This document shows, one piece after another, positions 1-64,000 of a stretch of DNA of 64,000 nt (position 1 is its first letter; every line of letters starts with the position of its first letter). The notes below the pieces were generated by a model. That model was not told where the DNA came from and searched no databases. It was given only the letters and a program-made list of their open reading frames with translations. The stretch comes from Syntrophotalea carbinolica DSM 2380. GTDB taxonomy: Bacteria; Desulfobacterota; Desulfuromonadia; Desulfuromonadales; Syntrophotaleaceae. The position numbers and the translations under genes are program-made. Location: the NCBI RefSeq assembly GCF_000012885.1, contig NC_007498.2, forward strand, positions 682,001 to 746,000. The letters run 5' to 3'.

Positions 1-1164
1 TCTGGCCAGCAGGGGACCGATGATTTCATGGATAACCGTGGCTCCAAGGGTCACGCTCATAACGATATCGGCAACCCCGGCAAAGTCGGGGTTGTTTTTT
101 AGCAACAGAGCCAGGCCTATGACGATGCCGCCCTGGGGTAAAAGAGCCCAGAAAAGATGGCGTTTAACCGGTTTGGGAGCGCGGGAAAGGAGCGCGCCGG
201 TTCGGCTGCCCAGCCACTTGCCGAGACCGCGCAACACCACGAAACCGCAAATCAGGCCTATGCTGGTGCCAAGCATCCCGAGATCGAGCAGCATGCCACT
301 GAGGGTGAAAAACAGGGCAAAGATCAATTCTTCCGTATAGCGCTCGAGCATTTTGAAAATCAATTGTCGCCGCGGGTTGAAGTTGGCAACCATGGCACCC
401 ATGCACAATGTGCCGAGCAACTCATCGCCGCCGAAGAGTCGGACGGTACCAAAAACCAGCGTCAGCGCCGCAAAGATCAGAACGATCAAGGCCCCTTCCG
501 TCTCCCGGCGGAAAAGTTCCGTCAGGATGTTGAATGCCCACCCTCCGGCAATGCCGATGCCGACACCGGTGAGAATCATGCTGGACGGATGCCAGAGCAA
601 CGTGCCGAGATTGGTGCCCGGCGCGGCGGACAAAAGTCCGGCAAGGCCTGTCGCCAGGGAAAAGTTGAGGATCGCCAGCACGTCGTCCAGGGCCGCTACG
701 CCCATGATGGTGGTGGTGACGTCTCCGCGGGCCTGGTATTCGTGGGCCACCGCCAGCGTTGCCGACGGATCGGTGGGCGTAGCCAGGGGGGCCAGAAGCA
801 TCGCCATAAGCAGCGGGTTCGGCCAACCCATCAGATATCCGGCGGTAAAGATGCCGATGCCGACGGCCAGCATGGCGGTTTGCGCTTCCCCTACGGCAAT
901 CCAGACGATGCTGCGACCCAGACGTTTCAGATGCGGAAAAAGTAAGGAACCGCCGACGGAAAAAGTGATGAATGCCAAAGCCAGGTTCGTAATGAATTCG
1001 GTGTGATCGGTAAAATCCCGGGGAATGATCGGCACAAGGCGCGGGTTAAGGGCGATGCCCGCAATAATGTATCCGGTGATTTTAGGCAGTTTGACGACAT
1101 GCGCGAGTTCTCCGCCGACCAAAGCGCCTAGCAGGATAATGCCTATAATCAAAGTCGTGTCCAT
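1..1164 (-). CDS. Cation:proton antiporter (CPA family), C-terminus beyond window
   Basis: The reverse strand reads open from 1164 to the window edge, giving about 388 residues without a stop, so the 3' end is missing. The product is a polytopic membrane protein with about ten to twelve hydrophobic segments, starting MDTTLIIGIILLGALVGGEL. It carries the paired acidic motif ATPTDPSATLAV and, later, GVAALDDVLAILNF, typical of Na+/H+ exchanger (PF00999) proteins. It would exchange Na+ or K+ for H+ across the inner membrane. An in-frame ATG at 1176 is an alternative start; neither has a clear Shine-Dalgarno. A C-terminal TrkA-N or similar regulatory domain could lie outside the window. Family certain, ion specificity unknown. 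Confidence 0.85.
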   Translation of the reverse strand, partial: MDTTLIIGIILLGALVGGELAHVVKLPKITGYIIAGIALNPRLVPIIPRDFTDHTEFITNLALAFITFSVGGSLLFPHLKRLGRSIVWIAVGEAQTAMLAVGIGIFTAGYLMGWPNPLLMAMLLAPLATPTDPSATLAVAHEYQARGDVTTTIMGVAALDDVLAILNFSLATGLAGLLSAAPGTNLGTLLWHPSSMILTGVGIGIAGGWAFNILTELFRRETEGALIVLIFAALTLVFGTVRLFGGDELLGTLCMGAMVANFNPRRQLIFKMLERYTEELIFALFFTLSGMLLDLGMLGTSIGLICGFVVLRGLGKWLGSRTGALLSRAPKPVKRHLFWALLPQGGIVIGLALLLKNNPDFAGVADIVMSVTLGATVIHEIIGPLLAR

Positions 1165-1211
1165 GGCAAAACTCATTTCACAGTATAGCGGGGGCCATTT
1201 GCAACGCCACC

Positions 1212-2786
1212 TTATGCCGGACAAGGTCCGGCGTAACGCCGCAAAAATTCCGCCGGCCATTCCTGGCGTTCATGTTTAAGGGCAAGCGGGAGATGCTCAA
1301 GAATATCCTGGGCGGTCATGCCGTCTTCGCCCTGTGCGGTTGCCGCAAGATCACCTGCGGCGCCGTGCAGGAAGACGCCTTTGCAGACCGCTTCCTCGGT
1401 ATTCAGGCCGAGTCCGTGCATGGCGGCGATGGTGCCGGTGAGCACATCCCCGGAACCGGCCGAAGCCATGCCGCTGTTGCCGCTGAGGTTGATGAAGACG
1501 CGTCCGTCCGGGCAGCCGATCAGGGAGTGCGCACCTTTCAAGACGATGGTGGCATTGAGATCGATAGCGGCCTGCTGGACGGCTTCGATACGGTTTTGTT
1601 CCAGCTCGGCGACACTTTTCCCCGTCAGTCGGGACATCTCTCCCGGGTGGGGGGTCAGTACGGTGGGAGCCTGTCGTTGGCGTACCAGATCCAGATTCGC
1701 ACAGATCGCGGTAATGCCGTCGCCGTCGAGCAGCAGGGGGCGGTCGATGCCTGCTGTCAGCTCCCGTACCAGTTGCTGAGTTTGCGGATCGAGGGATAAA
1801 CCGGGACCGAGTATGGTCATGTCGAGGGCATTGGCCTGTTGCAACAGCGCATCGCGGTTGCACAGCGCGATGCTGCCCGAATCCGTAGCCTGCTGCGGCA
1901 AAAATACCAGTTCGCTTCCCTTCATGGCGATGAAAGGGGTGATGGCCGCCGGCGCCGCAAGGCGGCTGTAACCGCCACCGGCCTTGAGGTAGGCGAGGGC
2001 CGCAAAGCAGGGTGCGCCAAGATAACCGGCGGCTCCGGCAACGAACAGCGCCTGGCCGAAGCTGCCCTTATGCCCGGTCTGGTCGCGGGGCGGCAAGGGG
2101 GATGGCGTATTGATGGCGATTTTCAAATCATCACTGCGATACAGTTCCGGCGGAAAACTGATGTGGCTGACGTGCAACTGGCCCCCCAGGGCAAAGCCCG
2201 GGTAGAGCAGATTGCCGATTTTGGGCAGTCCGAAAGTCACCGTATGCTCTGCACGAATGGCGCAGCCGAGTATCTGCCCCGTGTCGCCCTGCACGCCGGA
2301 AGGGATATCGAGACTCAGAACGGGTTTACCGCACTGGTTGACAGCCTCGATTACTTCGCGATGCAGGCCGCTGACTCCGCGGCTAAGACCGGTGCCGAAG
2401 ATGGCGTCGATGACGGTGGAGCAGTGGGCGAGTTCCGTGCAGATCCCCTCTGAATTATCGAGTTGCCGGATGTCCATCGGCAGCTGGCGAAGGATTTCCA
2501 GGTTAAGGTGTGCGGCGCCGCTAAAACGGGCCGGATCGCCGAGTATCCGAACTTTGGCCACCCCGCCGGCCGAGTGGATTTTACGGGCCACGACAAAGCC
2601 GTCTCCGCCGTTGTTGCCGAGACCGCAGAGGATGACGAAGGTGCGATTTGCCAGGGGCCCCATTCTTCCCAGGACGGAAAAGGCTGCCTGACCGGCGTTT
2701 TCCATCAAAATTTCTTCGGGAATCCGGTACCGGTCGATGGCGGCGCGATCCATGGCGCGCATCTGAACAACATTGCTGACTTTCAT
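1212..2786 (-). CDS. nnrD/nnrE (yjeF): Bifunctional NAD(P)H-hydrate epimerase / ADP-dependent NAD(P)HX dehydratase
   Basis: The 524-aa protein has the two-domain layout of YjeF proteins. The N-terminal epimerase domain (about 1-215) has the phosphate-binding loop GLGNNGGDGF at 55-64. The C-terminal ribokinase-like dehydratase domain (about 225-515) has LTPHPGEMSRLTG and the nucleotide-binding SAGSGDVLTG. Together they repair hydrated NADH/NADPH: the epimerase interconverts the R and S forms and the dehydratase regenerates NAD(P)H with ADP. A small open frame stops 2 nt upstream of the ATG, so translation may be coupled. It is the second reading frame of this minus-strand unit. Confidence 0.95.
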   Translation of the reverse strand: MKVSNVVQMRAMDRAAIDRYRIPEEILMENAGQAAFSVLGRMGPLANRTFVILCGLGNNGGDGFVVARKIHSAGGVAKVRILGDPARFSGAAHLNLEILRQLPMDIRQLDNSEGICTELAHCSTVIDAIFGTGLSRGVSGLHREVIEAVNQCGKPVLSLDIPSGVQGDTGQILGCAIRAEHTVTFGLPKIGNLLYPGFALGGQLHVSHISFPPELYRSDDLKIAINTPSPLPPRDQTGHKGSFGQALFVAGAAGYLGAPCFAALAYLKAGGGYSRLAAPAAITPFIAMKGSELVFLPQQATDSGSIALCNRDALLQQANALDMTILGPGLSLDPQTQQLVRELTAGIDRPLLLDGDGITAICANLDLVRQRQAPTVLTPHPGEMSRLTGKSVAELEQNRIEAVQQAAIDLNATIVLKGAHSLIGCPDGRVFINLSGNSGMASAGSGDVLTGTIAAMHGLGLNTEEAVCKGVFLHGAAGDLAATAQGEDGMTAQDILEHLPLALKHERQEWPAEFLRRYAGPCPA

Positions 2787-2788
2787 CG

Positions 2789-2917
2789 CTAGTTTCCCCC
2801 GTAACCGCTGTCTCCGGGCGATCCGGCAGTCCGAAAATGCGGCAGTGCATCGGATCGTTCCAGACGTTTGAAAGGATCCTTGTATGGCTTCGGTTGGTTA
2901 AGAGCGTCTTTGTTCAT
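2789..2917 (-). CDS. Possible 42-aa leader/small protein upstream of nnrD/E
   Basis: An open frame of 42 codons starting MNKDALNQPKPYKDPFKRLE ends with TAG only 2 nt before the yjeF-type gene. Its 3' end (gggggaa) also supplies the ribosome-binding region of that gene. Composition is polar with a Gly-rich tail, and I recognise no family. A longer in-frame version starts at 2995. The tight junction favours a real, translationally coupled small gene, but no strong Shine-Dalgarno precedes its ATG, so it may be a chance frame. Confidence 0.3.
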   Translation of the reverse strand: MNKDALNQPKPYKDPFKRLERSDALPHFRTAGSPGDSGYGGN

Positions 2918-3126
2918 GTCCGTCAGGCTGTGAACGGTATTGGCTGGCGGCTGTCGCAGGAACGGTTTTTTTACTTTCCGATAATATCCCACCACCGGGC
3001 CCGAGTCAAAACATCCTGAAATGAATAAGCTCTTTGCAAAACTTAGCTTTTGACGGAAGGCCCTGAACGGCTCCTTTTTCCGGACAGATTATTATCGGGT
3101 TATCGGTTGTACGGGATAAGAAGCTT

Positions 3127-3156
3127 TTGACCTGAAAAGAAACTTGCTTATATAAT
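3127..3156 (+). promoter_or_regulatory. Sigma-70-type promoter for the AsmA-like gene
   Basis: TTGACC at 3127-3132 and a perfect TATAAT at 3151-3156 are separated by 18 nt. The gene starts 46 nt downstream at 3202 with a good ribosome-binding site (aaaggagaa). Confidence 0.75.
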
Positions 3157-3201
3157 CTCTCATAAATTCTTTGCAAGAATATCTATCAAAGGAGAACTTA
3201 C

Positions 3202-3987
3202 GTGAAAAAGTGGTATGTGGCAGTAGGCGTAGGGTTGGCAGCGCTGGTGGTGCTTGTCGTTGTCGGGGTGTCCAATATCGGCCCGATTATCAAGCAGGCG
3301 GTCAATAGCAAGGGCCCCGAAATTACGGGTACGGATTTGCGCGTAGGGGATGTCGATATCGCATTGTTGACCGGTCGTGCCAGCCTGAAGGATTTCTTTT
3401 TGGGGAACCCGAAGGGTTTTGATTCGCCTTATGCCGTATCGGTCAAAGCCATCAAGGTTGATCTGAATGAAAAATCCCTGACCCGGGATACGGTGATCGT
3501 GGATCGGATTGAAGTGGTTGCTCCGCATATTATTTTTGAAAAGAGTCGCAAGGGGGATAATTTCAAATCCTTATTGCGCAATGTGCAGCGGTCTGTCGGC
3601 AGCGGCACCGAATCGCAGGGGCAGTCTTCGTCGCAAAGCGGTAAAAAACTTGTGGTCAAAGAGTTTATCCTGCGGGAGGGGAAGGTGAATCTGGCCATCC
3701 AGGGGCTGAAGGGCAAAGAAATCAGTGCCACCTTACCGGAGATTCGCCTGCAGAATATCGGTCAACAGCAGGGCGGGGTGACGCCGGCGCAGGCCGCCAA
3801 GGAAATCTTTGCCGCGCTCTACGGTCAGATGACCTCCACGGATATGACGGCTGCCCTGAAAAGCAGCCTGTCGGATCTGAGTGTCGATGTCCCCGATGTC
3901 GCCGGGGAGTTGGATGCGGCAAAGAAACAGACGACGCAGGGGATCGAAGACGCCAAAAAATCCTTTAAGGATTTGCTGGGCAAGTAA
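3202..3987 (+). CDS. AsmA-like envelope protein, function unknown
   Basis: This 261-aa protein starts at GTG after aaaggagaacttac. One N-terminal membrane anchor (about 5-26) is followed by a periplasmic region that reads like the N-terminal repeat of AsmA/DUF748 proteins: ITGTDLRVGDVDIALLTGRA, then LKDFFLGNPKGF and VDRIEVVAPHIIFEKSRKGD. The C-terminus (about 215-261) is charged and helical. AsmA-like proteins act at the inner membrane in lipid transport or outer-membrane homeostasis, but this is a short single-module version and the specific role is unknown. It is monocistronic, between its own promoter and a terminator. Confidence 0.75.
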   Translation: MKKWYVAVGVGLAALVVLVVVGVSNIGPIIKQAVNSKGPEITGTDLRVGDVDIALLTGRASLKDFFLGNPKGFDSPYAVSVKAIKVDLNEKSLTRDTVIVDRIEVVAPHIIFEKSRKGDNFKSLLRNVQRSVGSGTESQGQSSSQSGKKLVVKEFILREGKVNLAIQGLKGKEISATLPEIRLQNIGQQQGGVTPAQAAKEIFAALYGQMTSTDMTAALKSSLSDLSVDVPDVAGELDAAKKQTTQGIEDAKKSFKDLLGK

Positions 3988-4012
3988 GGCTTTCCCCCAT
4001 GGAGTACTATAA

Positions 4013-4055
4013 GAAACGGGCCTGTTGGTGCAGGCCCGTTTCTTATTTGTTTTTG
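4013..4055 (+). terminator. Intrinsic terminator after the AsmA-like gene
   Basis: A 12-bp stem (4013-4024 with 4031-4042) and a 6-nt loop are followed by ttatttgttttt. It overlaps the 3' end of the convergent gene at 4043 and may serve both directions. Confidence 0.8.
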
Positions 4056-4444
4056 GGGACGTTCTCGGCGGGCAGGTCGAATTCGGCCAGGATTCCGGAA
4101 AAACTGCGATCCATGGGAGCGGAACAGCGGTAGTTGAAACTGTCCATTTTCAGATAGGCCTTGCCTTTAGCCGGTTTGTATCGGATGCGCATGCGTCCCT
4201 CGGCGGTATTGGTTTCCGAGGACAGGTAGAACTGATGGAAGGGTTCGTTCCGACCGAGGGTGAACTGGGTGAGGATTTCGTCGTTGATGGTAAAACGAAC
4301 ATTGACCTGCTGTCCCTGGGTCATTTCCCACTCCAGATCAAAACAGCCGAATATTTTGTGCCCGGAGGTTTCACCGGCCGTGGCGGTAAAGGCGAAGACC
4401 CCGGTCATCAGCAGTGCGCAGAGGATGATTTTGATGTATGGCAT
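4043..4444 (-). CDS. Small secreted protein of unknown function
   Basis: The likely start is the ATG at 4444, which has caggagttacc in front; 133 aa. Residues 1-22 (MPYIKIILCALLMTGVFAF) form a Sec signal peptide with a probable cleavage after ATAGE. The mature part has a few short beta-like stretches (HKIFGCFDLEWEMTQGQQVN, MRIRYKPAKGKAYLKMDSFN) and two cysteines that could form a disulfide. No family recognised. It should be periplasmic, and it is transcribed alone and convergently with the AsmA-like gene. Confidence 0.7.
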   Translation of the reverse strand: MPYIKIILCALLMTGVFAFTATAGETSGHKIFGCFDLEWEMTQGQQVNVRFTINDEILTQFTLGRNEPFHQFYLSSETNTAEGRMRIRYKPAKGKAYLKMDSFNYRCSAPMDRSFSGILAEFDLPAENVPKNK

Positions 4445-4572
4445 GGTAACTCCTGTATCCGGTGAAAAAATTGTCCACCCGAAGAGGTAAGGCATCGCCG
4501 GTTATTTCGGGCGGTACCCTGGACCCTACAACAACTTATCACCGGCGTGTACAGCAAATTTGTAACGTGAGG

Positions 4573-4607
4573 CTCCGAATCGGGCAGTTTTCCGATTCGG
4601 AGTTTTT
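4573..4607. terminator. Hairpin with a T-run on the + side, 3' of the DUF1847 gene
   Basis: An 11-bp stem (ctccgaatcgg with ccgattcggag, 4573-4583 and 4592-4602) is followed by five T on the + strand. The gene it abuts ends on the minus strand at 4607, where no T-run follows the hairpin. It may stabilise that mRNA end or stop transcription entering from the other side. Confidence 0.5.
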
Positions 4608-5110
4608 CAGGGGATCAAGGCCAGCAGGGGGTGGTGTCCGTTGGTTCGATCCTTGACGATCAGGTTGGTGACGGGCGCTTGCGAATGTTTGTGGAACAGC
4701 AGGTCGTGTCCCAGGCACAATCCCATGGAAATATTCAGTTGGGTGTCCGCTTCTGCCAGTCGCTGTGCCTGGCCGATGGGATTGCAGGCGATTCCGCGGC
4801 CGTTGGCAGTGACCGCCGCCGCCGGCAATTTGCAGACTTTGCAGTCGATCCGTGTAATCTCGAAACCTGCCTGTACCAGCATTTCCTCGAGGCGCATCCC
4901 GGCATCCTTGACGGCGACACAATGGGCGATCCCCAGTCGGGAATAACCGGCGGCGCGGGCGAAACGCACGATTTCCTCGATCCGGTTCAAGCCTTTGCCT
5001 TTGGCGGCGTCGGCAAGCGCCATCAGATGCAGATCGGATTCGTTGTAGCTGTCCAGGCAGCGTTGTTGTTCTTCGTCTAGAGCGGGTGTTTCCAAAGGTG
5101 CAGTGTGCAT
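4607..5110 (-). CDS. DUF1847 family putative metal-binding protein
   Basis: A 167-aa protein; the ATG at 5110 is chosen because cggagaaagctt precedes it (an upstream in-frame start exists at 5167). It matches DUF1847 proteins of anaerobes, with conserved cysteines in AHCVAVKDAG, DCKVCKLP, GIACNPIGQA and MGLCLGHDLL. The CxxC and the single Cys-containing motifs suggest a metal or thiol function, but no activity is established. Monocistronic. Family assignment is from recognition of these motifs. Confidence 0.75.
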   Translation of the reverse strand: MHTAPLETPALDEEQQRCLDSYNESDLHLMALADAAKGKGLNRIEEIVRFARAAGYSRLGIAHCVAVKDAGMRLEEMLVQAGFEITRIDCKVCKLPAAAVTANGRGIACNPIGQAQRLAEADTQLNISMGLCLGHDLLFHKHSQAPVTNLIVKDRTNGHHPLLALIP

Positions 5111-5356
5111 AAGCTTTCTCCGATTTTTGAAATATATCGGTGACGGTGAATGTTTCTCAAAGGTCACTCGCCATCGGAGTGAAAGCTTGCGCGATTATGA
5201 AAGGCCTGTCAAGGAGAAACCGGCACGGCGGATGGTGCCGGGGGGCGTCTGGCCCGGCCGTGTAGCGCCGGGCCGGGGCTCTGAAGGGCTGGCAGGGCGG
5301 CAGGCCGGTGCGGAGGTTTGGACGAAAAAACCCGGACAGGCAGGGATATGCCGCTC

Positions 5357-7066
5357 TCAGGTTTTCGGGGGGGAGAGTTGTTCAATGTAGCGATACAGCC
5401 ATCCCCCCGCATAAAGGGTGACACCTACCACCAGTAGGCATCCGATGCGTACCGGCGGAGCGGCACCGGCAAGATCGTTGAACAAAACTTTGAGAGCGGA
5501 AAACGCAAACAGCAGCAAAGAGGAATGCCCCAGAATCCGGTCGCGCAAGGGTAACGCCAGGCCCAGGCAGACCAGGGCCAGCAGCCCCCAGGCCAGAGAG
5601 ACGCCAAGACTGCTTTGCAGAATCTGCCAGGCCGCGGCCATGGCGGCGAAGTGGCCAAGATAAACCAGTACGCCACCCAAAACGCGCTCCATGCGGTGTT
5701 GTTTGCGCAGCAGCGCGTATCCGGCATACAGTTCCGCGGCATGCAGCAAAGGCAGGATTTGCAGGCCGCTGACATGTGCCGGCAGGTCGTTGCCGATGGT
5801 GCGGGAAAAATTGACCAGCCACATGAGCCCTATGGCGGCAAGCAAGGCCCAATCGGTAAAGAGGTTGCGCTTGCTTGTGACGAACCATACGGCAAGTGCA
5901 GGCAGTGCCAGCAGCGCCAGCCACGGACGCCAGTTTTGCGGCATCAATTCCAGATAGCCGGCATGAACCAGGGCCAGACTGCCGTAGCAGAACAGAATCA
6001 GGCGTCCGCCTGGTAATTCCCGTTTGAGCAGCAGGCGCGGCACCAGGTAGCAGATTCCGACCACTATGACGCTGGCAAGGGCTATCCAGGGTGCAAGTTG
6101 CGGCAAGTGGCGGTGCAGCAGGGTGTACTGCAGGATGTAGAAGATCAACAGGGCCGGCAGGTGCAGTGCGGCGCTGCGTCGGGTCAACGGCCGTTTGTGC
6201 CGAAGGGTGAACAGGGCAGCGCAAATCCCGAAGATGGCCAGCTGGGCTGTCTGGTAGAAAAGCGCTGCCTGCCATGGGTCGCCGGCGGTTCGGCGCCAGA
6301 TAATATCGAAGCCCGCGATGGCGAGATAGAGGGCCAGCAGGTAGTGGCGACGGCGGCCGGTAAACAGCGAGAAGATACAGAAAACGACGCTCCAGGCGGA
6401 AAAATAGAGCATCAAAGGCCAAATCTGATGCGTTGTGTTGCGGATCAAAAAGGGCGCCGCATACGAGCCGCCGATGGCAAACAACGCATACAGGTTGCTA
6501 TCGAACAGGTGGCACAGCCAGAGGGAAAAAAGACAGGTTAGGACCACTCCGAGACCGGCAACGCCGCTGCCGATAAGATCGTAGTAAAGGTGGGCCGCAT
6601 AGATCGCGAGAAACAGGATGACGATACCTGCGGCAGGCAGCAGCGATGCATAGCTGCGATCTTTCTTACGCAGATAGAGTCCCGTCGTAATAAGGGCCAG
6701 TCCGCCCAGCATGGCAAGCCCGATCCGCATCTGCGGAGAGAGCGACAGCCAGCCGCTGTCGTAGGCCAGTTTGATCAGATAAGCCGCTGCCAGCACCAGG
6801 GCCAGGGAGCCTCCCAGTCCGAGGAGTCGGGTGATGATGCCACTCTGAGGTGATGGTGCGGGTTTTTGTGCAGGGGCGGGAGGGGCCGTCGGGGGTGTGG
6901 CAGGACCGGAGGGTGGAGCAGATTGGCCGGCTTTTCCGCTGGTCGGGGGATGGAAGGAAAACGTTTCCTGGGGGGGCTCGGGCGGCGTTGGCTTCAAATT
7001 GAGGTGCTGCTCAAGCTTTTCAAGACGGGCTTCCAGTCTTGCCAGGCGCTGATCCAGGCTTTCCAT
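5357..7066 (-). CDS. DUF2339 family polytopic membrane protein
   Basis: A 569-aa protein. Residues 1-25 form a coiled coil (LDQRLARLEARLEKLEQHL), followed by a Pro/Ala-rich linker to about residue 75. The rest is about 14-16 closely spaced hydrophobic segments, the layout of DUF2339 inner-membrane proteins. It is shorter than the 800-1000 aa common in that family. Function is unknown. It lies 27 nt downstream of the DUF3795 gene on the same strand, so the two are probably co-transcribed. Confidence 0.75.
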   Translation of the reverse strand: MESLDQRLARLEARLEKLEQHLNLKPTPPEPPQETFSFHPPTSGKAGQSAPPSGPATPPTAPPAPAQKPAPSPQSGIITRLLGLGGSLALVLAAAYLIKLAYDSGWLSLSPQMRIGLAMLGGLALITTGLYLRKKDRSYASLLPAAGIVILFLAIYAAHLYYDLIGSGVAGLGVVLTCLFSLWLCHLFDSNLYALFAIGGSYAAPFLIRNTTHQIWPLMLYFSAWSVVFCIFSLFTGRRRHYLLALYLAIAGFDIIWRRTAGDPWQAALFYQTAQLAIFGICAALFTLRHKRPLTRRSAALHLPALLIFYILQYTLLHRHLPQLAPWIALASVIVVGICYLVPRLLLKRELPGGRLILFCYGSLALVHAGYLELMPQNWRPWLALLALPALAVWFVTSKRNLFTDWALLAAIGLMWLVNFSRTIGNDLPAHVSGLQILPLLHAAELYAGYALLRKQHRMERVLGGVLVYLGHFAAMAAAWQILQSSLGVSLAWGLLALVCLGLALPLRDRILGHSSLLLFAFSALKVLFNDLAGAAPPVRIGCLLVVGVTLYAGGWLYRYIEQLSPPKT

Positions 7067-7093
7067 ATGCTCATCCTTCCGGGATTTGAAGGC

Positions 7094-7357
7094 TTATTCG
7101 GCCAGCAGTTTGTACAGGCGCTCCTTGGCTGCAGGGTTTTGCATGAAGATTTTATCCAGCTTGTTGCAGGGAAAGTCGGAGCAGATGGCACAGATAGGTT
7201 GTCGGTTGCGCTGAGCGCACAAGCGAATCTCGCAATCCCCAGCAAGAATATTGGCGGTGCTGCCCTCCGATCGGCAACCGGTACAGCGGTCGCTTTCGCT
7301 TGCGGCGGCATGAAACGATTCGCAGTCCTCGCAGTCGCGTCCACAATAACCTAGCAT
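7094..7357 (-). CDS. DUF3795 family small Cys-rich protein
   Basis: An 87-aa protein with ten cysteines, in patterns MLGYCGRDCEDCESF, RCTGCRSEG, GDCEIRLCA and CAICSDFPCNKL. This matches the DUF3795 family, common in anaerobes and thought to bind metal. No enzymatic role is established. It is the first gene of a probable two-gene unit with the DUF2339 gene. Confidence 0.8.
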   Translation of the reverse strand: MLGYCGRDCEDCESFHAAASESDRCTGCRSEGSTANILAGDCEIRLCAQRNRQPICAICSDFPCNKLDKIFMQNPAAKERLYKLLAE

Positions 7358-7779
7358 GATGACTGCCCTTTCCTTGGAAAGACTCTATGTATTGAGTTCG
7401 TGTGAATGAAAAAACGCTACAAAATTAACGGAATATGGCAGGAAAAGCAACGATTGATTTGCCGCTCATAAGCTTTCCCTGAATCGATTTTTCGCAAAGT
7501 GAGCTGCAAAACGCTGGCGTGGCGCATCTAAATCCTCTGTTGACTTGCCGCGGGAAATAACCTAAATCTACAAGCCGCAGGTTGTATTTTTTTTAGCCGA
7601 ATAGCATAGGAAGGCATGGCCCAAGGTTTTTGGGGCGCAAAGAAGCTTTAATGGCCTGTTTTGGTATGAGACAGCAGTCTGCCGGGTTTCGGCCTGTAAA
7701 GGTTTTGTCTGGATGCCGGATCGACCTGCAATGTTGTCAAAAAAAAATTCGATGACCCATCCGAGGAGTATTGTCAAAG
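7358..7779. other. Divergent intergenic region (422 nt)
   Basis: This separates the DUF3795 gene (minus) from cheX (plus). A weak promoter candidate for cheX is TTGACT (7540-7545), 17 nt, TAAATC (7563-7568). A short bulged hairpin plus eight T (about 7569-7594) follows it. I see no gene here; the small open frames are AT-rich and have no ribosome-binding site. Confidence 0.5.
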
Positions 7780-8253
7780 ATGGAATTTAAGAAAATTATT
7801 GAGCAGGTTGTTGCTGAGATCTTTTCGAGTATGGTGTTCCTCGATATTAAAAGCCTCGACGGAGTCGATCCGGAGCCCATGCAAGGCTCCATGCTATCGG
7901 GAATGATAGGGCTGGCCGGCGATCTCCAGGGAACGTTGTTGATTCATTTGCCCGACCAGGCCGCAATTGCTATCACCAATGCCTTTCTGGGAATGGAATT
8001 GTCCGCGGTGGACGATGATGTTAAAGATGCTGTGGGTGAACTGGCGAATATGGTCGCCGGCGGAATAAAATATCTGATGCCGGAAAATACCCGGGATATC
8101 GCTTTGGCGATACCGTCGGTGGTGCGCGGGAAGGGATACAGTTGCGAGGCCACAGGACGTTTTGAACGTGCCGGTGTGGTGTTTGAATTGGCCGCAGGGC
8201 GCTTTATCGTTGAGGTACAGGTCAAAGACTCCGGCAGCTTGTTCGGTCGTTGA
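7780..8253 (+). CDS. cheX: Chemotaxis phosphatase CheX
   Basis: A 157-aa CheX-type protein. The signature helix GELANMVAGGIKYLM (about residues 86-100) contains the Glu and Asn that act on phospho-Asp of CheY in the CheX/CheC/FliY family. It should dephosphorylate CheY-P and help terminate the chemotaxis signal. The ATG at 7780 is preferred (gaggag at 7763-7768); an in-frame TTG at 7771 lies too close to that site. No other che genes are adjacent, so it is an orphan copy. It lies near a diguanylate cyclase and 19 kb from a chemoreceptor. Confidence 0.9.
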   Translation: MEFKKIIEQVVAEIFSSMVFLDIKSLDGVDPEPMQGSMLSGMIGLAGDLQGTLLIHLPDQAAIAITNAFLGMELSAVDDDVKDAVGELANMVAGGIKYLMPENTRDIALAIPSVVRGKGYSCEATGRFERAGVVFELAAGRFIVEVQVKDSGSLFGR

Positions 8254-8353
8254 GGCTTTTCTTATGTTTGAAACAGGGTCGTCGCACCGGCAGGAGTGTG
8301 GTGGCAATACCGTTTTGCAGCAATCGCTTATGCAAAGACGAAGACCTTGCAAT

Positions 8354-8389
8354 AAAACCCCGCATTTTCGAATGCGGGGTTTTGTTTTA
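8354..8389. terminator. Bidirectional intrinsic terminator after cheX
   Basis: A 12-bp stem (aaaccccgcatt, loop ttcg, aatgcggggttt) is flanked by A-run and T-run. It serves cheX on the + strand and the convergent small gene ending at 8401. Confidence 0.9.
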
Positions 8390-8400
8390 GCATGTTTGGG

Positions 8401-8595
8401 TCAAGCTTCCTGCCGGATGGCGGCGAAGCGTTTGAAAATTTCACAGGATTCGAAATTATCGATGCAATAGAGCACGGTTTTTTGAATGTCGCTGCTGGTC
8501 ATTTTCATGAAATAGCACTCCGTGTGCTCTTCCTTGACCAGAGGGCATAAATGTTTGGCCTGGCTCAGTGTGGACAATGTCGGAACCTTTTGCAT
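8401..8595 (-). CDS. Small conserved Cys-containing protein, unknown function
   Basis: A 64-aa frame starting MQKVPTLSTLSQAKHLCPLV. Four cysteines occur as HLCPLV, HTECYFM, LYCIDN and ESCEIFKRF. The spacing resembles short proteins seen in Desulfuromonadales, and it reads like a metal-site or regulatory mini-protein. A TTG start at 8631 would extend it by 12 residues; neither start has a good ribosome-binding site. Function unknown. Confidence 0.6.
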   Translation of the reverse strand: MQKVPTLSTLSQAKHLCPLVKEEHTECYFMKMTSSDIQKTVLYCIDNFESCEIFKRFAAIRQEA

Positions 8596-9112
8596 GGTGT
8601 GGGGCAGGAAATGATATTTCGCCCGCTGCAAAGCAGATCGTTGCCTGCAATGAAAAAGAGTTTATTTGATAACCGGGGTGCCGGCGGCACGGATTTACGT
8701 TGGGCTTCATGCCAGCCTTGGTGCGAATGCCTATCGGGCAAATATCGGATGTCGACTGCTGTCTCTATGTTTTCGCAACCATTGTGCCAAGTGGAAGAGG
8801 TTTGATGGGAATTTTCTTAAAGACGAATTATGGCGGGAATTGCCGGGAGGTGATGGGCCGTTCCGGTTAAAGATTTGTATTGCGGGCGGATACGTAGCGC
8901 TTTGCCTGCACGCCACAGGTGTGGCAAACGCCCCTACATGTCAGCATTGTTGGGGCAAACCGCACACTTTCAGATACGTAGGGCATGCCCGCTGCGGCCA
9001 ATGGTGCGCTGTAACGCGGCCTGCCCGGGTGACCGGGGATAGGCAATGCCTGTGGGTCACAGGTGGTGCCACTGGAAGGAGGGCTGAGCACGGAGAGAAG
9101 ACGGCGTGATTG
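8596..9112. other. Gene-poor stretch (about 517 nt)
   Basis: A frame runs on the + strand from 8666 to 9109, but it has no ribosome-binding site, no recognisable domain and an unlike composition rich in Cys/Trp/His/Arg. Short inverted motifs occur (gtgccggcggcac near 8688; tacgta at about 8892 and 8974). It may be decayed DNA or a long upstream region. Confidence 0.4.
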
Positions 9113-9493
9113 TTATTCCGCCAGCCAATGGAGGGCGTGATCCCGGTCAAAAAAACAGTGCAGCCGGCCGGTTTGTATCGTCTGGCTTTGCATCATGGAC
9201 ATAACGGAGGCACTACTTCGGTGTTGCTCGGAAAACAACAGGGCCGTCCTTTTCGAGTGTCCGGAAAAAAACTGATAGGCCAGGGTGCCCAATGGGTCTT
9301 CTGAATCGTGCATCGGAAGCGCCGTTGTTTTTCGCTTATCGATGAGGACTTTGTCGATATTGTGAGCCTGCGCGAAAGACAGCGTTTCCAACAGTGCGCT
9401 TATCGTATTCTGTTCAGAGAAAGGGCCGTATATCTGCAGTTGAATGATCTCGGGATCCTGCAGGGTAGATATTTGCCATCCGGTATGAGCCAT
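9113..9493 (-). CDS. Hypothetical protein, possibly SpoIIAA/STAS-like
   Basis: A 126-aa soluble protein. Alternating hydrophobic strands (IIQLQIYGPF, DKVLIDKRKT, RTALLF) and a C-terminal DRDHALHWLAE resemble the small STAS-like SpoIIAA family, in which the last helix often reads eAlaWL. The resemblance is weak and I would not assign a partner. It is transcribed singly on the minus strand, upstream of nothing obvious. Confidence 0.55.
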   Translation of the reverse strand: MAHTGWQISTLQDPEIIQLQIYGPFSEQNTISALLETLSFAQAHNIDKVLIDKRKTTALPMHDSEDPLGTLAYQFFSGHSKRTALLFSEQHRSSASVMSMMQSQTIQTGRLHCFFDRDHALHWLAE

Positions 9494-9832
9494 GATGTTA
9501 CTCGGTGATTGGTTTGGGTGTTCGAGACATTGTTACGGTTGATCGTCACTATCGCAAAACTGGGGCCAGTTTGTTGCCAAACATCGGGGAGAGCTGCGGC
9601 AGAAAGGCGGTGATTATGGCAAAGGCTTATGAATACAATGGCTTATGAAGAGGCGTAGAGTCCGGATAGTTTTTTTGAGGGCCGGCATAAGGGCTGGTCG
9701 GGCAGGATCTTTTGTCTTGAGGTTTGCACTATTCCGAGGCAGGGATTTAAAAATGGGACAGTCTGAAACGCATTATACCAGCGGCGCACGCCAGCCCGGC
9801 AGAAGCCCGGGGTCATGGCCGGGCCTGAGTTT
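9494..9832. other. Intergenic stretch (339 nt)
   Basis: It lies between the diguanylate cyclase 3' end and the start of the STAS-like gene. A GC-rich inverted repeat (gcccggc at about 9794 with gccgggc at about 9818) sits next to the cyclase stop codon and may end its transcript, but no T-run follows. No gene seen. Confidence 0.45.
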
Positions 9833-11869
9833 TCAACCGGGCATGTGGCTGTCGACGGCTACCTGGTTGCGACCATTGCTTTTGGCTTGATACAGAGCCT
9901 GGTTGGTTTTGGCAATCAGGTGCTCGTAGTGGGTGTCTTTGGTGGGAAGCAAGCTGGCTACGCCGACACTGACGGTAACGACACCGCTGATACCTTCGCC
10001 GCTGTGAGGGATCTGCAGCGCTTCGACCTGCCTGCGGATCTTTTCCGCAACGGCCTGCGCCACTTCGGCGTCGCTGTCGGGCAATATGACGGCAAACTGT
10101 TCGCCGCCGAAACGGGCGATACGCACCTCGTCGCCCTGGGTACACTCCGCCATCGTATTGGCGATTTTTTTGAGGCACTGATCGCCGGCCTGGTAGCCGT
10201 AAGCGTTGTTGAACTGTTTGAACTTGTCCATGTCGACCAGGAGCATTGCCAATGGCTTTTTTTTCTGTTTGGCACGCTGCCAGAAAGACGGCAGCGAGGC
10301 ATCGAAGCTGCGGCGATTGGCCATGTCGGTCAAGGGATCAAGCATGGCCAGTCTTCGCAGGAATTGCTGGGCCCGTCGGCGTTGCTGTACTTCCAGTTCC
10401 AGCTTGGTGTTGGTGTGCGCCAATGTTTCCGTGCGTTCAGCCACCCGTTGTTCCAATTCCCCACGAATGATGCGCAGCTGCTCCAGGGCATCGGCCAGTT
10501 TGCGGGTTCGAACATTGAACCAGTAAGCGAAGGTGCCGAATTCGTTGCGAAAGCTGTCATCCAGGCAGAGCATTTCCTCGGCATTGATATCGACGGCATT
10601 TTTCAATTGATGGGTGATGCGGGCCAAAGGGCGCATCATCATGTTGTTCAGTGTCAGAAAAGCACCGATAACCGCTGCCGAGACACAGACAATCAGGGCT
10701 GCCAGCACGGCATGATAAATAGCCGTGGCGGCGGACATGGCATGGCTGACCGGTGTCACGGTGACGATGTTCCAGTAGGTGTTGGGGACATGGAAAATGG
10801 CAACGCTGCAGGGTTCCTGGAGCAGCAGGTCCCCGGGCGTTGTGAAATGCTTGAGCAGTATCTGCCCCTCGTTGCTATGGAGGGTTGTGTTCTGCAGTAC
10901 CGCCGCAATGAGGTCCGCCTCCGCGGCAGATATCTCGGACGTGTCCCGGGCGATGACTTCGGCGACCTGCCGGTCATAGCGAGCGGACTGTTTGGCTTTT
11001 TGCAGAAGATCGTTGCTGATGCTGTCCAGGGCGTCGGCCAGGGGCGCAAAGAGAGGCCGTTTGTCGGCCAGGTCGCGGGCCAGAATATACTCGATATCTT
11101 TGCGGCCGAATCTGTTCTGGTTGCTGATGCGGGTGAGGGCGACATCCGGAAACGACAGAAATTTTCCGTTGCGGTCCACAGCAAAGGCGTATCCCCCCAT
11201 TTTTTTTGCCTGAGCATCGAAAAAAGCTTCCAGACCGGCGAGTTTGAGGTCGACGGTGACCACGCCGACGAACCGGTCGTGCCTGTAGATGGGGGCGGTG
11301 CAGGTAACCATGGGGACGAAGGTGTGCGGGTCCACATAGGACTTGGACCAGAATATCGATCCGGGTTTCAAGAAACGTCCGGGTACATACCATTCCTCGT
11401 GGTGGTATCCGGGGCCTTTCGGATCGTTGTAGTCCGCTACGAATTCGAGAACTCCCGAGGCATTGCGACCCCAGAAAAAACTGGCCCGCTCGCGATGGGG
11501 ATCGAAAGCAAAGGGGTCGTACCATACCCCACCGCCGATAATGTAGGAAGACGGTCCGAGTTCATCGATCAGGCGAGGGATGATTTGCAGGTGGTCTTCC
11601 GTTTTGAGGGGCAGGGTTGCACCGGTGGTTGCCAGCGCGCGGGCCAGGGTTTCGGCGACGGCCAGTCGCTCGCCCAGTTGCGCCACCATGGTATTGCCCA
11701 CCTGGTTCGCCATGCGAAAGGATTGTTCTTCCAGGCGAGGGCGGCCAACGGTGTCCATGATGATGGTAAGGCTGAGCACCAGTACCGCAAGGAGCAAAAG
11801 GAACAGAAGGGGCGTTCGAAACAGCAGACTGTGATACCAACGCACGGAAAAGGCATTCCTTTTGTTCAT
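9833..11869 (-). CDS. Membrane-bound diguanylate cyclase (Cache-HAMP-GGDEF)
   Basis: A 678-aa protein started at the ATG at 11869, after cagaggtc. Order: TM1 (about 14-36), a large periplasmic Cache-type sensor (about 40-340, with VWYDPFAF and FVGVVTVDLKL), TM2, HAMP, a coiled coil (LEQRVAERTETLAHTNTKLE), then GGDEF (about 510-675). The cyclase domain has DPLTDMANRRSFD, LVDMDKFKQFN and active loop ARFGGEQFAVIL. The loop reads GGEQF instead of GGEEF/GGDEF, and no RxxD inhibitory site is visible just upstream. It would make c-di-GMP in response to an external ligand if the variant is active. Confidence 0.9.
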   Translation of the reverse strand: MNKRNAFSVRWYHSLLFRTPLLFLLLLAVLVLSLTIIMDTVGRPRLEEQSFRMANQVGNTMVAQLGERLAVAETLARALATTGATLPLKTEDHLQIIPRLIDELGPSSYIIGGGVWYDPFAFDPHRERASFFWGRNASGVLEFVADYNDPKGPGYHHEEWYVPGRFLKPGSIFWSKSYVDPHTFVPMVTCTAPIYRHDRFVGVVTVDLKLAGLEAFFDAQAKKMGGYAFAVDRNGKFLSFPDVALTRISNQNRFGRKDIEYILARDLADKRPLFAPLADALDSISNDLLQKAKQSARYDRQVAEVIARDTSEISAAEADLIAAVLQNTTLHSNEGQILLKHFTTPGDLLLQEPCSVAIFHVPNTYWNIVTVTPVSHAMSAATAIYHAVLAALIVCVSAAVIGAFLTLNNMMMRPLARITHQLKNAVDINAEEMLCLDDSFRNEFGTFAYWFNVRTRKLADALEQLRIIRGELEQRVAERTETLAHTNTKLELEVQQRRRAQQFLRRLAMLDPLTDMANRRSFDASLPSFWQRAKQKKKPLAMLLVDMDKFKQFNNAYGYQAGDQCLKKIANTMAECTQGDEVRIARFGGEQFAVILPDSDAEVAQAVAEKIRRQVEALQIPHSGEGISGVVTVSVGVASLLPTKDTHYEHLIAKTNQALYQAKSNGRNQVAVDSHMPG

Positions 11870-12052
11870 GCATGACCTCTGAAAGACGGAAATATTATGA
11901 AACCGGTATTTCCACGTACAAGGCGGCAGTACCCGATAACCTTGTCGATAACATCCTGTGGAGCATAGCATACGGCATCGGCGGGAATCATCCCTTTTTT
12001 GTCCCGGGGCGGTGCCGAGCGGTTCCCGATGCGGTCCATTCTGAAAATATCA

Positions 12053-12082
12053 TTGACTGCAAGGTCTGCAGGCTGTTATATT
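12053..12082 (+). promoter_or_regulatory. Sigma-70-type promoter of rhlE
   Basis: TTGACT (12053-12058), an 18-nt spacer and TATATT (12077-12082). The predicted start is near 12089, giving a leader of about 94 nt that includes an intrinsic-terminator-like hairpin. Confidence 0.7.
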
Positions 12083-12130
12083 GAGCGACTCAAAGTCGCT
12101 TTCCATGCAACACAACGAAACCCATCGTAG

Positions 12131-12161
12131 GCCCCGGAATGCATCCGGGGCTTTTTATTTT
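12131..12161 (+). terminator. Terminator-like hairpin in the rhlE leader
   Basis: An 8-bp GC-rich stem (gccccgga / tccggggc, loop atgca) is followed by tttttatttt. It ends 21 nt before the rhlE start codon and lies downstream of the only clear promoter, so it looks like an attenuator or the end of a roughly 70-nt leader RNA. Confidence 0.75.
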
Positions 12162-12182
12162 ATACGGTATTAAAAGGACACT

Positions 12183-13481
12183 ATGGAATTCAACAGTTTC
12201 AATTTTCACCCGCAGGTCGCCAAAGGTATTGTCGCCGCGGGTTATGTTACACCTACACCGATACAGGCACAGGCCATCCCCTCGGTTATTGACGGGCGCG
12301 ACGTCATGGGCCTGGCCCAGACCGGCACCGGCAAGACGGCAGCTTTTGCTTTGCCGATTCTGCAACGTCTGATCGACGGCCCCAGGGGGCGCTTGCGGGC
12401 CTTGGTGGTGGCGCCGACGCGCGAACTGGCCGAACAGATTCACCAGGCTATCGGCGAACTGGGACGGCATACCGGATTACGCAGCATGACGGTTTATGGC
12501 GGCGTGAATATCCGGCCGCAAATTGCCGGCCTGAAGCGGGGCGTTGATATTGTCGTGGCCTGCCCGGGCCGTTTGATCGACCATATCGGCCAGAAAACCA
12601 TCGATCTCTCAAACATCGAGGTTCTGGTACTGGACGAAGCCGATCAAATGTTTGATATGGGATTCTTCCCGGCGGTGCGGCAGATTCTGCGACATGTACC
12701 CGCGCAGCGTCAGACGCTGCTGTTTTCCGCCACCATGCCCGCTGCAATCCGCCGTTTATCCGGCGAAGTTCTGACCAGCCCGATGACGGTTCAGGTCGGG
12801 AACACGACGCCGGCTGAAACCGTAAGCCATGCGCTGTATCCGGTAGCTCAACATCAAAAGACGGCCATGTTGCTGGAGTTGCTTTCGGCGGTCGATAGCC
12901 GCTCGGTGCTGGTTTTTACCCGTACCAAGCATCGGGCCAAACGGCTGGGACTGCAACTCGGGAAGGCCGGTTACCAGGCCACGTCGTTGCAGGGGAATCT
13001 GTCCCAGGCCCGCCGTCAGGAAGCCTTGACGGGATTCAGGGATGGCAAGTACGAAATATTGGTGGCGACGGATATTGCGGCCCGCGGTATCGATGTGTCC
13101 CAGGTTTCCCATGTGATCAACTACGACATACCGGATACGGCCGAGGCCTATGTGCATCGCATCGGTCGTACCGGCAGGGCTTCGCGCAAGGGGGAAGCGT
13201 TCACCTTGGTCACCGGAGAGGATAACGCCATGGTCAGGGCTATCGAAAAGGTGCTCGATGCTTCTCTGGAGCGACGCACCATCGAAGGCTTTGATTACAA
13301 CACCCCCGCTCCCCCGCGAACCGACAGAGCTGGCCGGGGGAATGCTTCCAGGCGTTCACCGCGCACCACCCGTTCGTCGAAACCTGCGGCCGGCCGTGGC
13401 GGCGGTCAAAGGCGTCGCCAGCCTGCCGGTGCAGCCAATGCTCGGAGTTCCTCTGCAAAAGGGCGGACTACGGAAAGGTAA
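12183..13481 (+). CDS. rhlE: DEAD-box ATP-dependent RNA helicase, RhlE type
   Basis: A 432-aa DEAD-box protein. Motifs in order: Q motif TPTPIQAQAIP (about 22-32), Walker A AQTGTGKT, PTRELAEQ, DEAD, SATMP, and helicase C motifs ATDIAARGIDV and HRIGRTGRA. The C-terminal 65 residues are Arg/Ser/Gly-rich and basic, the RNA-binding tail seen in RhlE. It unwinds short RNA duplexes in ribosome assembly and RNA decay. The ATG follows ttaaaaggacact. A leader hairpin suggests transcript attenuation, which would suit a cold- or RNA-structure-responsive helicase. Confidence 0.95.
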   Translation: MEFNSFNFHPQVAKGIVAAGYVTPTPIQAQAIPSVIDGRDVMGLAQTGTGKTAAFALPILQRLIDGPRGRLRALVVAPTRELAEQIHQAIGELGRHTGLRSMTVYGGVNIRPQIAGLKRGVDIVVACPGRLIDHIGQKTIDLSNIEVLVLDEADQMFDMGFFPAVRQILRHVPAQRQTLLFSATMPAAIRRLSGEVLTSPMTVQVGNTTPAETVSHALYPVAQHQKTAMLLELLSAVDSRSVLVFTRTKHRAKRLGLQLGKAGYQATSLQGNLSQARRQEALTGFRDGKYEILVATDIAARGIDVSQVSHVINYDIPDTAEAYVHRIGRTGRASRKGEAFTLVTGEDNAMVRAIEKVLDASLERRTIEGFDYNTPAPPRTDRAGRGNASRRSPRTTRSSKPAAGRGGGQRRRQPAGAANARSSSAKGRTTER

Positions 13482-13512
13482 GGCAGGCGCAACAAGCGTT
13501 TGGATAGAAACA

Positions 13513-13549
13513 TAAAAAGGACCGGTTGGAGACAGCCGGTCCTTTTTTA
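13513..13549 (+). terminator. Intrinsic terminator after rhlE
   Basis: A 12-bp stem (aaaaaggaccgg with ccggtccttttt, 13514-13525 and 13536-13547) and a loop of about 10 nt with a T-run. Confidence 0.9.
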
Positions 13550-13579
13550 TATGCAACGGAGTCGGCAGTGATGCAATCG

Positions 13580-13651
13580 TCAGTCGCGTATCAGGGCGAT
13601 ACGCAACCCAAGGGCGATCATCACGCCGCCAAAGATGCGGTTAAGCTGAAA
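13580..13651 (-). pseudogene. C-terminal remnant of a LysE/RhtB-family exporter
   Basis: The minus strand here translates to FQLNRIFGGVMIALGLRIAL followed by IRD and a stop. This is the conserved last helix of LysE/RhtB amino-acid exporters, which end in a similar NRlfGg...GlrLal sequence. Upstream of it (above about 13651) the frame loses any resemblance, and the next gene begins within 140 nt, so the first 170 or so residues of the exporter are gone. It is a decayed gene fragment left between rhlE and the BASS-type gene. Confidence 0.6.
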
Positions 13652-13801
13652 AAGTGGGAGTAGGTTTTTCCTGGTGCAGACCGCGGGAAAAATTGTGCAG
13701 TTCCCTTGCTTTGGATCGGATGTGGCGTTAGGGTGTCTTTTTTCTTCGACCGGATACTGTTGCGGTCATGTTGTTCTCTTGTATGCATGAGTGGGTTGAG
13801 T

Positions 13802-14704
13802 ATGTTTCGTAAAAAAGATGCGATTTTATTATTGACCAGTTACGGCACCATGGCGCTGGGGATATTTCTTCCGCAACTGGCGCAACCGCTGCGTCATGCG
13901 CCGGTCACCTTTGTCATGGTTTTGCTGCTGCTATCGTTTCTCGCCATCGATATGCGGGGGTTGTTGACGCACGCCCTGAAAGCGCCGCTGGCTACGGCGG
14001 GTCTGCTGGCGGTCAAGGCCGTTTTGCTGCCGCTGCTGGTGTATTTGCTGTTTCATCTGGTCTGGCCCACCTATGAACTGGCGGGGATGCTTGTGGCCGG
14101 CGCTTCGACCGCCGTGTTGGCCCCGTTTTTCGCCAATCTGTTCGGTGCAGATATCGTCTTGACAGCAGCCGTGGTGATTCTGTCTTCGCTGCTGCTGCCT
14201 TTTTCCCTGCCTCCCCTGGTGGGGATTCTGGCCGGCAAGAGCATGGATGTCGGCATCGCGCCTATGGTGCGAATGTTGGCGCTGATGATTTTCGTGCCGG
14301 CGATTCTGGGCAGAGGGTGTGCCAAATGGATGCCGCGAACAACGCAATGGCTGTTGGGTAACAGTTATCCCTTGTCTTTGCTGGCGGTGGGGATAACCAA
14401 TCTGGGTGTTTTCTCGCGCTACTCGGGGTTTTTCCTGGAAAACCCCCAACGGGCGTTGGAGGCCATGGCTGCCGGCGGTGTCATGGTCGCTTGTCTGATG
14501 GTGCTGGCGGTTTGGTATGGTCGCCGTCTGCCGCTCGGGCTTCGTTCCACCTCGTTGGTATGTCTGCTGTTTCCGAACTATATCCTGATACTTGCTTTCA
14601 GCTGTCAATTTTTCGGCCCGGTTGAAGCGACTTTTGCCGCGACCTATAGTGTGCCGTTTTTCCTTCAACTGCTGTTTATTCGGAAGCTTGGCGGGCTTGC
14701 ATAA
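13802..14704 (+). CDS. BASS-type (bile acid:sodium symporter superfamily) membrane transporter
   Basis: A protein of about 300 aa with nine to ten hydrophobic segments, in the arrangement of the bile acid:Na+ symporter/arsenite-type carriers. Visible features are VAGASTAVLAPFFANLFGAD, a crossover-like helix near residue 95, and PPLVGILAGKSM. The ATG at 13802 is used; in-frame starts at 13787 and 13706 exist and no ribosome-binding site settles it. Substrate unknown (organic anion is the family norm). It stands alone next to a decayed exporter remnant. Confidence 0.7.
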   Translation: MFRKKDAILLLTSYGTMALGIFLPQLAQPLRHAPVTFVMVLLLLSFLAIDMRGLLTHALKAPLATAGLLAVKAVLLPLLVYLLFHLVWPTYELAGMLVAGASTAVLAPFFANLFGADIVLTAAVVILSSLLLPFSLPPLVGILAGKSMDVGIAPMVRMLALMIFVPAILGRGCAKWMPRTTQWLLGNSYPLSLLAVGITNLGVFSRYSGFFLENPQRALEAMAAGGVMVACLMVLAVWYGRRLPLGLRSTSLVCLLFPNYILILAFSCQFFGPVEATFAATYSVPFFLQLLFIRKLGGLA

Positions 14705-14710
14705 AGCTGG

Positions 14711-14730
14711 GGCCGGCCCGGGAGCCGGCC
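14711..14730. terminator. GC-rich hairpin between convergent genes
   Basis: Stem ggccggc / gccggcc at 14711-14717 and 14724-14730, located 7 nt after the transporter stop and 15 nt after ppiB. There is no T-run on either side, so any termination would be weak. Confidence 0.4.
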
Positions 14731-14744
14731 ATGGCCTGCAGGCG

Positions 14745-15257
14745 TCAATCGATGACGGTGACCTTGCTGATCACGACCGGTTCCAGGGGGACGTTTTCAA
14801 ACCCCGCTGAGGCACCGGTAGCGACCCTTTCGATTTCATAAACCACATCCATGCCATCCACGACCTGCCCGAACACGGCGTAGCCATAGACCTGCGGGTT
14901 GAGTCCGCCATGGTTCAGGTCGCGGTTGTTCTCGGTATTGATGAAAAACTGGGCGCGGGCACTGTCAATTTCTTCGGTGCGGGCCATGGCGATGCTGCCC
15001 GTGGTGTTTTTCAGTTTGTTGCGCGCTTCATTCGCAATCGGCGGTCCCGTCGGTTTTTCCTCCATCTCGGGGGTCAGTCCGCCACCCTGAATCATGAAAC
15101 CTTTGATGACCCGGTGGAAAATGGTTCCGTCGTAATGACCGGACCGGGCGTAGCTGAGGAAGTTTTCGACGCTGACCGGGGCTTTGGCCACATCCAGCTC
15201 CAGGATGATTTCGCCGAAATTCGTTTCCATCTGAATCAAGGGGTTTGAGACGCTCAT
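14745..15257 (-). CDS. ppiB: Peptidyl-prolyl cis-trans isomerase, cyclophilin type
   Basis: A 170-aa single-domain cyclophilin without a signal peptide, so cytoplasmic. The catalytic core shows FHRVIKGFMIQGG (about 47-59), with the Arg that contacts the prolyl substrate, plus GSIAMAR and ARAQFFINT. It catalyses prolyl isomerisation during folding. It lies 51 nt downstream of the ygbA-type gene on the same strand and may be co-transcribed with it. Confidence 0.95.
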   Translation of the reverse strand: MSVSNPLIQMETNFGEIILELDVAKAPVSVENFLSYARSGHYDGTIFHRVIKGFMIQGGGLTPEMEEKPTGPPIANEARNKLKNTTGSIAMARTEEIDSARAQFFINTENNRDLNHGGLNPQVYGYAVFGQVVDGMDVVYEIERVATGASAGFENVPLEPVVISKVTVID

Positions 15258-15308
15258 GGTGTAATACCTCGGGAGTTAAGGGGACAAGAAATCATGGGTG
15301 TAGTTGGT

Positions 15309-15650
15309 TTAGGGCCGGCGCAAGAGCGGGAGGACTTTGCTGTCCCAAAGATGCCGTAAGGCCAGCACGGGATGATGCCATAACATACGTGGCCCGGCAA
15401 ATCGCATGACCATGCGGAGAGAGTCCCGCTGTGACGGTGCATGGCAGTTGTTCGGACAGGCGCTGCACGACGGTTTGTTCGCGCCGAAAGGGCATTGTTG
15501 CAATCTGCCGCTGGCGTACTCCAGCACTTCCCGACAAGCAGGGCATAGTTGTTGTTCGGTGCCGTGGTGGGACCGGCAATAGATGCGCAGCATGTATGCC
15601 AGGGTGCGTTGTTCCCGCGCGAGGCGATGTCTGGACATGTGGGTTGCCAT
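15309..15650 (-). CDS. ygbA: YgbA family (nitrous-oxide-stimulated promoter) protein
   Basis: A 113-aa protein starting MATHMSRHRLAREQRTLAYM. It has conserved cysteines in YCRSHHG, LCPACREVLEYA, LQQCPFG and KPSCSACPNNC, then HAPSQRDSLRMVMRFAGPRM. This matches the YgbA_NO family (PF11756), whose E. coli member is induced under nitrosative stress. The Cys/His set probably binds a metal or FeS centre. The ATG at 15638 is an alternative start. The function is not biochemically defined. Confidence 0.85.
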   Translation of the reverse strand: MATHMSRHRLAREQRTLAYMLRIYCRSHHGTEQQLCPACREVLEYASGRLQQCPFGANKPSCSACPNNCHAPSQRDSLRMVMRFAGPRMLWHHPVLALRHLWDSKVLPLLRRP

Positions 15651-15900
15651 GGCTTGGACCGGGTTTGGAGATAAAGCAATGTGCCGAATTGCAGAAAAAG
15701 GGCCACAGGTGCGATCCTTATTACCATGTCGGTCGGCGCATTTCAACGATATGTGGCATCGGGAACGTCGAGGCGGGGATTCACAGGTTCGACAGGGGAA
15801 AAGCCTGTGCCGGTGAAGGCGTTTGACAAGCCCGGCGATCGTGGTTCAATTGAGGTCGTTGTGTGTAGCTGATTTTCAAACATATTCGGTGAGGTGTGAC

Positions 15901-16089
15901 ATGCATATCAATGAAGTGCGCGCGCGGGCCAAAGCCCTGGGTCTCAGTGGTGTCGGTAAAATGCGCCGGGCGGATATCATCATTCAAATCCAGCAGGCCG
16001 AAAACCATACGCCCTGTTTCGGTTCAGCACAGCGGGAAAACTGCCCGCATGAGGATTGTTGCTGGCGCGAGGATTGTTTTCGGCTCTGA
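15901..16089 (+). CDS. SAP-domain-like small Cys-rich protein
   Basis: A 62-aa protein. Residues 1-36 (MHINEVRARAKALGLSGVGK, then MRRADIIIQIQ) read like a SAP / Rho N-terminal helix-extension-helix nucleic-acid-binding motif. The tail CFGSAQRENCPHEDCCWRED has five cysteines. The same two-part design occurs in short deltaproteobacterial proteins. The start is the ATG after ggtgaggtgtgac; an in-frame upstream start at 15823 lacks that site. A nucleic-acid-binding role is inference. Confidence 0.65.
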   Translation: MHINEVRARAKALGLSGVGKMRRADIIIQIQQAENHTPCFGSAQRENCPHEDCCWREDCFRL

Positions 16090-16153
16090 CGGCAGACGGG
16101 CCGTTTGCATTTACCAGCATCCGCTTTGGAAAATTGCAACGATCATGCAGCCA

Positions 16154-16180
16154 AAATGGCGCGTATTTTGCGCGCCATTT
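16154..16180. terminator. Hairpin after the SAP-like gene
   Basis: A 10-bp stem (aaatggcgcg / cgcgccattt) with a 7-nt loop tattttg, 65 nt past the stop codon and ahead of the convergent dehydrogenase gene. The T-run is poor. Confidence 0.5.
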
Positions 16181-16254
16181 AGGCCATGGACAGTTAAGAT
16201 GACTTGGTGAAAGGTGCGGATACGACAACGTCGGAGCTTTTCCGGCGCCTTGTT

Positions 16255-17331
16255 TTAACTACCCAGAGTTTGCCACACTTCCAGTTTGGACGCGACTCGC
16301 CGAATGACCTCGTCGGTGAATTCGGTGGTCGTACAACTTCCTCCCAGGTCGGGAGTACTGAAGCCCTGCTGCACGGCTTCAAAAACGCTCTCGGAAATGG
16401 CTCTGGCAGCGCGGCGAGCGTCAGGATGGTTGATGTATCGCAACAGCGCCCCGCCGGCCAGAATCATGGCCATCGGGTTGGCGATATTTTTCCCCTGCAG
16501 TGATGGGGCCGTACCGTGAGGGGCTTCCGCCATCACTACCGCGGGGGTCCAGGACTCATCGAACGATAGCAGCAGGGACTCGGCGCCGGCGATGGAACCG
16601 AACATCTGCAGTACGAAATCGCTCAGGCAGTCGCCGTCCCGGTTCAGGGACGGTATCACCATGCCGTCGCCACCGTTGGTCAACAGCAAGGCATAGGTGG
16701 CGTCGATAAGCTGCGGCTCGTAGACCACGTCGGGAAAACGTTCGGCGGCAGCATCCATCTCCTCTTTGAGCATGCCCTCGTAAACCGGACTGACCGTGAA
16801 TTTAGGCCCGCCGAAAACCTTGACGCCAAGTTTCTGAGCATGGCGGAAGGCAAATTCGGCGACGGCATGGCAGTTGCGACGGGTGATCGATTCGGTGCGG
16901 GAAGCGACTTCATCCAAACCGGTTCCTTGGCGGGATTCCTGGGCGCCGTAAGAGCCTCCGACGGCCATGCGGACCACCGAAATCGGCGCGTAAGCACCGC
17001 CGGAGGGGCGGATTCCGGGAATGCGCCGACCGGTGCGGACGATGACCGTGCCATCGACCTGATCGCGAAGAATGGCATTCGGGCTGCCGACATCGCCTTT
17101 GATGGCGGGCGTAATGGTGGCGGCTTTAAGCCCCAGCCCGGTGGATTTCATGGACTCGGCAGCTTCGTATACGACTTTGTTTTTTGTTGCGCGACGGTTG
17201 TCCAGACTGAGATCGAAGTGCTTGAACGTAACGGTCACTCCGGTGACCGCTGGATCCAGAATGCGTAAAGCTTCTTCAAGCAGTTCCTGGCCGGTCTGAT
17301 CGCCTTCCAGAACAGTTATTGTCGGTGTCAT
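16255..17331 (-). CDS. Isocitrate/isopropylmalate-type dehydrogenase (NAD-IDH-like)
   Basis: A 358-aa beta-decarboxylating dehydrogenase. The ATG at 17331 has ggaggcccc before it. Visible are the substrate loop GSPNAILRDQVDGTVIVRTG (about 76-95), the metal-binding NRDGDCLSDF with its Asp pair, and the nucleotide-binding APHGTAPSLQGKNIANPMA. This layout is that of short NAD-dependent isocitrate dehydrogenases, but 3-isopropylmalate, homoisocitrate or tartrate as substrate cannot be excluded from sequence alone. No leu genes adjoin it, which favours a TCA-type role. Monocistronic. Confidence 0.8.
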   Translation of the reverse strand: MTPTITVLEGDQTGQELLEEALRILDPAVTGVTVTFKHFDLSLDNRRATKNKVVYEAAESMKSTGLGLKAATITPAIKGDVGSPNAILRDQVDGTVIVRTGRRIPGIRPSGGAYAPISVVRMAVGGSYGAQESRQGTGLDEVASRTESITRRNCHAVAEFAFRHAQKLGVKVFGGPKFTVSPVYEGMLKEEMDAAAERFPDVVYEPQLIDATYALLLTNGGDGMVIPSLNRDGDCLSDFVLQMFGSIAGAESLLLSFDESWTPAVVMAEAPHGTAPSLQGKNIANPMAMILAGGALLRYINHPDARRAARAISESVFEAVQQGFSTPDLGGSCTTTEFTDEVIRRVASKLEVWQTLGS

Positions 17332-17612
17332 GGGGCCTCCATGGGGGTAACGATAGAGTGCAAAATGTTCGGAGCGATCATCCTGTGAACCCGATAACGG
17401 CGGGCTTTTATGCTTTTTACGCGCGAAGGGCAGGAGTGCTGACCGCTTTTCCATCATATAGCAAAGTTCGCCGCATACAAGCTTATTCTCTCCTGCTTGT
17501 TGGTTCGATAAGATCTGTATATTCAGCCTCTTGCAGAGCCTGGCGGCAACGGTTTCCGCACTTGCCGAAAAAGACTTTCTCGTAAGCCGGGTGTTAGGGT
17601 ATCCTGCCGCTT

Positions 17613-18002
17613 ATGAATTCAGCCATGTCAAAACGGATCCGTGTCATCCTTGTTGAGCCGCAGAGTCCCGGAAATATCGGTATGGTGGCTCGGGCCATGG
17701 GCAATTTCGGTGTCAGCGAACTGCGCCTGGTCAATCCCTGTACCTATTTGCATCCCGAAGCGCGCAAGTTCGCCGTGCGTGCCGCACCGCTGCTCGGTAA
17801 GGCACGCGTGTTTCCCGACCTGGCTTCGGCACTGGCGGATTTGCCCATGTCGGTGGCCGCTACCCGCCGCGCTGGAAAACTACGTGGAGAGCTGCTTGAT
17901 GTGGCCGATGCTGCCAGGCTGGCAGCCGGGTTGCCTGCTGTTGAGGGTGTCGGCCTGGTCTTCGGACGTGAAGATGCGGGTTTGACCAGCGATGAAGTGT
18001 CT
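17613..18002 (+). pseudogene. trmJ: trmJ 5' part, disrupted by an IS110-family element
   Basis: The first 130 codons of a TrmJ-type SPOUT methyltransferase, which makes 2'-O-methyl at tRNA position 32. It has RVILVEPQSPGNIGMVARAM at about 9-28 and VFGREDAGLTSDEVS at its end. The frame then runs into insertion-element DNA and stops at 18113. The 3' part continues in frame at 19558. Joining 18002 to 19558 gives DEVSLCSHSATI, which aligns without gap to the family pattern (EELaLCsrhatI) and yields 250 codons. The ATG at 17625 is an alternative start. As it stands it lacks the SAM-knot C-terminal half and should be inactive. Confidence 0.92.
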
Positions 18003-18019
18003 GGTTTATTCCAGTCAAG

Positions 18020-18185
18020 TTTTTATCGCACCTTGCCCGACACTGGTGATTCGAGGGTCTCGACAGAGCCCAAACCTTGCTTTATCTGGGCTAAGGTGCA
18101 AGCGGGGTGCTAGATTGCTTTGCGTGAAGGTCGACGAAGTCGCCTTAATAACACGAAATGGTAGTCACCCCGCTTACACGCTGGA
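18020..18185 (-). ncRNA. Candidate bridge/seek guide RNA of the IS110-family element
   Basis: On the transposase-sense strand the 3' non-coding end folds into two stem-loops. The first is a 14-bp stem (18179-18166 with 18109-18096) enclosing an internal loop and an inner 8-bp bulged hairpin with UUC loop (18146-18127). Its single mismatch on the + strand becomes a G-U pair on the sense strand, supporting that orientation. The second is a 6-bp hairpin (18092-18067) whose 14-nt loop, with the adjoining base pair, contains AGCAAGGUUU. That sequence is complementary to the first 6 nt of one element end (CTTGCT) and the last 5 nt of the other (AAACC). Placement 3' of the transposase matches the IS1111-type arrangement. 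Transcription is not demonstrated. Confidence 0.55.
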
Positions 18186-18189
18186 GTTT

Positions 18190-19440
18190 TTATGCCGCCT
18201 GCGCTAGTTGCGTCTGCTGATGGCTATATTCCCTCTGAGTACGCACCAGGGCCAGCATGATACCAAGCAGCTTGCGGGCGATGGCAATCAGGGCCTTGAT
18301 ACGGGGCATGCCCTTTTGAAGATGCCCCTGGTAAGGCTCATGCATGATGCCGCCCTTGCGAACTGTGTTGAGGGCCGCGAAAAAGAGCAGTTTACGCAGT
18401 AGCGGCCGGCCTCGCTTAGAGATGCGCCGCTGTCCTCGGTGCTTGCCGGAGCTGATTTCGAAAAGGTCCAATCCGGCATACTTGAGTAACTCTTTCTGAG
18501 TTTCGAAATGCGTAAAGTCAGCAACTTCGCCAATCAGTCCTGCCACGGTGATCGGGCCGATGCCTTTCATGGACAGAAGCAGGCGGCTATAAGGAATCTC
18601 TTCAAGATGCCGAGCCATCTCGGCTTCCAGTTGCTTCACGAAGCGCTCACAGACCTCGATCGCTTCGAGCATTGCCTGAATCTCCAGACCAAGGCCGAGG
18701 CGTCCCTCGCGAATGCCGACAGAACTTCTGGCGGCCTCGAAAAGCGCCTGGGCTTTCGCCAGTTTCAGCTTGCCGCAGCTGATACGTTTCAGAACTTGGG
18801 CCAAGGACTCTAGGCCCAGGGCCATAACGTCTTCAGGTCCCGGGTGATGCCGCAGAAGGTATTGGGCGCTTTTGCTCTTGATGTCCTTCATGACCTGGAG
18901 GAATTCGGGGAAACTGATAAACACCAGGTCGTGAAGCTGATTGAACAGTGCGGTACGCCGCTTGACCGCTCTCTCCCGAGCCTGGGTGAGCCGTCGTAGT
19001 TCCGCTGCCGCTCCCTGTGGAATTATCACGGTCAGTCCATGGCCCAGCTCAATAATGTCGGCGATCACCTTCGGATCCTTCTGGTCCGTCTTGTTCGGCG
19101 AATTGCCGCAAAGTTCCTTCACCCTCTTGGTATGCATCGGATTGACCTGCACCAGGTGCACCGGCTTGTTTTTGAGAAAATGCATCAGTGGTTCGGCATA
19201 TGCTCCGGTGGATTCGAAGCCGAGAATAATTTGCTCCAGACCGTAAGCCCTCTGCGTTCGAATCAGGATGTTCCAGAAGCGGGAAAAACCTTTAAGATTG
19301 TTGGAAAAATCAAACGGTTTCACTTCGCTTCGATCAGGACAGCGGGCGTATCCGGAAAGAACGTTCTTTCCAATGTCGACCGTAGCCAAAAGGGTGTTAC
19401 TGTTGACGGATTTAAGCTTTTTTGTTTGAATCTTCTTCAT
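18190..19440 (-). CDS. IS110-family DEDD transposase/recombinase
   Basis: A 416-aa protein. The N-terminal RuvC-like DEDD domain shows LLATVDIGKN (first Asp), LGFESTGAY (Glu) and NKTDQKDPKVIADI (two Asp). A helical middle follows. The C-terminal Transposase_20 domain has SMKGIGPITVAGLIGEV (about 290-306), KYAGLDLFEISSGKHRGQRR (with the Ser-Gly of the serine nucleophile motif) and ISKRGRPLLRK. All catalytic residues appear present, so it is likely active. The start ATG follows aaaggggtatagcc, which is buried in a hairpin. Confidence 0.95.
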   Translation of the reverse strand: MKKIQTKKLKSVNSNTLLATVDIGKNVLSGYARCPDRSEVKPFDFSNNLKGFSRFWNILIRTQRAYGLEQIILGFESTGAYAEPLMHFLKNKPVHLVQVNPMHTKRVKELCGNSPNKTDQKDPKVIADIIELGHGLTVIIPQGAAAELRRLTQARERAVKRRTALFNQLHDLVFISFPEFLQVMKDIKSKSAQYLLRHHPGPEDVMALGLESLAQVLKRISCGKLKLAKAQALFEAARSSVGIREGRLGLGLEIQAMLEAIEVCERFVKQLEAEMARHLEEIPYSRLLLSMKGIGPITVAGLIGEVADFTHFETQKELLKYAGLDLFEISSGKHRGQRRISKRGRPLLRKLLFFAALNTVRKGGIMHEPYQGHLQKGMPRIKALIAIARKLLGIMLALVRTQREYSHQQTQLAQAA

Positions 19441-19506
19441 GGCTATACCCCTTTGTCTCTTGGATTAACCAACTTGCCGGGAGGTTGTCCAAGAAAGGGT
19501 ATAGCC
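19441..19506 (-). promoter_or_regulatory. Hairpin occluding the transposase ribosome-binding site
   Basis: 19441-19464 (ggctataccc then ctttgtctcttgga) pairs with 19488-19506, whose complement reads ggctataccctttcttgga. The AAAGGGG ribosome-binding site sits in the arm next to the ATG. In read-through RNA this would block translation of the transposase. Confidence 0.65.
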
Positions 19507-19557
19507 TTTTTATTTCAATATCCACAGGGCTTACCGCTTTCTGCAATATAGCAAGCT

Positions 19558-19920
19558 TTGTGCAGTCACAGCGCCACCATCGCCACCAGCGAAGACGTGG
19601 GCTCTTTGAACCTGGCTCAGGCGGTGCTGTTGTTCCTCTATGCATTCACCTGCCAAACAGGCCCGCTGGAGAATTCGGAACCGGCGGCAGGCGAACGTCC
19701 GACGCATGCCGAGCTGGAAGGACTTTTCGCCCAGATGGAACAGGTGTTGACCCGCATCGCTTTTCTCAATCCCAGTCGGCCGGCATCCGTTATGAACCGC
19801 CTGCGTCGTATGATCAATCAGACGGTCATGGACAAAGACGATATTTCCCTGCTGCGGGGTATGTGGAGCCAGCTTCAGTGGAGTATCAACGATTGGCGGG
19901 GCCGCAAGCGCGGCGGTTAG
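19558..19920 (+). pseudogene. trmJ: trmJ 3' part, separated by the IS110-family element
   Basis: The last 120 codons of the tRNA methyltransferase plus the stop. It begins LCSHSATIATSEDVGSLNLA, the SAM-binding knot of SPOUT methyltransferases, and ends with a helical region (FAQMEQVLTRIAFLNPSRP, MNRLRRMINQTVMDKDDISL) typical of the TrmJ C-terminal extension. It has no start codon or ribosome-binding site of its own. It remains undamaged, so the insertion appears recent and precise loss of the element would restore the gene. Confidence 0.92.
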
Positions 19921-20092
19921 CCCCCCCTTTTTTTCATTGCGTATAAGAACACCTTTTCAAGGGGCCGCGGTCGATGGGATGCGCGGCCCTTTTTTCTGGC
20001 CCGTTCCTTGCTCTTCTATCCCTAAAGGATTGCTGCATAGTTGGATTACAGGGGGTTCATACCCTGTCAGTTTGCCAAAGGAAGGGTGCAAC

Positions 20093-20530
20093 GTGGAAAA
20101 TCTTACCGAGGAAAAGGTCACAAAACTGGGCATGGCGCCCCTTTATGTACTGTATCTGGTGGCATCGGCATATGTCGCCCCGGAAAAAATCAACGAACGG
20201 CATGTTGTGCGTGCCATGGAATACGGCCTGTCATGGCGGACCCCCTTCAGCGAAGGTATTTTTGAGCTGTTGCGTTCTCATCTGCATGAATTTTATGCAG
20301 AATTCCCTCACGAATACAACGATACCTTCAGCGAATCTCTGCGCGAGGAAATACTTTCGATCAAAGAACTGCTGACCCAATTGTCGGGGCCTGTCGAAAT
20401 GCTGGATGATTATAAGTCGGCTCTATGTAAGCTTGCCGCCTTTGTCGCTGCCGGTGGAGCTTTTCGCAAGGAAATCTCGGATGCCGGAATGCAGGCGCAG
20501 GTCGACTGGATTGCCGAAGTATTTGGCTGA
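20093..20530 (+). CDS. Hypothetical alpha-helical protein
   Basis: A 145-aa protein started at GTG 20093 (aaaggaagggtgcaac in front); an in-frame upstream start exists at 19937. It looks wholly helical and acidic, for example NERHVVRAMEYGLSWRTPFS, then LHEFYAEFPHEYNDTFSESL and an Ala/Gly-rich KLAAFVAAGGAF. The size and charge resemble TerB-like helical bundles, but I cannot assign a family. It ends 2 nt from the convergent nitrilase-like gene, with no terminator between them. Confidence 0.7.
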   Translation: MENLTEEKVTKLGMAPLYVLYLVASAYVAPEKINERHVVRAMEYGLSWRTPFSEGIFELLRSHLHEFYAEFPHEYNDTFSESLREEILSIKELLTQLSGPVEMLDDYKSALCKLAAFVAAGGAFRKEISDAGMQAQVDWIAEVFG

Positions 20531-20532
20531 TA

Positions 20533-21321
20533 TTACAAGGCGACCCTTTGGCACGTCCTCGATGCCAGGTTTGCAGTAGCCAGGTTCCAGTCCATGACGA
20601 TCACCGTGGAGCTCGGTGCACTGAAGCTCCATATGCGCCGGCCATCCTTCGCCACGATGCTTTGGGCTTTGCGGAAGTCCAGATTGCGATCGGCCCCCGA
20701 GCGATTGCATACCAACAGCGGCAGACCGGTATCCCGCGTACAGCGTTCCCACTCCCCGGCGGGACCATGAAAGCCGGGCGCCCAGGCGGCACTGGATATA
20801 AGCATACGGGCGCCCTGATCTTTGAGCCCCAAGGCGATGTCCGGGGAAAAGGCATCGCCGCAGATCATGAGACCCACTTTGCCGACGGGCGGCACCGGAA
20901 AAGGCGTGGCTCGGGTTCCGGGAGTTGACCAGGCTTCAGCTCCCTTGCGCAGCGCATTGATTTTGCGGTGCCGGCCAACGACCCTGCCTTCGCTGACGGC
21001 GAATACCGAATTGAAAAGGACTCCCGATTGGGGCTCCCGTTCCGGCTGCCCCAGGAAAAGCGTCATGTGCAACGCCGCCGCCTTTTGACAGAGTTGAGCC
21101 ATCCATGGGTCCGGCTGCGGTTCGATCCACCCTGTGCCGATAGCGTCGGCAAAGGAGTAGCCGCAAATGCAGAGTTCCGGGGTAAGCACCCATTGCGCCC
21201 CGAGTTTTGCGGCCGCCTCCATGCCTTTTATCAGCAGGTTTCGATTGCCGCCGACATCGCCGGCAACAGGAGCAAGGTGTAAAAAGGCGATGCGAAGAAT
21301 CTCCTGATCTGATGGTTTCAT
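20533..21321 (-). CDS. Carbon-nitrogen hydrolase (nitrilase superfamily)
   Basis: A 262-aa protein; the ATG at 21321 follows aacaggagaccatacgac. The Glu-Lys-Cys triad is visible as VLTPELCICGY (Glu), GRHRKINAL (Lys) and GLMICGDAFSPD (Cys). Members hydrolyse amides or nitriles such as omega-amides, N-carbamoyl compounds or, when fused, NAD synthetase glutamine. There is no synthetase domain, so it is a stand-alone amidase of unknown substrate. It is convergent with the helical gene at 20093. Confidence 0.85.
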   Translation of the reverse strand: MKPSDQEILRIAFLHLAPVAGDVGGNRNLLIKGMEAAAKLGAQWVLTPELCICGYSFADAIGTGWIEPQPDPWMAQLCQKAAALHMTLFLGQPEREPQSGVLFNSVFAVSEGRVVGRHRKINALRKGAEAWSTPGTRATPFPVPPVGKVGLMICGDAFSPDIALGLKDQGARMLISSAAWAPGFHGPAGEWERCTRDTGLPLLVCNRSGADRNLDFRKAQSIVAKDGRRIWSFSAPSSTVIVMDWNLATANLASRTCQRVAL

Positions 21322-21525
21322 GTCGTATGGTCTCCTGTTATTCAAATGCCGGAGGGCTTCGTTGTTGTCGGCGTTGCGTTTTGACGCCGATGGTACATTC
21401 AAGCCCTTGCGCGACGAATTAAACAGTATACGATCCTGTGAGAAATTACCTCATCGAACTTCCAGATGTGCTAATATCTAATTATGAGCATAAAGGTAAG
21501 CATTTGTGTCTGGAAAGGATATACC

Positions 21526-21750
21526 ATGAAAAAAATATATGAATGCGAAAAATGCGGTGTGGTGACCGATGACCGTGGGCATCTGTGTGTCCCCAAAGCT
21601 GTGGACAGTATGGACAGTTATTGCGGTAGGTCAGGGGATGATGCGCACATGTGCGACAGTATCAGGGAAAAAGCAGGCTACACCTGTGTTACCTGCGGCC
21701 GCACGGCGGAAAAGCCGGAACTGGTTTGCAATACGCTTAAACTGCACTGA
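21526..21750 (+). CDS. Small zinc-ribbon-like protein
   Basis: A 74-aa protein; the ATG at 21526 follows ggaaaggatatacc. Cysteines occur as YECEKCGVV, HLCVPK, SYCGRS, HMCDSI and YTCVTCGRT, plus LVCNTL. Two CxxC knuckles (near residues 5-8 and 55-58) suggest one or two zinc sites. Function unknown. It is followed by a clear hairpin and appears to be transcribed alone. Confidence 0.7.
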   Translation: MKKIYECEKCGVVTDDRGHLCVPKAVDSMDSYCGRSGDDAHMCDSIREKAGYTCVTCGRTAEKPELVCNTLKLH

Positions 21751-21777
21751 AGTCGATAAAATTTCTGTATTGATAGA

Positions 21778-21814
21778 CAAAGGGGCCAGGCTTGACGCCT
21801 GGCCCCTTTGTCGT
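21778..21814 (+). terminator. Hairpin after the zinc-ribbon gene
   Basis: A 13-bp stem (caaaggggccagg / cctggcccctttg) with 7-nt loop, 27 nt past the stop. The T tract is short (tcgttgc). Confidence 0.7.
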
Positions 21815-21952
21815 TGCATGGCGTATGCTATTCCGTTTACCGGCTGTTGCGGATCTGGGCACTTTTCTTGCTTTTAATGAACTGTGATTGCTTTCGGTTG
21901 ATTTTTTTGACGTTGGTGGCAGGTTCACGGCCTTTCGGGTGAAGCAGGGGGA

Positions 21953-23206
21953 GTGGTGAAAAAAATTTTGGTTGCTGAGGATTCCGGCTTTTTTGGACGT
22001 ATGCTGAAAAAAAAGCTGGAGGCGGAAACGGGTGCGCAGGTTTGCTGGGCCCAAACGATGCAGGAAGCTTGTCAATTTATTGAACAAAATCCTGACGGCT
22101 TTGCCGCCGGTATCGTGAATTTCAACCTTCCGGACGCACCGGCCGGAGAGATTGTCACCAAACTGGGTGAGCGCAATATTCCGGTGATCGTTTTTACCAG
22201 CGTCGTCAATAAGCAGATCCGCGATCGCATCTGGGAAAAGAAGGTCGTGGATTACGTGTATAAGGAAGGCGCCCAGAGTCTCGATTACCTCGTTTCGCTG
22301 CTCCATCGACTGGAGCGCAACCGTAAAATTACGGTCATGGTCGTGGACGATTCCGCCATGCAGCGCGAGGTTATGGCCGACCTGCTGCGGGTGCACCGCT
22401 ACCAGGTGCTGGAAGCGGGGGATGGCAACGAAGCTCTGGAGTTGATGGCCAGGCATCCGGATGTCAAACTGGTTGTCAGCGATTTCCACATGCCGCAAAT
22501 GGACGGGTTCGAACTGACCCAGAATCTTCGCAAAACCCATTCTCGTGAAGAGTTGGCCATTATCGGGATTTCCGCTTTGGGCGACAATGTCATGGCGGCC
22601 CGTTTTCTCAAGTGCGGCGCCAACGATTTTATCATCAAGCAGAATTTCCTGACCGAGGAGTTTTACTGTCGCGTTTCTCAGAGCATCGAAAATCTGGAAA
22701 ATATCGAGGCGATTCGCAAGGCGGCTATCACCGATTTTCTCACCGGCGTATCCAACCGGCGGTTTCTGTTCGATCATGGCGAACGTATCTACAACCAGCT
22801 GGGCGGTTCGGATAAAAACCTCTGTTGCGCCATGCTCGATATCGATCATTTCAAGAAAGTGAACGATACTTTCGGTCATCATGCCGGGGATATGACTTTG
22901 AAGCGGGTCGCCAATCTGCTGCAGGATAAACTGCCGGAATCGAGTGTCCTGGCGCGCATCGGGGGGGAAGAGTTTTGTGCTCTGGTTCCGGGCAGCAAAG
23001 AGGACGTGGTGCGGTTGTTCGAGCGTATCCGCTGCGCCATAGCCGAATTGCCGGTTTCGCTGGCTCCCGATAACGAGACGGTGCATATTACGGTCAGTAT
23101 CGGGGTCTGCTCCGAGCCGGGCCGAAACCTTCTCGACATGCTCAGCCGCGCCGATGCGTATCTGTATCAGGCCAAAAAGGAAGGCCGGGATCGGGTCATA
23201 TCCTGA
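21953..23206 (+). CDS. Response regulator diguanylate cyclase (REC-REC-GGDEF)
   Basis: A 417-aa soluble protein. The first receiver (1-115) has VAEDSGFF but an Asn where the phospho-acceptor Asp should be (AGIVNFNLPD), so it is probably not phosphorylated. The second receiver (about 122-240) is complete: MVVDDSAM, acceptor VVSDFHMPQMDG and a terminal Lys. GGDEF (about 255-415) has DFLTGVSNRR and ARIGGEEFCALV, so it should be an active c-di-GMP synthase controlled by phosphorylation of receiver two. Start is GTG at 21953 or 21956 after gcaggggga. No partner kinase is adjacent. This PleD-like design is well known. Confidence 0.92.
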   Translation: MVKKILVAEDSGFFGRMLKKKLEAETGAQVCWAQTMQEACQFIEQNPDGFAAGIVNFNLPDAPAGEIVTKLGERNIPVIVFTSVVNKQIRDRIWEKKVVDYVYKEGAQSLDYLVSLLHRLERNRKITVMVVDDSAMQREVMADLLRVHRYQVLEAGDGNEALELMARHPDVKLVVSDFHMPQMDGFELTQNLRKTHSREELAIIGISALGDNVMAARFLKCGANDFIIKQNFLTEEFYCRVSQSIENLENIEAIRKAAITDFLTGVSNRRFLFDHGERIYNQLGGSDKNLCCAMLDIDHFKKVNDTFGHHAGDMTLKRVANLLQDKLPESSVLARIGGEEFCALVPGSKEDVVRLFERIRCAIAELPVSLAPDNETVHITVSIGVCSEPGRNLLDMLSRADAYLYQAKKEGRDRVIS

Positions 23207-23242
23207 TTTTTAACGCGACTTCAGTGTCGCGCGATCGTCTTC

Positions 23243-23300
23243 AAGGGGATGGCATGCCTGTGTCGGTTCGGGACACGCAGGCGGGCCGTCCCCTTTTCTC
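23243..23300 (+). terminator. Long two-part terminator hairpin after the REC-GGDEF gene
   Basis: An outer stem (aaggggatggc with gccgtcccctt) encloses an inner stem (gcctgtgtc with gacacgcaggc), followed by tttt. Confidence 0.75.
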
Positions 23301-23405
23301 ATGGTACATCCTCCTTGCGGATTGCCCGGCGGAAGAGTAATCTTAACCGAAACAAACACTTCGTTACGGGCACCCTATCGAATACTGAAAAAAGGAGGCA
23401 CCTTT

Positions 23406-24152
23406 ATGTTGCGCGTCAAAAAAATGCTGGCATTCGGAATGTGTGGCATGGGCATGGTTGCGTTCATGTTTTTGGGCGTTGCCCAAGCCGGTTTCGAAGA
23501 TTTTTTCAAGGGAGTCAAGGACGTCTTTACGCAAAGCGGGGATCTCAGCGACAGCGATATAACCGCAGGTCTTAAAGAGGCGTTGTCGGTCGGCACCGGA
23601 AATGCCGTGGCAGAGGTCGGCAGGGTCGGTGGTTACCTGGATAACCTGCAGATCCGGATCCCTTTGCCCGGGGGCGTGGAAAAAGCGGAAAAACTGTTGC
23701 GCCTGGCCGGCTATGGCTCACAGGTCGATGCCTTTTCCCAGAGTATGAATCGTGCTGCCGAAGCTGCCGCTCCGCATGCCAAAGAACTTTTCTGGCAGGC
23801 GATTCGCGAAATGAGCATCGACGACGCACGGCAGATCCTCGGCGGCGGTGAAACGGCGGCCACCGACTATTTCAAAAGTAAGACCAGCGGCAAATTGCAG
23901 GAAATTTTCACGCCCATCGTTCATGACTCCCTGGCCGAAGTCGGAGCGACCCGTTATTTCCAGGACCTGAACGGGAAGCTGAAAACCCTGCCCTTCGGCG
24001 AGAGTATGGGGTTTGACCTGGACAGTTATGTCACCGACGGCGCCCTTGACGGTTTGTTTTATGTGGTTGGGGAAGAAGAACGCAAAATCCGCCGGAATCC
24101 TGCCGCGCGGACTACCGATCTGCTTAAAAAAGTGTTCAGCTCGGGAAAATAA
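23406..24152 (+). CDS. DUF4197 secreted protein
   Basis: A 248-aa protein; the ATG at 23406 follows aaaaggaggcaccttt. It has a signal peptide (1-27, ending FMFLGVAQAGF). The mature part matches DUF4197: LKEALSVGTGNAVAEVGRV, IRIPLPGGVEKAEKLLRLAG, then MNRAAEAAAPHAKELFWQAI and a C-terminal GLFYVVGEEERKIRRNPAAR. The family is periplasmic, helical and of unknown function. Monocistronic. Confidence 0.85.
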   Translation: MLRVKKMLAFGMCGMGMVAFMFLGVAQAGFEDFFKGVKDVFTQSGDLSDSDITAGLKEALSVGTGNAVAEVGRVGGYLDNLQIRIPLPGGVEKAEKLLRLAGYGSQVDAFSQSMNRAAEAAAPHAKELFWQAIREMSIDDARQILGGGETAATDYFKSKTSGKLQEIFTPIVHDSLAEVGATRYFQDLNGKLKTLPFGESMGFDLDSYVTDGALDGLFYVVGEEERKIRRNPAARTTDLLKKVFSSGK

Positions 24153-24248
24153 CCGGTCTGTCTGCCGACGCTGATCACTTCGATACCATCGATGCCGCAT
24201 ACATGGCATGCGGAGTGGGGAAGGGTTGACGTCGATGGTTTGCCGGCA

Positions 24249-24278
24249 TTGACCTTTCCCCTTGTTTTACGCTATGAT
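24249..24278 (+). promoter_or_regulatory. Sigma-70-type promoter candidate for prfC
   Basis: TTGACC (24249-24254), 18 nt, TATGAT (24273-24278). The predicted start falls only a few bases before a terminator-like hairpin. Confidence 0.55.
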
Positions 24279-24289
24279 CGCACTTCCAT

Positions 24290-24315
24290 CGGGCCTGCTC
24301 GGCCCGGTTTTTTTT
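24290..24315 (+). terminator. Terminator-like hairpin upstream of prfC
   Basis: A 6-bp GC stem (cgggcc, loop tgctc, ggcccg) is followed by eight T. It could end the DUF4197 transcript, or sit at the 5' end of the prfC mRNA, whose GTG is 24 nt further on. Confidence 0.75.
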
Positions 24316-24338
24316 CATCCAAAGTACGAGGTTGCACA

Positions 24339-25925
24339 GTGAGTAAGAACCACCGTAAGGAAGTCGATCGCCGCCGCACGTTCGGTATCATCAGCCATCC
24401 GGACGCAGGAAAAACCACCCTGACCGAAAAATTGCTGTTGTTTGGCGGCGCGATCCAGATGGCGGGTGCGGTCAAGGCCCGTAAAGCGGCGCGTCATGCC
24501 ACCAGCGACTGGATGGCCATGGAGCAGGAGCGCGGCATCTCGGTCACGTCGTCGGTCATGAAGTTCAACTATCGCGACTACGAGATCAACCTGCTCGATA
24601 CGCCGGGGCATCAGGACTTCTCCGAAGACACCTACCGGGTGTTGACGGCGGTGGACAGTGCTCTGATGGTGATTGACAGCGCCAAAGGGGTCGAAACCCA
24701 GACCCGGAAGTTGATGGAAGTATGTCGCATGCGCAATACGCCCATCATGACTTTCATCAACAAACTTGACCGCGAAGGTCTTGAGCCCCTCGACCTGCTG
24801 GCGGATATAGAAGAGACCCTGCAGATCGAATGCGCGCCCCTGTCATGGCCTATCGGCATGGGCAAACGGTTCAAGGGTACCTACAACCTTTATCGCAAGC
24901 AACTGTGCCTGTTCATGGCCGGTCAGGAGACCCGTCCGCAGGATATGCTGGTGATCGAGGATCTCGACGATCCGCGGCTGGATGAATTGCTCGGCAGTCA
25001 GGCCGATCAATTGCGCGAGGATATCGAATTGCTCGAGGGCGCCGCGAATCCCTTCGAGCCCGAAGAGTACCTCAAGGGGAACCAGACGCCGGTCTTTTTC
25101 GGCAGTGCCATCAACAACTTCGGCGTGCAGGAAATGCTCGATGCGTTTGTCGAGCAGGCCCCCGTGCCGCGCCCGGCACCGACCACCACCCGCGAAATCT
25201 CCCCCTACGAAGAAGACTTCTCCGGATTTGTCTTCAAGATCCAGGCGAATATGGATCCGGCGCACCGGGACCGCATCGCATTTTTCCGCATCTGTTCGGG
25301 GACCTTCCACCGTGGCATGAAAGTTCGCCATCATCGCATCGGCAAGGATGTCAATATCGCCAACGCCACGATTTTTATGGCGCAGGACCGTGCCAATGTC
25401 GAGGAGGCTTTTCCCGGCGACATTATCGGTATCCACAACCACGGCACCATCAAGATCGGCGATACCTTTACCGACAAGGAACCCCTCAAATTTACCGGCA
25501 TCCCAAGCTTCGCACCGGAGCACTTTCGCCGTGTGCGCCTGAAAAATCCCCTCAAGAGCAAGCAGCTGGAAAAAGGCTTGATCCAGTTGGCCGAGGAGGG
25601 GGCCGTCCAGCTGTTCAGGCCGCTGTTCAACACCGACTACATTCTCGGGGCGGTGGGGGTCTTGCAGTTTGATGTCATCATGTCGCGGTTGAAGAACGAA
25701 TACAGCGTCGATGCCATCTACGAGGGTGTGGAATATGCCACCGCACGCTGGGTGGAGTGCGACGATCGCAAGGTGCTGGAAGAATTCGAGAAAAAATGCC
25801 AGGTTAACCTGGCCTACGATGCCGAGGGCAATCTGACCTACCTGGCTTCGAGCGAATGGCGCCTTGGGCATACCATGGAACAATGGCCTCAGGTGGTTTT
25901 CCATAAGACCCGGGAGCATAATTAG
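24339..25925 (+). CDS. prfC: Peptide chain release factor 3
   Basis: A 528-aa translational GTPase. GTG at 24339 follows cgaggttgcaca. G1 is [12 protein letters not shown] (about 20-31), G2 [10 protein letters not shown]3 [10 protein letters not shown]4 [10 protein letters not shown]. The C-terminal domains match RF3 throughout, e.g. [19 protein letters not shown] and [15 protein letters not shown]. It recycles RF1/RF2 from the ribosome after peptide release. The length equals that of E. coli RF3 (529). Transcribed alone between hairpins. Confidence 0.97.
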
Positions 25926-25979
25926 GGATCCGGTCCAAGGTTGGCAGAATCCCGGATTCCGGGAGTTCAAGCAAAACTT

Positions 25980-26014
25980 AAAAAGGGGGAGCGTTATCGC
26001 TCCCCCTTTTTTTG
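25980..26014 (+). terminator. Intrinsic terminator after prfC
   Basis: A 13-bp stem (aaaagggggagcg, loop ttat, cgctccccctttt) followed by T. It also faces the convergent padR-type gene. Confidence 0.9.
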
Positions 26015-26045
26015 CTGTTTTTTCATCTCGCCGCAGGCCCTGTTG

Positions 26046-26456
26046 TCACTCCTTGTCTTCCGGCGCCTGTTTTTCCAGTTCGCCCACCTTGGCGATAAAG
26101 TCGGTCATGGATACCGCCATGCGCTCGATGAGCTTTGTCCAATGGTGAAGGTATTCGGCACCGGCGGGTGTCAGGCGATAGAGACGGCGGGCCGGTCCGG
26201 CTCCGGAAACATCCCAGTCGCTGGTGACATACGCCGCGGCTTCAAGTTGCCGCAGTGCGCGGTACAGGGCGCCGCGATCGATGACGGTCTCGCCGATGGC
26301 GTGTTCCGGCAGTTCCCCGGCCAATTGGTAGCCATGGGCCTGACCGGATTTTTTCAGCAGATAAAGCAGCACCGGTTCAATGAAGCGGGGCAGATTGCCG
26401 AAACCGCCTTGGGGTTGTCCCCAGCCGTGGCGACAGGGTCCTTTTCCGCGGGGCAT
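26046..26456 (-). CDS. PadR-family transcriptional regulator
   Basis: A 136-aa protein; the ATG at 26456 has agaaaggaacgtgc in front. The N-terminus is Gly-rich (MPRGKGPCRHGWGQPQGGFG), then comes the PadR winged helix: PRFIEPVLLYLLKKSGQAHG, IDRGALYRALRQLEAAAYVT and a wing RRLYRLTPAGAEYL. The C-terminal helix for dimerisation is short (subfamily 2-like). PadR proteins repress efflux or stress genes on ligand binding. The divergent neighbour is a chemoreceptor, and no transporter target is obvious. Confidence 0.85.
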   Translation of the reverse strand: MPRGKGPCRHGWGQPQGGFGNLPRFIEPVLLYLLKKSGQAHGYQLAGELPEHAIGETVIDRGALYRALRQLEAAAYVTSDWDVSGAGPARRLYRLTPAGAEYLHHWTKLIERMAVSMTDFIAKVGELEKQAPEDKE

Positions 26457-26766
26457 GCACGTTCCTTTCTGATGAATGAATAGGGCAAGAAGGTCAAAGA
26501 TTAGCCGAAATGGCAGGCAATTGCAAGCTTGGGACGGGCCTGGCAAGGTTTCGCCGATCTCGGTTTCGGTTCGGATCCGCAGGTGTGCTTGCGGAACATG
26601 ACGGCGTGTTTTGCGTCCGTATCCGTTGAAGGGATTTTCAGGTTAAAATTCCCCCATTTGGGGGATGGTTTAAATCTTATTATTTGTGTAGGTTAATGGG
26701 TCGTTGTTTGCCGTTCATTGGTTGCGTACTGTTTGAACGCATTTTTATCCATGGAGGAGGTTTTTC
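26457..26766. other. Divergent intergenic region padR / chemoreceptor (310 nt)
   Basis: A GC hairpin (tcccccatttggggga near 26650) lies about 100 nt upstream of the chemoreceptor start, in an otherwise AT-rich tract. I could not find a convincing sigma-70 or sigma-28 promoter. Confidence 0.4.
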
Positions 26767-28887
26767 GTGAAGATTCGATCCATTCAACTGAAAATCACCC
26801 TGTTTGCCGGGTTTTGCCTGGTTCTTACCGCTGGAATCATTATTCTGAATTCCGCCATGACGGTTCGCCAGCAGGCCATGCGTGTCGCGGAAGGCCACGC
26901 TCAGGCCGCCGCTGAAAAATATGCGGGCGATATTCTTTCCAGGTTTGAAGAGGCCCATGCGCTGACCCACGACATGGCCGCCATTTTGGGCGCGACAAAG
27001 AGCAAAACGGCACCAATTCAACTGGAACGCGTCGAAGTGCAGGCTCTGTTGCGGCAAGCCTTCCTGCAAAACCCGCAGTTTTTTGCCGGCGGGATGGCAT
27101 GGGAGCCGAATGCCTTTGACGGCAGGGATGCAGAGTTCGCCGGCAATGGGATCTATGATGCGTCGGGGCGTATGATCTCCTATTGGTATCAGGACGGTAC
27201 CAACGGCGTCACTTATGACATTCTGGTGGACTACGATAATGAAGAGGCGGGGACTTGGTATTTTTTGCCCAGGAAATTGCACCATGAAATCCTCACCGAG
27301 CCGTATTCTTATCCTGTCGCCGGCACCGAAGTTCTTATGTCGACGGTGGCTTCTCCCATTATGGTGGACGGTCAATTTTACGGGGTGACAACCGTCGATT
27401 TCACCCTTGGATTCCTACAGCAGCTGGCGGATGACAACGCGATTTTCAATGGTGCCGGCAAGATCGCCATTATCACCCATGGAGGCACGGTGGCGGGCAT
27501 GACCGGCCATCCCGAAGCCGGGGGCAAAGCCTGGGCCGAGAGGGATGCCATGGGGGCCTCCTATTACGACCGGTTGATTAAGGGAGAGACGGTTCTCGAT
27601 TGGAGTAAGCGGGGCCTGGAGGTGTTTATACCCCTGAACCTGGGCAAGACTGGGACACCCTGGTGGGTGCATGTCATGGTCCCTCGCGACGTGGCGCTGG
27701 CGAACGTAACCTCTGTCATGTGGCATGAGATCGGCATGGGGTCGATATGCATTGTGGTGGCCTTGTTGTTGCTCTGGGGGATTGCCCGCGGTCTCGCCGG
27801 GCCGATCCGCAAGGGTGCGGACATGGCACGGGAAATCGCCCGGGGTGACCTTTCGCAGCGCCTGGTGCTCAAGCAGCGGGATGAAGTCGGGGTACTCGCA
27901 GCGGCCCTGAACGATATGGCCGTATCCCTGCAACAAAAGGCGGAAATGGCCGAGACGATTTCCCAGGGCAACCTGAATATCGACGTGCCGCTGGCGTCGG
28001 AGAAAGATCAGCTTGGCAAAGCGCTGCAGCGGATGACCGGCAACCTCAATGCTTTGCTGGCTCAGGTACAGATGACCGGGGAGCAGGTCATGGTGGGGAC
28101 AACCCAGATTTCCGAGGCCAGTGCGTCTCTTTCGCAAGGCGCTACGGAATCGGCCGCCTCCATGGAAGAGATTGCGGCCTCCATGACCCAGCTCACCACC
28201 CAGACAACCAACAATGCCGACAATGCCGAGCAAGCCAAAAAACTGTCCCTGAGAAGCAAACAGGGAGCGGTGCAGGGAGATGCCCTGATGGCGGATATGG
28301 TGCATGCCATGGCCGAAATCGAGCATTCCGGCAAGGGCATTTCCAAAATCATCAAGGTCATCGACGATATCGCTTTTCAGACCAACCTTCTTGCCTTGAA
28401 TGCCGCTGTTGAAGCGGCCCGGGCCGGACAGCACGGTAAGGGCTTTGCGGTTGTCGCCGAGGAGGTGCGAAGCCTGGCGGCGCGTAGCGCCAGAGCGGCC
28501 CACGAAACATCGGATTTAATCGAAAATTCGGTTGTTAAAACCCATAATGGTGCCGAAATCGCGCGTAAAACCGCCGATGCTCTTGCCGAAATTGTCGCCG
28601 CTACGACCAAGGTGTCCGATCTGGTGGCTGAAATTTCAGCATCGTCCCAAGAACAGTCGCGTGGTCTGCAGGAGATCAATAACGGGTTGGGGCAGATCGA
28701 GCAGGTAACGCAGCAGAACACGGCATATGCCGAAGAAACGGCGGCATCGACGGAGGAACTTTCCAGCCAGGTGGTTGAGCTGAATCGCATGCTGGAACAG
28801 TTCAAGCTTAAAGAGGAAGGGGCCGGTGGCCATCTGGATATGGCAAGGCCTACCGAAACCCCGGCTTTGCCTGGAGGTGCCGCATAG
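26767..28887 (+). CDS. Methyl-accepting chemotaxis protein with Cache sensor
   Basis: A 706-aa receptor. GTG follows ggaggaggttttt. TM1 is at about 9-30; a periplasmic double-Cache-like domain is at about 35-310 (GGMAWEPNAFDGRD, YGVTTVDFTLGFL); TM2 at about 318-340 (MGSICIVVALLLLWGIARGL). HAMP follows (AGPIRKGADMAREIARGDLS) and then the signalling coiled coil with hairpin tip FQTNLLALNAAVEAARAGQH. It should detect a small organic ligand outside the cell and control CheA. It lacks a C-terminal CheR-docking pentapeptide. Monocistronic. Confidence 0.95.
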   Translation: MKIRSIQLKITLFAGFCLVLTAGIIILNSAMTVRQQAMRVAEGHAQAAAEKYAGDILSRFEEAHALTHDMAAILGATKSKTAPIQLERVEVQALLRQAFLQNPQFFAGGMAWEPNAFDGRDAEFAGNGIYDASGRMISYWYQDGTNGVTYDILVDYDNEEAGTWYFLPRKLHHEILTEPYSYPVAGTEVLMSTVASPIMVDGQFYGVTTVDFTLGFLQQLADDNAIFNGAGKIAIITHGGTVAGMTGHPEAGGKAWAERDAMGASYYDRLIKGETVLDWSKRGLEVFIPLNLGKTGTPWWVHVMVPRDVALANVTSVMWHEIGMGSICIVVALLLLWGIARGLAGPIRKGADMAREIARGDLSQRLVLKQRDEVGVLAAALNDMAVSLQQKAEMAETISQGNLNIDVPLASEKDQLGKALQRMTGNLNALLAQVQMTGEQVMVGTTQISEASASLSQGATESAASMEEIAASMTQLTTQTTNNADNAEQAKKLSLRSKQGAVQGDALMADMVHAMAEIEHSGKGISKIIKVIDDIAFQTNLLALNAAVEAARAGQHGKGFAVVAEEVRSLAARSARAAHETSDLIENSVVKTHNGAEIARKTADALAEIVAATTKVSDLVAEISASSQEQSRGLQEINNGLGQIEQVTQQNTAYAEETAASTEELSSQVVELNRMLEQFKLKEEGAGGHLDMARPTETPALPGGAA

Positions 28888-28964
28888 TTCCTTTCCACGG
28901 CGTGTGTCGCATCTTCGATTCCGTATCCTTGGAAACCAGATGCGGGGGCGCGTCTCTGAACCTC

Positions 28965-28996
28965 AAAGGCCATCTCAAGCGAGATGGCCTTTTTTG
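28965..28996 (+). terminator. Intrinsic terminator after the chemoreceptor
   Basis: A 12-bp stem (aaaggccatctc, loop aagc, gagatggccttt) followed by T6. Confidence 0.9.
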
Positions 28997-29162
28997 CGGA
29001 GTTGTTTGCAGAAAAAAATGTAGGATCGGAAGCCTCGTTTTTGTTATGTTTTGAGGCGCGTATCAGCATTGCTGGATGTTTAGCGATGAGTCCACGATCG
29101 TTGTGATGCCGGATAAGGCCTACCTGTGCCTATCCGACCCGTAAATTCAGGAGAAATTCAAG

Positions 29163-30569
29163 ATGGCGACAAATCATGGCCTGCGTTCGCGCAGGATTCG
29201 TATTAAAGAGATACTGCCCTCATCGCAGCCGATGTCAGCGTTGTGTGTATGTGGCTGGGTGCGTAGCGTACGACGCGGTAAGGAGGTCACCTTCATCGCT
29301 CTGAACGACGGTTCGTGTATGGCCAATTTGCAGGTGGTGCTGACCCCCGAGGTGGACGGTTTCGCAACGGTATCACGTTGCGGAACCGGAGCCGCCATGC
29401 AGGTGGAGGGCGAACTGATAGCTTCGCCCGCCGCCGGGCAGGAGTGGGAACTGCACGCCCGACAGGTGAAAATCCTCGGGGATACCGACAGTGACTATCC
29501 CCTTCAGAAAAAGCGCCATAGTTTCGAGTTCCTGCGTTCCATCGCGCATCTGCGTCCGCGCGCCAACACCTTTGGTGCGGTTTTCCGCATGCGCAGCGCC
29601 TTGTCGTTCGCCATCCACCGCTTTTTCCGTGAACGCGGTTTCCTCTATGTGCATACCCCCATCATTACCGCCAACGACTGCGAGGGGGCGGGGGAAATGT
29701 TTCGCGTCAGTACCCTGCCGGCGGATCGGCCGCCCCTGACGGAGGGGAAAATCGATTGGCGGCAGGACTTTTTCGGCGAAAAGACCGGTTTAACCGTCAG
29801 CGGTCAGCTGCAGGGGGAATTGTTCGCGACGGCCTTTTCCGATATCTACACGTTTGGGCCTACTTTTCGTGCCGAGAATTCCCATACCAGTCGCCATGCC
29901 GCCGAATTCTGGATGATCGAACCGGAGATCGCTTTTGCGGATCTGGCCGACGATTGCGCCCTGGCTGAGGAGTTTCTGCGTTATCTGGTGCGCTTTGCCC
30001 TGGACGAATGCGGCGAAGATCTGGCCTTTTTCAATCAACGGATCGAGCCCGGTCTGATCGACAAACTCGAAACACTGGCCCGCGCCGATTTTTCCGTCAT
30101 GACCTACAGCGAGGCGATCAGGCGCCTGCAGCAGGCGCCCGTCGATTTCGAGTATCCGGTGGCCTGGGGCGCGGATCTGCAGTCCGAGCACGAACGCTAC
30201 CTGACCGAGCAGGTGGTCGGAGGACCTTTGTTCGTGACCGACTATCCGGCCGATATCAAGGCGTTTTACATGCGTCTGAACGATGACGGTCGTACCGTGG
30301 CGGCCATGGATCTGCTGGTGCCGCGGGTCGGAGAGATTATCGGCGGCAGCCAGCGCGAAGAGCGTCTCGACGTGTTGATGGGCAAAATGAACTCCGTCGG
30401 CATCGAGGCGCAGCATCTCGACTGGTATCTCGACACCCGCCGCTGGGGCAGTTGCCCCCATGCCGGTTTCGGACTTGGTTTCGAGCGTCTGTTGATGTAT
30501 GTCACCGGTATGGAAAATATTCGCGATGTGATTCCGTTTCCGCGGACACCGGGACATGCTCGTTTTTGA
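29163..30569 (+). CDS. asnS: Asparaginyl-tRNA synthetase
   Basis: A 468-aa class IIb synthetase. The N-terminal OB-fold anticodon domain is at about 15-115 (LCVCGWVRSVRRGKEVTFIA). The catalytic core has motif 2 FRAENSHTSRHAAEFWMIEP and motif 3 GFGLGFERLLMYVTGMENI. The Asn-type residues and length match AsnRS rather than AspRS. It charges tRNA-Asn in the cytoplasm. The ATG follows caggagaaattcaag. Confidence 0.97.
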   Translation: MATNHGLRSRRIRIKEILPSSQPMSALCVCGWVRSVRRGKEVTFIALNDGSCMANLQVVLTPEVDGFATVSRCGTGAAMQVEGELIASPAAGQEWELHARQVKILGDTDSDYPLQKKRHSFEFLRSIAHLRPRANTFGAVFRMRSALSFAIHRFFRERGFLYVHTPIITANDCEGAGEMFRVSTLPADRPPLTEGKIDWRQDFFGEKTGLTVSGQLQGELFATAFSDIYTFGPTFRAENSHTSRHAAEFWMIEPEIAFADLADDCALAEEFLRYLVRFALDECGEDLAFFNQRIEPGLIDKLETLARADFSVMTYSEAIRRLQQAPVDFEYPVAWGADLQSEHERYLTEQVVGGPLFVTDYPADIKAFYMRLNDDGRTVAAMDLLVPRVGEIIGGSQREERLDVLMGKMNSVGIEAQHLDWYLDTRRWGSCPHAGFGLGFERLLMYVTGMENIRDVIPFPRTPGHARF

Positions 30570-30647
30570 TCATGGCACAATCCCGCAGGGACCGGTTGCA
30601 ACGAACCTCTGCGGTTAAACGATTTTACCGTTGGAAGGAAAAAGACA

Positions 30648-30830
30648 ATGGTGGAGTACAAGGTGGTGGAAACCAGTGTGGTAACGGATGAAACCCTTGA
30701 GGAAATCCTCAATGCGTGGACCGCGAAAGGCTGGCATTACGACGGCATGCAGTTCGCCATGACCGAAGCCAGCAAGCGGCCGGCTATGGCGTTTGTGCTT
30801 TTTACCCGGGCGTTGGCGAAAGACTCCTGA
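30648..30830 (+). CDS. DUF4177-like small protein
   Basis: A 60-aa protein starting MVEYKVVETSVVTDETLEEI with a ggaaggaaaaagaca ribosome-binding site. The pattern of a beta strand, a helix containing LNAWTAKGWHYDGMQF, and a final strand resembles DUF4177-type mini-proteins. Function unknown. It lies 78 nt after asnS and may ride on that transcript. Confidence 0.7.
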   Translation: MVEYKVVETSVVTDETLEEILNAWTAKGWHYDGMQFAMTEASKRPAMAFVLFTRALAKDS

Positions 30831-30834
30831 GACG

Positions 30835-31011
30835 TCAGTCGTCCCAGTCTTCCTCGTCACGATAGATGATGGTTTTTTTCGGATCCGAAGACGGCGTCGC
30901 TCCGCAGAATTCACATGCCGGTTCCACCGGCTCATCGTCAAGTATTTCTTCGCAGGTCAGCTCGATCGGTTGGCCGGTGCAGGTGCAGTACCATTTGCGA
31001 TAGACGGTCAT
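30835..31011 (-). CDS. 58-aa zinc-ribbon-type protein
   Basis: A short gene of 58 codons starting MTVYRKWYCTCTGQPIELTC with a near-perfect ribosome-binding site (ataaggaggcacc). Cysteines are arranged as WYCTCTG, LTCEE and PACEFCGATP, so a single zinc ribbon is plausible. The C-terminus is very acidic (YRDEEDWDD). No family recognised. It ends 4 nt from the convergent small gene. Confidence 0.75.
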   Translation of the reverse strand: MTVYRKWYCTCTGQPIELTCEEILDDEPVEPACEFCGATPSSDPKKTIIYRDEEDWDD

Positions 31012-31118
31012 GGTGCCTCCTTATCGCCAGGCGTTTCGATTCCCCGTACATCTCTATCGTACAATTAACTATAGCAGAAAGGTAAAACTTCGCGGGACGC
31101 GAAAATCGAAAAGCGGGT

Positions 31119-31146
31119 GATTGGTGATTCGTGATTGGTCATTAGA
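31119..31146. repeat. Short degenerate heptamer run (about 4 units)
   Basis: gattggt, gattcgt, gattggt and cattaga follow each other at 7-nt spacing. The unit belongs to the same GAYTGGT family as the large array at 56871-57185. Confidence 0.6.
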
Positions 31147-31245
31147 TTACCGCCTGTTTTTGTGTAGGGAGGGTTTTCTCCCCTTGTGACGATGCCGGAG
31201 CAACGGAGACGGTGGGCGCAACCCCGCGGTGTTGTGATTCTAAGG

Positions 31246-31282
31246 CAGAGAGCCGGAAAACAGCCTTCTTCCCGGCTCTCTG
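31246..31282 (-). terminator. Hairpin downstream of trpS
   Basis: An 11-bp stem (cagagagccgg / ccggctctctg) 9 nt after the trpS stop. No T-run on the minus strand. Confidence 0.5.
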
Positions 31283-31291
31283 AACGTAGTG

Positions 31292-32257
31292 TTAATATAC
31301 CAACCCGGTCTTTTTGCGCACCTTGCGCAAGATTTTGGAAGCGGCATAGCGGGCTTTCTGCGCACCCTCGGCGAGAATCTTGCGCAGCTGCTCCTTGTCG
31401 GCGAGCAGTTCCTCGCGGCGGCGTGTATAGGGTGCGAAGAAGTCGCGTACCGTTTCGAACAATTCCTGCTTGACCTCGCCATAGCCCAGCCCGCCGGCCA
31501 GGTAGCGCTGGCGCAGGGCTTGTTCCTGCTGTTTGTCCAGAAACAGCCGATAGATCTGGAAAACGTTGCATGTGTCCGGATTTTTGGGGTCCTCGACGGG
31601 GGTGGGATCGGTGACGATGCGCATCACCTGCTTGCGCAGGGCTTTGTCGTCGAGGAACAGGTCGATGGTGTTTTTGTAGCTTTTGCTCATCTTCTGTCCG
31701 TCGAGACCGGGGATGGTGGCGAGTTCGTCGTCGATGTCCGGCTCGGGGATGACCATCACGTCACCGTATTGATTGTTGAACTTGATGGCGATGTCGCGGG
31801 CAACTTCCAGATGTTGTTTCTGATCCTTGCCGACCGGCACCAGTTCCCCGCCGAACAGCAGGATATCGGCCGCCATCAGCACCGGGTAGGCAAATAGCCC
31901 GTGATTGGGGGCGATGCCCTTGGCGACCTTGTCTTTGTAGCTGTGACAGCGTTCCAGCAGTCCCATGGGGGTGAAGTTGGACAGCGCCCAGGTCAATTCC
32001 TGTACTTCCGGGACGTCGGATTGCACCCAGAAGACGCTCTTCTCGGGATCGAGCCCCAGGGCCAGGAAATTGGCGGCGGCTTCCAAAGTGCCTTTGGCCA
32101 GCGCCTTACCGTCGGTGACACTGGTCATGGCGTGATAGTTGGCGATGAAGCAGAACAGTTCATGATGCTCCTGGTAGTCGACCATCTTTTTCATCATGCC
32201 GAAATAGTTGCCCAGGTGCAAAGAGCCGGAAGGCTGAATGCCGGAAAGAACGCGCAT
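31292..32257 (-). CDS. trpS: Tryptophanyl-tRNA synthetase
   Basis: A 321-aa class I synthetase; the ATG at 32257 follows gaggtacccccc (an in-frame start at 32317 adds 20 residues). The HIGH equivalent is PSGSLHLGNYFG (about 9-20); KMSKS is present as LDGQKMSKSYKN (about 195). LIFGGELVPVGKDQKQHLE-type residues (here LLFGGELVPVGKDQ) bind Trp-AMP. It charges tRNA-Trp. The C-terminal tail is basic (RKVRKKTGLVY). Apparently single-gene. Confidence 0.97.
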   Translation of the reverse strand: MRVLSGIQPSGSLHLGNYFGMMKKMVDYQEHHELFCFIANYHAMTSVTDGKALAKGTLEAAANFLALGLDPEKSVFWVQSDVPEVQELTWALSNFTPMGLLERCHSYKDKVAKGIAPNHGLFAYPVLMAADILLFGGELVPVGKDQKQHLEVARDIAIKFNNQYGDVMVIPEPDIDDELATIPGLDGQKMSKSYKNTIDLFLDDKALRKQVMRIVTDPTPVEDPKNPDTCNVFQIYRLFLDKQQEQALRQRYLAGGLGYGEVKQELFETVRDFFAPYTRRREELLADKEQLRKILAEGAQKARYAASKILRKVRKKTGLVY

Positions 32258-32584
32258 GGGGGGTACCTCATTGGTTGGGAAGAAGGCAGGTGCTTTGGCG
32301 AAATTGGGGCGGGGCACGACTGGTGCCGGCTTCCGGTTTTCGCTGTGAAGCCCTGCTGGTTCTGGTCAATAAAAAAAGCCGCGGTCGTATGGCCGCGGCT
32401 TTTGCTTGTTTATTCCCCGCGGACCGGCTGGTCCGCGACGCTCGTTACCGAAGGCAGGCGCGCGAACCGAAAGAAGAATCGGTCCAGCGCCACCAAAGGC
32501 GGTTCGTCAGATTTTGCTGTACGGTTAAGGTATGCATAGCCAGCCAAAACTAACAGGTTGTCGCTTCATCGTCAACGGTGAAAA
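32258..32584. other. Intergenic stretch upstream of trpS (327 nt)
   Basis: It contains the terminator hairpin at 32372-32408. The rest (32410-32584) shows nothing I can assign. Confidence 0.5.
32372..32408. terminator. Bidirectional terminator between trpS and the 75-aa gene
   Basis: A 10-bp stem (aaagccgcgg / ccgcggcttt) with A-run before and T-rich after. It ends minus-strand transcription from the small gene at 32585-32812, or any + transcript. Confidence 0.7.
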
Positions 32585-32812
32585 TCACCTGTTGGTCTGC
32601 TGAGCCCCCATGGCACCGGCGAGTTGCAGCAGCTGGGACAGTTCGATGCCGCTGTCCTTCAGGATGTTCATGAAAACGGGAAACAGTTGCAGCAAAAAGC
32701 TGCTGTCCTGCATGGCGTCTTTGGCCAGTCCCGGCAGGGTCTCGAGGATAAAGGTCTTTTTTTCTTCCGGGCTCAGGCCGTTAACGGCCTGTTTGATTTG
32801 GTCGACGGTCAT
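32585..32812 (-). CDS. Small helical hypothetical protein
   Basis: A 75-aa protein with ribosome-binding site aaggagtcgtaccggac. Helical throughout: MTVDQIKQAVNGLSPEEKKT, then FLLQLFPVFMNILKDSGIEL. There is one amphipathic hydrophobic helix but no clear membrane span. It lies 62 nt downstream of lon on the same strand, so it probably belongs to the lon transcript. Function unknown. Confidence 0.7.
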   Translation of the reverse strand: MTVDQIKQAVNGLSPEEKKTFILETLPGLAKDAMQDSSFLLQLFPVFMNILKDSGIELSQLLQLAGAMGAQQTNR

Positions 32813-32874
32813 GTCCGGTACGACTCCTTACTACTGATGGAAAGTGGCTAACGTTTCTCCGGAGATCTTGCATC

Positions 32875-35319
32875 TTATCCGAAGGCGACTTGGTAAACAT
32901 CCCGGTAGTCCCCGGCGAAATGTACGCTCAGGTTTTCCCGCAGATGGTCGGGGAGTTCCTCGAAATCCTTGCGGTTGGCTTCCGGAAGGATCACGGTGGT
33001 CAGCCCGATACGTTTAACGGCAATGATTTTTTCCTTTACGCCGCCGATGGGCAATACCTTGCCGGTCAGGGTCAGCTCGCCGGTCATGCCGAGCTTTTTA
33101 ATCACCGGTTTGCCGGTGATCATCGACAGCAGGGCGGTGGCCATGGTGACGCCGGCAGACGGGCCGTCCTTGGGGGTGGCGCCGGCCGGTACGTGCAAAT
33201 GCACGAAATGCTTGTCGAAAAATTCGGGATCGGCGCCGTACTCCTCGAGATGGGCCATCACATAAGAATAGGCGATGTCGGAACTTTCGACCATGACTTT
33301 GCCGAGCTGACCGGTCTGTTTGAAGCCCTTGTTTCTGCTGGGCATGGCGGTCGCTTCGATCTGCAGCGTGGCACCGCCCATACTGGTCCAGGCCAGGCCC
33401 GTGACCACGCCCGGTACATCCTCGAAAACCTCTTCTTCGGTAAAAATAGGTTTGCCCAGAATAGCCGCCACATCCTTCTTGGAGACGGTGATCTTGTCGG
33501 TGCGGCCCTGGGAAAATTCCATGGCGGCATGGCGCATGATCTTTTTGATGCGGTTTTCCAGGTTGCGCACCCCGGCTTCGCGGGCGTAACCGTCGATAAT
33601 GGCGCGCAGGGCATCCTTGCGGATGGTCACCTGGCCTTTTTTCAGGCCATGGTTTTCAAGCGCCTTGGGGATCAGGTAGCGCCGGGCGATTTCCAGCTTT
33701 TCCTCAAGGATGTAGCCGGCCAGGCGGATGATTTCCATACGGTCCAACAACGGCGCCGGAATGGTGTCGAGCTGGTTGGCCGTGGCCACGAACAGCACGT
33801 TGGACAGATCGAAGGGCACGTCCAGATAATGGTCGCGGAAGCTGCTGTTCTGTTCCGGGTCGAGCACCTCGAGCAGAGCCGAGGCCGGATCGCCCTGGAA
33901 GGAGGCACCGACCTTGTCGATCTCGTCGAGCATCAGCACCGGGTTGGCGGTGCCGGCGCTCTTCATGGCCTGAATGAAACGGCCCGGCATGGCGCCGATG
34001 TAGGTGCGGCGATGCCCCTTGATCTCGGCCTCGTCACGCATGCCGCCGAGGGAGAAACGGTAGAAGGTACGGTTCAGGGCCGCGGCGATGCTTTTGCCGA
34101 TGGATGTCTTGCCGACCCCCGGAGGGCCGACCAGGCACAGAATCGAACCGGAAATATCGCCTTTGAGCATGCCGACGGCGATGAACTCGAGAATCCGATC
34201 CTTGACATCCTTGAGACCGTAATGGTCGCGGTCGAGAACCCGCCGGGCGCGTTCGATATTGTAGTTATCTTTACTGAACTTACCCCAGGGCAGGATGGTC
34301 AGCCAGTCGAGGTAGTTGCGCGATACGTTGTATTCCGGCGAGGAAGGCTCGATGAGACGGAGTTTTTCGATCTCCTCGTCGATGGTTTTTTGGGCTTCTT
34401 CGCTGAGGGTCAGGTTTTTGAGGCGCTTCTGGTACTTTTCGATTTCGCTGACCTTGCCCTCTTTTTCCAGGCCGAGTTCCTTTTTGATGGCCTTGAGCTG
34501 TTCGCGCAGGAAAAATTCCCGTTGCTGGGCACTGACCTTCTGCTCGATCTGCTTGGAGATTTTGGTCTGAAGTCGCGATACTTCCAGTTCCTTTTTCAGC
34601 AGCACCAACACTTTGTCGATGCGATTGCGCACATCGATGGTTTCGAGGATCTCCTGCAGCAACTGTCCGTCGCCCGAGGTCAGGTTGGCGGCGAAATCGG
34701 TCAGGCGCCCGGGATCGTCCATGCTCTGGCGATTGAGGAACATTTTGATCTCTTCGCTGTATAGCGGATTGATCTGAACCAGTTCTTTCAGGGTGGTGAT
34801 GATGGCCATGGAGTAGGCCTTCAGTTCCGGATTGACGGAAAGCTCGGTGGCGTAATGGTAGTCGACCCGGGCGAACAGGCCCTCCTCGGACTCGGTCAGT
34901 TCGCGAATGGAGAAACGTTCCAGACAATTGACCAGCAGGTGGATGCTGTCATCATCGGTGTGCAGCACTTTCATGACGCGGCCAACCACACCGAAGCGGT
35001 GCAGGTTCTCCAGACTGTCAGGCTCATCGACCTCTTTGGCCAGTACCAGTCCCATCATTTTGGAGGGTGTATCCACGGCACGCTTGGCCAGGGCGACATG
35101 CTTTTCCCCGGTAAAGACCATCGGGGTCAGGATGCCGGGAAAAGCCGGACGGGGGCGCAAGGGAATGATCGGCAGGGTGCTTGGCAGCACATCCGTAGCC
35201 ACCACCAGCCCTTCTTTGGCGTCTTCCGCGATGTCGGCGTCGTCCGGATCCTCCGGGTTGAAATCGGCCTCTATGATTTTCTCAGGGTCTTCGTTTGTTT
35301 TGTCCCGGTCGTCAGTCAT
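32875..35319 (-). CDS. lon: ATP-dependent protease Lon
   Basis: An 814-aa LonA-type protease, ATG at 35319 (caaggagacctcacc). Acidic N-terminal extension (1-45), LON substrate domain (about 48-245), coiled coil, AAA+ with Walker A GPPGVGKTSIGKS and Walker B VLMLDEIDKVG. The protease domain has catalytic Ser in PKDGPSAGVTM and Lys in GGVKEKIIAVKR. It degrades damaged and regulatory proteins in the cytoplasm. A promoter with TTGACA is visible upstream. Divergent from polA. Confidence 0.97.
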   Translation of the reverse strand: MTDDRDKTNEDPEKIIEADFNPEDPDDADIAEDAKEGLVVATDVLPSTLPIIPLRPRPAFPGILTPMVFTGEKHVALAKRAVDTPSKMMGLVLAKEVDEPDSLENLHRFGVVGRVMKVLHTDDDSIHLLVNCLERFSIRELTESEEGLFARVDYHYATELSVNPELKAYSMAIITTLKELVQINPLYSEEIKMFLNRQSMDDPGRLTDFAANLTSGDGQLLQEILETIDVRNRIDKVLVLLKKELEVSRLQTKISKQIEQKVSAQQREFFLREQLKAIKKELGLEKEGKVSEIEKYQKRLKNLTLSEEAQKTIDEEIEKLRLIEPSSPEYNVSRNYLDWLTILPWGKFSKDNYNIERARRVLDRDHYGLKDVKDRILEFIAVGMLKGDISGSILCLVGPPGVGKTSIGKSIAAALNRTFYRFSLGGMRDEAEIKGHRRTYIGAMPGRFIQAMKSAGTANPVLMLDEIDKVGASFQGDPASALLEVLDPEQNSSFRDHYLDVPFDLSNVLFVATANQLDTIPAPLLDRMEIIRLAGYILEEKLEIARRYLIPKALENHGLKKGQVTIRKDALRAIIDGYAREAGVRNLENRIKKIMRHAAMEFSQGRTDKITVSKKDVAAILGKPIFTEEEVFEDVPGVVTGLAWTSMGGATLQIEATAMPSRNKGFKQTGQLGKVMVESSDIAYSYVMAHLEEYGADPEFFDKHFVHLHVPAGATPKDGPSAGVTMATALLSMITGKPVIKKLGMTGELTLTGKVLPIGGVKEKIIAVKRIGLTTVILPEANRKDFEELPDHLRENLSVHFAGDYRDVYQVAFG

Positions 35320-35355
35320 GGTGAGGTCTCCTTGTGGGTGCGGGATATACAAGGC

Positions 35356-35384
35356 AACCTAATCATTTAATCAGCGGTTGTCAA
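35356..35384 (-). promoter_or_regulatory. Sigma-70-type promoter of lon
   Basis: On the minus strand TTGACA (35384-35379), 17 nt, TAGGTT (35361-35356). The predicted start lies about 30 nt before the ATG. Confidence 0.6.
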
Positions 35385-35654
35385 CCGTCGCAGAGCCTGG
35401 CATCTCCGACGCTGGTGACAGGTCTGTTTTGTCGGGAATGCCGCAGGTAAGATCTTTTTGAAAGGTTTTAAAATAAGCAGCTGTAATTGATGAGAGAATA
35501 TTTGGGCTTGGGCAAAAGGCTAGAGGCAAAGAATCGGATTTTTTCTGCTGTCGTATCTGCCTATGCCGTGATTGCTTTTTGAGTGCGCGTGGGATAATGT
35601 TGGACACTGTATCGTATTGAAATTCATGCCATTCGTTTTGAAGGATTAGATCTT
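35385..35654. other. lon / polA intergenic region
   Basis: 270 nt without a gene. I see no convincing polA promoter; GATAAT at about 35594 has no well-placed -35 element. The ribosome-binding region of polA is gaaggattagatctt. Confidence 0.4.
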
Positions 35655-38330
35655 ATGACCGACCAGGCCCAGCGCATTTATCTTATCGATGGTTCTTCCT
35701 ACATCTATCGGGCATATTACGCCATCCGCCAGCTGTCCAATTCCAAAGGGCTTGCGACCAATGCCGTGTACGGGTTTACCAACATGTTGCTCAAGGTGGT
35801 GCGCGACGAGCAGCCCGATCACCTGGCGGTGATTTTCGATGCCAAGGGGCCGACCTTTCGTAAGGAAATTTATCCCGAATACAAGGCCAACCGTTCTGCC
35901 ATGCCTGAAGATCTGCGCCCGCAGATCCCGGTTATCAAGGAACTGGTGAAGGCTTTTAACATGCCGGCTCTGGAACTTGAAGGTTACGAGGCGGACGATA
36001 TCATCGCCACCCTGGCACGGCGCTTCGCCGAGCGGGGCATGGCGGTTACCGTGGTAACCGGCGACAAGGATTTGATGCAGGTTGTCAGCGAGCGGGTGCG
36101 GCTGCTCGATACCATGAAAGATCAGGTCGTCGGTCTGGCTGAAGTGGCCGAGCGTTTTGGCGGTACTCCCGATAAGGTGGTGGAGGTGCAGGCCCTGGCC
36201 GGCGACAGTTCGGACAATGTGCCGGGAGTGCCGGGAATCGGTGAAAAAACCGCGCGTACCCTGATCGCGCAATTCGGCACGCTGGAAAATCTGCTGGCCA
36301 ATATCGATCAGGTGTCGGGTAAAAAGCGCCAGGAAAACCTGCGCCAGTTCGGTGAACAGGCCCGTTTGTCCAAAAAGCTGGTTAGCCTGGTGGACGATCT
36401 TTCGCTTGACGTCGATTACGACAACTTTGACCTTAGCGAACCGAACCACGAGGCTCTTACCCATCTGTTCAAGGAACTGGAGTTTCACAAGTTGCTGCAG
36501 GAATTCTCCAGCGACGAGAGGGCCAGCGGCGAGCATTACCAGACGGTGGTTACGGAAGACCAGCTCGATGATCTGATTCATGCCTTGAAAAAGGCCGGCC
36601 GCTTCGCGTTCGACACGGAGACCACCAGTCTTGTCGCCACGCGTGCCGACCTGGTCGGGATATCCTTTGCGATCAAGCCCGGTGAAGGCTGGTATCTGCC
36701 GGTGGGGCACCGCTATCTGGGGGTACCGGAGCAACTGGATCGGGCGTTGGTGATCGATAAATTGCGACCGCTGATGGCGGATACGCAGTTGGCCAAAATC
36801 GCGCAGAACGCCAAGTACGACCTGCTGGTGTTGCGCCGTGCCGGGCTGGAAGTGGCGGGGTTGAGCTGCGATACCATGCTGGCTTCCTATCTGGCCAACC
36901 CGGCGGCCAAATCCCACGGTCTCGACACCCTGGCTTCGGAGCTGCTCGGCTATCGCACCATCGGTTACACCGAGGTGACGGGCAAGGGCAAAAAACAGAT
37001 CGGCTTCGAAGAAGTCGAGATCGAAAAGGCCACGGTTTATGCCACCGAAGATGCCGACATCACCCTGCGGCTGGCCGATAAGCTGGAACCGCAGCTGGCG
37101 GAAACGGGTCAGGGCGAATTGTTTCGAACAGTGGAACTGCCGCTGGTGACGGTACTGAGCGATATGGAGTGGCAAGGCGTGCGCATCGATGCCGACTTTC
37201 TCAAGGGATTGTCGGCGGATATGAAGACGCGACTGGCGACGCTGGAGGGGGAAATTCACGAACTTTCCGGTCGGTCGTTCAACGTGGCGTCCCCCAAGCA
37301 GCTCGGCGAGGTGTTGTTCGAGCACCTGAAGTTGCCGCGCGGTAAAAAGACCAAGACCGGCTGGTCTACCGATGTCGAAGTCCTGACCAACCTTGCTGAA
37401 GAACATCCGATCGCCGCCAGGGTGCTCGATTATCGCTCGGTGGCCAAGCTCAAAAGCACTTATTGCGATGCGCTACCCAAGCTGATTCATCCCGATACCG
37501 GGCGGATCCATACCTCTTTCAATCAGGCGGTAACGGCAACCGGACGCCTTTCTTCGAGCGATCCGAATCTGCAGAATATACCCATCCGTACAGAGGAGGG
37601 GCGCCGTATTCGCGAAGCCTTTGTGCCGGCCGAGGGAAATCTGCTGCTGGCGGCGGACTATTCCCAGGTGGAATTACGGATTCTGGCACACATGGCTGAC
37701 GAGCCGGCTCTCAAGGAGAGTTTCGCGCATGGCGAAGACATTCATGCGCGCACCGCAAGCGAGATCTTCGGTGTGTTTCTGGAGCTTGTCACGCCGGAAA
37801 TGCGCCGCCAGGCCAAAACCATCAATTTCGGTGTGCTTTACGGCATGAGCGCCTTCGGCCTGGCCAAATCCCTCGGCATCGCGCGCAAGGAAGCCCAGAC
37901 CTATATCGACAATTATTTTGCCCGTTACCCCAAGGTGCTGGAATTCATGGAGGCCAAAAAGGCCGAAGCGCGGGAAAAGCAATATGTCACGACCCTTCTC
38001 GGAAGGCGTTGCGCCGTACCGGAGATCGCCAGTAAAAACGGCGCGGTCCGCGGTTATGCCGAACGCAATGCCATCAACTATCCGATTCAGGGCTCGGCGG
38101 CCGACATCATCAAGGTGGCCATGCTGCGCATTCACGAACGCCTGAAGGCCGAAAAACTGGAGACCAAGATGGTGCTTCAGGTGCATGACGAACTGGTGTT
38201 CGATATGCCTGCCGCAGAACAGGCCGCCGTGGAAAACCTGGTGCGGGAGCAGATGGAACACGCCTTTGAGCTCGATGTGCCGCTGTTGGTCGATATGGGC
38301 GTCGGGCGTAACTGGCGCGAGGCGCACTGA
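35655..38330 (+). CDS. polA: DNA polymerase I
   Basis: An 891-aa three-domain polymerase. The 5'-3' exonuclease (1-280) has VIFDAKGPTFRKE and TGDKDLMQV. The 3'-5' exonuclease (about 310-490) keeps the DxE pair in FAFDTETTSL, so proofreading is likely. The polymerase has motif A ADYSQVELRILAHM, motif B RRQAKTINFGVLYGMSAFGL and motif C LQVHDELVFDMP. It fills gaps and removes RNA primers. The AsmA/YdbH-like gene follows after 41 nt. Confidence 0.98.
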   Translation: MTDQAQRIYLIDGSSYIYRAYYAIRQLSNSKGLATNAVYGFTNMLLKVVRDEQPDHLAVIFDAKGPTFRKEIYPEYKANRSAMPEDLRPQIPVIKELVKAFNMPALELEGYEADDIIATLARRFAERGMAVTVVTGDKDLMQVVSERVRLLDTMKDQVVGLAEVAERFGGTPDKVVEVQALAGDSSDNVPGVPGIGEKTARTLIAQFGTLENLLANIDQVSGKKRQENLRQFGEQARLSKKLVSLVDDLSLDVDYDNFDLSEPNHEALTHLFKELEFHKLLQEFSSDERASGEHYQTVVTEDQLDDLIHALKKAGRFAFDTETTSLVATRADLVGISFAIKPGEGWYLPVGHRYLGVPEQLDRALVIDKLRPLMADTQLAKIAQNAKYDLLVLRRAGLEVAGLSCDTMLASYLANPAAKSHGLDTLASELLGYRTIGYTEVTGKGKKQIGFEEVEIEKATVYATEDADITLRLADKLEPQLAETGQGELFRTVELPLVTVLSDMEWQGVRIDADFLKGLSADMKTRLATLEGEIHELSGRSFNVASPKQLGEVLFEHLKLPRGKKTKTGWSTDVEVLTNLAEEHPIAARVLDYRSVAKLKSTYCDALPKLIHPDTGRIHTSFNQAVTATGRLSSSDPNLQNIPIRTEEGRRIREAFVPAEGNLLLAADYSQVELRILAHMADEPALKESFAHGEDIHARTASEIFGVFLELVTPEMRRQAKTINFGVLYGMSAFGLAKSLGIARKEAQTYIDNYFARYPKVLEFMEAKKAEAREKQYVTTLLGRRCAVPEIASKNGAVRGYAERNAINYPIQGSAADIIKVAMLRIHERLKAEKLETKMVLQVHDELVFDMPAAEQAAVENLVREQMEHAFELDVPLLVDMGVGRNWREAH

Positions 38331-38371
38331 TCGCTATATTTTAACCCTGTTGCCGCCATCGAGGGCGCCGC

Positions 38372-41300
38372 ATGAAGTTGACGCATCGTAAAAGTCTTTT
38401 GGCGGGGCTCGTTCTTCTGGGCGTCCTCTGCGGTCTGGTGTCGGGTACCGGCCTGCTGTTTTCCGACCGGGTGCTCGATGGCGTGGTGCGTCCGCGTCTG
38501 GTGCGTATGGCTGCCGGCCGATTGCAGGCCGAGGTGGGCGTCGAACACCTGGTTTGGGAGGATGGCGGACTGACGCTCACCGATCTGACGGTCGAACGTC
38601 CCGATCTTTACCGCATCTCTCTGGCGCGCATGCGGATTATCCCGTCGCTACGCGATCTTTTGCGGCGCCGTCTAAGCGCAGTCGAGTTGACGGATCCCCA
38701 TGTCGAAATAACCCCCTTCCCAGCTTCCGGGGGCGGATTTGCGCTACCTGCAGAACCGCCTTTTACCATCGGCCGCCTGCTGTTGCGGGGCGGGCGTTTC
38801 GCTTATGCCCATCCCATCCATCCCATAACCTTGCACCATATCAATGTCACTGTGCAGGGCGGTAACGCCTTCGAATTCACATTTGCCGCTCAGGTTTCTA
38901 GACAGGCACCTATCGCTATTGCGGCCAACGGGACGGGACGCTGGCGTCAGGGGCTGCAACTGCAGTTGGCTTCGTTGCAATGGCATGATCGCTCGCTGCT
39001 GCGCGAACCGCTTATGTTGTCCTTACCCGCGGATCAAGGTGGCCATTTGCGCCTGGCTTTTACTTTAGGCGATGTGGAACGCTCCGATGTGGAGCAGTGG
39101 CTGGCGGCTTTTCCCATCGCGGCTCCGATGCCGCCAGGGTGGGATTTTTCCGTGAACGATCTGCGCTTCGCGGTGGATTGGCAAGCAGGCATGGTGGATG
39201 CCGAACTGTCCATGGGGCAAGGTCTGCTGAAATCCTCCGATATTCGGTTGCCGCTGGCGTCGCTGGCGCTGACGGCACGTCGGCAAAACGGCCGCTGGCT
39301 CGGCGAGGGCCGGTTTGCTCTGGACGGTGGCGCGACGGGTACGCTGGGATTTCAAGTCGGTGCTTCGAGACCGCAGGGCTCTCTGACCTTGACCGTGCCG
39401 GATCCGACGGCACTGCAGAAGCTGGTGCTGGGGCGCATCGCTCTGCCGGTGGCAGGTGCGGCTGATCTGGCGGTCGAAGGCGGTTTGCCGGAGCAGGGCG
39501 CATGGTTATCTTTTGTTCTGCAGGGCAAACCCGGCCGCGGCGCGCCGACCGGGGCGCCGCTCGATATCTCGGCGCTGACGCTCTCCGGTGGCCTGAACAA
39601 CCGCCAGGGACGCTGGCAGGTTGAGGCCGGAGCGCGTCTGGCCGGCAAGTCTTTGGCAACCCTCGCCGGGGATATGCAAAGACTGCGGGCGAAGTTGCTC
39701 ACAACCCCCTGGTCGCGTCTGCAAAGACTGTTGCCGGTGAAAAGCCGACCGCAGTGGCTGCAGGTCGCGCAAGGCCTGTCCGCCGAAGCGGTGCTGGTAC
39801 GCGGCAAGCAGGGCTGGCAGGCCGATGCGACCGGGCGTGCCGAGAGGGTCGCGGCACGGCACGGCACGCTGCGGGATCTGGTTGTCACAGGGCATATTGC
39901 GACTGCGGGGCCGCGTGTTTTGTTGTCCAGAGGCAACCTGCGCGGTCGGGTCAGCCATGACCGGTTGGGACAAGGCCTTTTGCAGGCGCGCTTCGATGCC
40001 AGTCAGGCGCAGGGCGGGGGCTGGGAAGTGCGTTTTTCAACCCTCGATCTAAGCTCCCTGGAACTCATGAGTGCCGATGGTCTGGCGGGCCTGGCCGGAG
40101 GCCGGCTGCATCTGCAGGGGCGCATGTGCCGGGCAGCGGTGACGGCTCCTCTGGAACTGCGTGTGGACGGTCGGATGTCCGCCAGCGAAGCTTTGTGGGG
40201 GAGTTGGTACGGCCAACTGGACACCTTGCCGGTCGATTTTGCGGTGTTTGCCAATTGGCACCCGCACCGTTCCCGTTTGGAATTGCTTGACCTGAAAATC
40301 GATGCCGGGGGGCTGGCCCTGGTGCGTGCTCAAGGGGAGTGCCTGCCGGATGCCACTTCCCTCAGCGGCAGCTTGAAGATCGCCGATCTGGCCAAGGCCT
40401 GGGACGGTCGCGGTCGCGCTCTGGTACGTGAATTGCGCCCTGCGCTGGGGGATCTCGGCCTGGCCGGAAGGCTGGAGGCCAGGCTCACTTTAAGTGGTGC
40501 GGCCGACCGGTGGCATCTGCAGGGCGAGATGGGGTTGCAGGAACTGGCGGCGGCCTGGCCACGGATCCGACTGACGCTGCGGGGTGGGCATGGCACCATT
40601 CCTCTGGACCTGGTGCTACCTGCCGATGCCGGACAGGAGGGAGGGATACGGCGGGGACAGCTGTCTTTTGAGCATTTTGTCTGCGGGCCGGTGCGCCTGG
40701 CTGCAGGTCCCCTGCAACTGGCTGTCGGTCCCAACCGTTGTTCCCTGGAGAATAGCCTGCGCCTGTCGGTGGGGGGCGGTCAGGTGACCATCGAACAGCT
40801 GCAGGCGGGCTATGCTGCCAGTGGCCTGCAACTGGAGACGCGCATCCGGCTGGCCGGGATCGATCTGCATCTTCTCACCTCCGAGCTGGGTATGGTGCCC
40901 ATGCAAGGTGCCATCAACGCCGATTTGGGGCATATTCGTTATGTCGACGGTGTCTTGCGTTCCGACGGCGAGGTGCTTGTCGAAGCATTCGGTGGCGCTT
41001 TGCGGCTGCGCAATCTGCAACTGGATCCGATTTCGCTGGGTCTCCCCCAATTCCAGGCGGATCTCGACCTGACCGGCATCGATCTGTATCTGTTGACCCA
41101 GACCTTTGCTTTCGGCGCCATGCATGGCGTGGTTGACGGCAAGGTGCGCGGATTGCAGTTGTATGGTGCGACGCCGTCACATTTTTCCGCACAGCTGCAA
41201 ACCCGTCTCGAGGGACGCCGCAATATCAGTGTCAAGGCGTTGAATAACCTGTCCATTCTCAGCCAGGGCGGCCTTTCCGCGGCCCTTTCACGAGGTGTCT

Positions 41301-41530
41301 ACCGGTTCATCGATTTTTACCGCTATCGCCGCATCGGCTTGGACTGTCACTTGAGGGAAGATGTTTTTACCCTGCGCGGTACCGCCCGTCCGGACAGCCG
41401 GCGCTACCTGGTCGATGGCGGATTGCTGCCGCCCAAAATCGACATCGTTGCGCCGGAACGCCCCATTTCATTCAGAGAAATGCTGCGGCGTCTCAAGCGC
41501 ATCGATCGGACCGCAAGGGGGGCGGATTGA
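38372..41530 (+). CDS. ydbH: YdbH-like (AsmA-superfamily) intermembrane protein
   Basis: A 1052-aa protein with one N-terminal membrane anchor (about 10-32), then a very long periplasmic beta-rich region. The opening LQAEVGVEHLVWEDGGLTLT and the C-terminal block GMVPMQGAINADLGHIRYVD, then LRLRNLQLDPISLGLPQFQA and VVDGKVRGLQLYG, match the YdbH/dicarboxylate-transport family (PF11739). Its E. coli member acts with YnbE in phospholipid transport between the membranes. The DUF1318 (YdbL) gene follows after 81 nt, as in the E. coli ydbH-ynbE-ydbL operon. Confidence 0.8.
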   Translation: MKLTHRKSLLAGLVLLGVLCGLVSGTGLLFSDRVLDGVVRPRLVRMAAGRLQAEVGVEHLVWEDGGLTLTDLTVERPDLYRISLARMRIIPSLRDLLRRRLSAVELTDPHVEITPFPASGGGFALPAEPPFTIGRLLLRGGRFAYAHPIHPITLHHINVTVQGGNAFEFTFAAQVSRQAPIAIAANGTGRWRQGLQLQLASLQWHDRSLLREPLMLSLPADQGGHLRLAFTLGDVERSDVEQWLAAFPIAAPMPPGWDFSVNDLRFAVDWQAGMVDAELSMGQGLLKSSDIRLPLASLALTARRQNGRWLGEGRFALDGGATGTLGFQVGASRPQGSLTLTVPDPTALQKLVLGRIALPVAGAADLAVEGGLPEQGAWLSFVLQGKPGRGAPTGAPLDISALTLSGGLNNRQGRWQVEAGARLAGKSLATLAGDMQRLRAKLLTTPWSRLQRLLPVKSRPQWLQVAQGLSAEAVLVRGKQGWQADATGRAERVAARHGTLRDLVVTGHIATAGPRVLLSRGNLRGRVSHDRLGQGLLQARFDASQAQGGGWEVRFSTLDLSSLELMSADGLAGLAGGRLHLQGRMCRAAVTAPLELRVDGRMSASEALWGSWYGQLDTLPVDFAVFANWHPHRSRLELLDLKIDAGGLALVRAQGECLPDATSLSGSLKIADLAKAWDGRGRALVRELRPALGDLGLAGRLEARLTLSGAADRWHLQGEMGLQELAAAWPRIRLTLRGGHGTIPLDLVLPADAGQEGGIRRGQLSFEHFVCGPVRLAAGPLQLAVGPNRCSLENSLRLSVGGGQVTIEQLQAGYAASGLQLETRIRLAGIDLHLLTSELGMVPMQGAINADLGHIRYVDGVLRSDGEVLVEAFGGALRLRNLQLDPISLGLPQFQADLDLTGIDLYLLTQTFAFGAMHGVVDGKVRGLQLYGATPSHFSAQLQTRLEGRRNISVKALNNLSILSQGGLSAALSRGVYRFIDFYRYRRIGLDCHLREDVFTLRGTARPDSRRYLVDGGLLPPKIDIVAPERPISFREMLRRLKRIDRTARGAD

Positions 41531-41611
41531 TTTTGCCCGCCGCCGACGATATAGTGAGATTGTATGAAAAAAATTACATATAAACAGCGCTTGCAATTTG
41601 GGGGTGAAATC

Positions 41612-42232
41612 ATGAAAAAACGATCTTTGGTATGTTCTTTGGCGGTTGTTTGTCTGGTGGCGGCTTGCGTAACCATCAATATCTATTTTCCCGCCGAAGA
41701 GGTGCGCAGTGCAGCCGATCGCATCGTCAACGAAGTCTGGGGTGAGGGCAACGGCCAGACGCCATCCTCGCCAACGGAGTCGGCACCGTCGGTCGAGCCC
41801 GGTCCGACCGGTTTTTTGAAGATGCTTGTGGGCCCGTCTACGGCCTGGGCTGCACGGGGCGTCAATGGGGCGGACATCAATATAAGCACCCCGCAGATCC
41901 GCGCCATCAAGGCGGCCATGAAACAGCGTACAGGCGATTTGCGCCCCTATCTCGATGCCGGACAGATCGGCATCGGGCAGGATGGTCTGCTCAAGGTCAG
42001 GACGCTTGAGGGGCTTGACCTGCGGGGGCGCGGACAGGCTCAACGCCTGGTGAACGCCGAGAACCAGGATCGTCTGCGTTTGTATCGCGAGATTGCCAGT
42101 GAAATCGCCAAGAATCCCGAACGTACCGCAACGCCTGCTCAAGTGCAGGACATATTTGCCGATTCCTGGCGGAGCCAGGCGGCGGCCGGCTGGTATGTGG
42201 AGGCCGGTGACGGAACCTGGCGGCGCAGGTAG
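41612..42232 (+). CDS. ydbL: DUF1318 (YdbL-like) lipoprotein
   Basis: A 206-aa protein; the ATG at 41612 follows gggggtgaaatc. The signal peptide ends in a lipobox (CLVAAC, Cys at about 19), giving an N-terminal sequence CVTINIYFPAEEVRSAADRI. DUF1318 occurs in the C-terminal half (INISTPQIRAIKAAMKQRTG, GLDLRGRGQAQRLVNAEN). The lipidated N-terminus plus short beta strand may do the work of the separate YnbE lipoprotein of E. coli, which is absent here. It pairs with the YdbH-like gene. Confidence 0.8.
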   Translation: MKKRSLVCSLAVVCLVAACVTINIYFPAEEVRSAADRIVNEVWGEGNGQTPSSPTESAPSVEPGPTGFLKMLVGPSTAWAARGVNGADINISTPQIRAIKAAMKQRTGDLRPYLDAGQIGIGQDGLLKVRTLEGLDLRGRGQAQRLVNAENQDRLRLYREIASEIAKNPERTATPAQVQDIFADSWRSQAAAGWYVEAGDGTWRRR

Positions 42233-42243
42233 TCGGCATGTCA

Positions 42244-42281
42244 ACATCGGTGATGGTGCGGATGTCCAGCCATCACCGATG
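42244..42281. other. 13-bp perfect inverted repeat after the ydbL-like gene
   Basis: acatcggtgatgg and ccatcaccgatgt are separated by about 12 nt, 11 nt after the stop codon and 70 nt before the next gene. No T-run follows. It could stabilise the upstream mRNA or be a protein-binding site. Confidence 0.6.
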
Positions 42282-42350
42282 TACGCCTCCCGGGTTATGC
42301 AAGGACCGCCAAATTCGACACCGGAGGCGATTTTTCGGGGAGAGCCTGGT

Positions 42351-42857
42351 ATGACGCATCGTGCGGTTTGCAGTGAACGTGGCAGTACTCTGCTGATGGT
42401 GCTGGCGGCCATGGTGATTCTGGGGCTGACGCTGGGGATCGCCGGTAACTCATGGAAGAATATCGTTCAACGGGATCGCGAAGAAGAGCTGTTTTTTCGC
42501 GGAGATCAGTATCGCCGGGCCATTGTCAGTTTTCACAATGCCTGGGGCGTCTATCCCAAACAGCTGGACGAATTGCTCATGGATCGTCGCGCGTTGCATG
42601 TGCGTCGTCATTTACGGCGGCTGTATTCTGATCCCATGACAGGCGCTCCTTTCGAGCTTGTCAGGGACGGCGCCGGGCGCATACATGGGGTTTTCAGTGC
42701 GGATAACGCTCGGCCTTTCCGGCGCCAGGGGTTTCCCCCTGAATACGAAACCTTCGGCAAGGCCGGCAGTTATCGGGATTGGAAATTCGTGTTTGAGCCT
42801 GGGCGGAACGACGAGGGCGACGACACGGCTGTGTCCGCTTCCGGTCCTTTTCAGTAA
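42351..42857 (+). CDS. Pseudopilin-like protein with prepilin N-terminus
   Basis: A 168-aa protein; the ATG at 42351 follows ggggagagcctggt. N-terminal RGSTLLMVLAAMVILGLTLG is a type IV prepilin-like leader: a short charged segment, Gly, then a hydrophobic helix; the residue at +5 is Met rather than the usual Glu. The soluble part has FFRGDQYRRAIVSFHNAWGV, then DPMTGAPFELVRD, a pattern seen in GspG-like minor pseudopilins. No secretion genes adjoin it. It sits 118 nt after the ydbL-like gene and may be in that operon. Confidence 0.75.
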   Translation: MTHRAVCSERGSTLLMVLAAMVILGLTLGIAGNSWKNIVQRDREEELFFRGDQYRRAIVSFHNAWGVYPKQLDELLMDRRALHVRRHLRRLYSDPMTGAPFELVRDGAGRIHGVFSADNARPFRRQGFPPEYETFGKAGSYRDWKFVFEPGRNDEGDDTAVSASGPFQ

Positions 42858-42953
42858 GGGGGGAGCCGACTCTTTGGTGGGTCGTTGACATGGTGCGAAC
42901 CATGGTGTTATGTTCTATCGTTTTGTATAAACGATTTTACGCGGAGGGACGCC

Positions 42954-44309
42954 ATGGATCAGAAACAGCAACTTCTTCTGGATACCGTTAAAAAATTGAT
43001 CCGCCGCGGAGCCTACTCCAACCTTTCCAAGGTTATCGGTAAAACACACCCCGCCGATATCGCCCATCTTTTTCCCCATCTGACGCCTAAAGAACAGCAA
43101 ACCCTGTTTAACCTCATCGAGGATACCGAAACCGCTGCCAGCGTGCTGTCGGAACTCGATTATGTCAGTGGCGCGCAACTGCTGGAAAAAATCGGCCAGG
43201 AGGCCATTAGCGAGGTCCTCCAGGAGATGCCCTACGACGATGCCGTCGAAATCATCCGCAACATGCCTGAGGAGATTGCCGAAGAAATCCTCAGCACCAT
43301 GAAGGATGAGCATTCCGAGGAAATCGAACAGCTGCTGAAATACGACGAAGATACCGCCGGCGGCATTATGTCGACGGAGTTTTTCTGTCTGCCCGAAGAG
43401 ACGACGGTACAGCAGGCCATTGACGCTTTGCAGCAGGCCAGCGATGTGGAGATGGTGTTTTACGTGTATGTCGTGGATCGCCATAATCATCTGGTCGGGG
43501 TGTTGTCCCTGCGGCAGTTGCTGATGGTTCCGCCGTCCAGGCGTCTCAAGGAGATCATGGTCACCGACGTGATCAGTGTGCGTACCAACAAGGACCAGGA
43601 AGAGGTCGCGCAACTGGTCGAACGCTATAACATTCTGGCGTTGCCGGTCGTGGACGAGTGGAACAAGCTGGTCGGACTTATCACCGTCGACGATGTCATT
43701 GACGTGTTGCGCGAGGAGGCCACCGAAGATATCTACAAGATGGCCGGTGCCAGCGAAGAGGAATTGCTCTATGGGCACAAATCCTTCAAAGTCGCCCGGC
43801 TGCGTCTGCCCTGGCTGATTACCAACCTGTTCGGTGGCATCATTACCGGTTATCTCATGTGGCGTTTCAGGATGACCCTGGAAGCCGTTATCGCCCTGAT
43901 AACCTTTATCCCGGTCATTACAGGTATGGGCGGTAATGTCGGCGGTCAGTCGGCGACCATCGTGGTGCGCGGTTTCGCTACCGGTAATATCGATTTCTCC
44001 ACCTTGCGCAAGGTCTTCTTCAAGGAGTTGCGGGTCGGTATGATCATGGGGACCGTGTGCGGCATGACCGTGGGACTGGTGGCATATTTATGGCATCACA
44101 ATATTTACCTGGGGCTGGTGGTCGGTTTGGCCATGGTCTCGGCCATGACCGTGGCTGCAACCATGGGGGTGCTGGCGCCGAGCTTTTTCAAGCGGATGGG
44201 GATCGACCCCGCTATCGCATCGAGTCCTTTTGTTCAGACGGCGAACGATATTACGGGGATTCTCATCTATTTCGGTACGGCCACCCTGTTTTTGGCCTAT
44301 CTGCATTGA
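42954..44309 (+). CDS. mgtE: Magnesium transporter MgtE
   Basis: A 451-aa protein; the ATG at 42954 follows gcggagggacgcc. MgtE N domain (about 30-130), two CBS domains (about 135-260, with VYVVDRHNHLVGVLSLRQLL and LPVVDEWNKLVGLITVDD), then five TM helices with the pore motif FIPVITGMGGNVGGQSATIV. It is a Mg2+ channel closed by cytoplasmic Mg2+ bound at the N/CBS interface. No Mg2+ riboswitch is evident in the short leader. Confidence 0.97.
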   Translation: MDQKQQLLLDTVKKLIRRGAYSNLSKVIGKTHPADIAHLFPHLTPKEQQTLFNLIEDTETAASVLSELDYVSGAQLLEKIGQEAISEVLQEMPYDDAVEIIRNMPEEIAEEILSTMKDEHSEEIEQLLKYDEDTAGGIMSTEFFCLPEETTVQQAIDALQQASDVEMVFYVYVVDRHNHLVGVLSLRQLLMVPPSRRLKEIMVTDVISVRTNKDQEEVAQLVERYNILALPVVDEWNKLVGLITVDDVIDVLREEATEDIYKMAGASEEELLYGHKSFKVARLRLPWLITNLFGGIITGYLMWRFRMTLEAVIALITFIPVITGMGGNVGGQSATIVVRGFATGNIDFSTLRKVFFKELRVGMIMGTVCGMTVGLVAYLWHHNIYLGLVVGLAMVSAMTVAATMGVLAPSFFKRMGIDPAIASSPFVQTANDITGILIYFGTATLFLAYLH

Positions 44310-44407
44310 CGATATCGTGACGCCTTGCGCAGGCAGGCTGCTCCGATGGAGCCGGGTGTGTTCTCGCGCAAAATTTGCCGGTGGGTAGTCAGGAGGTACG
44401 CTGGCTT

Positions 44408-45184
44408 ATGGAAAACTGTTCTTCGGATGCCGTGGTTCTGCATCACTTCGATTATGGTGAAGCGGATCGTATTGTGACCTTGTTCAGTCTGGAAAAGGGT
44501 TTGATCAAGGGCATTGCGCGTCAGGCGCGTAAAAGCCGCAAGCGTTTCGGCGCGGCTTTGGAGCCGTTTTCCACGGTGCATATGCGCTGGCAGTCGCGGT
44601 CGGGCCGCGACCTGGTCACGCTTCAGGATGCCGAACTCATCGATTTGCGCAGCGGTTTGCGGCACAATCTGCTGGCGATGGCCCTGGCAGCCTATGGGTG
44701 CGAGTTGGTCGAGAACCTGGTGGGTGAAACCGGGGCTCAGCCGCCGGTGTACGATTTGTTGACAGCCTTTCTCACCCATGTCAACCACCATGGCGGCTCC
44801 GAGGAGGCCCGCCTGCTGTTGGAACTGCGCCTGCTATGTCTTTCCGGATATGCTCCCCATCTTGTGCATTGTTGCAAATGCGGCGCTTCGTTTACGTCCG
44901 AAACCGTTGCCTTCGCCGCCTCGCTGGGGGGCAGTCTTTGCCTGGATTGCGTTACCGGAGTCGATGTGCAGTATCTCTCGCTTCTGTCTTTGGGGAGTCT
45001 GGCCCGCGCCCTCAAGGCCCCGTTGGCACTGTTTGAAGGTTTTCGCTTCGGGTCGCAGACGTTGCAGCAGGGGGGGCAGGTGGTTTCCTCTATGCTTCGG
45101 CAGCAGTTGACCCGGCCCGTCAAATCCTTGTCCTTTCTCAGTCAACTGACTGAAGGCAGCGCCCGCGTCGCTGCCATACGTTAG
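44408..45184 (+). CDS. recO: DNA repair protein RecO
   Basis: A 258-aa protein started at the ATG at 44408 (caggaggtacgctggctt). N-terminal OB fold (1-80) with VVLHHFDYGEADRIVTLFSL and KGIARQARKSRKRFG; a helical centre; a C4 zinc site (HCCKCGASF and LCLDCVTG at about 155-180). RecO loads RecA on SSB-coated gaps with RecR. It lies 98 nt after mgtE. A divergent C-terminal end is normal for this family. Confidence 0.92.
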   Translation: MENCSSDAVVLHHFDYGEADRIVTLFSLEKGLIKGIARQARKSRKRFGAALEPFSTVHMRWQSRSGRDLVTLQDAELIDLRSGLRHNLLAMALAAYGCELVENLVGETGAQPPVYDLLTAFLTHVNHHGGSEEARLLLELRLLCLSGYAPHLVHCCKCGASFTSETVAFAASLGGSLCLDCVTGVDVQYLSLLSLGSLARALKAPLALFEGFRFGSQTLQQGGQVVSSMLRQQLTRPVKSLSFLSQLTEGSARVAAIR

Positions 45185-45336
45185 ACGTGTGGTCCGGTTT
45201 GCCCCCTGCTTGTCTGCGCCCGGTTCCGTTCTTGATGGGGTTGACGATCTGCGGGAACACACGGCAGAGGCTGCTGTAACGTTTTTCATGATAGATAATA
45301 GCCGCCGACGTTTGCCCGGTTTTGGCGTCAAACGGG

Positions 45337-45366
45337 TTGACAGATTTAACGCAAACAGGCTAAGGT
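45337..45366 (+). promoter_or_regulatory. Sigma-70-type promoter of glyQ-glyS
   Basis: TTGACA (45337-45342), 18 nt, TAAGGT (45361-45366). The leader is about 75 nt and contains a 7-bp hairpin (agcgtcc / ggacgct) just before the ribosome-binding site. Confidence 0.65.
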
Positions 45367-45450
45367 TGGCTGCTCAAATGGTAGCGTATCCCGAAGCCGG
45401 AAAGAGCGTCCCCCGAAACGGTGCGGACGCTTACCGGGCCTGGAGGCATT

Positions 45451-46323
45451 GTGAATTTTCAAGAATTGATCCTTGCTTTGCAGAATTACTGGGCAAAGCA
45501 AGGTTGTATTATCCAGCAACCGTACGATATGGAAAAAGGTGCGGGAACCTTCAACCCCGCGACTTTTCTGCGCGTGCTCGGCCCTGAGCCCTGGAATGTG
45601 GCCTATGTGGAGCCTTCCCGGCGTCCGACGGATGGACGTTACGGTGAGAACCCCAACCGCCTGCAGCACTACTATCAGTTCCAGGTTGTGATGAAACCAT
45701 CGCCTACGAATATCCAGGAACTGTATCTCGATTCCCTTAAAAGTTTCGGGATCAGTCCGTCCCGACACGATATCCGTTTTGTCGAGGATGACTGGGAATC
45801 GCCGACTCTGGGTGCCTGGGGACTCGGCTGGGAAGTGTGGCTGGATGGTATGGAAATAACGCAGTTTACTTATTTTCAGCAGGTCGGTGGTATCGACCTG
45901 AAACCGGTCTCGGCTGAAATTACTTATGGTTGTGAACGGATCGCCATGTACCTGCAGGGCGTGGACAATGTCTACGATCTGGAATGGATCGACGGCATCA
46001 AATACGGCGATGTGCATCACCAGTCCGAGGTGGAGTATTCGACCTACAACTTCGAAGAAGCCGACGCCGGCATGCTGTTCAATCTGTTCGACATGTATGA
46101 GAAGGAGTGCTCCCGTCTGGCCAAGAGCCAGTTGGTGCTGCCCGCCTACGATTACGTGCTCAAAGCTTCGCATGCCTTCAATCTGCTCGATGCGCGAGGG
46201 GCCATATCCGTGACGGAAAGGGCTCACTATATCGGCCGTGTCCGTAACCTGGCCAGGTTGTGTGCCGAAGGCTATGTCGCTCAGCGGGAGAAACTAGGCT
46301 TCCCCTTGATCAAGGGCCGGTAA
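45451..46323 (+). CDS. glyQ: Glycyl-tRNA synthetase alpha subunit
   Basis: A 290-aa protein started at GTG 45451, 5 nt after ggagg. Begins [20 protein letters not shown]; catalytic-core landmarks are [20 protein letters not shown] and [20 protein letters not shown]. This is the bacterial alpha2-beta2 type GlyRS; the alpha subunit forms glycyl-adenylate. The beta subunit gene follows 77 nt later, with a terminator-like hairpin between them. Confidence 0.97.
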
Positions 46324-46345
46324 ATTCCTGACAAAAGGTAACCCC

Positions 46346-46382
46346 GCCACGGAAACGTTTGTTTTCCGTGGCTTGATTTTTT
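46346..46382 (+). terminator. Terminator-like hairpin between glyQ and glyS
   Basis: A 10-bp stem (gccacggaaa / tttccgtggc) followed by ttgattttttt, lying inside an operon whose products form one enzyme. It would reduce glyS transcription relative to glyQ unless read through. Confidence 0.75.
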
Positions 46383-46400
46383 TGAAATGATGGAGCGCGC

Positions 46401-48467
46401 ATGTCTGCTGAACTGTTCCTGGAAATTGGTACCGAGGAAATACCCGCCGGTTTTTTGCCGACGGCCATGGCTGATCTCGAACGACTGATTCGCAAAGAAC
46501 TGGAAACCGGGCGTATCGGTTTCGAAACGGTACGAACCTTTGCGACCCCGCGTCGTCTGGTATTGGCGGTAACGGGGGTCGCAAGCGGACAGGCACGTCA
46601 GGAAGTCACGGCCTCCGGTCCGTCCGTTTCGGTGGCTTTCGATGCCGACGGCAATCCGACCAAGGCGGCTCTCGGTTTTGCCCGCAGTAACGGCGTGGAA
46701 GTCTCCGATCTTGAGCGCCGTGAGACGGATAAAGGCGAATACCTGTTTGTCTCCAAGGTGGTTGAGGGACGCCCGACGGGTGAATTGTTGCCCGAAATGT
46801 TACCGCGTATCATCGCTGCCATTCCGTTCAAGAAATCGATGCGCTGGAAAGACCTCGATATCCGCTTTGCCCGTCCCATGCACTGGATCGTGGCCCTTTT
46901 CGACGGCCAGGTCGTGCCCTTTTCCTATGGTAATCTGACCAGCGGCAACCTTTCTTACGGCCACCGTTTCATGGCTCCCGATGCTTTTGAGGTCAGCAGC
47001 CTCGAGCAGTATCTGGTAGAAGCCGAAAAGCATTTTGTCATTGTCGATCCCGTCAAGCGCCGGCAGATCATATCGGACCAGCTGGCCGAGGTGGTCGGTC
47101 GCTGCGGAGGGAAGCTGAATCCCGACGACGACCTGCTCGATGAAGTGGCTTTTCTTGTCGAATACCCGGCGGCCGTGATGGGGGGCTTTGAGGACAGCTA
47201 TCTGCAATTGCCGCCCGAGTTGCTCATCACCGTGATGCGGGAACATCAACGCTACTTTACCGTGGTCGACGATAGCGGTAAATTGCTGCCCCGTTTTATC
47301 ACCATCTCCAATACCCGCGCCGAAGACCTGACGGTAGTCCAGCAGGGCAACGAGAGGGTGCTGCGCGCGCGCCTGTCCGACGCCATGTTCTTCTGGAATG
47401 AGGACCGCAAGGTCAAGCTCGAAAGCCGGCTCGACGCACTCAAGAATGTGGTTTACCAGGCCAAGCTTGGCACCAGCTACGAAAAAGTCATGCGCTTCAA
47501 GACCCTGGCTGTGGAACTGGCACAGCAGCAGGTGCCGGAGGTCGTCGAACTGACCGAACGGGCGGCGTCGCTTGCCAAGTGCGACCTTGAGACTGGCATG
47601 GTATTTGAATTCACCGAGCTCCAGGGTGTTATGGGGCGTGAGTATGCGCTGCTCGATGGTGAAGATCCTCGTGTCGCACGCGCTATTTTCGAACACTACC
47701 TGCCCGTGCAGGCCGGTGGCGAACTGCCCGGCGACGACGTCGGGGCGTTTGTTTCCATCGCCGATAAGATCGACTCGATCTGCGGATGTTTCGGTGTCGG
47801 GTTGATCCCTACCGGTACGGCAGACCCCTTCGCTCTGCGGCGCAGCGCTATCGGTATCCTGAATATTATCCTGGACCGCGGCTATCGGCTGTCTCTGCCC
47901 GCTCTGGTCGAACGCAGCCTTGGGCTGTTGGCAGACAAACTGACGCGGCCGGCAACCGAAGTTGCCGCCGATGTGCTGGAGTTCCTCCGCTTGCGGTTTT
48001 TCAACATGTTGACCGCGCAGGGGTTGCCGAACGATGTGGTCGATGCCGTTCTCAGTGCCGCGTTCGAGGATCCGGTCGATGCGCTGCAGCGTGTCAAGGG
48101 ATTGGCATCCTTCCGTGAAGAAGGAGAGTTTGAAGCTCTGGCCGTTACCTTCAAGCGGGTGGTCAACATCGTCAAGGGTGGTGTCGACACCTCCGTGGAT
48201 TCCGCTTTGTTCGAAGCGGATTGCGAGGCGGGACTTTTCGACGCCTTGCAGAATGTAACGGGGCGGTTTGAGCAATTTGTCGCAGAAGGTGCCTATTTGG
48301 ATGCCCTGCGTACGGTGGGGGGCTTGCGTTCTCCCGTAGATGCTTTGTTTGAAGGGGTTATGGTCATGTCTCCGGACGAGGCCGTGAAAACCAATCGACT
48401 TGCTTTACTGACAGCAGTGGCGCGACTTTTTCAGGGAATCGCTGACTTCTCGAAAATCGCTGCCTGA
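46401..48467 (+). CDS. glyS: Glycyl-tRNA synthetase beta subunit
   Basis: A 688-aa protein. N-terminus MSAELFLEIGTEEIPAGFLP is diagnostic; it is followed by the B3/4- and HD-like domains (LYVEYPAAVMGGFEDSYLQL-type segment, here VEYPAAVMGGFEDSYLQLPP) and a C-terminal anticodon-binding region. It binds tRNA-Gly for the alpha subunit. The start has a tggagcgcgc leader after the intercistronic hairpin. ppdK follows after 76 nt. Confidence 0.97.
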   Translation: MSAELFLEIGTEEIPAGFLPTAMADLERLIRKELETGRIGFETVRTFATPRRLVLAVTGVASGQARQEVTASGPSVSVAFDADGNPTKAALGFARSNGVEVSDLERRETDKGEYLFVSKVVEGRPTGELLPEMLPRIIAAIPFKKSMRWKDLDIRFARPMHWIVALFDGQVVPFSYGNLTSGNLSYGHRFMAPDAFEVSSLEQYLVEAEKHFVIVDPVKRRQIISDQLAEVVGRCGGKLNPDDDLLDEVAFLVEYPAAVMGGFEDSYLQLPPELLITVMREHQRYFTVVDDSGKLLPRFITISNTRAEDLTVVQQGNERVLRARLSDAMFFWNEDRKVKLESRLDALKNVVYQAKLGTSYEKVMRFKTLAVELAQQQVPEVVELTERAASLAKCDLETGMVFEFTELQGVMGREYALLDGEDPRVARAIFEHYLPVQAGGELPGDDVGAFVSIADKIDSICGCFGVGLIPTGTADPFALRRSAIGILNIILDRGYRLSLPALVERSLGLLADKLTRPATEVAADVLEFLRLRFFNMLTAQGLPNDVVDAVLSAAFEDPVDALQRVKGLASFREEGEFEALAVTFKRVVNIVKGGVDTSVDSALFEADCEAGLFDALQNVTGRFEQFVAEGAYLDALRTVGGLRSPVDALFEGVMVMSPDEAVKTNRLALLTAVARLFQGIADFSKIAA

Positions 48468-48543
48468 GCAATAGAGGATACGGCGGCCTATGCCTGCTTG
48501 CATCGCGCCGCCGCATACTAAATCTTTCAGGAGGGACTCTTTA

Positions 48544-51210
48544 ATGGCTGTAAAGTACGTATATTTCTTCGGTGCCGATAAAACCGAGGGCGGAGGCCAG
48601 TTGCGTAACCTGCTCGGCGGAAAGGGTGCCAATCTCGCCGAGATGACGGCTATCGGCCTGCCGGTACCTGCCGGCTTCACTCTTACCACCGAACTCTGCA
48701 CCGAATTTTATCGCAATGACCGTCGTTATCCCGACGGCGTGCGCGAGGAAGTGGCCGAAAATCTTCGCAGCCTGGAAATGGCCATGGACAAGCGTTTCGG
48801 CGATCCGGCCAATCCCCTGTTGCTTTCCGTACGTTCGGGAAGCCGGGTGTCCATGCCGGGTATGATGGATACTGTCCTCAACCTTGGTCTTAACGATACC
48901 ACTGTGCAGGGTTTGATCGACCAGAGCAACGATGCCCGTTTTGCCTACGACTCCTACCGGCGCTTCATTCAGATGTATGCCAATGTTGTACTCGGTATGG
49001 ATGGCGAGGTTCTCGAGCATATCCTGGAAAATATGAAAGAAACCCGCGGCGTCGATCTCGACACCGAGTTGACTGCCGACGACCTGAAACAGTTGGTGAC
49101 TCTGTTCAAAACCAAAGTCAAGGACACTCTGGGCCATGACTTTCCCGATGACCCCGAGGAACAACTGTGGGGTGCCATCAACGCCGTATTCGGTTCCTGG
49201 ATGAACCCGCGTGCCGTAACCTATCGCAAGCTCAACAGCATCCCGGCCGACTGGGGTACTGCCGTTAACGTTCAGGCGATGGTGTTCGGCAACATGGGTA
49301 ACGATTGCGCCACCGGTGTTGCCTTCACCCGTAATCCCTCCACCGGGGAGAATTACTTTTTCGGTGAATTTCTCCTCAATGCCCAGGGCGAAGACGTGGT
49401 GGCCGGTATTCGGACGCCGCAGCCTATCGACAAGGGTAGCAGCGACGGCCAGTTGCCGTCTCTTGAGGAAGTGATGCCCGAATGTTACCAGCAGCTGCTG
49501 GATATTCGCGATCTGCTCGAAAAGCATTATCGCGATATGCAGGATATCGAATTCACCATCGAAAACCACAAGCTCTATATGTTGCAGACCCGTGGCGGCA
49601 AGCGCACGGCCTCGGCTGCGGTGAAGATCGCCGTGGATATGGAGAAAGAAGGTCTGATCGACAAAAAAGAGGCGGTGTTGCGTGTGGCCCCCGAGCAGCT
49701 CGATCAGCTGTTGCACCCCTCCCTCGATCCCAATGCCTGCAAGGAAATCATCGCCACCGGCCTGCCGGCTTCGCCCGGCGCCGCCAGCGGCGAGATCGTG
49801 TTCTCAGCTGAAGACGCCGAAAATGCCGCCAAGCTTGGGCTCAAGGTTATCCTGGTGCGTATCGAAACCAGCCCCGAGGATATTCACGGCATGAACGCTG
49901 CGCAAGGTATCCTGACCGCCCGCGGCGGCATGACTTCCCACGCTGCCGTCGTTGCACGTGGTATGGGTAAATGCTGCGTGGCCGGTTGCGGTTCCATCAA
50001 GGTCGACTATAAAGCCCAGCAGTTCACCACCGCCAGTGGCGATGTGTTCAAAAAAGGCGATGTCATCACCCTCGACGGTTCCACCGGCGAAGTCATGAAG
50101 GGTTCCGTCGATACGGTCCAGCCTTCCTTGACCGGTGATTTCGGTAAACTCATGGAGTGGGTCGATCAATACCGTCGTTTGCGTGTACGCACCAACGCCG
50201 ATACGCCTAACGATGCTGCCGTCGCTCGTGATTTCGGTGCCGAAGGTATCGGCCTGTGCCGCACCGAGCATATGTTCTTCGAGGGCGACCGCATCATGGC
50301 GGTCCGGGAGATGATTCTTTCCGAGGATGTGGAAGGCCGCAAGCAGGCTCTGGCCAAGATCCTGCCCATGCAAAAAGGGGACTTCCTCGGCTTGTTCCGT
50401 GAAATGAAGGGCCTGCCGGTCACGATTCGTCTGCTTGATCCGCCCTTGCATGAATTTCTGCCGCATACCGACAAGGAGCTGGAGGAACTGGCCGATGTCA
50501 TGAAGGTGCCGGCCAAGACTCTCAAGCACAAGGTCGAGTATCTGCACGAATTCAACCCGATGCTGGGTCATCGCGGCTGCCGCCTGGGGGTAACCTACCC
50601 TGAAATTTACGACATGCAGGTTCAGGCCATCATGGAAGCGGCTTGCGAACTGATTGCCGAGGAAGGTTACGAAATCGTTCCGGAAATCATGATCCCGCTG
50701 GTTGGCCACGTCGCCGAGCTCAAGCTGCTGCGTGCTCGGGCCATCCGCACTGCCGACGAAGTGATTTCGCGCTACGCCGCCGAAGTTAAATATCTTATCG
50801 GCACCATGATCGAGTTGCCGCGCGCAGCTCTTACCGCCGATGAAATCGCCTGCGAAGCCGAGTTCTTCTCCTTTGGTACCAATGACCTGACCCAGACCAC
50901 CTTCGGCCTGTCCCGCGACGATGCCGGCAAGTTCCTGCCCTCGTATGTACAGCGGGAAATCCTGCCCAACGATCCCTTCGTCACCCTCGATCAGGATGGG
51001 GTTGGCCAATTGGTGCGGATCGGTTGTGAAAAAGGGCGCAAGAGCCGCCCCGATATCAAGCTCGGGATCTGCGGTGAGCACGGCGGCGATCCTTCCAGCG
51101 TGATCTTCTGTCACAATGCAGGGTTGAATTATGTATCCTGTTCGCCTTATCGGGTGCCCATCGCCCGGCTGGCTGCGGCCCATGCTGCCTTGCTCGAGGA
51201 GCGTGGATAA
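48544..51210 (+). CDS. ppdK: Pyruvate, phosphate dikinase
   Basis: An 888-aa enzyme; the ATG at 48544 follows aggagggactcttta. ATP-grasp domain 1-350 (LLGGKGANLAEMTAIGLPVP), phospho-His domain with GGMTSHAAVVARGMGKCCVA (about 475-494, His phosphorylated), and a PEP-binding TIM barrel with GCRLGVTYPEIYDMQ and FFSFGTNDLTQTTFG. It interconverts pyruvate + ATP + Pi and PEP + AMP + PPi, supporting gluconeogenesis in acetate- or lactate-using anaerobes. Last gene of a probable glyQ-glyS-ppdK run. Confidence 0.98.
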   Translation: MAVKYVYFFGADKTEGGGQLRNLLGGKGANLAEMTAIGLPVPAGFTLTTELCTEFYRNDRRYPDGVREEVAENLRSLEMAMDKRFGDPANPLLLSVRSGSRVSMPGMMDTVLNLGLNDTTVQGLIDQSNDARFAYDSYRRFIQMYANVVLGMDGEVLEHILENMKETRGVDLDTELTADDLKQLVTLFKTKVKDTLGHDFPDDPEEQLWGAINAVFGSWMNPRAVTYRKLNSIPADWGTAVNVQAMVFGNMGNDCATGVAFTRNPSTGENYFFGEFLLNAQGEDVVAGIRTPQPIDKGSSDGQLPSLEEVMPECYQQLLDIRDLLEKHYRDMQDIEFTIENHKLYMLQTRGGKRTASAAVKIAVDMEKEGLIDKKEAVLRVAPEQLDQLLHPSLDPNACKEIIATGLPASPGAASGEIVFSAEDAENAAKLGLKVILVRIETSPEDIHGMNAAQGILTARGGMTSHAAVVARGMGKCCVAGCGSIKVDYKAQQFTTASGDVFKKGDVITLDGSTGEVMKGSVDTVQPSLTGDFGKLMEWVDQYRRLRVRTNADTPNDAAVARDFGAEGIGLCRTEHMFFEGDRIMAVREMILSEDVEGRKQALAKILPMQKGDFLGLFREMKGLPVTIRLLDPPLHEFLPHTDKELEELADVMKVPAKTLKHKVEYLHEFNPMLGHRGCRLGVTYPEIYDMQVQAIMEAACELIAEEGYEIVPEIMIPLVGHVAELKLLRARAIRTADEVISRYAAEVKYLIGTMIELPRAALTADEIACEAEFFSFGTNDLTQTTFGLSRDDAGKFLPSYVQREILPNDPFVTLDQDGVGQLVRIGCEKGRKSRPDIKLGICGEHGGDPSSVIFCHNAGLNYVSCSPYRVPIARLAAAHAALLEERG

Positions 51211-51242
51211 CCTGTCGGGATCCTAAGCGCCAGTTACACCAG

Positions 51243-51277
51243 GCGGCCCCCGGAGGATCTTCGGGGGCCGCTTTTTA
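51243..51277 (+). terminator. Intrinsic terminator after ppdK
   Basis: A 10-bp GC-rich stem (gcggcccccg / cgggggccgc) followed by T5. Confidence 0.9.
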
Positions 51278-51334
51278 TGTTTTAGCCTGGAATGGAACAC
51301 GGGGTTTTCAGCCGATGCCGAAAGGTCCCATTTC

Positions 51335-51364
51335 TTGACAGGTTCTTGCTCTGGATGATAGATT
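51335..51364 (+). promoter_or_regulatory. Sigma-70-type promoter of the gene at 51434
   Basis: TTGACA (51335-51340), 18 nt, TAGATT (51359-51364). The predicted start is near 51371, only about 15 nt before the hairpin at 51386. Confidence 0.65.
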
Positions 51365-51385
51365 CGGAGTAACGCAATACGCTGT

Positions 51386-51415
51386 GCCACAGGGACGCGT
51401 CCCTGTGGCTTTTTC
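51386..51415 (+). terminator. Terminator-like perfect palindrome in the leader of the gene at 51434
   Basis: A 24-nt perfect palindrome (gccacagggac, gc, gtccctgtggc) followed by T5, ending 19 nt before the start codon and just downstream of the promoter. Confidence 0.75.
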
Positions 51416-51433
51416 GTTGTTTTGAGGAGATGT

Positions 51434-51868
51434 ATGAGCAAGCAGTTAGCGGCAGGAGATTTTATCGAGGCTCGTTGCACCCGTTGTCGAGCCGTGACAA
51501 ACCATACGATTATCGCCATGGTAGGCACTGCACCGGTTCGGGTGCGTTGCAACACCTGTGACGGCGATCATAACTACCGGGCTCCCAAGGTCAAAAGTGC
51601 TCCCAAGGAGACGACTAAGGCTCGTCAGCCCGGTGCCACCCGCAAACCCAAGGCGATTCAGCAGGATGAGCAGCAGTGGCAGGAAGCTGCCGCACAGCTG
51701 CAGGCCGGGCAGACCGTACCTTATGGCATGGACAAGGCGTTTAAAACCGGCGACGCCGTCGATCACCCGGTTTTCGGAGTAGGGGTGGTTGTGGAAGTGA
51801 TTCCGCCGAATAAGGTGGAGATCCTGTTTGAGGCGGGTCGCAAACTGCTGCGTTGTAAACTGTCATAA
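51434..51868 (+). CDS. Zn-ribbon plus SH3-like-tail protein, unknown function
   Basis: A 144-aa protein; the ATG at 51434 follows tgaggagatgt. N-terminal CxxC knuckles (ARCTRCRAVTNHTI and VRCNTCDGDHNYR, residues about 15-48) form a zinc ribbon. A Lys/Ala/Pro-rich linker follows, then a C-terminal block VDHPVFGVGVVVEVIPPNKV resembling the CarD/UvrD-type Tudor-like fold (GD.V.H..FG.G.V). This could be a nucleic-acid or RNA-polymerase-associated protein, but that is inference. The leader hairpin suggests attenuation. Confidence 0.65.
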   Translation: MSKQLAAGDFIEARCTRCRAVTNHTIIAMVGTAPVRVRCNTCDGDHNYRAPKVKSAPKETTKARQPGATRKPKAIQQDEQQWQEAAAQLQAGQTVPYGMDKAFKTGDAVDHPVFGVGVVVEVIPPNKVEILFEAGRKLLRCKLS

Positions 51869-51965
51869 TAAAGGCGCAACGCCGTGTTTTGTGAAAACGC
51901 AATGGCGAATGGATTCGCCATGCCGGCGATGCAGGCAACGTTATCCATCCGGAGGTTTGCACCTT

Positions 51966-52664
51966 ATGGATTTTCCGGAACTGCACCCCTGGGATTTGAC
52001 GCCCAAGTCGGCTATTGCCTTGCAGAAGATGCTGGCCAAACGGGTATGTCTCGATAATCGGTTGCCCCGCGAGGTCCGCCATGTTGCCGGTGTGGATGTT
52101 TCCTACCGGCGCGGCGGCCGCGATTTTTACGCGGCCGTGGTGGTTCTGCAAATGCCCGACCTGGCAGTGGTGGAAAAGGTCACCGCCCGCGGCACGGTAA
52201 CCTTCCCCTATATCCCCGGTTTACTCTCATTCCGGGAGTTGCCGGTGGTGTTGCAGGCTTTTAAAAAGCTGGCCCTAACACCCGATGTTGTGATGGTGGA
52301 TGGCCAGGGCATCGCCCATCCTCGACATTTGGGGTTGGCGAGTCATTTGGGACTATGGCTTGACCTGGCCACCGTCGGGTGTGCCAAAAGCCGTTTATGT
52401 GGCGAGCACGGTCCCCCCGGAAGTCGCCGGGGGGACCGGGTTGCGCTACGGCTGGAAAACGAAACGGTGGGTGCGGTGCTGACGACCCGAAATGGCATCA
52501 AGCCCCTGTATATATCTCCCGGTCATCTGCTGGATGTCGATACTTCCGTTGACCTGGTTTTACGTTGTCTGGGGCGTTACCGTTTGCCCGAACCCACCCG
52601 TCTTGCACATCATCTGGCCAATGAAGCACGTCGCCACGGAATCTCCGCACCATTGCAGCCGTGA
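51966..52664 (+). CDS. nfi: Endonuclease V
   Basis: A 232-aa protein; the ATG at 51966 follows ccggaggtttgcacctt. Signature residues are AGVDVSYRRGG (catalytic Asp), FPYIPGLLSFRELPVVLQAF (PYIPG wedge that strips the damaged strand) and VMVDGQGIAHPRHLGLASHL (Asp/His). It nicks DNA 3' to deoxyinosine, a deamination repair step. Convergent with the FAH-family gene, with 12 nt between stops. Confidence 0.95.
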   Translation: MDFPELHPWDLTPKSAIALQKMLAKRVCLDNRLPREVRHVAGVDVSYRRGGRDFYAAVVVLQMPDLAVVEKVTARGTVTFPYIPGLLSFRELPVVLQAFKKLALTPDVVMVDGQGIAHPRHLGLASHLGLWLDLATVGCAKSRLCGEHGPPGSRRGDRVALRLENETVGAVLTTRNGIKPLYISPGHLLDVDTSVDLVLRCLGRYRLPEPTRLAHHLANEARRHGISAPLQP

Positions 52665-52676
52665 CGGTGTGACTGT

Positions 52677-53330
52677 CTATTGTATACCGATGTTCAGCCA
52701 GTTCACTCCTTCGATTTCCGCACTGACCTGATCCCCCGGGACGACAGGTCCGACGCCGGATGGCGTACCGGTCAACAGAATATCCCCTTTTTCCAGTGTA
52801 AAGATACTCGAGGCGGTACTGATAAGATCCGGGATCGTGTGGATCATCTCTGACGTGTTGCCATCCTGGCGCAGGTCGCCGTTGACAGATAAAGTCAGGT
52901 GCAGGTTGTGGGGATCGGAAACCCGGCTTGCCGGCACGAAATCGGAAAGCGGGCAGGAAGTGTCGAAACCTTTGGCCTGGTCCCATGGCAGGCCCTGTTC
53001 CTTGAGCCGTTGCTGGACATCGCGCAGGGTCAGATCGATGCCGACACCGTAACCGGCGACATGGTTCATGGCCTCTTGTTTCGGGATGTTTTTCCCCCAT
53101 TTGCCGATAAGCACGGCAAGTTCCACTTCATGATGACAAAGCTGGCTGTAGGGGGGGATAATCGCCTTTTCCCTGGGGCCGATAATGCTGCTGGCGGGTT
53201 TGAGGAAAAAAACCGGTTCAGAGGGCGGCTCATTGCCCAGTTCTGTGGCGTGGGAGCGATAGTTGCGCGCTACGCACAGAATTTTCCCGACCTGAAAAAT
53301 AGTATCATCGAGCAAGCGTACCGTGTACAT
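52677..53330 (-). CDS. Fumarylacetoacetate hydrolase family protein
   Basis: A 217-aa protein; the ATG at 53330 follows gaggaatgtc. Single FAH domain with KILCVARNYRSHATELGN, HHEVELAVLIGKWG (metal-binding Glu residues), YGVGIDLTLRDVQQRLKEQG and GDILLTGTPSGVGPV. Small members act as acylpyruvate hydrolases or oxaloacetate decarboxylases/tautomerases. Which one cannot be decided here. It lies 23 nt downstream of the TRIC-like gene on the same strand. Confidence 0.9.
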   Translation of the reverse strand: MYTVRLLDDTIFQVGKILCVARNYRSHATELGNEPPSEPVFFLKPASSIIGPREKAIIPPYSQLCHHEVELAVLIGKWGKNIPKQEAMNHVAGYGVGIDLTLRDVQQRLKEQGLPWDQAKGFDTSCPLSDFVPASRVSDPHNLHLTLSVNGDLRQDGNTSEMIHTIPDLISTASSIFTLEKGDILLTGTPSGVGPVVPGDQVSAEIEGVNWLNIGIQ

Positions 53331-53353
53331 GACATTCCTCCTTTTGACAAAAC

Positions 53354-53959
53354 TCAATCCAGGGCGCGTGGCAAGGCCCAGTTAAAACGAATGGCGAGCA
53401 AACGCAAGGCAATCACCGTTGCGGCGGCGATCAGCAGTGCCATCGGGCGGGGCAGGCCGTTTTGAATCAGCAGCACCAGCAGCGTGCCGCCGGCCAGACA
53501 GGCGGAGGCATAGATTTCCTTGCGCAATATGAGGGGGATCTGGTTGGCCAGCACGTCGCGGATCACACCGCCGGCGGTTGCCGTGATAACCCCCATGATT
53601 ACCGCACCGAGCAAACCCAGATCGAAATGCAGGGCTTTTTCCGTGCCGATCACGACAAAGGTCCCGAGCCCGATGGCATCGAAATAAAGCAGCGGTTGAT
53701 GCATGGCGGTCATATGGCGATATAGGGCGAACGTCAGCAACGATACCCCAAGGGCCAGATACAGATAGACCTCATTTTTGAAACAGAAGGGCGGGTTGTC
53801 GCCGAGCAGCAGATCACGCAGGGTGCCTCCGCCGATGGCGGTTACCAGGCCCAGGACCATGACCCCGAACAAATCCATTTTTCGACGAATTCCCGCCACG
53901 GCGCCCGATGCCGCAAATGCCCCGGTGCCGACCAGGTCCAATGTATAAAGGACTGACAA
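53354..53959 (-). CDS. TRIC-type cation channel family membrane protein (UPF0126/YicG-like)
   Basis: A 201-aa protein with seven hydrophobic helices and the duplicated three-helix unit of the family. The paired Gly-rich signatures are AIGGGTLRDLLLGDNPPFCF (about 42-61) and ATAGGVIRDVLANQIPLIL (about 126-144). Prokaryotic TRIC proteins are K+/Na+-permeable trimeric channels. First gene of a two-gene minus-strand unit with the FAH-family gene. Confidence 0.9.
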   Translation of the reverse strand: MSVLYTLDLVGTGAFAASGAVAGIRRKMDLFGVMVLGLVTAIGGGTLRDLLLGDNPPFCFKNEVYLYLALGVSLLTFALYRHMTAMHQPLLYFDAIGLGTFVVIGTEKALHFDLGLLGAVIMGVITATAGGVIRDVLANQIPLILRKEIYASACLAGGTLLVLLIQNGLPRPMALLIAAATVIALRLLAIRFNWALPRALD

Positions 53960-54183
53960 GGTGTTAAGCCTCCATAGCCTGTTTAAGGATACCCTTTACC
54001 ATGGCGAATACAACCATGGGGGATGGCCTGATGTTTATGTTAGGATAATGCTGTATGATAACCGATGGCATGCTTTTCGTTAAATTATTTCTTTTTTGAG
54101 TCGGGGGCGGATTCGTGGCTTCTCATGATGCCGTGCAGCCGGATCACGGATAGTCCGACAGCCTCCCGGTCTGAGGAGTTCCT

Positions 54184-54939
54184 ATGTTTCTGCCCTATGG
54201 CGACACTCCGAATCCGCGCTCGACAGCCTATATCAACTGGTTGCTCATCGGTCTTAATATCGCCGTTTTCGTTGGCGTGACGATGCCCTTGATGTTTGCC
54301 CGGGTCGATCTGAGCGATCCGCTATTGCTCGATTATCTGCGCTCATACGGTGTGCGGGGGCTGGTGTCGCCGCAGGACGTTCTGCAGCAGGTCAGCGCCT
54401 ACGACCTGTTCGTTTTTCGCTACGGTTTTCGTCCCGCCGCGCCCTCTGTAGTCAGCCTTTTTTCGTGTATGTTCCTGCATGGCGGCTGGATGCACCTCGC
54501 GGGCAATATGCTGTTTCTGTATATCTTTGGCAACAATGTCGAGGTTCGCCTCGGCAGTCTGGGGTACCTGCTGATCTACCTGGTCAGCGGTGTCGCCGCG
54601 ACTCTTTTCTTCGCGGTTTTTGTGCCGGGTTCGCAGATTCCCCTGGTCGGGGCTTCGGGGGCTATTTCCGGGGTGTTGGGGTGTTACTTTTTATGGTTCC
54701 CCCGCAACCGTGTCAAAACCTTCATTTTTTTGTTTCCGTTCTTGATGACCACGGTCATGCTGCCGGCTCGTTTGGTGCTCGGATTTTATCTGATTCTGGA
54801 TAACCTGTTGCCGTTTATGCTGAATGGAGGCGGTGGTGCGGGCGTCGCCCATGGCGCGCATATCGGTGGCTTCCTGGGTGGACTGGGGTTGGCTTACGGC
54901 ATCGACCGCTGCTCATGGCTACGGCGGTTCGGATGGTGA
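54184..54939 (+). CDS. Rhomboid family intramembrane serine protease
   Basis: A 251-aa protein with six to seven TM helices. The catalytic Ser lies in PLVGASGAISGVLGCY, the His in GVAHGAHIGGFLGGLGLAYG, and the oxyanion-side His/Asn in FLHGGWMHLAGNMLFLYIFG. A large extramembrane loop separates TM1 from TM2 (about 42-95), as in secretory rhomboids of this class. It cleaves membrane-protein substrates, target unknown. A ctgaggagttcct ribosome-binding site supports the ATG. Confidence 0.93.
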   Translation: MFLPYGDTPNPRSTAYINWLLIGLNIAVFVGVTMPLMFARVDLSDPLLLDYLRSYGVRGLVSPQDVLQQVSAYDLFVFRYGFRPAAPSVVSLFSCMFLHGGWMHLAGNMLFLYIFGNNVEVRLGSLGYLLIYLVSGVAATLFFAVFVPGSQIPLVGASGAISGVLGCYFLWFPRNRVKTFIFLFPFLMTTVMLPARLVLGFYLILDNLLPFMLNGGGGAGVAHGAHIGGFLGGLGLAYGIDRCSWLRRFGW

Positions 54940-54983
54940 AGCCCTGCCCGGGTCAACGACGCCTGTGATTGTGCCCGACGGTT

Positions 54984-56750
54984 TCAGAAAGGGAACAGCC
55001 AGGGAATCAGCAGGCAGGCGCAGACCCATACCAACAGGTTCAAAAGTACGCCGGTGCGCATGAAATCCGAAAAGCGATATCCGCCCGGCCCCATGACCAG
55101 GGCGTTTGACTGGTGACTGATCGGGGTCATGAAGCAGGAGGAGGCTGCGACTGCTACCGCCATGAAAAAGGGGCGGGGAGAGACTTGCAGGGTCATGGCT
55201 GCGTGCAAAGCGATGGGCGCGATGAGAACCGCCGTGGCGGCGTGGCTCATGATTTCGGTCAATACCGAGGTCAGTAAAAAGAAGGCCGCCATAACAACAT
55301 ACGGGCCCCAGTTGCCGAGCATGTGCAGCAGGCGCTCGGCCAGCAGACTGGCAGCTCCGCTGTTCTCGAGGGCCAGTCCGAGGGGCAGGGTTCCTGCGAT
55401 CAACAGGATGATGCGCCAGTCGATGCTTTCGTAGGCTTCCTGTGCCGTGAGGCAGCGGCTCAGGACCATGCCCAATGCACCGAGTGGCGCCGCCAGGGCG
55501 ATGGGGAGGACCTCCGTAGAGGTGAGCAGTATGACGCCGGCCAATACCATCAGGGCCATGGGGGCCTGGCGGGGGCGATAGGGGACCGGTTCCACGCCGC
55601 CGAGCAATAGAAATCCGTGCTGTCTTCCAAGGTGCTTGATTCCGGCATCGTCGCCCTGCAAGAGCAGTACGTCGCCGAATCGCAGTACGACATGATCGAC
55701 TTTTTTTACCACCGGGGCGCCTTGCCGCCATAAAGCCAGTACATTGAGGCCGTGAGTTTCCCTGAAGCGCACCTGGCGCAGGGTTTTGCCGACCATGTCG
55801 CTGTTGGGGGTCAGAGAGGCTTCCACGACAAGAAGTTCCTTGCCGCGACGCGGTGACTGTTCGGCACGTTCGGGGATCAGTTGCAATCCTTTGGCGGCCA
55901 TGACCTTGAGGATGCCATGGGGGTTGCCTTCCAGAAACAGGATGTCGTCAACACGCAGTTTGCGGTTGCGACGGGGCTGGGGAAACTTTTCCCGGCCGCG
56001 CAGTATGGCCCTTACCCGCAGCTGAAAATCCCTTTCCAGAGCACTTCCGGCGATCGTTTGCCCGGCCACGGGAGAGTCTTTCAGGATCTTGACCTGGGTA
56101 ATGTACTCCTTGACCTGGTAAGCTTCGGTCAGTTTTTCCGATTTGCGCGTGGGCAGCATGCGCCGGCCGACAAGCGCCATATAGCTGATGCCGACGATCA
56201 CCAGCACGATCCCGAGGGGACTGAAGGAAAAGAGCCCGAATCGTTCACCGGTATACTCGTAAAGCAGGGCATTCATCAGGATATTCGGCGGCGTTCCGAC
56301 CAACGTACAGACACCGCCGAGCAAAGAACCGTAAGCCAGGGGGATGAGCATTTTCGAGGGGCTGACGTGCATTCGCCGGCAGATATCGACAATCACCGGC
56401 ATCAGCACGGCCGTCGCGCCGATATTGTTGATAAAGGCGGAAAACACGGCCACGCTGGCCATGATGATGACGGTAAGGCGCATTTCGCTTCCCCCCGCCA
56501 GGCGAATAAGGTGTTCGCCGGCTTTGCCCAGTGCCCCGGTGTGGGTAATGCCGGCACTGATGACAAACATGGCGGCCACCGTAATCACTGCCGGGTTTGA
56601 AAATCCGCTCAATGCTTCAGGGACGGAAACCAGCCCGGTGATGGCCAGCGCCAGAAGGATCAACATGGCGACCACATCCATGGGCAGCCATTCGGTGGCG
56701 AACAGCAGCACAGCCGCCAGCAGTATGCATAGGGTCAAGGTGATAGCCAT
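54984..56750 (-). CDS. SLC13-type permease with two TrkA-C (RCK-C) domains
   Basis: A 588-aa transporter. An N-terminal half of five to six helices (residues 1-190; FINNIGATAVLMPVIVDICR and VGTPPNILMNALLYEY are the substrate/Na+ motif) and a C-terminal half (about 400-588) flank two cytoplasmic TrkA-C domains (about 210-380). This arrangement occurs in bacterial DASS-like carriers for dicarboxylates, sulfate or similar anions. The substrate is not determined by sequence. Monocistronic. Confidence 0.88.
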   Translation of the reverse strand: MAITLTLCILLAAVLLFATEWLPMDVVAMLILLALAITGLVSVPEALSGFSNPAVITVAAMFVISAGITHTGALGKAGEHLIRLAGGSEMRLTVIIMASVAVFSAFINNIGATAVLMPVIVDICRRMHVSPSKMLIPLAYGSLLGGVCTLVGTPPNILMNALLYEYTGERFGLFSFSPLGIVLVIVGISYMALVGRRMLPTRKSEKLTEAYQVKEYITQVKILKDSPVAGQTIAGSALERDFQLRVRAILRGREKFPQPRRNRKLRVDDILFLEGNPHGILKVMAAKGLQLIPERAEQSPRRGKELLVVEASLTPNSDMVGKTLRQVRFRETHGLNVLALWRQGAPVVKKVDHVVLRFGDVLLLQGDDAGIKHLGRQHGFLLLGGVEPVPYRPRQAPMALMVLAGVILLTSTEVLPIALAAPLGALGMVLSRCLTAQEAYESIDWRIILLIAGTLPLGLALENSGAASLLAERLLHMLGNWGPYVVMAAFFLLTSVLTEIMSHAATAVLIAPIALHAAMTLQVSPRPFFMAVAVAASSCFMTPISHQSNALVMGPGGYRFSDFMRTGVLLNLLVWVCACLLIPWLFPF

Positions 56751-56870
56751 GCGACCTCTTGCGGTTTGGAAAAGGGAGAGCCGGGTATTATAGGGAAAGT
56801 TTAACCGGATTCTTCATGAAGTCATCCGGTGGCGGTGTTCGGGGCGGGATTTTTGTCGGGGAAAAGCAGT

Positions 56871-57185
56871 GACTGGTGACTGGTAGCTGGTGACTGGTGA
56901 CTGGTGACTGGTGACTGGTGACTGGTGACTGGTGACTGGTGACTGGTGACTGGTGACTGGTGACTGGTGACTGGTGACTGGTGACTGGTGACTGGTGACT
57001 GGTGACTGGTGACTGGTGACTGGTGACTGGTGACTGGTGACTGGTGACTGGTGACTGGTAGCTGGTGACTGGTAGCTGGTGACTGGTAGCTGGTGACTGG
57101 TAGCTGGTGACTGGTAGCTGGTGACTGGTAGCTGGTGACTGGTAGCTGGTAGCTGGTAGCTGGTAGCTGGTAGCTGGTAGCTGGT
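56871..57185. repeat. 45-copy, 7-bp minisatellite (GACTGGT/AGCTGGT)
   Basis: The array is exactly 315 bp, 45 uninterrupted heptamers without indels. Units 1-3 read GACTGGT, GACTGGT, AGCTGGT. Units 4-27 (56892-57059) are 24 pure GACTGGT. Units 28-40 (57060-57150) alternate AGCTGGT and GACTGGT, and units 41-45 are pure AGCTGGT. It lies between thiE and the permease gene, 23 nt beyond the thiE stop. Its length (not a multiple-of-3 unit) makes it open in several frames, but I do not regard it as coding. Confidence 0.98.
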
Positions 57186-57208
57186 GGGAGTTCGTCAGTG
57201 AAGAAGCT

Positions 57209-57835
57209 TCATTGTATTTCCGCCAGCAACGCCCGCGTTGCAGCCTCGGGATCGGAGGCGGCCAGAATCGCGGAAATAAGGGCGACTCCCGCGGCCCCGG
57301 CGGCGCGGACTTCGGGAATGCGGTCACGGCGGATACCGCCGAGCGCCAATACCGGCAACGAGGCCGAAGCACAGGCCCGGCGCAAGGCCTCAAGGCCCTG
57401 AGGCGCGCCATAGGGCGCTTTGGAGGGGGTGAAATAAACCGGGCTGAAAGTCACGAAGTCGGCGCCCTGGCGGTATTCCCGTTCAATGTCCCCGGCATGA
57501 TGAGTGGAGCGGCCGATGATGGCCTGCTTACCGAGTATCTTGCGTGCTGCATGGGTAGGCAGGGAGTGTTCGCCCAGGTGCACCCCGTCGGCTCCGGCTG
57601 CGAGGGCTACATCGATGCGATCGTTGATCAGTAACCGGGCACCGTATCGATCCATGAGGGATTTCAGCTCCATGGCACAGCGATAGAGTTCGTCGGCAGG
57701 CAGGTCTTTCTCGCGCAACTGCACGGCACGCACCCCCCCGTCCAGGGCCTGTTCCACGGCTGTCAACAAGTCGCGCCCGGCAGGCAGGTTGTTGCGGTCA
57801 GTAATCAGGTAGAGGCGAAAGTCGTCGGTATTCAT
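57209..57835 (-). CDS. thiE: Thiamine phosphate synthase
   Basis: A 208-aa TIM-barrel enzyme that joins HMP-pyrophosphate and thiazole phosphate. Motifs are RAVQLREKDLPADELY (about 36-51), LLINDRIDVALAAGADGVHL (about 68-87), IIGRSTHHAGD and VTFSPVYFTPSKA. Last gene of the riboswitch-controlled thi operon, 19 nt after thiH. The tandem heptamer array follows immediately downstream. Confidence 0.97.
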   Translation of the reverse strand: MNTDDFRLYLITDRNNLPAGRDLLTAVEQALDGGVRAVQLREKDLPADELYRCAMELKSLMDRYGARLLINDRIDVALAAGADGVHLGEHSLPTHAARKILGKQAIIGRSTHHAGDIEREYRQGADFVTFSPVYFTPSKAPYGAPQGLEALRRACASASLPVLALGGIRRDRIPEVRAAGAAGVALISAILAASDPEAATRALLAEIQ

Positions 57836-57854
57836 GGTCTGCCCCGTTTATTCC

Positions 57855-58967
57855 CTATTTCACAAAGGCGCCGTCCCAGTCCTTCCATACCGGCTCGTAT
57901 CCCTGGGCGCGCAGCATGGCGCAAATCTGTTCGGCGTTACGATCATCGTCGATAGCAAACTGTTCGCTGCCATCCTGCTGATGTCCGTATCCGCCTGGCG
58001 CGGTGCTGGACCCGGCACTCAGCTGGGTGATACCCAAAGGCAGCAGATGATCGCGCAAACTGGCGCTTTCGCGCGTCGACAGTACCAGTCCGGCGTCGGG
58101 TATCAACAGCCGCAGCGCGCAGATCAGTTGCACCAGGGCACTGTCGGATACCGGTTTCGGTGGCTGAAAACCGCCGTCGGCAGGTCGCATGCGCGGGAAG
58201 GATACATTCACCCGGCTGCGCCACCAGGTGCGTACCAGGTGGCGGGCATGCATGCCGACCAGGTAGCCCTCGATGCGCCAGTCACTCAGCCCCAGCAGGC
58301 TACCGATGCCAATCGAGCGCAGTCCCGCCGCGCCGCCACGATCGGGAGTGGTCAGTCGCCAATTGAAATCTTTCTTGCGACCGAAGGGATGCAGTTTGTC
58401 GTACAGGTCACGGTCGTACGTCTCCTGATAGACGGTCAGGTTGTCGACGCCGGCCGCCACCAGTTGGCGATAACCGGCCTCGTCCATGGGGAAGACTTCG
58501 ATGCTGATGGAAGAAAAAAACGGTCGTACGCGTTTGACAACATTTTCCAGAAAATCGACATCGACCGCCTGCGGTGCCTCGCCGGTCAGTAACTGCACAT
58601 GGCGGAAACCGCGCTGGCGCAGGATGCGGGCCTCGGCTTCGACTTCGTCCAGGCTCAAGGTGCGCCGCGCGACCTTGTTGGCGGCGTTGAAGCCGCAGTA
58701 CAGACAACCGTTGCTGCATTCGTTGGAGATGTACAGCGGCGCATAGAGCTGGATGATCTTGCCGAAACGCTGCTGGGTCAGACGGTGGGCTTTTTGTGCC
58801 ATCGACTCCAGGTAACCGTGCGCCATCGGCGACAGCAGCGCCATGAAATCGGCACTTCGCAGATGTTCCGCCGTCAGCGCCCGTTCCACATCGGCGGCCT
58901 GGCATGACATGATCCGTTCCGCAAGCTCGCTGCGATCGTAGCTGTTGAATTCGTCGAGAAAATTCAC
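57855..58967 (-). CDS. thiH: 2-iminoacetate synthase
   Basis: A 370-aa radical-SAM enzyme that splits tyrosine to dehydroglycine and p-cresol for thiazole formation. The FeS-binding motif is [10 protein letters not shown] (about 84-93). [20 protein letters not shown] and the C-terminal [14 protein letters not shown] are conserved in ThiH. Use of the oxygen-sensitive ThiH rather than ThiO fits an anaerobe. Its ATG overlaps the thiG stop by 4 nt. Confidence 0.97.
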
Positions 58968-59740
58968 TGTTCGTCCCTCAGAAATCCGGTCAGGGGGCTG
59001 GACGCCTCGGCCTTCTGTTGCTGGGCCGGCAGACCCGCCAGAAACGCGCGGCGCCCGGCCTCCACCCCGAGGCGAAAGGCGTGTGCCATACCCGCGGGAT
59101 CCGGGGTTACGGCCAGGGCGGTATTGACCAGCACCGCATCGGCACCCATTTCCATGGCCTCGGCCACATGCGACGGTGCGCCAAGACCCGCATCGACCAC
59201 CACAGGTACGATAGCCTGCTCGATGATAATGGCGATGTTATCGCGGGTGCGCACCCCCTTGTTGGTGCCGATGGGCGCTCCCAGCGGCATCACCGTGGCG
59301 GTGCCGGCTTCCTGCAGATGCTTGGCCAGTACCGGGTCGGCATTGATGTAGGGCAAAACCACAAAGCCTTCCTTGACCAGAATTTCGGCGGCCTTGAGGG
59401 TTTCGATGGGATCGGGCAACAGATAATAGGGGTCGGGAGTGACCTCCAGCTTGACCCAGGGCTCGCAGCCGGCGGCGCGCGCCAGACGCGCCAGGCGCAC
59501 AGCCTCCTCGGCGTCGCGGGCACCGCTTGTATTGGGCAGCAGCAGATACTTGTCCCGATCGATATGGGCCAGCAGATCGTCTTCGGGTCGGTCGATGTCG
59601 ACTCGACGCAAAGCGACGGTGACGATCTGCGATCCCGAAGCGGCCAAAGCGTCTGCCATCAGAGAGTTAGAGGCGAATTTTCCGGTCCCGACCATCAGGC
59701 GGGAGGAAAAAGACCGACCGGCAATGACGAGTTCATCCAT
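58964..59740 (-). CDS. thiG: Thiazole synthase
   Basis: A 258-aa TIM barrel. ATG at 59740 (accaaaggttatatc). Landmarks are [13 protein letters not shown], the Schiff-base Lys in [12 protein letters not shown], and [20 protein letters not shown] (phosphate binding). It condenses DXP, dehydroglycine and ThiS-thiocarboxylate sulfur to the thiazole. Translationally coupled to thiH (4-nt overlap); thiS lies 29 nt upstream. Confidence 0.98.
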
Positions 59741-59769
59741 GATATAACCTTTGGTCAAAGCGACAGGGT

Positions 59770-59973
59770 TCAGCCCCCGCCGACGAATTGAACGATTTCC
59801 ACCCGGTCGCCGGTATGCAGCGCGGTGGTGGCGAAACGGTCCCGGGTGACGATGGTGCCGTTATATTCGATGGCCACTCGCTCCGGATCGAATTGGAGCT
59901 GTTGCAGCAGGTCCGACAAGCTTGCCAGATTATGGTAGGTGCGTGTTTTGCCATTAACAGTCAAGGTAAGCAT
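59770..59973 (-). CDS. thiS: Sulfur carrier protein ThiS
   Basis: A 67-aa ubiquitin-like carrier; ATG at 59973 after acaggaccaaaacgc. It begins [20 protein letters not shown] and ends [13 protein letters not shown], the C-terminal Gly-Gly (here three Gly) that is adenylated and thiocarboxylated. It follows the thiF-type gene by 17 nt. Confidence 0.95.
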
Positions 59974-59990
59974 GCGTTTTGGTCCTGTTG

Positions 59991-60797
59991 TCAAGCGGGC
60001 GATTCGCCAAGTAATAGTTGCAGTACGGCATTGGCCTGATGATGCGCCGCCACTCCGACGCGGGGTGCCATCAGACCGGTACCCGGCGCCGCCGCGGTTT
60101 CGCCATCGCCGACCAGGTACAGGTTGCCGATGGCCCTTCGGGTGACGATGGCGTTGGCCGGCCCTGCGCCCGCCACCCCGGAGGCCGCCACCAGCGGTGT
60201 GTCCGGGAAGCGGGATAAAAAGGTTTCCGTCAGCATGGCTTTGGCTTGCGGGTCGTCAAAGGCTTCCACCATGACATCGACGCCGTCGAAAATTTCGGCT
60301 ACATTGTCGCGGGTAAGGCGCACCATACGGGTGCTCACTTTTACCCCAGGATTGATGCGGGCCAGCGTCGCGGCCAGGGCTTCGACCTTGGGTTGGCCGA
60401 TCTGGTCGACGAAATACATCTGGCGATTGAGGTTGGAAGGCTCCACCACATCGTAGTCAACCAACAGCAGTCGCCCCACGCCACTGCGTGTCAGGGCGAT
60501 GGCAATGGGCGATCCGAGTCCCCCGACGCCTGCAATGCCGACGGTAGCCTGCTTGAGGCGGGCATGCACGCCGGGGGTGTGGCGTGCGACCAGCAGGGCC
60601 TCCAGTTCCTCGGATGTCGGGATTTCCCCGCGACGGATCAATACGATACGGTCGCCGTTGCTCAGCGGACGGTCGGAGGTTACCGGAAAGCCGTTGAGAA
60701 TGACGACATCGGCCTGCGGCTTAAAGCGATCCCGCATTTCAAACAGGCGGGCGTCCTCGGATATGTTATGGGGTTGTTCGTTAATCCAGATGTGCAT
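59991..60797 (-). CDS. thiF: ThiS adenylyltransferase ThiF with N-terminal ThiS-like domain
   Basis: A 268-aa E1-like enzyme. Residues 1-65 form a ubiquitin-like domain ending SNGDRIVLIRRGEI. The adenylation domain has the Gly-rich loop VGIAGVGGLGSPIAIALTRS (about 86-105), VDYDVVEPSNLNRQMYFVDQ (with the adenylating Arg) and the crossover region AAAPGTGLMAP. The protein contains no cysteine at all, so the usual zinc CxxC pairs and catalytic Cys are absent. ATG at 60797 follows ggtaaggga; it is the first gene after the TPP riboswitch. It activates ThiS as an acyl-adenylate. Confidence 0.93.
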   Translation of the reverse strand: MHIWINEQPHNISEDARLFEMRDRFKPQADVVILNGFPVTSDRPLSNGDRIVLIRRGEIPTSEELEALLVARHTPGVHARLKQATVGIAGVGGLGSPIAIALTRSGVGRLLLVDYDVVEPSNLNRQMYFVDQIGQPKVEALAATLARINPGVKVSTRMVRLTRDNVAEIFDGVDVMVEAFDDPQAKAMLTETFLSRFPDTPLVAASGVAGAGPANAIVTRRAIGNLYLVGDGETAAAPGTGLMAPRVGVAAHHQANAVLQLLLGESPA

Positions 60798-60807
60798 TCC
60801 CTTACCC

Positions 60808-60835
60808 AAAAAAGAAAAGGCCGCAATATGCGACC
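60808..60835 (-). terminator. Expression-platform terminator of the TPP riboswitch
   Basis: On the minus strand ggtcgca, loop tat, tgcggcc is followed by ttttctttttt and directly by the ribosome-binding site of thiF. This indicates transcriptional control: TPP binding should favour this hairpin. Confidence 0.8.
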
Positions 60836-60866
60836 TCGGCAGAACACGTCAGGTTCTGCATTTGCG

Positions 60867-60957
60867 CCGCTTCCCTACGCCGGAATGACCCGGATCAGGT
60901 TCAAAGGGTTGTCCCGCATGCGCAGGACTCTCAGTTTTGCAAACTCCCCCAGGGCCT
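60867..60957 (-). promoter_or_regulatory. TPP riboswitch (THI element)
   Basis: The minus strand shows the conserved P2/P4 core: ggggagtttgcaaaactgag, then agtcctgcgc, then TTTGAACCTGATCCGGGTCA and GGCGTAGGGAAGCG. These are the standard TPP-aptamer segments CTGAGA and ACCTGATCTGG...GGGAA. It lies about 70 nt ahead of the first thi gene and controls the whole operon. Confidence 0.97.
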
Positions 60958-61021
60958 ATCTATTTTTCATCCGCCAGGAGCGGATGAGAAACAACTGCCT
61001 TTATTCTTATGTTTACGGAAT

Positions 61022-61051
61022 ACGTTAGCAGCAGGGCATGGTGGACGTCAA
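61022..61051 (-). promoter_or_regulatory. Sigma-70-type promoter of the thi operon
   Basis: On the minus strand TTGACG (61051-61046), 18 nt, TAACGT (61027-61022), about 60 nt before the riboswitch. Confidence 0.55.
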
Positions 61052-61136
61052 TGTTTAACTTGATTTGCGGAAGCGCCATTCTTCAGCGACGCCTGCCTGC
61101 CGGCAGGATTTTGATAGCCTTGACTGTCGGTAGATG

Positions 61137-61166
61137 TTGTCCCATCGGGGCGGATGTGGTTACAAT
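61137..61166 (+). promoter_or_regulatory. Promoter candidate of the 100-aa gene
   Basis: TTGTCC (61137-61142), 18 nt, TACAAT (61161-61166); the gene starts at 61207. Confidence 0.5.
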
Positions 61167-61206
61167 AGGCACTGCATTGCAGTGTCAACCATTTCAAGGA
61201 GTTTTC

Positions 61207-61509
61207 ATGAACATCTCAGATCGTTACCGCGTCCTGGTGGACGAAATACGTAATTTACAGTCCGGTGCCGGCGATCCCAAAGCCGAGCGCCTTTTAGTGC
61301 AGGCTGTCGAAGAACTTGCCCACCATGAAGAGGGGGTCGGTGAAATTCCCCAGATGCGGTTGGAAGCCCAATTGACGCCGATTCTTCTCAAGGCGCACAA
61401 TCTGCTGGATCGCGCCCGCTTGTTGTTCGATGAACTTGGCGAGGAGGATCGTGTCGGTGCTGTTTGGGAAGCTGAGCAAAAAATCTATCGATTGCTCAAC
61501 TCTCTGTAG
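61207..61509 (+). CDS. Small helical hypothetical protein
   Basis: A 100-aa protein with ribosome-binding site caaggagttttc. It appears all-helical and acidic: MNISDRYRVLVDEIRNLQSG, then LLVQAVEELAHHEEGVGEIP and LLKAHNLLDRARLLFDELGE. No family recognised and no signal peptide, so cytoplasmic. Followed by a HTH-type gene 141 nt later. Confidence 0.75.
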   Translation: MNISDRYRVLVDEIRNLQSGAGDPKAERLLVQAVEELAHHEEGVGEIPQMRLEAQLTPILLKAHNLLDRARLLFDELGEEDRVGAVWEAEQKIYRLLNSL

Positions 61510-61650
61510 AAAGCTCTTCTCTGTCGATATGCCGACCGGTTGCATGTTGCCTTACTTCTTTTAAAGTTAAAGTAAGGCTGCGGCGTGCGCGGGGCTTCGG
61601 GATCTTCCCGGAGGGATGTTGTCTGCCGTCAGCGGAAAGGAGAGCAGCTC

Positions 61651-61836
61651 ATGTCCCTGGTCAAAACCTGGTTTACGCCGGAGGATGCAGCCGGCATGTT
61701 CGGTATCAGCAAAGCCCTCCTGCTTACATGGGTGGATGAGGGTCTGGTGCGCAGCGAGCGTGAACATGGCAAGGTTGCGCGGGTCAATATCGACGACGTC
61801 AAATTGCAGGTGGATGCACTGGTGCATCGCGATTAA
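61651..61836 (+). CDS. Small helix-turn-helix (MerR/excisionase-like) protein
   Basis: A 61-aa protein; ATG at 61651 follows gaaaggagagcagctc. It is essentially one winged-HTH domain: WFTPEDAAGMFGISKALLLT then WVDEGLVRSEREHGKVARVN, the pattern of MerR/Xis-type DNA-binding domains without an effector domain. It may regulate a neighbour, but no target is visible and no phage genes are near. Confidence 0.75.
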   Translation: MSLVKTWFTPEDAAGMFGISKALLLTWVDEGLVRSEREHGKVARVNIDDVKLQVDALVHRD

Positions 61837-61913
61837 ACATGCGGTGCCCCTGAATTGATGCGCGGCACGCCCCAGAGGCTGTCGGATAGCCGTAATTTGA
61901 CGCGGCAAAACGC

Positions 61914-61953
61914 AAAAAGCCCTCCCCGGTTTAATGCCGGAGAGGGCTTTTTA
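61914..61953 (+). terminator. Intrinsic terminator after the HTH gene
   Basis: A stem of about 11 bp (aaaaagccctc with gagggcttttt) plus an inner CCGG/CCGG pairing and a T-run. Also faces aroF. Confidence 0.9.
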
Positions 61954-62007
61954 TGGCGAAGTCAGCAGGCCCTCGGGGCTGCCGACTCTTTGGATTCTTT
62001 CATGGGG

Positions 62008-63075
62008 TCAGGAAATGGCCCGGCCACCGCATTTCTTCAATTGTTGATGGGCGTAGCGCAGCATACGTTCGGTATTGGCCCAGTCGACGCATTTGTCCGT
62101 AATGGAGACCCCGTATTTCAGCTGTTTGATATCGGCGTTCAGGCTCTGGTTGCCGGCTTGCAGGTTGCTTTCGACCATTAATGAGCCGATGGAGCGGTTG
62201 CCCGCCACCACCTGTTCGATGGCACTGATCAGAACCTCTTCCTGGCGCTCGTGGTCCTTGAAGGAGTTGGCATGGCTGCAGTCCACCATGATGGCCTGGG
62301 GCAGACCGGCTTTTTGCAGCAGGGTTTCTGCCTGGGCGATGTCTTCCGGAGCGTAATTGGGCTTACCGCCGCCACCGCGCAGAACGATATGGGTGTCGGG
62401 ATTGCCGGTTGTCTCCACAATCGAAGGACGGCCGTCGCGGCTGAGGCCGAGGAAACTGTGGGAATGGCAGGCTGCACCCATGGCATCGATGGCGATTTGC
62501 AGACTGCCGTCGGTACCGTTTTTGAAACCGACCGGGAACGACAGGCCGCTGGCCATCTCCCGATGAGGCTGGGATTCCGAGGTTCGCGCGCCGATAGCCC
62601 CCCAGCTGATCATGTCGGACAGATACTGAATCGTAATGGGATCGAGCATTTCAGTGGCGATGGGCAGCCCCATTTCGGTGATGGCGGACAGCAGGCCGCG
62701 GGCAACGCCGAGCCCCTTGGAAATCTTGTGGGTACCGTTGAGGTCCGGGTCGTTGATAAGACCTTTCCAGCCGATGGTGGTGCGTGGTTTCTCGAAATAG
62801 ACGCGCATCACCAGGAACAGTTGGTCCTTTAACTCCTCATTCAGCGCGGCCAGCCGCTCGGCGTATTCCAGGGCGGCCTTGGTATCGTGGATGGAACATG
62901 GTCCGACGACCACCATGATGCGACGATCCTTTTGATTGAGGATGTCGCGAATGGTCTGCCGGCAGTTCAAAACGAACTCGGCCATCTCCTCGCTGAGGGG
63001 AAAAACCTGCTTCAGATCGGCGGGTGCGATAATGGGGGTCAGGGAACGGATATTGAGATTAGTGGTCCGGATCAT
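62008..63075 (-). CDS. aroF: 3-deoxy-7-phosphoheptulonate synthase (type I DAHP synthase)
   Basis: A 355-aa class I DAHP synthase of the AroF/G/H type. Landmarks are VVVGPCSIHD (about 54-63), RVYFEKPRTTIGWKGLINDP (PEP/E4P binding), GARTSESQPHRE, and MVDCSHANSFKDHERQ (metal-binding His). It makes the first shikimate-pathway intermediate. Which aromatic amino acid inhibits it cannot be told. Monocistronic. Confidence 0.96.
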   Translation of the reverse strand: MIRTTNLNIRSLTPIIAPADLKQVFPLSEEMAEFVLNCRQTIRDILNQKDRRIMVVVGPCSIHDTKAALEYAERLAALNEELKDQLFLVMRVYFEKPRTTIGWKGLINDPDLNGTHKISKGLGVARGLLSAITEMGLPIATEMLDPITIQYLSDMISWGAIGARTSESQPHREMASGLSFPVGFKNGTDGSLQIAIDAMGAACHSHSFLGLSRDGRPSIVETTGNPDTHIVLRGGGGKPNYAPEDIAQAETLLQKAGLPQAIMVDCSHANSFKDHERQEEVLISAIEQVVAGNRSIGSLMVESNLQAGNQSLNADIKQLKYGVSITDKCVDWANTERMLRYAHQQLKKCGGRAIS

Positions 63076-63459
63076 GGCAGTTCCTTATCTGGTTTCCAGT
63101 GCAGTGAATCCTGTCTGCTGAATTGTCGCTTTGGGTCTGCTGTTCTGGCCCGGGCGGTGGCTTTGTGCCCCAGGGCGGCACGTATCGGGGAGCCTTGAGC
63201 GTAACCGGCAGCGTCGAATCCTCTGATGCGATGTGCCGAACGGACATGAACAACGGATTCGTGCATGGTCGTTATGTTGCCGTGAAGGTATCCCCAAGTG
63301 AAGGCAAAATGTAGCGGTTTTTTGGGTGTTTGTCAAAGGTTGACGACTGTTGAGGGGACTGTTGTGTCGAAACCGTTGACACCTCGGTCGCGGATTGGGT
63401 ATAAAATGGGGTTAATTATCTAAAAAACCGATAAAATTTACGTCAAGCGAGGTTGAACC
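63076..63459. other. Divergent intergenic region aroF / yggT (384 nt)
   Basis: It carries the yggT promoter (63376-63405). The remainder has only small frames without ribosome-binding sites. Nothing else recognised. Confidence 0.5.
63376..63405 (+). promoter_or_regulatory. Sigma-70-type promoter of the yggT-divIVA pair
   Basis: TTGACA (63376-63381), 18 nt, TATAAA (63400-63405). Strong match; the gene starts 55 nt downstream. Confidence 0.8.
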
Positions 63460-63741
63460 GTGGGTATTGTTCAAGGGCTTCAGTATACGTTGATAAAAAT
63501 GTTTGCTTCCATCTTCGAGATTTATGCCTATATTGTGGTGGCGCGGGCGATTCTCTCCTGGGTCAACCCAGATCCCTATAATCCCATCGTGCGGTTTCTT
63601 TACAGTGCCACCGAACCGGTATTGCAACGCATGCGCCGTATCGTGCCCCTGCAGTTCGGAGGTCTGGATTTCACCCCGATGGTATTGATTTTCGGCCTGT
63701 TTTTTGTGAGTAATTTCCTGCGGACTTTGCTGCTCCGCTGA
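63460..63741 (+). CDS. yggT: YggT family integral membrane protein
   Basis: A 93-aa protein, GTG after gcgaggttgaacc. Two hydrophobic helices (about 10-32 and 68-90) flank the signature VARAILSWVNPDPYNPIVRF, then PVLQRMRRIVP. One YggT repeat. Homologues sit next to cell-division or proline genes and may affect osmotic tolerance or Z-ring placement. The next gene encodes a DivIVA-family protein, the usual neighbour. Confidence 0.92.
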   Translation: MGIVQGLQYTLIKMFASIFEIYAYIVVARAILSWVNPDPYNPIVRFLYSATEPVLQRMRRIVPLQFGGLDFTPMVLIFGLFFVSNFLRTLLLR

Positions 63742-63896
63742 TCCGGCTCGGTTCGGCGAGGGGTTTGTCTTCCTGCCGCGTTTGTCTGCGGATTTGCCTG
63801 GACATTTGCGTTCAGGTGCCGCAATCCAAGCCATCGATTTTTCAGCCTGAGCGAAGTTATTGCTCAGACAACAAAAACTGCATCGGGATCTTTTTC

Positions 63897-64000
63897 ATGT
63901 CCATCACCCCCATCGATATTCAGCAGCACCGTTTTAAAACACGCCCTTTGGGTTACGATAAGTCCGGAGTCGACAGCTTCCTCGAACAGGTGGCCGACGA
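63897..64000 (+). CDS. DivIVA-domain protein, 3' part beyond window
   Basis: Only 34 codons are visible: MSITPIDIQQHRFKTRPLGY, then DKSGVDSFLEQVADE. This is the N-terminal DivIVA crossing-loop segment (I...f...rGYd..eVd.FLe.v), which senses membrane curvature. It lies 155 nt after yggT. The ATG was chosen because the domain begins there; a short inverted repeat (ctgagc/gctcag, 63847-63868) precedes it. Confidence 0.85.
   Translation, partial: MSITPIDIQQHRFKTRPLGYDKSGVDSFLEQVAD

Follow-up and report, generated by a model that had tools for sequence, protein, structure and literature searches.

Heptamers lead among the long repeats of bacteria (Mrazek et al. 2007, as cited in the available parts of PMC4679880 and PMC4692102). 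According to the accessible portions of the reports concerned, the GGGNATC heptamers of Xanthomonas and Nostoc are dispersed, intergenic and variable in copy number, and Xanthomonas presents 70 and 75 convergent inverted heptamer pairs whose gene context is kept between species while their length changes (Rehm et al. 2015; PMC4692102). Geobacter metallireducens has paired heptanucleotide sites of class 3 (MTYCTGA) as well as H4 elements (Aklujkar et al. 2009; PMC2700814). TAACTGA repeats, with up to 43 copies, are found in Beggiatoaceae, cyanobacteria and Bacteroidetes (MacGregor 2015; PMC4679880), and the omega/ParB heptads of plasmid pSM19035 follow the sequence WATCACW (PMC9499535).

We analyzed an array of heptamers located between thiE and a permease gene in the window, i.e., the whole 64,000-nt stretch of the Syntrophotalea carbinolica DSM 2380 genome considered here (positions 682001-746000 of its single contig), together with related repeats elsewhere in this genome and in others. 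These repeats resemble the GGGNATC repeats in being dispersed intergenic heptamers with variable copy number and inverted pairs. However, the unit of the latter is GGGAATC, with G-tracts for quadruplexes (PMC4692102, available part), whereas the unit found here is GTGAYNN, in another bacterial class; a G-tract of three per unit is absent from GACTGGT, which contains at most GG. The likeness to Geobacter class 3 lies in the intergenic location, the pairing on opposite strands and the occurrence in related bacteria, the Geobacter sites comprising about five tandem heptads and being mostly paired. Those sites have another consensus, however, they were interpreted as regulator-binding, and long pure arrays are not described in the accessible part of PMC2700814. 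By eye, neither GACTGGT nor AGCTGGT fits the MTYCTGA consensus in either strand, but Geobacter class 4 and the supplementary alignments of the same paper may include the present family.

The TAACTGA repeats likewise form intergenic arrays that are scattered over phyla and missing from close relatives at the same site. The array studied here has another unit and is separated by 23 nt from the stop codon preceding it and by about 120 nt from the following start. The TAACTGA repeats, by contrast, mostly stand immediately ahead of start codons in the main genome described, where only one indirect repeat was counted among 170 sets (PMC4679880, available part). The omega/ParB heptads share with our repeats their contiguous non-palindromic 7-bp units, their ATCAC core and their direct and inverted arrangement; ours are chromosomal and dispersed, their units vary between genomes, and no omega protein was found over the cut-off in 58 genomes, in contrast to the plasmid system (PMC9499535, available part). 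We found no description of the RTGAY heptad hairpin presented below in the accessible literature, although the supplementary alignments of PMC2700814, PMC2996986 and PMC3543383 (Geobacter, Pelobacter) may contain it. Paired heptamers are already known from Xanthomonas and Geobacter, and we rate the RTGAY hairpin as a variant of such elements.

The heptamer array downstream of thiE

When split in sevens from position 56871, the array consists of exactly 45 units with zero indels, as the original prediction had stated, and it is the sole row returned by TRF for the window (56869-57186, period 7, 45.4 copies). Only two unit types are present, 32 GACTGGT (G) and 13 AGCTGGT (A) on the plus strand, which differ by two adjacent bases and not one; in transcripts reading from thiE, these units are ACCAGTC and ACCAGCT. 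The block of 24 GACTGGT units and the alternating pairs announced by the prediction are both present in the order given in Table 1, but the leading G, G and A units had been missed, and what had been described as six to seven pairs followed by five units is six pairs followed by six. This perfect tandem run is far longer than expected by chance, as no array of this kind was found in the Markov control. The high end of the array lies 23 nt beyond the stop of thiE (gap 57186-57208; last stop base at 57209), the distance originally reported, and the array is located about 120 nt ahead of the start of the permease gene (56750), which is read in the same direction as thiE.

Table 1. Features of the window discussed in the text. 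G, GACTGGT; A, AGCTGGT (plus strand).
Feature	Position	Strand	Basis
Heptamer array, 45 units, GG A G24 (AG)6 A6	56871..57185	.	reading in sevens, TRF
AAAAGCA, directly before GTGACTGG; end sequence common to other heptad elements of the genome	56862..56868	+	match to pattern AAAGSNRTGAYNNRTGAY
thiE (name by reading)	57209..57835	-	39 of the 40 genomes searched have an orthologue
Permease gene, anion-transporter-like by reading	54984..56750	-	beside thiE at 14 of 29 loci in relatives
Inverted repeat CCGGAT...ATCCGG ahead of the permease gene; outside the heptad element; also in congener G002	56805..56829	.	by eye
207-aa ORF running through the array, very likely spurious	56788..57411	-	ORF call
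Second, unexpanded heptad element: AAAAGCGG GTGATTG GTGATTC GTGATTG ... ATTACCGCC	31109..31160	.	folds at -20.4 kcal/mol

The array presents stops in every plus frame and in none of the minus frames, so that the 207-aa minus-strand ORF is very likely spurious. As DNA, its GT-rich strand folds better than shuffled sequences (z = -10.8), in a mismatch-rich structure, and the folding energy of the ACCAGTC strand is zero. We found no inverted repeat of at least 12 nt between positions 56700 and 57300 and no heptad partner arm within 120 bp of the array. An AAAGC-type end, which precedes GTGAY heptads at other elements, is present at the array (AAAAGCA GTGACTGG, position 56862). The octamer GCTGGTGG at the array edge (57180-57187) is the Chi motif of E. 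coli; its position there is probably due to chance since the window contains three copies on the plus strand and four on the minus strand.

We then compared the thiE spacer across congeners and found the number of heptads in it to be strongly variable between species. In the congener G002, the same spacer is 224 nt long and contains, on the plus strand, AAGGCC GTGACTG GTGATTG GTGAGTA, so that roughly three related heptads stand where the array has its corresponding end. No heptads are visible by eye in G001, G004 and G005, whose spacers are 95, 182 and 94 nt long, respectively, and in G003 the permease gene does not follow thiE. Because a short heptad tract is still found in G002, the window array is best read as a lineage-specific expansion of such a tract, and a heptad origin at the thi spacer is suggested by this one congener, whose spacer is hard to align.

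A genome scan for the same heptamer, proposed along with the original prediction, revealed GACTGGT arrays at six further places of the 3,665,893-base contig; at another three places the arrayed unit is GACCAGT, which differs by one base, giving nine other array sites in all. Like the window array, some of these are built of blocks: a GACCAGT-type array (L158) extends across 62 units in three blocks and another array (L171) contains several. Three consecutive copies of GACTGGT were found in 8 of 58 genomes, S. carbinolica being one of the 58 here and in every count out of 58. The 35-mer of GACTGGT matched at least 116 stretches, including cyanobacteria, Lentisphaeria, a haloarchaeon, Bacteroidetes, actinobacteria and others. 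Among viral contigs, a single one (IMGVR_UViG_3300006916_001491, positions 1-125 of the fetched locus L316) carries about 17 copies of the heptamer at its very end, which may be host sequence or an assembly edge.

The period of seven predominates beyond this particular unit. Sampling 464 kb of the S. carbinolica genome (20 evenly spaced 20-kb stretches plus the window), we detected four period-7 arrays, one period-12 array and none at any other period from 4 to 16; at the threshold that gave these five, third-order Markov resampling of the same 464 kb yielded no array at periods 4-16. In 360 kb of the congener G004, which lacks GACTGGT arrays, we detected two arrays, of periods 7 and 9, respectively. 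Lags other than seven are not absent, since a looser scan of the intergenic DNA of S. carbinolica gave, at the higher of its thresholds, tracts with lags of 7 (five), 9 (three), 14 (two) and 12 (one). Across the 0.80 Mb surrounding the 35-mer matches listed, we counted 189 period-7 arrays, 120 of which consist of the recruiting unit; among these same listed matches, every other period was represented by at most 10 arrays, except period 14 with 22, eight of them exact doubles of the recruiting unit.

Several arrays of S. carbinolica that were not recruited by sequence have other units, namely AATCACT (L183), GTGACAA (L186), TCACTTG (L196) and AATCACC (second array of L158), and all four present the core RTGAY or its complement. 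Four tandem copies of TGACNNN were found in 28 of the 58 genomes and four copies of TAGCNNN, a different core, in 13, which indicates that other genomes use other cores too. Both searched cores contain stops by choice, and their counts are therefore uninformative on any stop-codon idea. The backward heptamer was present in 6 of the 58 genomes, but it is not a clean control because the reversed heptamer contains TGAC again.

Heptad hairpins of fixed polarity

Many arrays are surrounded by short variable heptad runs in opposite orientation. An inverted partner was found within 120 bp of 6 of 14 arrays of S. carbinolica and a direct partner near none of the 14 (respectively, 1.8 and 0.2 in the permuted-unit control), a moderate excess given the control value of 1.8 out of 14. 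The corresponding numbers in congeners were three and zero of eight arrays (control: 0.2 and 0.2), whereas in other phyla no preference was observed, with 40 inverted and 38 direct partners for 200 arrays (control: about 12). These counts omit L072, L087 and L109, which are G002 duplicates, and arrays with less than 100 nt of flanking sequence.

The order of the arms is strongly biased. Among 56 heptad clusters of this bacterial order, GTGAY was found in the first arm in 31 cases and in the second arm in three; the set includes four loci twice (L233/L256, L242/L251, L186/L248 and L237/window), and excluding two twice-fetched loci gives 29 and three. Gapped patterns detected GTGAY...RTCAC pairs in 19 of 58 genomes and the opposite order in one, which is a block junction within a single array, the opposite-order pattern (GTCAC) being somewhat stricter than the forward pattern (RTCAC). 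RNA folding of 19 chosen elements gave z-scores of -4 or lower for 15 of them and -2.7 for one, the remaining three being L242 (-2.1), L258 (-1.6) and L158b (0). The ten loci compared with Rfam (52,782 bases) gave no match up to an E-value of 0.1.

The pattern with the AAAGC-type end, AAAGSNRTGAYNNRTGAY, has 65 matches in 29 of the 58 genomes versus four for the backward pattern; seven are in S. carbinolica, including the end of the window array. Heptad clusters are present at 14 of the 30 loci fetched with this pattern, and the rest look like single coding matches. Considering the ends of 50 hairpins, part of which were recruited through the AAAG-type end itself, we found an AAAG-like left end in 25, a CTTT-like right end in 19 and both in 10.

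The window contains a second heptad element, which is unexpanded (Table 1) and sits between the convergent ORFs 29163-30569 (plus strand) and 31292-32317 (minus strand), respectively aminoacyl-tRNA synthetase-like and TrpRS-like by reading. Elements with a single long arm were found as well: one arm of about 20 units next to a short variable arm (L255, in G056), a variable first arm with an expanded second arm (L249, in S. carbinolica), and one-arm expansions with a short variable partner (L163, also in S. carbinolica, L170 and L169).

Two further observations concern copies within S. carbinolica. An unexpanded heptad element at 1117.2 kb (L248) and one far away at 3653.7 kb (L250) share about 50 nt of identical surrounding sequence. 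In L183, two similar heptad elements (TCACGTAACTAATCACTAAT...GGTTTTTACC), of a type without an inverted second arm, lie 3 kb apart at positions 16150 and 19320.

Different heptamers in the purH-purD spacer

One of the arrays of S. carbinolica (L161, 14 units) is located between purH and purD (names by reading), and the unit of this array is absent from the same spacer in G002. We searched the purH-purD spacers for periodicity, using 43 of 51 spacers; in the eight dropped, purH does not adjoin purD or an extra ORF lies between them. A significant 7-nt period was detected in 11 of the 43, relative to zero to three at any other lag from 4 to 12 (P < 0.01 by shuffling, i.e., about 0.4 cases expected per lag). 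Two of the 11 (L269 and L296) are short matches inside another type of repeat, and the genomes are partly related and hence not independent. The units are GTGACTG (S. carbinolica and G003), GTGATGA (G032), CCTTTGG (G036 and G047), GGGACGA with TCGTCAC (G016), CTGAGTG (G005), GACTGAA (G038) and CAAAGGC (G049).

By eye, the purH-purD spacers of L268, L278 and L288 and of L269, L274, L276, L284 and L295 contain at least two other kinds of seemingly dispersed repeats, a GGGCGCAGCATGCTGCGCCC-type hairpin and a GGCC...GACCTCGGCC-type element. As other hairpins occupy this spacer in other genomes, the spacer may simply tolerate insertions.

We tentatively raise the possibility that these elements form a distinct class of bacterial intergenic hairpins. 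Their 7-nt arm period and inverted pairing, and at some sites also their genomic position, would be kept, whereas the unit sequence would be exchanged from one genome to the next. If true, one would have to assume a trans-acting factor that advances by 7 nt, either a polymerase or a binding protein, and by which all copies in a genome are selected or rewritten together; long arrays such as that of the window would be its by-products, and the Xanthomonas heptamer pairs would fall into this class as well.

Proposed growth of the array

With moderate confidence, we interpret the window array as the runaway tandem expansion of a single arm of a heptad hairpin, an element dispersed between genes. 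The unexpanded element has about two to six variable heptads per arm, RTGAYNN in the first arm and NNRTCAY in the second, separated by a short loop and with a single polarity, and its ends are often AAAGC-like and GCTTT-like. Replication slippage would then lengthen one arm in steps of 7 nt. At the thi locus, we infer that the array grew from such an arm, that slippage was the cause, and that the partner arm, of which none is visible, was lost. Because any unit of one arm can pair with any unit of the other, a heptad stem tolerates the gain or loss of whole units, and this may be why expansions persist. The array is most likely near-neutral at this locus.

The blocks fit the stepwise expansion that had originally been proposed, and such structure recurs in the block-built arrays described above (L158 and L171), but the proposed sequence of a variant unit appearing first and then expanding simplifies too much. 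The 262 arrays examined contain 100 block changes, 45 of which affect at least two bases simultaneously. The altered bases are adjacent in 15 of 25 two-base changes (P = 0.006; binomial test) and contiguous in 6 of 12 three-base changes (P = 0.02) and in none of six four-base changes; the rows of one genome are not independent, and L125, L002-L008 and L164-L167 were omitted as duplicates. Slippage accounts for copy number and blocks but does not by itself explain the core shared within a genome or the multi-base block changes.

Copying from arm to arm by template switching, a mechanism described in the available part of PMC8794818, was considered and rejected: two arms of the same element do not resemble each other more than arms taken from different elements do (11 of 26 exceed the mean of the cross comparisons; P = 0.50 by permutation).

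A plain heptanucleotide simple-sequence repeat, produced by slippage on a chance seed and unconnected to any element, appears rather unlikely to us, although several observations are in line with it. Unrelated phyla also contain the GACTGGT unit, with no preference for inverted partners there and with period 7 again leading among other repeats, the window array has no partner arm, and heptamers lead among long bacterial repeats in general (Mrazek et al. 2007, as cited in the available parts of PMC4679880 and PMC4692102). However, the arrays of S. carbinolica share the RTGAY core and are accompanied by inverted pairs of fixed polarity, and the AAAAGCA end of the window array and the related units at the same end in G002 also speak against this reading.

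A protein with a 7-bp step is possible. That the array serves as binding array for such a protein, as WATCACW does for omega repressor/ParB, with copy number tuning the binding, is in our view improbable. The variable heptads AATCACT and AATCACC of S. carbinolica are close to WATCACW (PMC9499535, available part), heptads occur in direct and inverted arrangement, cores differ between genomes as they would with a co-evolving binder, and the paired heptanucleotide sites of Geobacter were interpreted as regulator-binding sites (PMC2700814, available part). Against this, Omega_Repress had no match in S. carbinolica, two matches below the cut-off in the 58 genomes and none above it, and the hairpins show no regular distance to promoters, with 7 of 30 located between divergent and 10 of 30 between convergent genes. 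On the same result over the 58 genomes, identity with omega/parS was rejected.

We consider it very unlikely that a telomerase-like reverse transcriptase of the DRT10 type adds the repeat from an RNA template. DRT10 produces cDNA of 9-nt tandem repeats in bacteria (PMC12632851, available part), and the multi-base block changes keep part of the unit. The accessible portion of that paper, however, contains nothing on chromosomal insertion, and RVT_1, which may miss divergent reverse transcriptases, matched 27 of the 58 genomes but neither G018 nor G020; both of these bear arrays, so that RVT_1 matches do not follow the arrays and a reverse transcriptase seems not to be needed. Moreover, the five RVT_1 matches of S. 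carbinolica, one frame of 469 aa and four of 537 aa, resemble by reading copies of group II introns. The four 537-aa frames (G000, at 994130, 1539193, 1560480 and 1609166) have near-identical scores and are probably copies of one group II intron.

Finally, a role in the thi operon as transcription terminator or as 3'-end element of the mRNA is just as hard to sustain: the array and GCTTTT do lie downstream of thiE in its reading direction, and convergent gene pairs are mildly over-represented around hairpins (10 of 30 versus 35 of 220 spacers of S. carbinolica; P = 0.039), but hairpins do not avoid divergent spacers (7 of 30 versus 46 of 220), no more than 10 of 50 hairpins have both ends, one arm is unable to fold alone, as the zero folding energy of the ACCAGTC strand indicates, and pure arrays follow no strand rule (16 sense and 28 antisense between tandem genes, 25 convergent, 12 divergent, 15 inside ORFs and 39 at contig edges among 135 arrays, three G002 loci being counted twice). 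Tandem genes flank 13 of the 30 hairpins versus 139 of the 220 spacers; all these contexts are approximate, the genes of each locus having been called by picking the longest ORFs. With a convergent excess that is only mild, no strand rule and no avoidance of divergent spacers, we do not claim a terminator.

The preference of long bacterial repeats for a 7-nt unit is a long-standing question. In one order of bacteria, the long arrays can be linked to a short form whose paired arms have a fixed polarity, and the purH-purD spacer presents different heptamers at one address in different genera. The question thereby becomes testable: the number seven may be set by the step of a protein, by a polymerase, or by a stem in which whole units can slip.
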